Part shown: piece after piece, positions 1 through 27,313 of the stretch | How positions within the stretch are numbered: position 1 is the stretch's first letter | How the letters are laid out: the number at the start of each line of letters is the position of its first letter | The notes under the pieces: model-generated | The model's input: the letters and a program-made list of their open reading frames with translations, nothing else | Databases searched by the model: none | What the model was told of the DNA's origin: nothing | DNA from: a virus | DNA: 27,313 bases | Direction: 5' to 3' (one strand) | IMG/VR virus record: IMGVR_UViG_3300046012_000362 | Coordinates: 1-27,313 of that record | Translations under genes and position numbers: made by a program

Positions 1-3000
1 CCATCGTCCTTATTGGCGGCGTCGAAACCTTCGGAGAGGCCGCTCCGCAGAGTCCGATGCAAATGCGACAATCCAATGCCAGCGGCAGCGTCTAGATCGT
101 TTGGATTAACCGGGCCGCGCTCATCCATGGGCTGCCTGGGTTGCTTGCCGAGCAATCCTTCGGACGTGGCGCGCACGACGCGCTCCAGTGAGGCTAGGCC
201 GGGGATGTGGTGCGTGAGCGTGGTGTTGAGTTTGCCGAGTCCGAGATCCGCTGCAATGGGTGCATTCTTTCCCGGCTGCGCTGCTGCCTTTGGCTTGTCG
301 GGCAGGCCGAGCAATCGCCGCGCATAGGTAGATAACTCGCGCGTCGCGTCGCTATTGTCCTGGGTCGCATCCGTGTTGGCCTTGGTGTACTGCGCCGGGT
401 CTTTACTATCGAACAGTGTGCCCTTGAATACGTCCTTGAAGACGCCGCTTTGTGGCAGGTTGGATGTGATCGAGCCGAACACGTTTTGCATGATGGGCGC
501 GGACACATTCTCAAAAGCATTCTTGCCGACTTGGTTTAGCTGCGAACGGAAGAAATCGCTGGTCGAGTGGCTGCGGATTGAATCGTACAAACCGCCAGCC
601 TGCTGTTTGGCTTCCTCATTCGCTTGTTTTCGCAGTTCCGCGATCTTCAATTCCGCATCGATGCGAGTCTGATTGGTTTCCCTCTCGAAATCGCGATTCG
701 CCTGCGCATTATCTCTCCGTTTCTGGGCAAGCGCCGCAATCGTATTGCCTTGATCCTGCGCTAACGATTCGTTGTCGCGCAGTTGTTCGGCGTGCATCTG
801 CTTCGCCATCTCCTGCCGACGCCGCATGGAATGCAGAGCTAGATCGGTGGTTGGCCGCCCGTCAGCATTTAGTTCATCGAGGCGGTCTTGCTTGGAAAAC
901 TGCTGTTGAAGGGCATCAACTTTGGCTCTGTCATTGATGCGGGAGATTTCACGCGTTGCGCTTTTTTCTATGTCCTGCCGACGCTTCTGGATTTCACCGA
1001 GGGCCAGTTCGCGCTCAATGCGGGCATTGTCCTGCGTTTCAATATATTGAGCTAGCGCCTTTTCCTGTTCGGCGCGTTTCTTCGTGGGATCGCTCGCGAA
1101 ATCCCGATTGACGTTCTGGATTGTGCCGGTGAACTTTCGGCCCGCAGCATCGATCTGCGACTGGAAGGCAAGGTTCACGAGCGACGGATCGCCGGTCGGC
1201 TCCGTCGATTGCAGCCGCGCGAAGCCTTCTGCGCGGCGGGCGCGTAGACTCTGTTCGTCGAGGCCCTGCTCCAGCATTACCTGGTCCGTGCCGAAGCGCT
1301 TTTCCTGCCGCTGCTCAATGACGTTCCTGCTGGCCTCGATGGCCTCCCGGCTGTATATGGCGTCATTCTCGTGCGACAGTCGCGTACGCTCTCCAGGCGT
1401 CAGATTCTTGTCGCGGGCGATATCGAATTGGAACAGTTGCCGCTGTCCGAACAGTTGCGCCACGGGCCGCTCGTCACGGTTCGGCAGTTTCAGTTCCGCG
1501 AGGCGGTTCTGTTGCTCCAGGTTGCGGCGGTCAAAGGGGCGCTCTGGATCTGTATGCGCCGCTTTCTTAGATTTCAGAAGACGGTCGTACTCCTCGCGCA
1601 GTTTTTTAACATTGTCCAGATCCGCATTCAATATGCGGTCCGGCTGCTTCGCATTGATGTCATTGCGCGACTGGGCCTCGGCATCGTCCCTCGCGCTTTT
1701 CGCAGCCGCGATACGCTCATCCAGACCGGATTTCGACGAGTCCCCCAAAAGAGCATTTAGCTTGGCTGGATTTCCTGCCGGCTCAACAGGTCCGTAGGCC
1801 CCTGTCGGCGCCTTTCGTTGATCTACGCCAAACGCCGCCTGTCCGAGCAACTTTACAAGCTCAACCTCGTCCTGAATATTGCGGCCAATCCGCACCGACG
1901 CGCTGGCAATTTTCCCTTCCAGTAATGTCCACTGAACGCCAAATTGCTTTATGGCTTTTTCCGCTTCGAGCAGGTTTTTCTGTGTGCTATCTCCTAGATC
2001 TCCGATTTCGCCTTTTACCTTCTCGATATCGGGAGCGATGGCCGCTATACGAGCGCCGTCCCTGCCGAATGCGGCGACGGCTACTTGGGCGCGTTTAGCC
2101 GGGTCCTCAATTGCCGCCAGCTTACTGATGGTTTCTTCGAGGACTCCACCCAATCCCTGCCGGAGCGAAATGCCCAGTTCTGTCAACTGTTGAGCTGTCT
2201 GCTTACCGGCTCCGCCCGGCTCTTCGATGGCCGTTGCTAGCTTACGAGCAGCAGCCGCCATGGTGCCCAATTCAACACCAGATATCTCAGCGGCAGCACG
2301 CAGTTTGAATGCCTGCTGGGCGGTGATCCCCATCTCGTTGGCAAAGTTTTGTAGTTCCTGCGCGCCCTTGGCTGCATTCTTAACTACGTCCAGGAGTCCG
2401 ACAGTAACGGCGCTGGCTGCTAGCGCCGGGATAGCAAAACTCCCTGCGGTGCGGCCAATTAGTGAATCTACTGCGCGTGAATTGCGGACGCCCGCAATGA
2501 CATTTGCCGACTTAACGCTGTTGAGGAGATTCGCCTCTGCGCGATTGCTGGCTACCGCTATCTTGACCTTTTCGGCTGCGGCCAATTTGGCGGCAACCAC
2601 TTGCTCGCGATATGCCTCGGCAATTATGCGCTCTTCATTTTTCGCGGATAGCTCTACAGCGCGAGCGGCTTCTTTCGCCGCAACCGCCTTCTCTTGCGCT
2701 GCCTGGATAGCCTCGCCAGCGGCCACGCGCGCAGCGGCCGCCTCTTCTACTTTTGCCTTGGCGACGGCCCGCGCCTCTTCCGCAGCCGAACCTTCCGTGA
2801 CCGTTGCCGTTTCGAGTGCAGCAGTTTTCGCCGCTTGGGCCGCCTCATTCGATGCCGCGATGCGAACTTGCGCCTCGGTGCGGGCAGCGTCAGCCGACGC
2901 CTTGGCAGCCTCGGCTTCCCGGCGCTTAATGGCCGTGTAATCTTGCGCCGCAGGAATGGCTGTCGCCGCGCCGCCAGCTTCGGCCCCGGCCCGGATTGCT

Positions 3001-3416
3001 CCAATGTCGTGGGCTAATCTTGCTCGCCCGGCTTCTACTTGCGCCCGCAGTGAATCCTTCGCATCGGAGGCCGCTTCCCGCGAAGCCGCAGCCTCTTCGC
3101 GCTTCGCCTGCACTACGATGCGTGCTGACGCCTTGGCCTGCTCCGCCGTCAGTTTCGCGGAGTCGCGTTGCGCCTTATCGTTGAACAGCACATCTTTGGC
3201 GATCTGATTATTCATCGCCGACATCGTTTTAAGCGAATCACGGACAGACGCGCCGGAAGACGTCAGCGCCTGCAACTGTGAATCGAATTTCGCCAGCGCC
3301 TCTTTTCCGTAGGTAGACTCCAGGTTTACCTTGCGTTGGGCTGCAGTGAGACGGTCCAAATTTTCTACTCCGAGAGTAGAAATTTTATACAAAAGCGCAA
3401 ATTCTGGAGATGACAT
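1..3416 (-). CDS. Tape measure protein, C-terminus cut by window edge
   Basis: The frame stays open from an ATG at 3416 to base 1, giving at least 1138 residues, so the gene continues outside the window. The first 300 or so residues are Ala/Glu/Lys-rich helix. A hydrophobic stretch (AGSFAIPALAAS, about residue 325-345) is followed by a segment typical of phage tape measure proteins, with GITAQQAFKLRAAAEISG and later AFGRDGARIAAIAP. The rest is long Gln/Arg-rich coiled coil. In siphoviruses this protein sets tail length at about 0.15 nm per residue, which would mean a tail of at least about 170 nm. It follows the frameshifted tail chaperone genes, the standard order. The start has no clear Shine-Dalgarno and lies 4 nt after the upstream stop, suggesting translational coupling. 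Plus-strand reading frames over this interval are shadows. Confidence 0.93.
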   Translation of the reverse strand, partial: MSSPEFALLYKISTLGVENLDRLTAAQRKVNLESTYGKEALAKFDSQLQALTSSGASVRDSLKTMSAMNNQIAKDVLFNDKAQRDSAKLTAEQAKASARIVVQAKREEAAASREAASDAKDSLRAQVEAGRARLAHDIGAIRAGAEAGGAATAIPAAQDYTAIKRREAEAAKASADAARTEAQVRIAASNEAAQAAKTAALETATVTEGSAAEEARAVAKAKVEEAAAARVAAGEAIQAAQEKAVAAKEAARAVELSAKNEERIIAEAYREQVVAAKLAAAEKVKIAVASNRAEANLLNSVKSANVIAGVRNSRAVDSLIGRTAGSFAIPALAASAVTVGLLDVVKNAAKGAQELQNFANEMGITAQQAFKLRAAAEISGVELGTMAAAARKLATAIEEPGGAGKQTAQQLTELGISLRQGLGGVLEETISKLAAIEDPAKRAQVAVAAFGRDGARIAAIAPDIEKVKGEIGDLGDSTQKNLLEAEKAIKQFGVQWTLLEGKIASASVRIGRNIQDEVELVKLLGQAAFGVDQRKAPTGAYGPVEPAGNPAKLNALLGDSSKSGLDERIAAAKSARDDAEAQSRNDINAKQPDRILNADLDNVKKLREEYDRLLKSKKAAHTDPERPFDRRNLEQQNRLAELKLPNRDERPVAQLFGQRQLFQFDIARDKNLTPGERTRLSHENDAIYSREAIEASRNVIEQRQEKRFGTDQVMLEQGLDEQSLRARRAEGFARLQSTEPTGDPSLVNLAFQSQIDAAGRKFTGTIQNVNRDFASDPTKKRAEQEKALAQYIETQDNARIERELALGEIQKRRQDIEKSATREISRINDRAKVDALQQQFSKQDRLDELNADGRPTTDLALHSMRRRQEMAKQMHAEQLRDNESLAQDQGNTIAALAQKRRDNAQANRDFERETNQTRIDAELKIAELRKQANEEAKQQAGGLYDSIRSHSTSDFFRSQLNQVGKNAFENVSAPIMQNVFGSITSNLPQSGVFKDVFKGTLFDSKDPAQYTKANTDATQDNSDATRELSTYARRLLGLPDKPKAAAQPGKNAPIAADLGLGKLNTTLTHHIPGLASLERVVRATSEGLLGKQPRQPMDERGPVNPNDLDAAAGIGLSHLHRTLRSGLSEGFDAANKDD

Positions 3417-3420
3417 TTGA

Positions 3421-3840
3421 CTATCGATGGGAGGCTTTATGCAACTGGTTTTCGAGCGAGATGCTTTCCTGCTCGATGATGGTCATTGCTTCGACAAATC
3501 GGGCGTCGGCATCAACGAGGGAAGAGGTATATGAGGATTTGGCCCCGTCGCTCGCTTGCCGGATGCGGAAGTACTCTTCCACCCAGTAAATGCTGTCGTC
3601 GGTGACGTAGGAGCGGGGACACTGGCTGATGGCCATGCCCATGATGGGGAGTTCCGGTTTGCCCGGAACCGTGTAGGAGGGAACCCACTTCTGCTGGCGA
3701 AACTTTACGTCGCCGCGGAAGTACTTTGGGCAGTTTCGGAGGCGGTAGTGTCCGTCTCGCTTACAGGGTCGGCAGCGGTATCGGTCGTCGGCGTTTCCTC
3801 CGCTGCGGACGAAATGGAGGCCGACGCGGAGTTTTTTTGC
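3421..3840 (-). CDS. Tail assembly chaperone, downstream frame reached by -1 frameshift (gpGT-like T part)
   Basis: This open frame begins directly after a TGA at 3841-3843 and lies -1 relative to the 3705-4349 gene. The only in-frame ATGs (3642, 3636) come late, yet the sequence upstream of them looks coding (CRPCKRDGHYRLRNCPKYF, FRQQKWVPSYTVPGKPELP). It is therefore best read as the T extension of a lambda gpG/gpGT-type pair, entered at the A AAA AAC heptamer at 3831-3837. The fusion would be about 309 residues: 173 from the upstream frame plus 136 from this one. The extension contains a CxxC pair that may bind metal. It ends 4 nt before the tape measure start, where the T part is expected. 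Internal initiation at 3642 would give only 73 residues and lacks a good ribosome site. Confidence 0.8.
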   Translation of the reverse strand, partial: AKKLRVGLHFVRSGGNADDRYRCRPCKRDGHYRLRNCPKYFRGDVKFRQQKWVPSYTVPGKPELPIMGMAISQCPRSYVTDDSIYWVEEYFRIRQASDGAKSSYTSSLVDADARFVEAMTIIEQESISLENQLHKASHR

Positions 3841-4349
3841 TCACTCGGGGTCAATCCGCAGAGGCGCTTGATTTCCTGGAGCACTTCATCGGTCAGATCC
3901 GGAGGGCCACTGTCAATCAGCAGATCAGCAGTGGGATTCTCTACGCCGTCAATACGCATGCCGTGAACGGATTCAATCGCCCATTTCAGATACAGGGGCT
4001 TTGCCTCGTTTGCCTCCAGCGTGTCCATGTCGCTGAGTACATTGAGGTATTCAATGCGATCCAACGGATTCGTGAACTCGGTCAACGGTTCGCCCGTGTC
4101 CTTGTTCACCTGAATCTCGCCCGTGGCCTTATCTTTAATGGGCGTGCGGCGTTGATCTATTTCGATGAGCTGGTGCTGCAATTCGCGATAGGCTGAATTG
4201 AACTTCGCGAGAGCGCGGCGCAGTTCGGCCTTGCGGCCTTCGCTCATGCGCCTCAGCGTGAACGAGACATCCGTATAGAGCGACGATTGAAATTCGAGTT
4301 TGGAGTTGTAGTCAAACATGTGGAATTGGTGGGCTGGCGCCTGCCGCAT
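3705..4349 (-). CDS. Tail assembly chaperone, upstream frame (gpG-like)
   Basis: A 214-residue protein between the tail tube and tape measure genes, the place of the lambda G-type chaperone that binds the tape measure during tail assembly. The body (about residues 11-165) is compact and helix-rich (FTLRRMSEGRKAELRRALAK; DRIEYLNVLSDMDTLEANEAK). The last 40 or so residues are a low-complexity Ser/Thr/Ala/Glu tail lying beyond the slippery site, as expected for an unshifted C-terminus. A second possible start is the ATG at 4319 (MFDYNSKLEF), which would drop ten residues; neither start has a clear Shine-Dalgarno. Residue 173 is the last before a -1 slip. The assignment rests on position and the frameshift architecture more than on recognised sequence. 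Confidence 0.85.
   Translation of the reverse strand: MRQAPAHQFHMFDYNSKLEFQSSLYTDVSFTLRRMSEGRKAELRRALAKFNSAYRELQHQLIEIDQRRTPIKDKATGEIQVNKDTGEPLTEFTNPLDRIEYLNVLSDMDTLEANEAKPLYLKWAIESVHGMRIDGVENPTADLLIDSGPPDLTDEVLQEIKRLCGLTPSEQKNSASASISSAAEETPTTDTAADPVSETDTTASETAQSTSAAT
3786..3837 (-). other. Programmed -1 ribosomal frameshift signal
   Basis: The slippery heptamer A AAA AAC (3837-3831) sits in the correct phase of the upstream chaperone gene (codons CAA AAA AAC). Four nt downstream starts a perfect 7-bp stem, CGTCGGC (3826-3820) with GCCGACG (3792-3786). Inside it CTCC (3819-3816) can pair with GGAG (3801-3798). Alternatively CTCCGC (3831-3826) can pair with GCGGAG (3803-3798), which together with the outer stem would have H-type pseudoknot topology. 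The -1 frame opens exactly here. All parts are directly visible; the efficiency is unknown. Confidence 0.82.
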
Positions 4350-4365
4350 GTGCGAGACGCCAGCC
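4332..4365 (-). promoter_or_regulatory. Hairpin holding the chaperone start codon in its loop
   Basis: GGCTGGCG (4365-4358) pairs perfectly with CGCCAGCC (4339-4332), and the 18-nt loop contains the ATG at 4349. It lies just after the tail tube stop. It could reduce chaperone translation relative to tail tube or act as an mRNA 3' barrier. There is no U-tract, so it is not an intrinsic terminator. Confidence 0.4.
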
Positions 4366-4373
4366 GGCAGAAA

Positions 4374-5387
4374 CTAGGTGATTGTGTAGCCGATCTCGTC
4401 CGATGCGCCCGCCACAGATTCGTGGAAGATGAAGTTCTGCGCGTCGAGCATCCAGCGGTCGTCGTTTTCGATCAGTTTGGGAAAATCGAGCTGACCGCCC
4501 TCTAATGCGATGGTGTGAATATTGCCGGCAGTCGTGCCGATTTGGGCGCTAACGGCCATTTCCACTTTGCTGATCGCTTTGGCCCGTAGATTGGTTAGCG
4601 CCGTTTCGCTGTTATCGTACAGACGGCATTGGCCGGTAATGCGGCGTGTACGGCCAATGGGTCCGGTCGGATAGAAGTTGCCGAAAGTGTCGGTCACCTG
4701 ATCCCAGCCGAAGTCGGCCGTGATGGTCATGCTCTGGACCGTATCGACCACATTCCCGCCGATCGATAATGCCCCGACGAAGCCCTGCGCCTGTGCGCCA
4801 TTGATGACCGGCGTAGTCGGCTCTGCGGGGAATGATCCCAAGCCGCCCTTGCCGATAGTGTCGGCAGCCGCAAATTGCTCGCTGTCCAATACCCACATGC
4901 ACACGCCCTCGACCTGGTAATTGGCGACGTTCTGCCCAAGATTCCAGGTGACGCGGCGTACAAGACAGGAGATGCCCGCCTGCTGAAACGGCACGGCTAC
5001 CGCAGCCGTGCGATAGCGCCACAGGGTAAACGCCTTGTTGACCAGATCGTTGATGGTATAGGCGACGGAAGTAGTAGCCGTCACCGTTTCCGTGCCGAAG
5101 GCGGCCGTGAGAATGGCCGATGCGTCCGGCGCGGTTCCCGCGGTGCCCGATCCCATCAGCGGAAGACTCAGACGAAAGGTGCCATGCTGCCGGCCCTTCT
5201 GCGCCGGGAACAGCCCGCGCGAGCCGGTCTTCCATTCGATGTCGTACATATCGACTGCCGGGTCAAGTTCGCAAGTGATGTGCGCGAGATGGTTGTCTGC
5301 CGCGGGCGCGGCAGCAGTGCCGTATGTTGTTTCGCCAGCGGCATAGATTCGTTCATTGCGGCCGTAGATAAAAGCCGGTGTAGGCAT
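4374..5387 (-). CDS. Major tail tube protein
   Basis: A 337-residue protein with an excellent ribosome site (AAGGAG, 7 nt before ATG). It is beta-rich and Gly/Thr-rich, typical of siphoviral tail tube subunits. The N-terminus (GRNERIYAAGETTYGTAAAP) resembles the YGxx-type start of phage tail tube and related proteins, and the C-terminal part (FGWDQVTDTFGNFYPTGP, then a charged beta region) fits a tube domain. It directly precedes the frameshifted chaperone pair and the tape measure gene. Its leader carries a terminator-like hairpin and a 25-bp element shared with the coat gene, consistent with very high expression. The exact family is inferred. Confidence 0.8.
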   Translation of the reverse strand: MPTPAFIYGRNERIYAAGETTYGTAAAPAADNHLAHITCELDPAVDMYDIEWKTGSRGLFPAQKGRQHGTFRLSLPLMGSGTAGTAPDASAILTAAFGTETVTATTSVAYTINDLVNKAFTLWRYRTAAVAVPFQQAGISCLVRRVTWNLGQNVANYQVEGVCMWVLDSEQFAAADTIGKGGLGSFPAEPTTPVINGAQAQGFVGALSIGGNVVDTVQSMTITADFGWDQVTDTFGNFYPTGPIGRTRRITGQCRLYDNSETALTNLRAKAISKVEMAVSAQIGTTAGNIHTIALEGGQLDFPKLIENDDRWMLDAQNFIFHESVAGASDEIGYTIT

Positions 5388-5394
5388 GATTGGG

Positions 5395-5419
5395 CTCCTT
5401 CTGCCTCAACGGCAGTAGT
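5395..5419 (-). repeat. 25-bp leader element of the tail tube gene (copy 2)
   Basis: Identical over 25 bp to 12276-12300. On the transcribed strand it contains the hairpin CTGCC-GTTGA-GGCAG followed at once by AAGGAG, so it places a stem-loop directly 5' of the ribosome site. It may protect or present the leader for strong translation. Confidence 0.8.
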
Positions 5420-5430
5420 CTGGATTGGGG

Positions 5431-5469
5431 AAAAGAAAAGCCCCGTACCGCGTAAGCGATGCGGGGCTT
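5431..5469 (-). terminator. Rho-independent terminator upstream of tail tube
   Basis: On the minus strand AAGCCCCG (5469-5462) pairs perfectly with CGGGGCTT (5445-5438). The loop holds a smaller CGC/GCG stem, and the hairpin runs into TTTTCTTTT. It ends the transcript of the 5518-5880 gene only about 45 nt before the tail tube start, so it may be an attenuator or processing point. No promoter is evident between it and the gene. Confidence 0.8.
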
Positions 5470-5481
5470 CAATGCCTGTCT

Positions 5482-5494
5482 GTCTCGCGACGGT
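5482..5494 (-). repeat. 13-bp hairpin motif shared with the scaffold leader
   Basis: GTCTCGCGACGGT on the plus strand occurs here and at 13068-13080. On the minus strand it forms a short stem with a GCGA (GNRA) tetraloop. Here it lies just before the terminator upstream of the tail tube; the other copy lies before the scaffold gene. Confidence 0.5.
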
Positions 5495-5517
5495 CAGGGA
5501 AAGCGTCAGAGATGGGG

Positions 5518-5880
5518 TTACGTGTTCGCAGGTTCCAGCGGCGCGTCTTCGGCTGCGGCGTGACTTGGTTCTTTAGGTTCAGCGGTCGGCTTTTCAGTTG
5601 TCGCAACGGGCGTATCGCCTTCGCTCCACACCTTCAATGCCAGAGCCTTCTTTTCCAGGAAGTCTTGGGGGGCACTGTCATGCGACCCCGGCTGTGCCCA
5701 TTGCCGCAGTTCAGCGGAGGTGAATTTCACCGAGTCGAATTGCTGCTTGGTCACCAGCGGCACTTTGATGCGAATGGCCTCATATACGTCTTCTGGCAGC
5801 GTGATCTGTTGGCCGAAATAGTTCAGCAGGCCATAGTTGCCAATGGAGGAGTGTGAGCCGAGAAAGTAGTAAGTTGTCAT
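5518..5880 (-). CDS. Hypothetical tail-module protein
   Basis: A 120-residue protein, not recognised. The N-terminal two thirds look folded (YYFLGSHSSIGNYGLLNYFG, then KVPLVTKQQFDSVKFTSAELRQWAQ), and the last 35 residues are a disordered Pro/Ala/Glu/Thr tail. It sits between the tail terminator-like gene and the tail tube, with a Rho-independent terminator directly after it. A head-tail joining or tail-accessory role is possible from position only. The start at 5880 lacks a clear Shine-Dalgarno but is 6 nt from the preceding stop, consistent with coupling. Confidence 0.7.
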   Translation of the reverse strand: MTTYYFLGSHSSIGNYGLLNYFGQQITLPEDVYEAIRIKVPLVTKQQFDSVKFTSAELRQWAQPGSHDSAPQDFLEKKALALKVWSEGDTPVATTEKPTAEPKEPSHAAAEDAPLEPANT

Positions 5881-5886
5881 GGAGTT

Positions 5887-6435
5887 TTAATTCACGCGAA
5901 ACGGCAGCGAGCATGTCAGCGACTGGAACCAGTTGCGATCCGCAATAGTTGGCCGGCTTCGCACGCATTGGATGCCGCCGTTTAGCAATACGCCCGCCTG
6001 TTGCAATGGCGAGAAGCGGTCTGCCCCGAATACCTTGTAAATCGCGTCGTTGATGAGATTCACTCTTGCCTGGAGATGACAGGGAATGCCCTCTTCGTCA
6101 TCCGTCAGGAAGAAATCGATGACGACCGCAACCGCGCCAGAGAAGTCGTAAAACCCCTTGATCGTCTTTTGATCGAGCGTGCCGTTGCAGTGCACGAATA
6201 CGGCAATATCGCTCGGATTGCCAGTGTTGTAATAATCGTTCGGATCGACCCACGCGCGCTGCACCTGATTCTCGTCGGAGAAGTCAATTACCGGGATCGC
6301 GGTGAGATCCGGGTAGTAATTCGGGTGCGCGGCAAGGAGCGCCGTCATTGCCGCGTTCAATCCGAATGTGGCATCGGCTAACTGCTGGACTGTGGCGTCT
6401 TCGCAGAGCGCCGATATCACGAGAGGTGGCGTCAT
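5887..6435 (-). CDS. Putative tail terminator / tail completion protein
   Basis: A 182-residue protein after the virion morphogenesis and Ig-like genes and before the tail tube. Its size and place fit a tail terminator or completion protein, which caps the tube and joins it to the neck. The N-terminal helix (VQQLADATFGLNAAMTALLA) followed by alternating strands with acidic residues (GAVAVVIDFFLTDDEEG) suits the mixed alpha/beta fold of lambda gpU-like proteins. No catalytic motif is seen. The start is 6 nt from the upstream stop. The family is inferred from context. Confidence 0.6.
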   Translation of the reverse strand: MTPPLVISALCEDATVQQLADATFGLNAAMTALLAAHPNYYPDLTAIPVIDFSDENQVQRAWVDPNDYYNTGNPSDIAVFVHCNGTLDQKTIKGFYDFSGAVAVVIDFFLTDDEEGIPCHLQARVNLINDAIYKVFGADRFSPLQQAGVLLNGGIQCVRSRPTIADRNWFQSLTCSLPFRVN

Positions 6436-6441
6436 TCAGCG

Positions 6442-6759
6442 TTAGGCCAGCGGCTGCAATGCAATCGAGAGCGAAGCCGGAACCGGCCCTTCGATGGTCA
6501 CCTGCTCGGCGCCAGTGATGGTTTCGGAGCCGGATTTGGTGCTGGTGGCCGTCAGATTGAAGGTGCCGGTAGGCCCGATTATGCTTACCTTGACGGCATT
6601 CGTGAGCGTTTGCAGCGATACCAATTCGCCGCCGTCATCTGCCGACCATGTGGGGTTGCCGTATCCAGGCGCTACCCCTACATGCGTTGCGCCGGTCGTA
6701 TCGACCCAGGATGAATTGAAGATTCTGGACACGTCGGAAGTGTTGATGGTGCTCGCCAT
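6442..6759 (-). CDS. Small Ig-like / beta-sandwich structural protein
   Basis: The ATG at 6759 is chosen over one at 6861 because AAGGAG lies 8 nt before it; the upstream extension has no ribosome site. The 105-residue product is Ser/Thr/Gly-rich and all-beta in character. The stretch WSADDGGELVSLQ through GTFNLTATSTKSGSE resembles bacterial Ig-like (Big) repeats found as decorations on tails and capsids. It may decorate the virion or bind surface carbohydrate. The exact attachment point is unknown. Confidence 0.65.
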   Translation of the reverse strand: MASTINTSDVSRIFNSSWVDTTGATHVGVAPGYGNPTWSADDGGELVSLQTLTNAVKVSIIGPTGTFNLTATSTKSGSETITGAEQVTIEGPVPASLSIALQPLA

Positions 6760-6860
6760 ATTGATGGCTCCTTGAGAAGAGATAAAAAGCCGGGAAGGTA
6801 TGAATTGCTCTGCCAGATCCACGCTGCTTTGCGTGTACACCAGCGATGCGGCGCGTTTCA

Positions 6861-7340
6861 TTAGCCGATGGATTGCGTGAAAGCGTCGGTGTCGAATGCG
6901 AGTAAATCCTTGGTCATTTCGCCCAATTCGGCAGTGTTCGTGTCGAACCAGCGGCGCTTGGGCAACCGTGAATTTCCTTCGTTATGGGCGCGCCCGTAGA
7001 CCGCCGCTTTCGGATCTTTTTCGACGATGGCGAAGGCTGATTCGCCGCGCACTTCCACGGTCAGCGACGTTTGCATGATGCCGTGAAACAGCAGATCGAC
7101 AGGCGAGACGTTGCGCCCACGCTTGGCTCTGTATTTTGCGTAACTTTTCGAGTAGGGCGCAAATGGCGAGCCGTCTACGTCCGTTCCTTGCAGGGTGCGC
7201 TTGCGGATGCGCGTGATCTCGCGCTGCCCCGCATAGAGCATGGCCTCGGCGGAAGGATGCGCGGTTTTGGCCAGAAAGATGTCCAGCGCACGCACTGGAT
7301 CAGTACCGGTACTAGAACTAAACGTAACGGAGGATGCCAT
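6861..7340 (-). CDS. Phage virion morphogenesis / tail completion protein (gpG/gpS-like)
   Basis: A 159-residue protein with the pattern of the phage virion morphogenesis family: TLQGTDVDGSPFAPYSKSYA (the T-DG-pW-pl-y motif), then LLFHGIMQTSLTVEV, then YGRAHNEGNSRLPKRRWF (the YA-hN-G--PaR-fl motif). Members act in neck or tail completion. It lies at the start of the tail module, next to a plus-strand accessory island. No Shine-Dalgarno is evident before the ATG. Confidence 0.8.
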   Translation of the reverse strand: MASSVTFSSSTGTDPVRALDIFLAKTAHPSAEAMLYAGQREITRIRKRTLQGTDVDGSPFAPYSKSYAKYRAKRGRNVSPVDLLFHGIMQTSLTVEVRGESAFAIVEKDPKAAVYGRAHNEGNSRLPKRRWFDTNTAELGEMTKDLLAFDTDAFTQSIG

Positions 7341-7350
7341 ATTTCGCTAT

Positions 7351-7653
7351 ATGCTGGTCACGGAAATGATTAGCGTCAAACTTTCGATTGTGGCCGCGCT
7401 GCCGGTGTGCGAATTCGGGACGCTGCCCGTCTTGTATCGCTATTGCGCCGAATGCGGCCGCGACACGACTGTAGTTGTGCTTACTGAAGAGGTATCTGAT
7501 TCACAATGGGTACTGGCCCGAAATGAACCCGTTCTGCCTGCCGCATTCACCGCGCGGGTCCGTTATTGGATGCAGACCCTGCAACAAAACGCGAATGTAG
7601 CGATCCCATCATGCGGCGATGTTGAGTGCCTCGCGGCGCGCTTTGATTGGTGA
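7351..7653 (+). CDS. Small Cys-containing protein of unknown function, opposite strand
   Basis: A plus-strand frame of 100 residues from ATG 7351 (a second ATG is at 7365). It contains YCAECGRDTTV, a CxxC pair, with further cysteines near both ends that could form a zinc site. Codon choice resembles the neighbouring genes. It occupies a gap between minus-strand structural genes, so it would be a small accessory insert (moron). No ribosome site of normal spacing precedes it. It may be real or a chance frame. Confidence 0.42.
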   Translation: MLVTEMISVKLSIVAALPVCEFGTLPVLYRYCAECGRDTTVVVLTEEVSDSQWVLARNEPVLPAAFTARVRYWMQTLQQNANVAIPSCGDVECLAARFDW

Positions 7654-7797
7654 CGCTCGGACCTGCGTTGAGCCCTTCCATCTATTCCGTTACGTCGATG
7701 AACAAGCGCGTCAAGGGGAGGTCTCCAGAGAAGAAATTAACAAAAACGTAGGAGCGCGAGAAGTATAAGACCGAGCGCAGACCATGTGGCAATCTCA

Positions 7798-8025
7798 ATG
7801 AGACCAAAAGAGCGCCTCCTGCGGCGGGATATTCCGAAAGCCGCAATTCGAAAGGCGTTAGAGGATTGGTCTGATCGACTTTCTAAGTGGGATCGGTTTT
7901 GGACTTCAATCGTTGTCGGCGGATTAGTTATCGAATACCCGGTATCCACGCTAGAGAATCCAGAAACTCCGCGACTGCAACTTGTTATCCACGATAGAGG
8001 TGCGCCGCCCAAAACTTGGGGGTAA
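7798..8025 (+). CDS. Possible small membrane-associated protein or remnant
   Basis: A 75-residue plus-strand frame from ATG 7798 (GTG 7786 is also possible). A basic/amphipathic helix (ALEDWSDRLSKWDRFW) leads into a hydrophobic segment (TSIVVGGLVIEY), a layout common in small bacterial membrane proteins, then the sequence degrades. A minus-strand frame at 7737-8156 (139 residues, two hydrophobic segments) overlaps it, and the two cannot be separated with confidence. The local AT-richness suggests a later insertion. Confidence 0.3.
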   Translation: MRPKERLLRRDIPKAAIRKALEDWSDRLSKWDRFWTSIVVGGLVIEYPVSTLENPETPRLQLVIHDRGAPPKTWG

Positions 8026-8178
8026 GCAGAATACTTGAGGTTCGCTGAATGCCATTGGCCTGTCACGCCATACATGAAACTAACGAAACACGCTAGGAGT
8101 GTCAAGTATATTATTGCCCAAGTAGGACATTGGAAGCCGGGGAGCTTTTCTACCATATATGGCCAGCGTAGCAGTAAA

Positions 8179-9006
8179 CTAAACCTGAATCATCCAGGCG
8201 CCGCGGCAACGATAACCGCCGCATGAGCAGAAAACATTGGGCAACTGTCCGTTGTCCATCTTGTTGATCTCTTCGCGCGTCCAACTCTTGCCCTGCGCTA
8301 CGAGCCGCATCAGCCGTAAGCAGAAAACGCGCGTGACTGCATCCACGGGATTGACGTAAACAAAGCGTAGATCCGGCAGCACCCGCCCCTGGATGCGCTG
8401 AAACCCGATGCTATTGACGATGCGGTAATACATCATCAAACTCGTATCGGCCAGCGTGAACGCCTGATCCGCAGCGACGCCCGCGCGGTCTTCCAGGATC
8501 TTCGTCAGTTCCTTTAGGCCGAGTCCGCCAAGACTAAACAGCGTCTTCGACTTCGCCGCTTGCCCGACCGCTTCGACCGTCGCCGCGATATCCGCCATGC
8601 TCGACAGTTTCACCGATTCCAGATAGGCGATATCGGCGTTGCTGAAATCCGGCAGCGGCAGCGGATTCTTCGCAGTGGCATTTATCGCGAAGAGCACTTC
8701 CTGAAACGATGGCGCGGGAGCCGGAAACGTTCGCGCGTAGGCATCGATAACCGATTCCAGACCGGCGCCGTCCAGCGCATCTTGCCACAGCAGCGGTAGC
8801 CGCCGCAATAGCCTTTGATTTGCCGGGACTGCCGCGATTTGTCCATCCGCGTCTATCTTCAGCAACCGGATGAGTCGATGCTCCAGCAGCAATTCGGCCC
8901 GCAGCAGAACCGTATCAAGATCCCGGCGAAAGGCGAGGATGGACGCGTCCACGCGGTCCGATTGCCGCTTGATGACGTCGCGGATCGGTTTCTGGTCATC
9001 CGGCAC
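8179..9006 (-). CDS. Putative head morphogenesis / minor capsid protein (MuF-like C-terminus)
   Basis: A 275-residue protein starting at GTG 9006 and overlapping the upstream stop by 11 nt. The C-terminus carries the signature seen in phage minor head proteins: VTRVFCLRLM, then WTREEINKMDNGQ, then CGGYRCRGAW, matching the pattern FC-L then Yt-eEI-lDNGq then GGY-CRhsW. The N-terminal half is helical, as expected for portal-associated morphogenesis proteins. These are usually minor capsid proteins at or near the portal. Here the gene lies at the head/tail boundary rather than next to the portal. Confidence 0.7.
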   Translation of the reverse strand: MPDDQKPIRDVIKRQSDRVDASILAFRRDLDTVLLRAELLLEHRLIRLLKIDADGQIAAVPANQRLLRRLPLLWQDALDGAGLESVIDAYARTFPAPAPSFQEVLFAINATAKNPLPLPDFSNADIAYLESVKLSSMADIAATVEAVGQAAKSKTLFSLGGLGLKELTKILEDRAGVAADQAFTLADTSLMMYYRIVNSIGFQRIQGRVLPDLRFVYVNPVDAVTRVFCLRLMRLVAQGKSWTREEINKMDNGQLPNVFCSCGGYRCRGAWMIQV

Positions 9007-9304
9007 AAGGCACTATTGGCTTTTGGGGCGTTAAGGGCGCCAAGCACTCGTCGATGGGTATCGTTCCGACTGACCGTTCATGAAATTCCGCTTGCCGTTC
9101 GATGGACGCTATATACTCGTCGCGTCTATCCCTCTCGGTAATCACTTTGCGCCTTGCTTCAGCGAATTGGCCCAGCAGCGCTGATCTTCTTTTCCAAAGG
9201 AAAGCTAAGCGGTCTTCTGCCTTCCTCATTTCCTGATCACACATCTGGAGTTCGTTGATCTTCATCTCCAGGTCCTTTTCGGCATCCCGCACTGTCTCGT
9301 TCAT
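8996..9304 (-). CDS. Small coiled-coil protein
   Basis: 102 residues from the ATG at 9304, which overlaps the upstream TGA in an ATGA. The body is almost wholly charged heptad-like helix (DLEMKINELQMCDQEMRKAE, then long Arg/Glu/Lys runs), predicting a coiled coil. Its stop lies inside the start of the MuF-like gene, so the three genes 9522-8179 are translationally coupled. Function is unknown; a head-neck assembly or scaffold-like role fits the position only. Confidence 0.7.
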   Translation of the reverse strand: MNETVRDAEKDLEMKINELQMCDQEMRKAEDRLAFLWKRRSALLGQFAEARRKVITERDRRDEYIASIERQAEFHERSVGTIPIDECLAPLTPQKPIVPCAG

Positions 9305-9522
9305 GTTCTGGTCATCCGGCCACGATGGTTTATCATGTCCGTTAGCCTTGCGTGGGCTTCCCACAGAGCCTTTTCTGCCTTGTCCATTCTTGCAAGGCAC
9401 TCGTCGGCACTCTGCGCAATTACTCGGACTATCGTGGTCAGTTCCGGCGACGGCCCAATTCGCGGGTCGATACGATCAGCCAATTTGCGCAGAGCGCATG
9501 CCGCCTTTTGCCGCGTTGTCAT
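9301..9522 (-). CDS. Small helical hypothetical protein
   Basis: 73 residues, helical and charged (QKAACALRKLADRIDPRIG, AEKALWEAHARLTDMINH). It starts 16 nt after the neck protein stop and ends in an ATGA overlap with the coiled-coil gene. Not recognised. Conservation of the coupled arrangement is the main support that it is real. Confidence 0.65.
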   Translation of the reverse strand: MTTRQKAACALRKLADRIDPRIGPSPELTTIVRVIAQSADECLARMDKAEKALWEAHARLTDMINHRGRMTRT

Positions 9523-9538
9523 CCTCTATACGTCCAAT

Positions 9539-10546
9539 TTACCCGCGCGTAACGAGGTTGCCAAAAAGGATGTTCGCTGTCGGGTCCGCAAACTGGCCCG
9601 GCTCCAGGCCGTTGCCACTCAGCACCGGCGCATCGGGCAACTGATACGTCTTCGTGGCTATCGGAATCGGATCGCTGTTTTGCAGGTAGAGATCGGTCGC
9701 GCTGCCGCCCACATAGACGTTCCAGTGAGTCGCCGTGAGAAATGGCGCGACGCCCTGCGAGAGTCCGACATGCGGGGGATTGCTGCCATCGGGCGGCATC
9801 AGATTGGCGATACTCACCGATACGACATGATCCTGAGCGAGAGTCATCGACAGCACGGCGCTCGGTCCAGATTCCGCGTTTCCTTTATCGGTTGGCGAGA
9901 CGTATGGCGGCGCGGCGCAATAGGTAATCGCCACAAAAATGCTCTGCTGCGCGGACGTTCCGGTCGCTATCTGCGAAAGATTCGCGGCGCTCCATGATCC
10001 GGCGCGCACGGCGTGCTTTGCTCCCGGCGCATCGAGGTATGCGAACACATACGGCAGGCCGGAGGCACGCAACCGTTCCCAGGCGATCTTGGCGTCGTAT
10101 TCGTACTGCTTGCGCTTGCGCTCGTAGCGGTCTTCGTCTTTCGACGCCCGCAAGCGATTGGACGCGGCGCGAAACAGGATTTGCAGCGCTTCGAACCGCA
10201 CCCATTTCTGGATTTGGGAAACGCTGGCGTTGTAGTAAATATCGTGTGCGACGATCTGATTCAGCCGCAACCGGGCGCGCGTCCCTTGCGAGAACAGGCC
10301 GGTATTGAACACTGCGGACAAATGCGCCTGCTGCCCCGGTTGCCCGTACAGGATCGAAAACAACTGTAACTGCGCTTCGAGCTTATTGCGGCATTCAATC
10401 CAGGCTTCCTCGCAAATCGATCCTGACCCCTCCAGTACGATCGGCGCCGTCGGACCTTTCTGGCACATCTCAATGACCGCGTTTACTTCCGGGTCAAGCG
10501 ATACCAGTTGCGCGCCGGTGATGAGGTCGGAGTCCGTGAAAAGCAT
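9539..10546 (-). CDS. Putative head-tail connector / neck protein
   Basis: A 335-residue protein lying after the coat gene block. The N-terminus is helical with acidic residues (SDLITGAQLVSLDPEVNAVI), resembling head-tail adaptor proteins. The centre has a basic, helical stretch (NRLRASKDEDRYERKRKQYE). The C-terminal third is beta-rich, with a GSNPPHVGLSQGVAPF then HWNVYVGGSATDLYLQ pattern like a fibronectin-type module. A Rho-independent terminator just upstream separates it from the coat operon. Function is inferred from order. Confidence 0.55.
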   Translation of the reverse strand: MLFTDSDLITGAQLVSLDPEVNAVIEMCQKGPTAPIVLEGSGSICEEAWIECRNKLEAQLQLFSILYGQPGQQAHLSAVFNTGLFSQGTRARLRLNQIVAHDIYYNASVSQIQKWVRFEALQILFRAASNRLRASKDEDRYERKRKQYEYDAKIAWERLRASGLPYVFAYLDAPGAKHAVRAGSWSAANLSQIATGTSAQQSIFVAITYCAAPPYVSPTDKGNAESGPSAVLSMTLAQDHVVSVSIANLMPPDGSNPPHVGLSQGVAPFLTATHWNVYVGGSATDLYLQNSDPIPIATKTYQLPDAPVLSGNGLEPGQFADPTANILFGNLVTRG

Positions 10547-10555
10547 TTATTGGTT

Positions 10556-10587
10556 AAAAAGGCGAGAGGGCGTTTCAGCCCTCCCGC
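10556..10587 (-). terminator. Rho-independent terminator after the coat gene block
   Basis: On the minus strand GCGGGAGGGC (10587-10578) pairs with GCCCTCTCGC (10571-10562), with one G.U and a TGAAAC loop, followed by CTTTTT. It lies only about 10 nt before the start of the neck gene 9539-10546, so it should reduce neck and tail expression relative to coat. Confidence 0.85.
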
Positions 10588-10615
10588 GAGTGAGGTAAGT
10601 GAGCGGAGGAAGGAA

Positions 10616-10990
10616 CTACTGCTCCAGCCAGCCGTGCACCTTGACGGAGCCGGGAGTGCTGGAGATCGCCTGCGTGTTGAAGCGCAGTTTGGTATTGGTT
10701 GCGCCGAAACGCGCCTGTGGGATCTGGTAAGATCGCACGCTCAGAGCCACGCCGTCGCGGTCCATGCCTCCGACGAACGAGAACACATACGGCTGAAGCA
10801 CATCGGAGAATGGGGTTACATTCGCCGTGTCCTCCAGTGCGATTTGCGCCGATTTGCCAGCGGAAAGACCGCTAACTTCAATCTTTACCGTGTAGTCGCC
10901 GGATAGCGCCGAGGTGTCGAGAGAGCCGGTGATGGCTCCCGTTGCGGTGACGCTTTGAGCGCCCGTGGTGATGTCTTTGAGTACGGCCAT
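10616..10990 (-). CDS. Small beta-rich capsid-associated protein
   Basis: 124 residues, Ser/Thr/Gly/Val-rich with little helix (GAITGSLDTSALSGDYTVKI; SYQIPQARFGATNTKLRF). It follows the coat gene by one small gene and lies before a terminator, so it is probably made at high level with the coat. A capsid decoration or head-tail joining role is possible. No family was recognised. The start at 10990 is 6 nt after the preceding stop. Confidence 0.65.
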   Translation of the reverse strand: MAVLKDITTGAQSVTATGAITGSLDTSALSGDYTVKIEVSGLSAGKSAQIALEDTANVTPFSDVLQPYVFSFVGGMDRDGVALSVRSYQIPQARFGATNTKLRFNTQAISSTPGSVKVHGWLEQ

Positions 10991-10996
10991 ATTTGC

Positions 10997-11344
10997 CTAC
11001 TTTCTGGCGCTGCGCGCCGGTTCCATAATTTGCGGCGGCGCTTGATGCCCAAATTCGAATATCTTCATTCGATTTTTGAGTTCCTTTTGCGCCAGCTCTT
11101 GTTCGCGTTTCGTCCGTTCAGCCTTAAATGCTTCGATTTCCTCGGCTGTAGACAGGCGGTGCGTGTTGTCGATGATGCACTTTGCGGCAACGGTCGGCGT
11201 TGCTTCGCACACTTTGCCCCCGACGAGCCCGCGCAATCTGTCCTCTTTCGAGGTGATGTGCGCGAACCCTTCGGGAGAAGCAGAAGAGATTTGCGAGGCC
11301 TCTGACCTCACAAATCCCCAGTACTGCGCTAAATCCATTGGCAT
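10997..11344 (-). CDS. Hypothetical protein downstream of coat
   Basis: 115 residues. The N-terminal half is globular with two cysteines (GGKVCEATPTVAAKCIIDN) and the C-terminal half is a charged helix (EEIEAFKAERTKREQELAQK). AAAGGAA lies about 10 nt before the ATG. Position between the coat and the beta-rich protein suggests a head accessory. Not recognised. Confidence 0.65.
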   Translation of the reverse strand: MPMDLAQYWGFVRSEASQISSASPEGFAHITSKEDRLRGLVGGKVCEATPTVAAKCIIDNTHRLSTAEEIEAFKAERTKREQELAQKELKNRMKIFEFGHQAPPQIMEPARSARK

Positions 11345-11365
11345 GACTTGATGGTTCCTTTTTGC

Positions 11366-12268
11366 TTAGTCGCTCTGCACTTGCACGCCGAACGAGTTTC
11401 GGAGCACTCCGCAGCCGTAGAAGGCGTCAATTGTGACCTGTTGGGCCAGGGTGCCGGGCTGATAGGACAGCACCACGCGCATACCGAAGTTGCCCATCTC
11501 GACGTACTCGGCAATCGCGCCGGTGCCAGGAAGTGGCTGCGGCAGGCGGCGCATCACGAGCGCGATGGCATCGCGGGCAAATGCAAGATTGTAGGTGGTC
11601 GAAGAAGGCTTGGCGACCAACTGCGACCGCACAATCACGAAGTCTTTTAATTTTCCGACTTGTCCGGTGACAAGTGCGTCTACGCCGGCCTGCCCGATGG
11701 TCTGAAATTCAGAAAAACGCGGCAGTAGTCGCACTTCGCTGTACGCTGTGCCACTAGTGACCAAAAACTTGGGCGCTGCGGGAGGCACCTTGGCAGTGAA
11801 CAGTGCCGTCTCGGCGCCGTCCAGCCGGGCTTCATCGAACGCCGTCGCTCCGCCCTGGGCGCTGTTGAAGGTGAACTGCGGATAGAGGCTCAGTAGGTCG
11901 CTTTCGATCTTTTCCGCGACGGAAATTACCGCCGGGTTCATGTAGGTACGGAGCACGTCTACCGCTGTGATCGCCCGTGTCACATCAGGCAGGATGAAGC
12001 TGCATTCAGCGTGAGTGTTTAGAACGATCTGCGCATTGCCGAGGCTCGGGGTCTGCGCTTGTACAGATCCGCCTTCCGCGAGGTTATTCGCGGCCAGGAC
12101 GGGCGGGATTGCCACGTTTACGGTGTCGCCGGCTTGCCCCAGTGTCGGTTCAAACTGTCTGTTGACAAGGTTGCCCATCACGAGATTGCTCATGAGCGCC
12201 GGGAGGGCCTCAGCAGCAACCAATTTCACGATGGCGTTCGCCATATTGGCAGAGGTAAGTGTTGCCAT
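11366..12268 (-). CDS. Major capsid (coat) protein, P22 gp5-like
   Basis: A 300-residue protein with AAGGAG 7 nt before ATG and the 25-bp hairpin leader before that. The N-terminal pattern (MSNLVMGNLVNRQFEP, then GDTVNVAIPP) is that of the P22 coat family, which keeps the HK97 fold. The middle carries long helix and beta segments typical of the family. It follows the scaffold gene directly. It is expected to form the icosahedral shell as hundreds of copies. A separate maturation protease is not obvious nearby, in keeping with P22-like capsids, which do not need coat cleavage. Confidence 0.85.
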   Translation of the reverse strand: MATLTSANMANAIVKLVAAEALPALMSNLVMGNLVNRQFEPTLGQAGDTVNVAIPPVLAANNLAEGGSVQAQTPSLGNAQIVLNTHAECSFILPDVTRAITAVDVLRTYMNPAVISVAEKIESDLLSLYPQFTFNSAQGGATAFDEARLDGAETALFTAKVPPAAPKFLVTSGTAYSEVRLLPRFSEFQTIGQAGVDALVTGQVGKLKDFVIVRSQLVAKPSSTTYNLAFARDAIALVMRRLPQPLPGTGAIAEYVEMGNFGMRVVLSYQPGTLAQQVTIDAFYGCGVLRNSFGVQVQSD

Positions 12269-12275
12269 GTTGTAA

Positions 12276-12300
12276 CTCCTTCTGCCTCAACGGCAGTAGT
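12276..12300 (-). repeat. 25-bp leader element of the coat gene (copy 1)
   Basis: Identical over 25 bp to 5395-5419. It carries the CTGCC-GTTGA-GGCAG hairpin directly before AAGGAG and the coat ATG. The surrounding sequences differ, so the shared block is sharply bounded. Confidence 0.8.
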
Positions 12301-12322
12301 TTCGGGTGTTTTTTTACTTCTT

Positions 12323-13054
12323 TTACTTGGTGCTATTTGCGATGAATGCAGCGAGATCGGCCCTCGCTCTATCAAGCAATTCGCTGCTGGCGCCTGGCTT
12401 CACTTGGTCCCAATCCACGGCTTTTGCCGAGTGTTGCTGGGATCGTCCGCTGCCCGCGCCATTCACATTGACCGGCGGCAGATAATGCGGCCGGGCTTCG
12501 ATGTAATCCTTGACGTAAACGTCGAGATTCGCATCGTCACCGGCATACAGTCTGCCGTTATCGTCGCGTTTGATCTTGCCGGAAAGAATCTCGAACAGGT
12601 CATCCGCGGCGCCAGATACCAGTTGATGTTTGCTGATTTCGGCCCGTAGAATGCTGTCTGCTTCTTTCCTTTGCGCCGATTCCTTGGTGCGCCGGTTCTC
12701 TTCCGTGAGACTGTTGATTTGATCTTGGAAGGTCTTCAACTGCCTCTGGAGAATGGTCACTTCTGGATTCGGCTTGTCGCCTTTGCCATTCCCTGCCGGT
12801 TCCGGTGTTGGGTCCGGTTCGGGGGTAGGCTCAGACTTGGCGGGTTGCGCTGATACGAACTTGGTGAAATCATTCTTCATGTTCTTCGCAAACCCATTGA
12901 GGGTTTTGTTGAACTCGTCGAAGATTCCCTTTTTGAACGTATCGGGATCAAACGCTGGTTTTGGTTCCCCGGAATTATTCGAATCGCCGGCTCCGGCTCC
13001 GGCAGCGCCCGGCTCGTCTGCGAACAGCGAGCCAAGCAGAAAACGGTTAAACAT
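12323..13054 (-). CDS. Scaffolding protein
   Basis: A 243-residue acidic, helical protein directly upstream of the coat gene, the usual place for scaffold. The first 100 residues are low-complexity (Gly/Ala/Pro/Glu), then comes a coiled coil (TILQRQLKTFQDQINSLTEE) and a charged C-terminal helix (ELLDRARADLAAFIAN), which in scaffolds binds coat. There is no sign of a Ser-protease motif. TGGAG lies 4 nt before the ATG. Confidence 0.82.
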   Translation of the reverse strand: MFNRFLLGSLFADEPGAAGAGAGDSNNSGEPKPAFDPDTFKKGIFDEFNKTLNGFAKNMKNDFTKFVSAQPAKSEPTPEPDPTPEPAGNGKGDKPNPEVTILQRQLKTFQDQINSLTEENRRTKESAQRKEADSILRAEISKHQLVSGAADDLFEILSGKIKRDDNGRLYAGDDANLDVYVKDYIEARPHYLPPVNVNGAGSGRSQQHSAKAVDWDQVKPGASSELLDRARADLAAFIANSTK

Positions 13055-13065
13055 GGGACTCCATT

Positions 13066-13080
13066 CCGTCTCGCGACGGT
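13066..13080 (-). promoter_or_regulatory. GNRA hairpin in the scaffold leader
   Basis: On the minus strand CCGTC-GCGA-GACGG forms a 5-bp stem with a GCGA tetraloop just before the scaffold ribosome site. Thirteen bases are identical to 5482-5494. It may stabilise the leader. Confidence 0.5.
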
Positions 13081-13163
13081 ATTCCCCTGGAGACTGCCAG
13101 GCCAGTTTGGTTTTGAGTGTTACCCGTGATTACGCCCACGGCGGCGGTAATGCAAAATTGTTG

Positions 13164-13370
13164 TTACGATGCGACCCAATGCTCATCCATCAAATCGGCC
13201 ATGATGGTCGCCATGAGCCGTATGATCTGCTGGCGGCTGAGTTTCAGAGCGGGCGATCCGGGCGCGGAGTCGAGGCCAATGTAGTACAGGTCATCGCCGA
13301 TCCGTTTCGCGAATGGCGCGAAGGACGCATCGGGCGATAGCTCGATGATGAGTTGCGCGTCCGATTCCAT
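13164..13370 (-). CDS. Small hypothetical protein
   Basis: 68 residues, acidic, with a helical C-terminus (SRQQIIRLMATIMADLMDEH). It starts 3 nt after the preceding stop. Not recognised. The rest of the gap to the scaffold (13055-13163) holds only its leader hairpin. Confidence 0.55.
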   Translation of the reverse strand: MESDAQLIIELSPDASFAPFAKRIGDDLYYIGLDSAPGSPALKLSRQQIIRLMATIMADLMDEHWVAS

Positions 13371-13373
13371 GCG

Positions 13374-13574
13374 TTACTGCAAGCGGCCTAGCAATTGCAC
13401 GGCGTAGCTCTGCTCCTGCTGCGTCGCGTCTCGCTTTGCGAAATGCGTCAGCAGCAATTTGAGGGATTCCTTCACGGGATCGCTTGTCGGCTGTGGCGCC
13501 ACTACTGCGGCTTTTACTTCCGCCGCTTTCGGCGCTTCTACTGCTTCCGGTTTTGTTTTTATTTCATCTGCCAT
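13374..13574 (-). CDS. Small Ala/Lys-rich hypothetical protein
   Basis: 66 residues: a Lys/Ala/Pro/Val-rich disordered N-terminus then a helix (VKESLKLLLTHFAKRD). AGGAG lies about 9 nt before the ATG. It follows the portal stop by 12 nt. It may bind DNA or head proteins, but this is only a composition-based guess. Confidence 0.6.
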   Translation of the reverse strand: MADEIKTKPEAVEAPKAAEVKAAVVAPQPTSDPVKESLKLLLTHFAKRDATQQEQSYAVQLLGRLQ

Positions 13575-13586
13575 AAACCTGTGCTC

Positions 13587-15161
13587 CTATGCGGCCGCTG
13601 CCGCGTCCTCGAATAGCCGCGGGCTGATGCCCTTCGATGCCGCCTGCAACTTTTGGCTCATTGCCTGCTGCTGCTGATCCAGTTCGAGCGCCGTCGGATT
13701 CTTCTCTATCTCGCTCTTGATCTGTTCCATCTTTTCGCGGCTCAGATCTGGCAGCGTGATTTCCACAATCCGATTCGCGATTTCGCGCTGGTACTCCGGC
13801 GAATTGACTTCCACAATGCTCGTGGCTCGCTCGATCACTTCCAGTTCGATCACATCGTCGCGATCCGCGAAGTTCATGCCCTGCACGTCTGCCACGACGC
13901 TGATGCCCATACGGGTGATCGCGGCATTGAGCACCCGCTGAATGCCGGTGCGCGCCTGATCGCCCAAGGCGGCAGCTACATCGCGCGCTGGCATCATGTC
14001 CTGCTCCTTGCTATAGCCACTTTGCGCCGATGCTGATGCCGAGGCCGAGCGGCCCTGCGTCACGAGATACGCGAGGCGATAGACTTCTTCGCGCAATTCC
14101 TTGATGCGCTCTTGCGAGGCCGAAAACGCTTTGCCGGACTGCTCCAGAAATTCGGCTTTGTCATCCTTGCCGAACTGCATGAAATAGCCTTCGCCCTTCG
14201 AAACCTTGTCTACAGCCTTATCGCTGTAGATCGTCAGCATCGCGAGATTGGTCATTTCGAGCGCCCAATCGTAGGAATTCTCGTGATTGAGCAAGCGCAC
14301 CAGCGGCGAATCGACGCGATTGCCGATCCAGATGCTCGTATCGATGACCTGCCGGAACAGCGGCACGATCTGCTGATCGGCAAGCGAATGCGGATGCGGG
14401 AATCCCTGGATTATGGTCGCGTTCGCATCGGGAGGATTGTCGCCCAGCGCATTCAGCAACTGCGTCTGATCTTTTTTGCGCTCATACTCGTAAGCGGCGA
14501 CTTGATCGCGCGTGAACACATACCAGCGGTCGAACACTTTCGGCTCTTGAAATGGGTCATCCTGCACGGTAGCCAGTAATTTGACCACCGCCCATTCGAG
14601 GTTGCCCTGTTCATCCTCATACCAGTTGATGACATCCTGCGGGTTGTAGCATCGCAGAATCGGGCGCAGGCCCCCGCTCGCCTGTTGCTGCGCGCGCGAG
14701 GCGAATTCTCCCTGGACCGGCACATCGATCAGCACATACGCTGTCGAATACAGCAATACGGCCGGCTCGACGGAACGCCGCCAGAAATCGATTAGCGGTG
14801 TCGAGGCGAGGTCCACGTCCTCCTGGAATACGGCCACCTGCTGCTTGATCTTGTCGGACGCTTCTACGTCGGTATCCGGCGATCTGAGAACGATGGACGG
14901 CGGCTCCTTAAACAGTGCGCTCAGATACCAGCCGATGATATTGCCGAGATGGTTCGCGTACGTGAATCGCGCAATGCGATCCGTATATACGTCGGGCATC
15001 TCCATCGGGCGCTTCGCGAGGAACTCCATCGCGCACGACTTGAGGGTGTGGCCGCCTTCGTACAGTTTGCGGGCGCGCTCCCATTGGCCGATGCACGATT
15101 TATGCGTCTCATGCCGTGCATCGATCGTCTTGATGGCGATCTGTTCCGGGAATTGGATCAT
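13587..15161 (-). CDS. Portal protein
   Basis: A 524-residue protein between the terminase and scaffold/coat, the expected slot for portal. It has the layout of the DUF4055-type phage portals: Tyr/Asn-containing helical start (FTYANHLGNIIGWYLSALF), then PPSIVLRSPD, then FWRRSVEPAVLLYSTAYVLI, the clip and stem, and a Gln-rich helical C-terminus (QQQQAMSQKLQAASK). Twelve copies would form the DNA channel and the terminase docking site. Assignment by order plus sequence style. Confidence 0.82.
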   Translation of the reverse strand: MIQFPEQIAIKTIDARHETHKSCIGQWERARKLYEGGHTLKSCAMEFLAKRPMEMPDVYTDRIARFTYANHLGNIIGWYLSALFKEPPSIVLRSPDTDVEASDKIKQQVAVFQEDVDLASTPLIDFWRRSVEPAVLLYSTAYVLIDVPVQGEFASRAQQQASGGLRPILRCYNPQDVINWYEDEQGNLEWAVVKLLATVQDDPFQEPKVFDRWYVFTRDQVAAYEYERKKDQTQLLNALGDNPPDANATIIQGFPHPHSLADQQIVPLFRQVIDTSIWIGNRVDSPLVRLLNHENSYDWALEMTNLAMLTIYSDKAVDKVSKGEGYFMQFGKDDKAEFLEQSGKAFSASQERIKELREEVYRLAYLVTQGRSASASASAQSGYSKEQDMMPARDVAAALGDQARTGIQRVLNAAITRMGISVVADVQGMNFADRDDVIELEVIERATSIVEVNSPEYQREIANRIVEITLPDLSREKMEQIKSEIEKNPTALELDQQQQAMSQKLQAASKGISPRLFEDAAAAA

Positions 15162-15164
15162 TGA

Positions 15165-15287
15165 TTACCTGCTGCGCGGCTGAAAGATAAACGCCATGCT
15201 GAAATAGCGGCGCACGCGAATCGCGTAGAAAGTTGCCGCTGCCCGAGAGGCGGCATGGCCGAAACGTAGGCCACAGCCAACTAGCAT
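15165..15287 (-). CDS. Micro-protein filling the spike base to portal gap
   Basis: A 40-residue frame whose ATG follows the spike base TAA directly and whose TAA is 3 nt before the portal ATG, so it fills the gap exactly. It is basic and partly hydrophobic (ATFYAIRVRRYFSMAFIFQP). No family. The fit to the gap is the main support; it could be a chance frame. Confidence 0.45.
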   Translation of the reverse strand: MLVGCGLRFGHAASRAAATFYAIRVRRYFSMAFIFQPRSR

Positions 15288-15554
15288 TTAGTACAGCCCC
15301 AGGATGCTGGTGGCTGTCGTGCCAGTGGCCCAAATGCGTGAGGCCGCGATGGGATGAATTATGCCGCCGGATAGCCCGATGAACGTAACGGCTGATCCAT
15401 CCTGGGCAAGCGTCACCTTTAGATCGCCGCCAACGCCCACGTAGATTCCGCGCGTTTCGAAGGTCATATCTACCGAGTCGCTGGGCGTGATGGCGGCGCC
15501 GGAGGAAACCGGGCCGTTTATCTGCTTAGTCAGATGATGATTGTTCGTTGCCAT
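15288..15554 (-). CDS. Head spike base protein (RcGTA Rcc01079-like)
   Basis: 88 residues matching the pattern of the spike base family named for the Rhodobacter capsulatus gene transfer agent: an SVDMTFETRGIYVGVGGDLK segment, then a short hydrophobic turn with HPIAASRIWATGTTATSI, ending in LGLY. In RcGTA this protein anchors the head spikes that bind the host surface. It lies between the TerL-coupled small gene and the portal. Its start lies inside the upstream gene (29-nt overlap). The spike fibre itself is not recognised here. Confidence 0.75.
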   Translation of the reverse strand: MATNNHHLTKQINGPVSSGAAITPSDSVDMTFETRGIYVGVGGDLKVTLAQDGSAVTFIGLSGGIIHPIAASRIWATGTTATSILGLY

Positions 15555-15747
15555 TTACTTTCTTTCCGTGCCGGTCTTTGGCTACGCTGCCGATTAACCC
15601 TTTGATATAACCGGTTCTGCCAATTGGGCGCTTCAAGCCCCATGACGGCTCGGTTTCGTCGAGCCATTCGATAGCTTTCTCGATGAGATTTCGATACTGT
15701 TCGCCAAAACGGGCAATCAGTTTCTCTGTCTGCGCCCGATCCGTCAC
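15526..15747 (-). CDS. Small basic protein coupled to TerL
   Basis: 73 residues from the GTG at 15747, which overlaps the TerL stop (GTGTGA). An alternative frame extension to 15831 would overlap TerL far more. The sequence is helical (EKLIARFGEQYRNLIEKAIE) then basic (SVAKDRHGKKVNG). The tight overlap implies coupled translation. Function unknown. Confidence 0.6.
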   Translation of the reverse strand: MTDRAQTEKLIARFGEQYRNLIEKAIEWLDETEPSWGLKRPIGRTGYIKGLIGSVAKDRHGKKVNGNEQSSSD

Positions 15748-17075
15748 ACTAGCCTCGTTTGTCCGAATCCGACTTCGCCGCGGTGAATCGGCAGCACCTG
15801 CTCGCAGAGATACCTGAGCGCGTCCGAACAATGTGTTCGTTTCGGATCGCTCTTGTCCATCTCATAAATCGAGTTGCCGTGCGAGTCCTGTTTCCAGGTG
15901 ACTTGCTCCAGATCGCTCACCAGTTCCGAGCACTGCGGATCGATCATGAGACGTCGCTCACCGGCGGCATTGCACAGCGCGGCATTCACCGAATTGACGC
16001 CATCGCGCACGAGATTGTGCGAACTGGCGACCATCATGCGAAGTTCGTAGCGCGGGTCGTTGCGAAAGTACTTCTCGACCAGGCCCCAATCCGACTCGCC
16101 CGCATGGTTGCGATTATTGCCGGCCGGATCACCATAGATCCACACCGGCAACTTGTACCCATAGCGGCAGTATTGCTCGGTCCGTCGAATGAATTCAGCG
16201 CACGCCGTATTGATGTTGCTGTCCGGCAGACTGATTTCATCGAGAATGCGGATATGCTTCGAAGACTCGACGCCCAAGTGCGCGTAGGGCCTGTAATCCT
16301 GCACCTGAGCAATGACCGAAGACATCGGGTTGACGTTGAAATCGAGCGACCAGCACAATTGCAGATTCGGGTCGTATTCGATCTTGCGGAGATTCTCCGA
16401 TCGGTTGAACGCATGGAACACGCGCCCGCTGCGGATGTTGAGATATTCGCCGAGAACTTCCTGCCGATAGAATCGCTCATCGTACGACTGCTCCAGCCGG
16501 TCGTACATTTCAAGAACATGATAGTTTTCGCGCGGCGATGCGAGCACCGCCTCAAATCCCGGCTGCGGATCGACTATAAAGCGGCGATACACCCAATCGA
16601 AGCCGTTCGGCGTCCAAACCGCGAACGCTTCGCGCAACAACGCCTGCGGATCACGCAAACGCGCCTGGAGGCGTAAAAACGAATCCTCTTTGCAAAACGT
16701 CAGTTCGTCGCAGCCGAACCACGCGAGGTTCGTGCCGCGCAACCGGTCAGGATCGTCCAGCGAGCGAAACAGGATATTGGATCGCGGCTCGGACAAGTAC
16801 AGCCGATTTTCCTGCTTGTAGAAGCGATAGGGTATGCCTTCAAGTTCCAGAATTTCCCAGAACGCGACTTGCGTCACGTCTCGCAGCATGGGATACGATG
16901 GCGCTCCTACGAGGCCATGGCGGCCGGCGTTGATGTGCGCGAGGAACAGGGACTCGTAGACTAAAGCCCTCGATTTCCCGCTGCCTACTGGACCCGAATA
17001 TCCTTTGTATTGGACTCGGAGGGCGTGGAATTTTCGCTGGCTCCGGAGGGGTTGGTAGATCCACGCTCTTTCCAT
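15744..17075 (-). CDS. terL: Terminase large subunit
   Basis: A 443-residue DNA-packaging ATPase/nuclease. Visible motifs: Walker A GPVGSGKS (residues 28-35), Walker B hydrophobic run ending in CDE (D123, E124), coupling motif VWTPNG (153-158), and RNase H-like nuclease acids D245 (SLDFNVNP), D316 (YGDPAG) and D418 (HCSDALRY). It would dock on the portal and cut concatemers. It overlaps the TerS gene by 91 nt, and no Shine-Dalgarno is seen. The length is within the normal range. Confidence 0.95.
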   Translation of the reverse strand: MERAWIYQPLRSQRKFHALRVQYKGYSGPVGSGKSRALVYESLFLAHINAGRHGLVGAPSYPMLRDVTQVAFWEILELEGIPYRFYKQENRLYLSEPRSNILFRSLDDPDRLRGTNLAWFGCDELTFCKEDSFLRLQARLRDPQALLREAFAVWTPNGFDWVYRRFIVDPQPGFEAVLASPRENYHVLEMYDRLEQSYDERFYRQEVLGEYLNIRSGRVFHAFNRSENLRKIEYDPNLQLCWSLDFNVNPMSSVIAQVQDYRPYAHLGVESSKHIRILDEISLPDSNINTACAEFIRRTEQYCRYGYKLPVWIYGDPAGNNRNHAGESDWGLVEKYFRNDPRYELRMMVASSHNLVRDGVNSVNAALCNAAGERRLMIDPQCSELVSDLEQVTWKQDSHGNSIYEMDKSDPKRTHCSDALRYLCEQVLPIHRGEVGFGQTRLV

Positions 17076-17647
17076 TCGTCAGTCAGCCAATCCGGGAATG
17101 CGGCTTTTGGCGCAAGCACTCCTTCATCGATTTCGTCCTTCCACTGTCCAAGTTCTTCAGCGGCCTGCTGCGCTACGGCTCGCAACTCTTGTGCGAGGGC
17201 TGTATCGCTGACATATTCCGCCACAAACTTTCCGCCGCGAATGCCCTTAATCCGTCGCAGCACAAAGCCGCCCGTGCCGCCCGGGACCTTCGCCATCGTC
17301 GGATCGGCGGCGCGCTCATCGGCGATCATCATCAAGCGGCGCATAATGTCGTTGTACATCCGCACGCGCGCCTGTTTCGAGGCGATCTGCATGTCAGCCA
17401 CTTTGGCAACTTGCGCTATAGCCTCCTCAGCGACGGCGGCATTGAGAGCTTCGATGCGGGCGCGCACGCGCGGCCGATTGGCGAGACGGCTGCCCTGCGA
17501 CGAGGCGTACGGCGCGGCATAGCCGGCGGCCAGCGCCGCTTCATGTTTGCTTTTGCCGAATAGCGCCCGGGTGCGTGCGAATTGCTCCTCGCGCATATCC
17601 GGCAGCGGACCAACGGCTGGCGGCTTTATTTTGCGTTTCGCGCTCAT
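16985..17647 (-). CDS. terS: Terminase small subunit
   Basis: A 220-residue protein directly before TerL. The N-terminal part has the helix-turn-helix pattern of small terminases (SKHEAALAAGYAAPYASSQG, then SRLANRPRVRARIEALN), followed by a helical oligomerisation region and a Ser/Glu-rich tail. It recognises packaging sites and feeds DNA to TerL. The long overlap with TerL suggests coupled translation. Confidence 0.85.
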   Translation of the reverse strand: MSAKRKIKPPAVGPLPDMREEQFARTRALFGKSKHEAALAAGYAAPYASSQGSRLANRPRVRARIEALNAAVAEEAIAQVAKVADMQIASKQARVRMYNDIMRRLMMIADERAADPTMAKVPGGTGGFVLRRIKGIRGGKFVAEYVSDTALAQELRAVAQQAAEELGQWKDEIDEGVLAPKAAFPDWLTDEWKERGSTNPSGASENSTPSESNTKDIRVQ

Positions 17648-17663
17648 CTAATTCGGCTGGGAT

Positions 17664-17822
17664 TCAGGCCGTTTCATCATCGTCATCGAACCATTCGTTA
17701 AACCTATCGAAGTTGGCCATGGTATCCGTTTCTATCTTTTTGGCGATCTCGACAGCCGCAGGCCTCATATAGAGGCCCATCAACTCGTCGTCATCGAGCC
17801 ATTCATCAGTTACGGCGTCCAT
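17664..17822 (-). CDS. Small acidic protein between Acb2 and TerS
   Basis: 52 residues with two similar acidic motifs (DEWLDDDEL near the start, NEWFDDDDE near the end) around a helix (PAAVEIAKKIETDTM). It ends 16 nt before TerS and starts about 32 nt after Acb2. Acidic micro-proteins of phages often mimic DNA, but this is a guess from composition. No Shine-Dalgarno is clear. Confidence 0.55.
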   Translation of the reverse strand: MDAVTDEWLDDDELMGLYMRPAAVEIAKKIETDTMANFDRFNEWFDDDDETA

Positions 17823-17854
17823 GTGTTTTCGCGCTCATTCAATACGTGTCAAAT

Positions 17855-18079
17855 TCAGAATGTGGTCGGTTTGGCGACGGAGCGGACGAGCGCCATGAAC
17901 CCTTTTTGTAGGTCGGTTTTCGCGATAGCGAGCCAGCGCTTATCGACGGTGGGCATCTCATTTAATACGTCAATGAGTTTCCCAACGTCCTCGCCCTTCA
18001 TTTTCGCGTCGTTCATCAAATCGATTTCTTCTTGGCTTAGATCGCGATAGCCGCTGATCTTCTGGTGTTGGTTATCCAT
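17855..18079 (-). CDS. acb2: Acb2-family anti-CBASS cyclic-nucleotide sponge
   Basis: A 74-residue protein with the family pattern GYRDLSQEEIDLMND near the start and RWLAIAKTDLQKGFMALVRS near the end, closing in KPTTF. Acb2 forms a small hexamer that sequesters cyclic di- and trinucleotides and so blocks CBASS and related cGAS-like immunity. Tyr11 and Lys26, recalled as ligand contacts in the Pseudomonas phage protein, are both present at the same numbers. Length fits the family. It lies upstream of the packaging genes. The start lacks a clear Shine-Dalgarno. Family membership is strong; activity here is inferred. Confidence 0.85.
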   Translation of the reverse strand: MDNQHQKISGYRDLSQEEIDLMNDAKMKGEDVGKLIDVLNEMPTVDKRWLAIAKTDLQKGFMALVRSVAKPTTF

Positions 18080-18123
18080 ACTGGTTTGTTTTGTGTGAGA
18101 CTTAAATCCGGAGGAACTCTTCG

Positions 18124-18339
18124 GTGGAGGAAGAGGACATATTCTGCGACTTTTGCGGCCGTACCGCCTATTTCCTGTGCGGCTCGATCATCGGCCCGGA
18201 TGCGACTCCCTGCGATGCGCCGCTGTGCCATGAGCACTACCGCGGCGGCTGCTGCCCGAAGCACGCGAAGCGGCCATTGCCGAGAGCGCCGGTAGTCATG
18301 CCGCCACGCCCGGATGGGGCGCAGTTGCGTCTGTTCTAG
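18124..18339 (+). CDS. Cysteine-rich zinc-finger-like protein, opposite strand
   Basis: 71 residues from the GTG at 18124, with GGAGGA spaced about 9 nt before it, one of the best ribosome sites in the window. Cysteines and histidines are spaced as in small phage zinc proteins: FCDFCGR, then PLCHEHY, then GCCPKHAK. It lies on the plus strand, divergent from acb2 by 44 nt and convergent with the Ntn hydrolase; the two stops share CTAG at 18336-18339. Function unknown; zinc binding is inferred. Confidence 0.7.
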   Translation: MEEEDIFCDFCGRTAYFLCGSIIGPDATPCDAPLCHEHYRGGCCPKHAKRPLPRAPVVMPPRPDGAQLRLF

Positions 18340-18887
18340 GATGCAAGCGGCAGCGACTTGATTACGAACGGACCACATACTGCGGAACAATGCCGCTCTA
18401 CTGCCTGGAGGACTCCCATCATTCGCCCATGACTGCCGCCCAAATCTTGCGTGCTATACAGTGCGCCAATGGCGATATCATCCCCACATCCGCACGCATC
18501 GTAGCCGTGAAGCGATTCGCCAATCTGGTAATCGCTTTGGATGCAAAACAGACGCCCAGCGTAGCCTAGCAGGAACGTGCCGCCGCTCTCTTCCTCGTTC
18601 GTCTTCCGGGCGTATCCGCCGTCTTTCAGGCATTGGCGAACGGAATCGGCGAACGAAGTGGCGAGATACTCCTCGACATCCTGGCCATCCGCTCGCGTTG
18701 GAATCTCCAACTTGTATCGCAGCAACTGCCCCATGCGAAAGGAAGACGTGAAGCCGAATAGGAATTGGCCCCGCTGGAACACCTTAGCATCGGCGCGGAC
18801 TGTGATTGATGCGCCGGACACGCCCGCGCTGTCGCCACCGATCCAGACTGTCTTATTAGCGTCTACGAATCCAGCGATAGCGGTCAT
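18336..18887 (-). CDS. Ntn hydrolase, HslV/proteasome beta-like
   Basis: A 183-residue protein with the proteasome/HslV fold signature. After removal of Met1 it starts at Thr1 (TAIAG); the acid of GGDSAG falls at 18 and the lysine of ADAKVF at 34, matching the Thr1/Asp17/Lys33 arrangement of HslV-type peptidases. GFTSSFRMGQLLRY and a CGCGDDIAIGAL turn near the C-terminus also fit. Phage versions are known but their role is unclear. It could process virion proteins or cut host targets. It overlaps the upstream gene by ATGA. No HslU-like ATPase is seen here. Confidence 0.8.
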   Translation of the reverse strand: MTAIAGFVDANKTVWIGGDSAGVSGASITVRADAKVFQRGQFLFGFTSSFRMGQLLRYKLEIPTRADGQDVEEYLATSFADSVRQCLKDGGYARKTNEEESGGTFLLGYAGRLFCIQSDYQIGESLHGYDACGCGDDIAIGALYSTQDLGGSHGRMMGVLQAVERHCSAVCGPFVIKSLPLAS

Positions 18888-19258
18888 ATTTCCAGCGTGT
18901 TGTCCACGTCGTCAATCGCTTCGCTGATTCGGTGCAGACACTGGATCAGATCTTCCAGTGTGCTGCCGATCTTGCACGCTGCCGGGCATGCGCCGTGGCC
19001 GACTTTAGGTTCTTGTCCGCCGATTGGCCGTCGAATCGGTTCCAGCCGCGCCGCCAATTTCTGGAATTTCGCGCCTATTCGGTCAACAACGCCTTCCAAT
19101 AACTGGAGCTTGCTTGCAATCTCCGGCTGGCGCTCAGCGCAGTCAGTATCTAATTGCGACAGACCAGCGCTGCGCTGTTCATCCAGGCATGCGCTTATCT
19201 TTTGCCCACCATTACCCAGCGGAATGTTCCCCCACGCAGATTTGTAGTTGTTCTCCAT
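18884..19258 (-). CDS. Coiled-coil protein upstream of the Ntn hydrolase
   Basis: 124 residues with a helical middle (PEIASKLQLLEGVVDRIGAK) and a second helix near the end (LEDLIQCLHRISEAIDDVD), with a Cys/Gly-rich turn (GHGACPAACKIG) between. It is joined to the Ntn hydrolase by an ATGA overlap, so the two may act together, for example as an adaptor for the hydrolase. Not recognised. Confidence 0.65.
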   Translation of the reverse strand: MENNYKSAWGNIPLGNGGQKISACLDEQRSAGLSQLDTDCAERQPEIASKLQLLEGVVDRIGAKFQKLAARLEPIRRPIGGQEPKVGHGACPAACKIGSTLEDLIQCLHRISEAIDDVDNTLEI

Positions 19259-19272
19259 AACTCCTTCGTCAT

Positions 19273-19734
19273 TTACGCTGCCGCCCTTGCGGCCTTAATG
19301 CCTCGGTGCAATCGAACCTTGTAGGTACTTGTTACCGGCTCCGGTACTTCATCGCATAGCCGCTGCATCATCGCGTTGCGGAACTGGGTCACTCGCACCA
19401 GCGACACCAGCCGCTCCGCATCAATGCGCGCTTCGAGCTTTTCCATGTGTCGGCTCGAATCAGGCGCGTACTCGCCCGCATCCATCGGCGCCGTGAATCG
19501 GCAGTTCCCGGAACGCAGCACGTCGATCAACGCATTTCGCACCGCTTTACGAACATACATGAGCATGGCGTCGGCATAGCGGATGTTTTCGCGCCTCGCC
19601 CAAGCGTGCATATACGCCGCCTGTACTAGATCCTCGCCATCGATCTGCGGATACCGCACCACGATGTGCCGCGCATAGGCCAGCATGCCAGCCCGCAGGC
19701 GCACCAGTTCGCATTCAGCGGCAGCGTCGGTCAT
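19273..19734 (-). CDS. ECF-like sigma factor
   Basis: 153 residues. Region 2 is clear: YPQIDGEDLVQAAYMHAW, then a linker and LMYVRKAVRNALIDVLRSG. Region 4 is divergent but ends in the recognition-helix-like pattern STYKVRLHRGIKAARAA. Such a factor would direct host RNA polymerase to phage promoters, probably late ones. The ATG overlaps the stop of the membrane protein upstream. The family is inferred from pattern; the target promoter is unknown. Confidence 0.75.
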   Translation of the reverse strand: MTDAAAECELVRLRAGMLAYARHIVVRYPQIDGEDLVQAAYMHAWARRENIRYADAMLMYVRKAVRNALIDVLRSGNCRFTAPMDAGEYAPDSSRHMEKLEARIDAERLVSLVRVTQFRNAMMQRLCDEVPEPVTSTYKVRLHRGIKAARAAA

Positions 19735-19922
19735 AGATAGAACAGAGTGAACTCAACAATCCATGAACAGATCACGCCGATGACTATTCCCACAGCGATT
19801 GACCTCGCTTGTCGTCGCTGCCGGACCAATCGCCTAACGCAACTGTCGCCACGCTGTATATGCTCGTATTCTTCCGACCCGCACCATTGGCAGGATGCCT
19901 GATCGCTTAATTTTTCGGTCAT
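19731..19922 (-). CDS. Zinc-motif membrane micro-protein, paralog 2
   Basis: 63 residues: C11-x2-C14-x6-H21-x6-C28, then a basic linker (RRLVRQRRQARSI) and one membrane span (VGIVIGVICSWIVEFTLF). It matches the next gene in all four metal-type residues and in the GS-E-EHI-RG-SC core, so the two are tandem paralogs. It is joined to the sigma factor gene by an ATGA overlap. A membrane-held zinc domain beside a sigma factor is the layout of small anti-sigma proteins, but this is inference. Confidence 0.68.
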   Translation of the reverse strand: MTEKLSDQASCQWCGSEEYEHIQRGDSCVRRLVRQRRQARSIAVGIVIGVICSWIVEFTLFYL

Positions 19923-20119
19923 TTGAAAAACATCGCGACAACGCTGATATAGGCCAGAATCAGGCCGACCAGCGCACTACCGGCGGCAATCGCAAGCCCC
20001 TCAGCCAGGTCGCGTTGTCCAACCAGCCGCTCCGCGCAGCTTTCGCCGCGGCGGATGTGCTCATGCTCACGAGAGCCGCAGAGGGCGCAATGTGGCTTGG
20101 CGCCGGGATCGGTGGTCAT
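19919..20119 (-). CDS. Zinc-motif membrane micro-protein, paralog 1
   Basis: 66 residues with C11-x2-C14-x6-H21-x6-C28 at the same positions as the neighbouring paralog, then a helix (AERLVGQRDLAEGL) and a hydrophobic membrane span near the C-terminus (ALVGLILAYISVVAMFF). It is the first gene of the minus operon starting at the 20120-20300 divergent region and overlaps the next gene by ATGA. Function is not recognised. Confidence 0.68.
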   Translation of the reverse strand: MTTDPGAKPHCALCGSREHEHIRRGESCAERLVGQRDLAEGLAIAAGSALVGLILAYISVVAMFFK

Positions 20120-20159
20120 TTCAGTGCCGGGCCCTTATTCGCTGTTTAAGTGCTCATGT

Positions 20160-20185
20160 ATTACGTAACCAACTGATTACGTTAC
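20160..20185. promoter_or_regulatory. Repeated operator-like motif in divergent region
   Basis: ATTACGTAAC (20160-20169) and ATTACGTTAC (20176-20185) recur 16 bp apart. The inner halves GTAAC and GTTAC form an inverted repeat with an 11-bp spacer. The motif lies between the minus operon (start 20119) and the plus cassette (start 20301), where a regulator of both could bind. The rest of 20120-20300 is AT-richer and holds no gene. Confidence 0.5.
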
Positions 20186-20258
20186 ACATAGCCGCAGGGC
20201 CCATCTTTTATTGCAACTGCTTCAACTTCTCTCTCGCGTATTGCGCCTGCTTTATCTA

Positions 20259-20287
20259 TTGACTTATCCAGCTAGCTGCATTAGTAT
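20259..20287 (+). promoter_or_regulatory. Sigma70-like promoter of the plus cassette
   Basis: TTGACT (20259-20264), a 17-bp spacer, then TAGTAT (20282-20287); TATATT overlaps just after. The ATG at 20301 follows so closely that the transcript would have an almost absent leader. Confidence 0.5.
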
Positions 20288-20300
20288 ATTAGCTAGAGGC

Positions 20301-20528
20301 ATGACGTTTCGCAATGACTGGAATCTGGCAAGCATTCCGTATGAAGCGATCCCGGATGATCTGCTCAAACGCTGGTGGGCTGTCTATCGAGCCTCACGCC
20401 GCGCCGTTCACTCCGGCGGTCATAATGGCGGGCGGCCACGAGTCGAGGCCATATGCGAAACATGCGGCAACCTCTTTGGCGCCCGCGAAATGCTGCGGCA
20501 TAAGCCCCGCTGTCCAGCGCGGCAGTAA
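20301..20528 (+). CDS. Small C2HC zinc-finger protein
   Basis: 75 residues from the ATG just after the promoter; a longer frame from 20211 is unlikely because it would start upstream of that promoter. The N-terminal half is helical (YEAIPDDLLKRWWAVYRASR), followed by a basic Gly-rich loop and a zinc finger, ICETCGNLFGAREMLRHKPRC (C-x2-C-x12-H-x4-C). Nucleic-acid binding is likely. It heads the plus cassette and overlaps the membrane gene in another frame. Confidence 0.7.
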   Translation: MTFRNDWNLASIPYEAIPDDLLKRWWAVYRASRRAVHSGGHNGGRPRVEAICETCGNLFGAREMLRHKPRCPARQ

Positions 20529-20805
20529 TCCGCTGCCCATCTTCGCCACCCTTCAGGCGCTGGACCTCGCCACAACGCTCGCAGCCTTTCACTACGGAGG
20601 CTACGAGGCCAACGCCATCACGGCGTCCATTCTGCCGATTCTCGGTCCAGTCGCAGGCCTCGTTGCGGCCAAGGTACTGCTCGTACTGATCGCAACAATG
20701 GCCGTTTCCGCTGGCAAGCGGCGGCCCGTTCGCATCGCCAATTTCGCTTATCTAGGCGTAGTCGCCTGGAATCTCCAGATCGTCGTCAGGCTGGTACTCC
20801 AATGA
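20425..20805 (+). CDS. DUF5658-like membrane protein
   Basis: The conserved part starts near 20545: ATLQALDLATTLAAFHYGG then EANAITASILPI, matching the DUF5658 pattern (lQ-lDl-TT-l--GG-E-Np), with three or four membrane spans. The start is unclear: ATG 20425 and TTG 20476 both lie inside the preceding gene, and none has a clear ribosome site. It ends in an ATGA overlap with the next micro-gene. Confidence 0.7.
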   Translation: MAGGHESRPYAKHAATSLAPAKCCGISPAVQRGSNPLPIFATLQALDLATTLAAFHYGGYEANAITASILPILGPVAGLVAAKVLLVLIATMAVSAGKRRPVRIANFAYLGVVAWNLQIVVRLVLQ

Positions 20806-20936
20806 ACACTCGCACAAACTTTATCGTGATCGCAGCGGCCGCATTACTGCTTTTCTGGGGCATCATTGGCCACTACCCGGCCATGTGCCGCGCCATTGCG
20901 GCGCATATCACCGGCATCCTCGGCGGTTGCGCGTAA
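20802..20936 (+). CDS. Membrane micro-protein ending the plus cassette
   Basis: 44 residues with one hydrophobic span (FIVIAAAALLLFWGIIGHY). The ATG overlaps the stop of the preceding gene. It runs head-on into the end of the minus gene 20844-21209, with 93 nt of overlap, so only one may be translated at full length, or both genuinely overlap. Confidence 0.5.
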   Translation: MNTRTNFIVIAAAALLLFWGIIGHYPAMCRAIAAHITGILGGCA

Positions 20937-21209
20937 AGTCGCTCTCGGGAACTTCTCGCGAATCGCGGCGACGACTTCCATCGCGCCCAGCGCGCGCTGA
21001 AACATCTTCGGCTCCCTGCCGTCTTTTCCGCCGCCTCTGCGATACGCATCCATACTTTCGCGGTAAACCTTGGTTCCGGCATCCATGCACTTGATGACGA
21101 TGCGGCTATCCGCCTCATGCTGGTGCTTCGCCGCCGTGCGCGTGTTGATGAGCTGCGCCAGGTTGACGATGAGGGACAGCAGCAGCAGGAGCAACAGTAC
21201 GCTAGTCAT
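20844..21209 (-). CDS. Membrane-anchored hypothetical protein
   Basis: 121 residues. One N-terminal membrane span (SVLLLLLLLSLIVNLAQLIN) is followed by a cytoplasmic or periplasmic helical domain (AGTKVYRESMDAYRRGGGKD; GAMEVVAAIREKFPRA). This looks like the shape of small phage inner-membrane proteins such as i-spanins, but no partner is certain. It is the last gene of the minus chain beginning at 24739, and its start overlaps the preceding micro-gene by 8 nt. Confidence 0.65.
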   Translation of the reverse strand: MTSVLLLLLLLSLIVNLAQLINTRTAAKHQHEADSRIVIKCMDAGTKVYRESMDAYRRGGGKDGREPKMFQRALGAMEVVAAIREKFPRATLRATAEDAGDMRRNGAAHGRVVANDAPEKQ

Positions 21210-21348
21210 GCCGGGCCTCTTCGATCTTGAACAAGATATCCGCCCGGATGGCTTGCAGTGTCTCGATCATGTCCTCCGGCTGCTTCGGGTCGATCCAGCC
21301 GGCCACGATGGCGTCAGCGTCGGTGAGGCCGCGCTCGTAATCGGTCAT
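21202..21348 (-). CDS. Small hypothetical protein
   Basis: 48 residues, acidic and helical (YERGLTDADAIVAGWIDPKQ; ADILFKIEEARHD). The start overlaps a short upstream frame (AAATGA) and the stop overlaps the next gene. The 21349-21469 gap before it holds no clear gene, only a GAAGGAG ribosome-like site that could serve a 15-codon GTG frame. Not recognised. Confidence 0.6.
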   Translation of the reverse strand: MTDYERGLTDADAIVAGWIDPKQPEDMIETLQAIRADILFKIEEARHD

Positions 21349-21469
21349 TTACAGGTTTTCCATACCGCGAAACGCTTCATCGACGCGATCACTCCATTGC
21401 TCCTTCGGGAAACGAATGGGCGTACAGAAAAGCGATCAATTCGCCGGTTGAGAAACCATATCCTGGGCT

Positions 21470-21697
21470 TTACCTCAGCCCCTCCACTCCGAACTTGACG
21501 TGGATGGCATCGCGGATCATCCTGGCGGCCAACTCCCCCTGGCTCTTGTACCATCGGTGCGCTTCGTTGTCAGCAATCTCCGCGCACTCCCGCGCAACAT
21601 CGCGGCGGATCTCAGCTAGCGCATCGGGGGATTGCATGGCGGTCAGAGCCTCCTGCGCGATCTTGTCACGCGGCGTTCCGATGTTGTACGCACTCAT
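21470..21697 (-). CDS. Small helical hypothetical protein
   Basis: 75 residues. Charged helices (DALAEIRRDVARECAEIADN; SQGELAARMIRDAIHVKFG). The ATG overlaps the upstream stop as ATGA. It is part of the coupled micro-gene chain. Not recognised. Confidence 0.68.
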   Translation of the reverse strand: MSAYNIGTPRDKIAQEALTAMQSPDALAEIRRDVARECAEIADNEAHRWYKSQGELAARMIRDAIHVKFGVEGLR

Positions 21698-22011
21698 ACC
21701 TGCTCCTTACATTCCAACCAAACATGCTCGGCGGTTCTACAGAGTATTCTTTGAGACTCAGGTACGATCCAATGCAGTATGCGCTCGGCATCCTCCCGTC
21801 GTGCGAATCGAACAGCATCGTTTGCGTCTGCCCCAAAATTGGACGGAGAATGCCCACGCCAATACACGCCGGCCCCCTCAATCAACCAACATTTGCAACT
21901 CATGGCCCGCTCAGCGGCGAGCTGTGTCTCTAATGCTTCTATTCGCTTGATGGCAATTTGCAAGCGCCCAACGGCATCCATTTGTGCGACTTCTACGCTG
22001 TATTCGCTCAT
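21694..22011 (-). CDS. Small coiled-coil hypothetical protein
   Basis: 105 residues, started at the ATG that overlaps the DUF3307 stop (ATGA at 22008-22011). A start at 22038 is possible but less likely. A helix (GRLQIAIKRIEALETQLAAE) is followed by a globular part with two Cys/Trp clusters (SCKCWLIEGAGVYWRGH) and a conserved-looking end (DAVRFARREDAERIL). Function unknown. Confidence 0.68.
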   Translation of the reverse strand: MSEYSVEVAQMDAVGRLQIAIKRIEALETQLAAERAMSCKCWLIEGAGVYWRGHSPSNFGADANDAVRFARREDAERILHWIVPESQRILCRTAEHVWLECKEQV

Positions 22012-22328
22012 GCCATTGCCCTCCACGCGGCTACCCACATAACCTTGCAGGCGATGTGTAGCGCCTGATCTGAATTAAATCCGTACAAGCCGCAACATTT
22101 CCCGAAGTCAATCAGAACGTGTGCGACTAATTCTGCCGTGCCTAACGGGATGCTTCCAGTAATTAGCGCAACTGAGCCAGCGTGTATTAAAGAATGTGCC
22201 AGTAGGCATTGAAACCAAGGCACTCCCGGCAATGGATTTGTGTGATTCTTCCCTTTTGACAGGAAGTCGCCCTGCAGTGGGTAATCTGCGAGCGCATGCC
22301 CGACTAGAAGCCAAAAAAGTATGTTCAT
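22008..22328 (-). CDS. DUF3307-like membrane protein
   Basis: A 106-residue protein with the DUF3307 layout: FWLLVGHALADYPLQGDFLS (the H-l-D--lQ motif), a K and N loop, CLLAHSLIHAG and AHVLIDFGKCCG, with about three membrane spans. DUF3307 genes occur in many phages and their role is unknown. It is tied to both neighbours by ATGA overlaps. Confidence 0.8.
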   Translation of the reverse strand: MNILFWLLVGHALADYPLQGDFLSKGKNHTNPLPGVPWFQCLLAHSLIHAGSVALITGSIPLGTAELVAHVLIDFGKCCGLYGFNSDQALHIACKVMWVAAWRAMA

Positions 22329-22435
22329 CGCAGTTCAATGCACACCAGGCAAATGACCAGCGTGAACAATGCGCCCACGCAGAAACCGGCGGCAATGGCC
22401 GGCATGGTGGAAAGCCAGTCGAGGAGTACGGTCAT
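22325..22435 (-). CDS. Membrane micro-protein
   Basis: 36 residues with one strong hydrophobic span (IAAGFCVGALFTLVICLVCI). Both ends overlap neighbours by ATGA, strong support that it is translated. Holin-like or regulatory roles are possible but untested. Confidence 0.65.
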   Translation of the reverse strand: MTVLLDWLSTMPAIAAGFCVGALFTLVICLVCIELR

Positions 22436-22566
22436 CTCTTCGGATGCTTCTTTCGTAGCCAGCGGTTCTTTTTCAGACTCACCAATTCCATGCCGCTCCA
22501 ATAATCAGGCACCGTCCAATACGAAATTCGCCCGCAAAACCAGCCTGGACGTGTCCACTGAATCAT
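22432..22566 (-). CDS. Small Trp-rich basic protein
   Basis: 44 residues with many tryptophans near the start (QWTRPGWFCGRISYWTVPDYW) and a basic tail (KKNRWLRKKHPKR). Both ends are ATGA overlaps. It resembles small phage proteins of the same gene block but was not recognised. A membrane or nucleic-acid contact is possible. Confidence 0.6.
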   Translation of the reverse strand: MIQWTRPGWFCGRISYWTVPDYWSGMELVSLKKNRWLRKKHPKR

Positions 22567-22739
22567 TTGCCGTCAAGCTCCAACTTCTTCAGTTTTTCCA
22601 TCGTTCGGCTCGATGCAACGCCGGGCGTCACAGTCAGGTCATTCAGCACCGCCGGGCCGTGGTGTCGATAGTGGGCAGTGGGGGAACCGGCAAGCAGCGA
22701 CAGCGCGAGCGCAGCCAGGGGGGCAGTGGAGCGTAACAT
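22563..22739 (-). CDS. Small secreted protein
   Basis: 58 residues with a short signal-like N-terminus (LAALALSLLAGSPTAH), then an extended region ending in VLNDLTVTPGVASSRTMEKL and a Lys-rich helix. Secreted micro-proteins next to membrane proteins in phages can be outer spanins, but there is no lipobox and no Pro-rich rod. The stop overlaps the next ATG. Confidence 0.6.
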   Translation of the reverse strand: MLRSTAPLAALALSLLAGSPTAHYRHHGPAVLNDLTVTPGVASSRTMEKLKKLELDGK

Positions 22740-22755
22740 TTATCAGATCGAAACT

Positions 22756-22980
22756 TTATTTGCGACCGCCGCTAGCATACCGGCCAGGAGAACGCGCGCT
22801 GTCTCTAGCCCCAGTAGATAACCTAATTCGGCATCCCGTGCAGCCGTCTGGCCGTTCAGCCTCCGATAGTCGGTTGCCCAGGGACCGGAATTCCTTCAGT
22901 TCCTTCGCCAGCACCTCATCGCCACGATTGGCTAGACTGGCTAGCGCCATCTCGACAAACATCACTGCGGGGATGGTCAT
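22756..22980 (-). CDS. Small hypothetical protein
   Basis: 74 residues from ATG 22980; a longer frame from 23076 overlaps the beta-helix gene. A hydrophobic helix (PAVMFVEMALASLANRGDEV) is followed by a charged helix (AKELKEFRSLGNRLSEAERP) and a basic, Cys-containing tail. A TTTTTT run precedes the start. Not recognised. Confidence 0.5.
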   Translation of the reverse strand: MTIPAVMFVEMALASLANRGDEVLAKELKEFRSLGNRLSEAERPDGCTGCRIRLSTGARDSARSPGRYASGGRK

Positions 22981-23041
22981 AAAAAATAATTCGGCGCTAA
23001 AAGTGGCGGGTAGCGCAAAGGAAGAGACGAGCGGAAACCGC

Positions 23042-24739
23042 TTAGTTGATATTGATCGACGCCACGGCGCTGCCATTGACCACGCCGAATGTCGCCGCGC
23101 CGCTCAGTGTGCGCGGCGACGTGACGTGGATATTCGACAAGCCCGCGCCGGAGAAATCTTCTACCGCGAAATACGCCCGCAGTTTGCCGGTCGTGTCGAT
23201 GATCGATGCGCCGGTGATCTGCACATTCCCCAGTCGATTGCCGCCGCCGCCCTGCTCGACCGCAATCGCGGAGTCATCATCGCTTGACCCGCGCTGATTG
23301 GCGTTGGTCACAGTCATGCCGGCGAACGTAAGCGCCGGGCCGGGGATGTCCCAGAAGTGGGCATCGGCTCCATAGCTGCCATCGAAGGACGAACTCGAGT
23401 TCTCGATGAGCACCGAGCCGCCTGGGCTGCCGGCGCTATTGTCCGATGCCTGATAGCCCGCGCCTTGATTGCGTGAGGTGGCAAAGTTCGACACGACGAT
23501 CGAGACCGCCGCGGCCCGGCTGCTTTGCGCCGATACCGAAACGGTCACGCCGTTGCCGGCGTTGCCCGATGCGCTGCTATTTTCGATGAGGATATTTTGC
23601 AGCGCATCGCTATCGCCGTTCGGTTCCACGTCGATGCCGGCCATTGGCAGCGTGCCCGTTGTGTTCGTGAACTGGCAGTGATCGATTGTGACGTTTTTCC
23701 CGGAGATCAACGAGAACGCATTGCGCCTGTTATTGTTGAACACCGAATCCGTGACTGAAACCGTGTCGCTGTAGCCGCGCGATCCCGCGCCAATGTAAAT
23801 CCCGTCGCCGCCCGAATCATTACAGGCAATCCCGGAAATGGTCACATCGCTCGATCCCTCGATGCTCAGACAGTGCCGGTACTCGCCGCTCGTGTATTCC
23901 GACTTTCGCATCTGGAAGATGCTCTTGCCGGGCGTGCCCGCGATGCGGACGTTGCTCACATCGACGACATTCAGCATGTGTTGATATTGCGAATAGCCAC
24001 TCGTGGCCGTCACGGTTGCCCCGGCGTCCATCACCACGTTTGCGCTGTTGGGAAAATTCAGCGGCGCGACGTTGTACGAGCCAGCCGGAATTTCGAGAAT
24101 CTGCTTATTCGCTGCGGATGAATTCAGCGCGTTTTGAAACACGGCCGTATCGTTGCCGCCGTGGCCGACCGAGCCATAGCTAGTCAGCATCACCGTATCG
24201 CCGGAGGGCGGAGGTGGTGGTTGGACCGGAGGTGGTGGTTGCACCGGCGGCGGCGGAGGTTCGACCGGTGGAGGCGGAGGAGGCGGCTGCTGTACGCTTA
24301 CCGGCGTGATCGTGATCTTGTCGATCTCCGCGACCCAGTTGGTGTGCTGCCGGACGAATCGGATCGAGTTCGAACCGGCCCGGAGGGGCAGCGTCACAGT
24401 CTGCGATTGCAGCCGCGTCCATGATCCAGTCGGAGGAAACGTCAGCACCTGCGCCGATCCGCCGTTCGCGCTCACGCTCGCAGGCATGCTGCTTGATGTG
24501 CCGTTGTCGAAGGTGACGGCAATCTGATACGAGCCGGACGCCGACGCCTTGACGTTGTTCATCGTCAGCGTGCCGTTGCCGGGTCCGCCCAGGTTCTGGA
24601 CGTTCTTACGGCCGGAGCACACTGAGCAACCGGCGATATCGGCGCTACCGCCGACCTGGTTGCCGGACGCCTCAGCTTCATAAATCGTTTGCGAGCTGGC
24701 GCACAACGACGCCGCGAATATCAGTACTGCGAGTTTCAT
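23042..24739 (-). CDS. Secreted CBM/beta-helix protein, probable polysaccharide-active enzyme
   Basis: A 565-residue protein with a signal peptide (KLAVLIFAASLCASS), a carbohydrate-binding module of CBM6/CBM35 style (IYEAEASGNQVGGSADIAG near the start, then GSNSIRF), a proline-rich linker at about 153-180, and a right-handed parallel beta-helix (repeats such as VTISGIACNDSGGDGIYIG). The fold is that of pectate lyases and phage depolymerases, but the signal peptide marks an exported, non-tailspike product. It probably digests host surface or environmental polysaccharide. The catalytic residues are not identified. Confidence 0.8.
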   Translation of the reverse strand: MKLAVLIFAASLCASSQTIYEAEASGNQVGGSADIAGCSVCSGRKNVQNLGGPGNGTLTMNNVKASASGSYQIAVTFDNGTSSSMPASVSANGGSAQVLTFPPTGSWTRLQSQTVTLPLRAGSNSIRFVRQHTNWVAEIDKITITPVSVQQPPPPPPPVEPPPPPVQPPPPVQPPPPPSGDTVMLTSYGSVGHGGNDTAVFQNALNSSAANKQILEIPAGSYNVAPLNFPNSANVVMDAGATVTATSGYSQYQHMLNVVDVSNVRIAGTPGKSIFQMRKSEYTSGEYRHCLSIEGSSDVTISGIACNDSGGDGIYIGAGSRGYSDTVSVTDSVFNNNRRNAFSLISGKNVTIDHCQFTNTTGTLPMAGIDVEPNGDSDALQNILIENSSASGNAGNGVTVSVSAQSSRAAAVSIVVSNFATSRNQGAGYQASDNSAGSPGGSVLIENSSSSFDGSYGADAHFWDIPGPALTFAGMTVTNANQRGSSDDDSAIAVEQGGGGNRLGNVQITGASIIDTTGKLRAYFAVEDFSGAGLSNIHVTSPRTLSGAATFGVVNGSAVASININ

Positions 24740-24757
24740 AATTGCGATTGCTGTTAT

Positions 24758-24807
24758 CTGTCAACGCTTTGACAGGTTTTTTGACAGTGAACGATAGGTT
24801 TTGACAG
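24758..24807. promoter_or_regulatory. TTGACAG operator-like array
   Basis: TTGACAG occurs three times on the plus strand (24769-24775, 24781-24787, 24801-24807). The inverted CTGTCAA at 24758-24764 forms, with the first copy, an 18-bp palindrome with 7-bp arms. It lies just upstream of the beta-helix gene start, where a repressor or activator would act. Confidence 0.6.
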
Positions 24808-24851
24808 TTTGGGGCGAGGTGCGGAAAACTCAGGCGGATTGGCCGCAGTTT

Positions 24852-25403
24852 TTAAGATCCGGGCGCGAACTCATGACCACATGACGGACAAGTAACTTTC
24901 TTCTTTTCGTCCAAACGTCCCTGCTCTTCGGCGGTAGTTGGATCGAACTGCGGGTTGAGATCCTGCATCAATTGCTGATACGCTTCGTCATCCCATCCAG
25001 TCCCCAGGAACCCAAGCTCCGTCTCGTCGATTCGGATGCTTTCGAGCAGTTCAGCTAAGGCGTGGTCATCGTAGGATGCAATGTCGTTTGTACGATTGTC
25101 TGCGATCACGATTCGCGCCGCGGCTGCATCGTCGCAATCGACCCAGATGACCGGGATCGTGGTCGCGCCCTTCTGCTCTGCCGCCATGAAGCGGTGATTG
25201 CCAGCGAGAATGTGACCCGTTGACTCCTGCGCTACCAGCGCGCCGTAGAAGCCGTTGTGCTCCATGCTGAGATGTAGTGCGCCGATGTCGCCCTGCCTCG
25301 GATTGCGCGGATGCTTGGTGAGTTTATCGAGCGGGCATTCCGGATCGAATCGCCGATTGATTACCGCGATTCCGGATTCGGCCTTTGCTTTGCGCTTCGC
25401 CAT
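24852..25403 (-). CDS. ParB-like nuclease-domain protein with zinc ribbon
   Basis: A 183-residue protein. The N-terminal half has the ParB/Srx pattern: KLTKHPRNPRQGDIGAL, then GFYGALVAQESTGHILAGNH ending in RF (the GNHR motif), then TIPVIWVDCDDAAAARIVIA. The C-terminus ends in a CxxC ribbon (C172, C175; CPSCGHEF). In phages such proteins accompany DNA methylases or act in partition; no methylase lies within this window. The next gene upstream ends 3 nt before it. Confidence 0.8.
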   Translation of the reverse strand: MAKRKAKAESGIAVINRRFDPECPLDKLTKHPRNPRQGDIGALHLSMEHNGFYGALVAQESTGHILAGNHRFMAAEQKGATTIPVIWVDCDDAAAARIVIADNRTNDIASYDDHALAELLESIRIDETELGFLGTGWDDEAYQQLMQDLNPQFDPTTAEEQGRLDEKKKVTCPSCGHEFAPGS

Positions 25404-25406
25404 CGC

Positions 25407-25661
25407 TTACGCCGCTACCCCGATCGCCCGTTGCTCCATCGCATACAGCACGGCTGCGCGCTTCGCCTCTGCGAACGTCGCGTAGGTTTCGTCGCTCACC
25501 AGCGTGATTTCCGTGCGGCAGCAGCCAATGGCCATAATGCGATAGAGCGTATGCTCGCTGGCGAAATCCATGTCGTGCACTACCGCTTTCCAGCCGCGGC
25601 CGAGATCATCGGTCCACCAGAACCAGCCGGCGGTTGGATCGTGGTACGTGTGCCAGCGCAT
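25407..25661 (-). CDS. Small hypothetical protein
   Basis: 84 residues with an aromatic N-terminus (YHDPTAGWFWWTDDLGRGWK) and a helix near the end (TYATFAEAKRAAVLYAMEQR). It lies 3 nt from the ParB-like gene in the same operon. Not recognised. Confidence 0.65.
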   Translation of the reverse strand: MRWHTYHDPTAGWFWWTDDLGRGWKAVVHDMDFASEHTLYRIMAIGCCRTEITLVSDETYATFAEAKRAAVLYAMEQRAIGVAA

Positions 25662-25887
25662 TGCGGTTAAAATACACTCCCCCTAACCCCCGGCGTGAAA
25701 ACCGTCGAAAGCTCGCCCGATCCCAGATTCCCCGCGCTTAGTTCTCGTCGTGCCGGGTACCCTCGTCCGCTCCCTCGGGTTAGTTCGCTCCCTTGGTCTT
25801 GCGGAGGGTAGGTCTCGACCTCGGGCGCTTGGCATTCGACTTTGCCTCACCCCTGGCCGCTCGGATCTACCACGTCGGCGTTGGCCG
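25662..25887. other. Non-coding structured stretch between HNH and ParB-like operon
   Basis: No open frame of note on either strand. It is GC-rich with several stems: GGTAGGTC (25807-25814) with GATCTACC (25864-25871), enclosing GGCA/TGCC (25831-25834, 25843-25846); a hairpin CCACGT/ACGTGG (25870-25875, 25891-25896) that overlaps the HNH stop; and near-repeats CGCTCCCTCGG / CGCTCCCTTGG. It may be a structured RNA or a leader for the ParB-like operon. No known class was recognised. Confidence 0.45.
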
Positions 25888-26583
25888 TTAACGTGGCGTT
25901 GCCGAGAGTGGTAACAATGCGTCTGCTGTGAGTTTGTTGCTCTTGTGCAGATTTTCGGTTGCCGTAATTACGCGCAGATTCCAGGGTACGTGCAGCCCAC
26001 AGACCCTCTTTCCGCGGAGTGGCACGATGTGGTCAACGTGGTGCTCGACGCCCGTTTCCTTCGTGCGCTTTACGCACGCGCGGTAGACGGCGATGAACTG
26101 CCATGACTTGACCCAGGGCGGCGTCGCCTTAAGGATTGCTGCTCGCCTACGCGCTACACTAGCTGAATTCTTCGCATTGAGTCGCTCAAACCTGCGTCTG
26201 AACTTGCGAAGGTTTCGCGTTTCCGGGACATCTGCTGGTGCGCAGCCGGTCGCCCTCGCCAGCCTTTTGACGTACGCGTGGTAGACATTATCTGCTCGAT
26301 GCCGCTTCGAGCACGCCCTGCATCTCGATTGGCCACGCCGCCGGACTGCGGACCAGAACCGTACCGGGTTAAACGCATCCTTTGGCTTGAACTCGTGACA
26401 TTCGCAGCATTGGACCTTCAGGACGGCTGGCTGCGAGAATTGCCGATTAGACCCGCTGGATTCGCATTTCTGACCGGCGGCATATTCCGCCCGGAGCGCC
26501 GCCAGTTGCGCGGCCTTCTTCGCAAACTGGCGATTCATCCGCTCGCGCTTGGCTTCGGATTTGGAATCGTAATGCGGAAGCAC
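25888..26583 (-). CDS. HNH endonuclease
   Basis: A 231-residue protein from GTG 26583 (ATG 26538 is an alternative). An N-terminal basic helix is followed by a CxxC...CxxC zinc region (CCECHEFKPKDAF, then CRACSKRHR). The C-terminal HNH motif reads HHVDHIVPLRGKRVCGLHVP then WNLRVITATENLHKSNK. This suits a free-standing homing endonuclease or a nuclease helping packaging; it is far from the terminase. No host gene is split around it. Confidence 0.85.
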   Translation of the reverse strand: MLPHYDSKSEAKRERMNRQFAKKAAQLAALRAEYAAGQKCESSGSNRQFSQPAVLKVQCCECHEFKPKDAFNPVRFWSAVRRRGQSRCRACSKRHRADNVYHAYVKRLARATGCAPADVPETRNLRKFRRRFERLNAKNSASVARRRAAILKATPPWVKSWQFIAVYRACVKRTKETGVEHHVDHIVPLRGKRVCGLHVPWNLRVITATENLHKSNKLTADALLPLSATPR

Positions 26584-26689
26584 TTAGCAATGAAACCTAG
26601 CGATGTTACCGCTGCGAGAAATCAAAGACGGCCTGGATAGGTCGCCAGTTCCCGGCGCGAACAAACTTGCAAAATAGTTCATTTTTCTC

Positions 26690-26718
26690 TTGCGTTACAA
26701 TAGCTGGTATTGTACTAT
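26690..26718 (+). promoter_or_regulatory. Promoter with operator palindrome
   Basis: TTGCGT (26690-26695), a 17-bp spacer and TACTAT (26713-26718). A perfect 7-bp inverted repeat TACAATA-GCTGG-TATTGTA (26696-26714) fills the spacer and touches the -10. The gene at 26742 starts 24 nt later with its own ribosome site. Confidence 0.6.
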
Positions 26719-26741
26719 CTAATCAAGAGAGGAAACCGAAA

Positions 26742-27194
26742 ATGACAACCACAGCAAGACGCAACCTTAACGAGTGCGAAGCAATTCTTGGATCAGCAAC
26801 CAACACGTTGCAAATCAAGGGTCTGCTTGAGCGCGGTGGAATATTGATTTCTGAGATAACTCGTGTCGCGGAGGAAAGCTCAAACAGTGAACTGGAAGCC
26901 GCGGCACTCAGTGTTTTGCAGATGATTGACGGCTACCCATTCGAGGGATCAGGCTTTTCTATCGAAGTGAACCTTGGAGACGGTTGGACAGCAGACTGGG
27001 TCAACCATCCGGAGTGGGTGCGATATTCAGCTGGTCGCTCCATCCCTATGGCGAACAATTTCGTTACTGCCCCCTGCGAGATGCACACTCCCCGCCGATG
27101 GGCATATGAGTTAATCGAGCTGCTGCGCACGGAACTACCGTCATTTCGTTATGCCGAGTTCAGAATTCAGGAAAGAACGGCGGTGGCTCGTTGA
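26742..27194 (+). CDS. Unknown protein with own regulated promoter
   Basis: 150 residues from ATG 26742, preceded by AGAGGA with about 8-nt spacing. Helical N-terminus (RRNLNECEAILGSATNTLQI), then a beta-rich middle (FSIEVNLGDGWTADWVNHPE) and a helical end (WAYELIELLRTELPSFRYAE). Lower GC than its neighbours suggests recent gain. Not recognised. It could be an early or moron gene, because it has a separate promoter on the strand opposite to the structural genes. Confidence 0.75.
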   Translation: MTTTARRNLNECEAILGSATNTLQIKGLLERGGILISEITRVAEESSNSELEAAALSVLQMIDGYPFEGSGFSIEVNLGDGWTADWVNHPEWVRYSAGRSIPMANNFVTAPCEMHTPRRWAYELIELLRTELPSFRYAEFRIQERTAVAR

Positions 27195-27313
27195 ATCTCG
27201 CTAATATCCCTGACGCGCCCTTCTACGCCGAGCTTTCGCGCCGCGTATCACTGATGCGCGGCCCGGACGACATTCCCGACGCGCTCAAATCCATCGTTGG
27301 CGCGGTCCAGGCT
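27191..27313 (+). CDS. Start of a gene cut by the window edge
   Basis: A frame of 41 codons from the TTG at 27191, which overlaps the upstream TGA (TTGA), open to the last base. It encodes NLANIPDAPFYAELSRRVSL and then a Pro/Asp-rich segment. Too short to identify. It is the second gene of the plus operon begun at 26742. Confidence 0.5.
   Translation, partial: MNLANIPDAPFYAELSRRVSLMRGPDDIPDALKSIVGAVQA

Follow-up and report, generated by a model that had tools for sequence, protein, structure and literature searches.

A 74-codon gene lies just upstream of the packaging genes in IMG/VR virus record IMGVR_UViG_3300046012_000362, and it raises the question of whether this uncultivated phage carries a sponge for the cyclic oligonucleotide signals of CBASS immunity. 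The window analyzed here is the entire record (27,313 bases). End repeats are absent, so the record is probably a fragment. A first-pass annotation had proposed from sequence pattern, length and two residues that the product is Acb2, and had suggested a search against Acb2 and Tad1 family profiles.

Identification of the gene as acb2

The reading frame is intact over 74 codons from ATG to TGA, and its translation is MDNQHQKISGYRDLSQEEIDLMNDAKMKGEDVGKLIDVLNEMPTVDKRWLAIAKTDLQKGFMALVRSVAKPTTF.

17855..18079, minus strand: acb2, putative 74-aa Acb2-family cyclic-oligonucleotide sponge (PF24729; Tyr11 and Lys26 present)

The suggested profile search gave PF24729 (Acb2_Tad1_hairpin) as the sole Pfam-A family for this protein, with an E-value of 3.6e-19 and 69.2 bits where 27 bits is the cut-off, the match extending over the whole profile (1-58 of 58). 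In PHROGs the protein falls into PHROG 717, a group of unknown function (E 1.1e-21), and phmmer against the PDB finds p26 of phage PaP2 (8h2j, 8ixz and others; E 7e-19), whose structures bear the title Acb2 in the fold search. A profile built from 59 relatives reaches PaP2 Acb2 at E 8e-31 and T4 Vs.4 (7uq2) at E 1.4e-5. Searches of NCBIfam and PADLOC with the 74-aa protein gave no match; neither result is counted against Acb2, because PADLOC-DB is a 2023 collection of defence proteins and not of counter-defence proteins. With tblastn, Acb2 found 232 phage records, with 47-66% identity among the matches listed (the best, 66%, at full length), and 208 places in IMG/VR, the best 80 of which reach up to 72% identity.

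The length of the protein also fits the proposal, most relatives being equally long. Homologs of 74 aa from Erwinia, Cronobacter, Vibrio, cyanobacterial and uncultivated phages share about 58-72% identity with the window protein. Length varies within the family at the hairpin tip, and the PaP2 protein reaches 93 aa. As no other length is as frequent among the relatives as 74 aa, we reject the idea that the short form is a deletion.

An AlphaFold2 monomer model based on 59 aligned sequences has the two-helix hairpin expected of Acb2, with helices at residues 16-40 and 47-69; over most of this region pLDDT exceeds 90. The N-terminal arm is of low confidence in its first seven residues, and a short N-terminal helix is not confidently predicted. 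The best nine Foldseek matches in the PDB are all Acb2 (8h2x, 8h2j) or Vs.4 (7uq2), at probabilities of 0.98-1.00, and no other fold was matched in the PDB with an E-value below 0.1. Profile, pairwise sequence and predicted-fold comparisons thus all lead to Acb2 and to nothing else.

Thirteen positions are invariant in the 59 aligned sequences: Gln4, His5, Gly10, Tyr11, Leu14, Asn23, Lys26, Gln58, Gly60, Arg66, Ala69, Pro71 and Phe74. Both residues singled out by the first-pass annotation, Tyr11 and Lys26, are therefore where it placed them. Lys26 is presumably a residue of the ligand pocket; what our alignment gives for it is invariance. For Tyr11 a ligand role is better founded, as it aligns in the profile alignment with Tyr8 of T4 Acb2, and the Y8A mutant of T4 Acb2 has lost cyclic-dinucleotide binding (PMC12657218).

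Among the solved proteins, the closest likeness is to Acb2 of PaP2 and PaMx33 (p26; 8H2J, 8H2X, 8IXZ). These proteins and the window protein share the N-terminal pattern MDNQHxKIxGYRDLSQEEID with Tyr11, Lys26, the hairpin, and the C-terminal pattern RWLAIxKTDxQxGxMAxxRxxAxPxxF. Identity to PaP2 Acb2 is nevertheless only about 45% in the structural alignment (8h2x), and the PaP2 protein has 93 aa whereas the window protein has 74, with 19 residues fewer at the hairpin tip. T4 Vs.4/Acb2 (7UQ2) has the hairpin, the GY motif, the conserved helix-1 lysine and the C-terminal helix in common with the window protein but is only 24-27% identical. In T4 Acb2, Phe82 stacks on the ligand (PMC12657218), while the same column holds Ala69 here and a corresponding Ala in PaP2 Acb2.

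Nucleotide differences between the window acb2 and five relatives fall mostly at codon position 3 (20, 12 and 43 differences at positions 1, 2 and 3 in the comparison with locus L002), which indicates purifying selection, as with a selected protein. On its sequence, acb2 is clearly a real and well-identified gene, an ordinary further member of the Acb2 family. Its product is very probably Acb2, with a hexameric-sponge mechanism attributed to it from the family.

Expected mechanism

Acb2 proteins are hexameric sponges that sequester cyclic nucleotides without degrading them (PMC12043709, PMC10419184), and the window Acb2 is expected, by analogy, to act as the solved proteins do. In each chain, two helices are modeled as a hairpin, preceded by a flexible N-terminal arm with the GYR motif. 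Six chains would form a compact hexamer like those of the PaP2 and T4 proteins. Cyclic dinucleotides would be held in pockets between head-to-head protomers, and cyclic trinucleotides in separate pockets at trimer interfaces or in the central channel; cA3 is a known Acb2 ligand (PMC12043709). During infection the hexamer would sequester the signals made by host CD-NTases without cleaving them. CBASS effectors such as phospholipases and nucleases would thereby stay off, and the host would live long enough for phage production.

Alternatively, this homolog might no longer bind signals, or bind them differently, and be retained for some other function, or it might be a passenger in decay. Panoptes makes Acb2 a trigger, and phages with broken or altered acb2 have been found under this pressure (PMC12657218, PMC12657230); ligand specificity also differs from one Acb2 homolog to another (PMC12043709), which would fit changed binding. 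The intact frame, the retention of every invariant family residue and the concentration of differences at third codon positions all speak against loss or decay, and we consider this reading unlikely. In hosts with Panoptes, carriage of a working Acb2 would be expected to have a cost.

Genomic place of acb2

On the same strand, acb2 precedes the small-terminase gene by 0.2 kb and the large-terminase gene by 0.8 kb, with a 52-aa ORF in between. The neighboring genes are as follows.

15744..17075, minus strand: terminase large subunit (phrog_2, E 1.3e-34), the basis of the host-clade assignment below
16985..17647, minus strand: terminase small subunit (PF03592, E 3.8e-7; phrog_641, E 5e-10)
17664..17822, minus strand: very acidic 52-aa ORF between acb2 and the small-terminase gene, residues 12-42 resembling a coat spine-helix region
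18124..18339, plus strand: 71-aa Cys/His-rich, zinc-finger-like ORF between acb2 and the HslV-like gene, on the opposite strand to both; Pfam and PHROGs gave no family match above noise
18336..18887, minus strand: HslV-like peptidase-family gene upstream of acb2 (phrog_1040, E 1.6e-18)
19273..19734, minus strand: phage-encoded protein with sigma-70 region 2 (PF04542, E 2e-5), located upstream of the late genes
23042..24739, minus strand: 565-aa protein with a CBM13/CBM6-like domain, a proline-rich linker and a right-handed beta-helix, either a secreted enzyme or a tail spike

The sigma-70 region 2 protein might drive late transcription, acb2 included. A promoter scan around acb2 found nothing with the sigma-70 consensus, which may not apply here.

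The first-pass annotation had called the place beside the terminase notable. Of 14 contigs that carry a phrog_2 terminase, five (the window, L003, L010, L011 and L080) have acb2 no more than 3 kb upstream of it on the same strand, L010 and L011 carrying near-identical Acb2; in L006 the gene is about 2.7 kb downstream of the terminase, and in the rest it is distant. With only five of 14 such contigs, we reject a terminase-side place as a fixed feature of the family. Other phages carry the gene near head or packaging genes:

Microcystis phage Mwe-JY05: acb2 0.2 kb upstream of the portal gene
Thiohalocapsa phage: acb2 between the portal and scaffold/coat genes
Leptolyngbya phage: acb2 one gene after the coat gene
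Pseudomonas D14B: acb2 at the lysis junction, with a few genes separating it from the terminase downstream
PaP2: acb2 next to an ORF that carries a capsid-protein annotation

T4 differs from the window in having acb2 among its early genes, in the vs region. The nearest large neighbors at 56 distinct IMG/VR acb2 loci include portal and head genes, and also transposase, RusA and Sak4 genes. A late or head-region place thus comes up repeatedly in unrelated phages without being universal. The part of the earlier remark that stands is the proximity to head and packaging genes in several unrelated phages; as the gene lies elsewhere in others, its place is only mildly notable.

The acidic ORF beside acb2

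The 52-aa ORF has 17 acidic and four basic residues. Its residues 12-42 match positions 103-133 of a coat-protein (MCP) profile with 20.5 bits, whereas 5000 shuffles of the same composition reach at most 4.5 bits, and BLASTP against the window's own coat protein gives E 8e-7. From our own reading of the order of elements, we place coat segment 103-133 at the expected position of the HK97-fold spine helix. An imperfect direct repeat of 32 nt, identical at 24 of 32 positions, marks both boundaries of the ORF.

17827..17858, unstranded: direct repeat copy 1, running from the last bases of acb2 into the leader of the 52-aa ORF
17636..17667, unstranded: direct repeat copy 2, running from the last bases of the 52-aa ORF into the beginning of the small-terminase gene

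This is the best pair of 32-mers in 2.4 kb and it beats all 40 triplet shuffles, by one match only. The coat resemblance together with a repeat at both ORF boundaries suggests insertion of a coat-derived fragment, and our default reading is that the ORF is a recombination remnant of a coat gene.

A bolder reading would take acb2 and the 52-aa ORF as an acquired two-part counter-defence cassette, a signal sponge with a spine-helix mimic. The two are adjacent on one strand with the direct repeat at the gene boundaries, the likeness to the coat spine helix is far above that of the shuffles, and mutations in the capsid can assist phages in escaping CBASS (reviewed in PMC10419184). The ORF is known from a single genome, however, as an IMG/VR search found no relatives; the coat match spans only about 30 residues, and a remnant of the coat gene is simpler. 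We regard such a cassette as very unlikely, and give equally little credence to the role that its mimic would have, which is to block capsid recognition by a CBASS sensor as a decoy or to tune capsid assembly. If true, it would represent counter-defence in two layers, with Acb2 removing the signal and the mimic acting as decoy or assembly regulator. The remnant of a coat gene stays our reading of the 52-aa ORF.

Origin of acb2

The nearest Acb2 sequences are found in phages whose neighboring genes are unrelated to those of the window, and the 74-aa homologs, though similar in sequence, sit in other phage backbones where as a rule the neighboring genes differ. The only neighbors common to the window and other acb2 loci are an HslV-like gene (L062), a ParB-like gene (L011) and distant terminases. 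In L062 the HslV-like relative lies 2.2 kb upstream of acb2. By tblastn no acb2 was found in the flanks of terminase loci L084-L191, several of whose contigs end just upstream of the terminase; the sibling phage L084 (82% TerL) was left out, as its contig stops short of the acb2 position. A search for Acb2 in 22 bacterial genomes also found none, a result that is weak by itself because control genomes gave none either. As no terminase relative has acb2 beside it and the nearest Acb2 genes have unrelated surroundings, acb2 looks like a cargo gene gained by horizontal transfer. The GC content of acb2 (0.51, versus 0.57 for the window) agrees with horizontal gain, as weak evidence.

Target signal and probable host

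It is hardly credible that the protein is instead of the Tad1 type, with the Thoeris signal gcADPR as its main target: the PF24729 name and hairpin model cover both Acb2 and Tad1, which also share the helical hairpin and the hexameric-sponge principle (PMC12043709), but Tad1 has an antiparallel beta-sheet at its N-terminus, ahead of the two helices (PMC12043709), where the window protein has only a short arm, and the close matches by sequence and by fold consist of Acb2 and Vs.4 proteins, with no Tad1 among them. The AlphaFold2 model of the 74-aa protein has zero predicted strands, hence no Tad1-like N-terminal beta domain. With this domain absent and the near matches all Acb2, we reject Tad1 membership and file the protein as Acb2.

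With about 45-54% identity, the relatives of the window TerL in bacterial genomes belong almost wholly to Acidobacteriota, for the most part to Bryobacterales and Terriglobia. Judged from terminases of this identity, the host is probably a soil member of the Acidobacteria. The window phage would then differ from PaP2, a Pseudomonas phage, in its host. A SMODS-domain synthase above the Pfam cut-off is present in four of the 22 genomes with terminase relatives, and recognizable CBASS operons in three:

L204: CdnC-like synthase with HORMA and TRIP13
L205: CD-NTase with E2 and a SAVED-HNH effector
L206: CD-NTase with a patatin-type phospholipase

The synthase of the first locus (L194/L204; genome G048, Acidobacteriota) is close to CdnC of E. 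coli MS115-1 (312 bits) and is encoded beside HORMA and TRIP13; the same genome carries a phage-like relative of the window terminase (L212). CdnC of E. coli MS115-1 is of the cA3 type, and on that basis we take the CBASS of G048 to be cA3-type as well. With terminase relatives in Acidobacteriota and CBASS operons in three of 22 genomes, a target for Acb2 exists in the probable host clade. The earlier suggestion that the host range includes bacteria with CBASS thereby gains indirect support. Among the papers searched, none combined Acidobacteria with phage and anti-CBASS.

In seven Acidobacteriota loci (L207-L211, L213 and L214), a syntenic block of about 13.5-16.5 kb begins with the terminase relative and comprises TerL, portal, scaffold, coat, tail tube and a protein of about 1300 aa; in L208 only the tail part was recognized as shared. 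Bacterial genes, for example an aminotransferase or CstA, lie close upstream of the terminase in some of these genomes. No integrase or replication gene was recognized in the seven blocks, without a systematic search. The block may represent an element of Acidobacteriota that is domesticated or resembles a gene-transfer agent.

This finding extends the range of Acb2 to a probable acidobacterial phage, with CBASS operons in the same host clade. It presents acb2 as a mobile cassette for which the late, head and packaging regions of unrelated phages are a frequent landing place, and a late-region place bears on when in infection CBASS needs to be held off.

Follow-up and report, generated by a model that had tools for sequence, protein, structure and literature searches.

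Fuchs, Alva and Lupas described 22 new proteasome homologues in 2021 and reported two groups, AAH and PPH (proteasome homologue of phages and their hosts), in many phages (PMC8665760). AAH occurs mainly in Alphaproteobacteria and Actinobacteria, with further copies in phages and phage-borne copies in Firmicutes; for the phage proteins, the catalogue gave no function, no conserved or informative gene context and no hint of what they might do (PMC8665760). The nearest solved fold, that of BPH (beta-proteobacterial proteasome homologue; PDB 5ovs, 5ovt, 5ovu), has no known unfoldase or ATPase, and connectase, also a proteasome homologue, acts as a ligase (PMC8665760). Phage HslV-like genes without HslU had been noted in 2020 (PMC7823757). 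In the literature beyond PMC8665760, we found no functional study of AAH.

Here we analyze a gene of this kind in a 27,313-base stretch from a tailed phage, an IMG/VR virus record; the whole stretch is called the window. Phage AAH-type enzymes have been known since 2021 and are not new as a group. What is new here is that they are found preferentially next to terminase and portal genes. Together with their presence in genomes without HslU and their coexistence with canonical head proteases, this placement narrows the hypotheses on AAH function and points to concrete phages for study. We suggest, with a probability of about 0.6, that the protein is an accessory, ATP-independent threonine peptidase that is often expressed late.

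The hydrolase gene and its product

The window contains a minus-strand cluster of head and packaging genes, followed by neck and tail-tube genes (Table 1). A preliminary description of this DNA had proposed that it encodes a phage-borne Ntn hydrolase of the HslV/proteasome type with its Thr, Asp and Lys intact. The reading frame is real: it spans 183 aa without interruption on the minus strand, and the plus strand of the same stretch has internal stops. Threonine follows the start methionine directly, without a propeptide, in this protein and in all of its aligned relatives (alignment of 83 sequences). A Met-Thr N-terminus is a substrate of methionine aminopeptidase, from which we infer that Thr1 becomes exposed; residue numbers refer to the mature protein, with Thr1 after removal of Met.

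Table 1. Coordinates of the window genes discussed in the text
Feature	Coordinates	Strand	Basis
Major capsid protein	11366..12268	-	annotation
Scaffolding protein candidate	12323..13054	-	annotation
Portal protein	13587..15161	-	annotation
Terminase large subunit	15744..17075	-	annotation
Terminase small subunit	16985..17647	-	annotation
Acb2 homologue, 74 aa, next minus-strand gene after the hydrolase	17855..18079	-	PF24729, PDB, PHROG 717
Small Cys/His-rich, zinc-ribbon-like ORF with plausible ribosome-binding site	18124..18339	+	sequence only
AAH-type proteasome-like Ntn hydrolase, 183 aa	18336..18887	-	ORF, PHROG, alignment, fold model
Helical ORFan, 124 aa, ATGA-coupled upstream of the hydrolase	18884..19258	-	no relatives found
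ECF-like sigma-70 family protein, 153 aa	19273..19734	-	Sigma70_r2 E 2e-5; ECF-type models

Searched as a single sequence, the protein has no relevant match in Pfam, NCBIfam or PDB (phmmer), and PADLOC gives no match. It falls in the annotated phage family PHROG 1040 (E = 1.6e-18), in an alignment that covers residues 1–144 only; the family name, 'peptidase HslV family', implies a function that is presumed for these proteins.

The AlphaFold2 model, built with 83 sequences, has a mean pLDDT of 93.8 and a pTM of 0.90. It contains the alpha-beta-beta-alpha sandwich of Ntn hydrolases, which had been named beforehand as the fold that a structure prediction should show. The best Foldseek matches are BPH (E = 6e-11) and HslV. 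Using VIA-align, the model matches BPH (5ovs) with a Z score of 20.9 (2.5 Å, 172 residues) and HslV with a Z score of about 19, and 20S beta subunits match as well. Independently, HslV, BPH and proteasome beta chains are also recovered from the PDB by a sequence-profile search, in which Thr1, Asp and Lys align with their counterparts. By DSSP the modeled subunit is compact, with H1 and H2 present (for H2, a helix at residues 71–89) and no C-terminal H5.

Thr1, Asp18, Lys34 and the oxyanion Gly44 are invariant in 83/83 aligned sequences, which are 47–62% identical to the window protein. Invariance across this range indicates that the Thr/Asp/Lys triad is not a chance occurrence, and the intact catalytic set proposed earlier is supported. 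The further claim that these residues keep the HslV spacing is half right: Asp and Lys are 16 residues apart, as in HslV, but the interval from Thr to Asp is one residue longer (18/34 instead of 17/33), owing to one additional residue at position 9, which most relatives lack. The protein is probably catalytically active.

Other conserved positions in the alignment include Ser19, Ala20, Ser48, Arg50, Met51, Arg83, Gly107 and Gln120. We also compared the accessory positions equivalent to proteasome Ser129, Asp166 and Ser169. By sequence alignment alone, the Ser129 position is occupied by Cys in most AAH members (G-C-G, residues 132–134 in the window protein, versus G-S-G in HslV), and, opposite the late conserved Asp of HslV, AAH members mostly carry a non-acidic residue (Arg, Gln or Ala). 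The conserved TSSFRM segment that follows the oxyanion Gly of AAH differs from HslV, and thus the specificity, even the type of reaction, may differ.

These differences bear on an alternative in which AAH is not a degradative peptidase and instead works as a specific transferase, ligase or amidase, for which connectase is the precedent (PMC8665760). Such a role would be in keeping with features that distinguish AAH from HslV, namely the conserved S48, R50, M51 and Q53 and the Cys in place of Ser129. However, AAH retains H1 and H2, both absent from connectase, and its closest structural neighbors, BPH and HslV, form rings. We consider a transferase or ligase unlikely and favor a threonine peptidase.

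Relationship to other proteasome homologues

The window protein almost certainly belongs, as a phage representative, to the AAH-like proteasome homologues. Membership in AAH itself is likely, an assignment based on distribution and anatomy in which AAH was compared by its published description. The points of agreement are the occurrence in both phages and bacteria, the lack of a propeptide, the compact group I subunit, which has H1 and H2 but lacks a C-terminal H5, and the Thr/Asp/Lys/Gly set; the location in a head module found here is a difference, as it is absent from PMC8665760. Less probably, the protein belongs to CPH, a small group also seen in phages. A quick tree groups it with other phage sequences in a clade of eight (support 0.99).

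The other described groups fit less well. PPH is likewise phage-borne, of group I and without a propeptide (PMC8665760), but PPH proteins are about 140 aa long and lack helix H2, whereas the window protein has both helix regions; its length of 183 aa and the H2 helix at 71–89 rule out PPH. BPH is the best structural match and has the same triad, but its identity to the window protein is 16–17%, and a phage location of BPH is not described in PMC8665760. HslV (ClpQ) shares the fold and the Thr1/Asp/Lys/Gly residues, but at 14–18% identity, and AAH shows no dependence on HslU at the family level. The window protein alone has no NCBIfam HslV match at E values up to 1 and no Pfam proteasome match. 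It thus stands outside the NCBIfam HslV model, which rules out HslV proper.

Distribution

Profile-based scans identified at least 374 relatives in IMG/VR and 196 bacterial genome loci with AAH, and tblastn found matches in 183 records of the phage collection. The bacterial loci are mainly from Alphaproteobacteria, Actinobacteria and Firmicutes, with matches in Azospirillum, rhizobia, Streptomyces, Actinoplanes and relatives, Paenibacillus and Cytobacillus. The taxa in the genomes and in IMG/VR fit the pattern published for AAH and therefore support an AAH distribution.

The phage collection contains no near DNA relative of the window. None of 80 relatives of the window phage terminase is accompanied by an AAH gene; 26 of them have at least 3 kb of sequence upstream, and the nearest (L169, 82%) ends 357 bases upstream of the terminase, too early for the presence of AAH to be decided there. 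Based on its absence from terminase relatives, AAH is not a core gene but an accessory one.

In Azospirillum, AAH is found at a recurrent chromosomal place in many species, without phage genes (loci L089–L129). It is single there and lies near genes for cysteinyl- and glutamyl-tRNA synthetases, a DJ-1/PfpI-family protein and NAD synthase.

The neighboring Acb2 gene

Between the hydrolase and terminase genes lies a gene for an Acb2 homologue. Its product matches PF24729 (E = 3.6e-19), the p26 structures in the PDB (8h2j/8ixz, E = 7e-19) and PHROG 717; it is shorter than the solved Acb2 (74 versus 93 aa), with a shorter mid-hairpin. Members of the Acb2 family are cyclic-nucleotide (cyclic-oligonucleotide) sponges directed against CBASS (PMC12043709).

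This arrangement raises the question whether the hydrolase is a counter-defense protein that removes a host defense protein and makes up an accessory block together with the Acb2 sponge. In favor of such a block, the two are successive minus-strand genes, and the absence of AAH from terminase relatives is as expected of an accessory gene. A second contig, L309, retrieved with Acb2 as the query, pairs a divergent AAH relative with Acb2: the proteasome-like gene (2836–3471) is on the same strand, about 1.5 kb upstream of Acb2 (5001–5225). The association is not general, however, as Acb2 was found in none of the other 80 AAH phage loci and an AAH relative in only 1 of 80 Acb2 loci. Within the window, the small plus-strand ORF is convergent with the hydrolase gene, overlaps it by 4 nt and, if real, separates it from acb2. 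Bacterial chromosomal copies, moreover, suggest a general activity. A counter-defense role of AAH is conceivable but not likely, and we give it little weight.

ATPase partners

We asked if AAH genomes encode a matching ATPase. HslU scores over the cut-off in 8/8 proteobacterial or Firmicute genomes with AAH and in 0/12 actinobacterial ones; AAA_2, representing HslU/Clp-type ATPases, does so in 1 of 50 AAH phage contigs. Host HslU, which the preliminary description had considered as a partner, is thus not a general requirement. This result holds at the level of the family. HslU could be used by AAH in some hosts, and the partner could also be an unrelated ATPase of the host, for instance ClpX.

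A stronger version of the HslU hypothesis is that the protein is a true HslV-type subunit, which docks on host HslU so that ATP-dependent proteolysis is diverted to the benefit of the phage. The fold is the same as that of HslV, and all 8 proteobacterial and Firmicute genomes tested would supply the ATPase. The 12 actinobacterial genomes would not, the protein has no match to the NCBIfam HslV model, and 49 of the 50 contigs lack a phage-borne AAA_2 over the cut-off. Docking on HslU is therefore improbable, and a peptidase that works independently of ATP is the reading we retain.

Location in the head module and head proteases

In 48 of 81 phage loci, AAH lies within 3 kb of the large terminase subunit (TerL) or portal gene. 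The expectation, drawn from other genes of the same loci, is 26.1, and none of 10,000 simulations reaches 48, although the strength of this statistic is overstated, since the loci are related, non-independent and in some cases near duplicates. The excess is clear: AAH is located preferentially beside terminase or portal. In larger phages, the related genes have other positions, in some cases beside nucleotide-metabolism genes.

A gene in this position could encode a head maturation protease that processes the scaffold or capsid proteins of the window phage. Consistent with such a role, the scanned head genes of the window phage include a separate scaffold candidate but no recognized S78 or S14 protease. 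Scaffolded phages, however, often need no protease, which counts against the idea. In addition, an S78 protease is encoded on 29 of 50 AAH phage contigs and a ClpP-type protease on 7 others (36/50 in total); in 19 of these 36, the gene for the S78 or ClpP-type protease follows AAH on the same strand within 6 kb. AAH is thus no simple substitute for the ordinary head protease, and a replacement of the canonical prohead protease was rejected on the same count. Bacterial AAH genes on chromosomes, away from phage genes, also argue against head maturation, which we regard as distinctly improbable.

The coupled upstream gene

Two features of the upstream region had been proposed earlier: the ATGA overlap at 18884–18887 is present, and the call of a sigma factor gene beyond it is supported (Table 1). 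The description of the coupled protein as a coiled coil is less secure. It is predicted to be mostly helical, but a coiled coil is only plausible, the single-sequence model having a pLDDT of 61.8. Searches of phages, IMG/VR and the 80 other AAH loci returned no relative of this protein; being an ORFan that is absent from all other AAH loci, it is not conserved as the partner that had been suggested as one possibility. The same 4-nt overlap joins many other AAH genes to unrelated upstream genes, such as TerL or portal, indicating that the coupling says little about function. The translational coupling and the mostly helical prediction would fit an enzyme of two components in which the helical protein regulates or targets the hydrolase, but with a partner that has no relatives anywhere searched and with the same overlap to unrelated neighbors elsewhere, such an enzyme is extremely unlikely.

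Proposed function

For the accessory threonine peptidase that we favor, the following course of events can be envisaged. Host methionine aminopeptidase would remove Met and free Thr1. The subunits may then assemble into a small ring or double ring like those of BPH and HslV, which would need no dedicated ATPase to cleave peptides or unfolded proteins. The enzyme would be made with the late genes and could, in the course of infection, degrade protein debris or else one particular substrate of phage or host origin. That the hydrolase is an ATP-independent ring peptidase appears slightly more probable than the opposite.

A more specific proposal is tentative and, in our estimate, doubtful. Phage AAH might be a morphogenesis-linked, motor-free and self-compartmentalized threonine peptidase that is co-expressed with the packaging and head genes. 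It would act late, on virion assembly products or host proteins, mostly in phages that already have a head protease.

Other features of the window

The window contains no structured RNA and no tRNA. A beta-helix protein with a carbohydrate-binding module, similar to tailspikes, is encoded at 23042–24739 on the minus strand. A 42-nt repeat occurs at 12259–12300 and 5378–5419 (83% identical), directly before the start codons of the capsid and tail-tube genes. It consists of a hairpin (CTGCC-GTTGA-GGCAG) and an AAGGAG ribosome-binding site, with a folding energy of -10 kcal/mol, and seems to serve both of these main virion genes as a common 5' leader.
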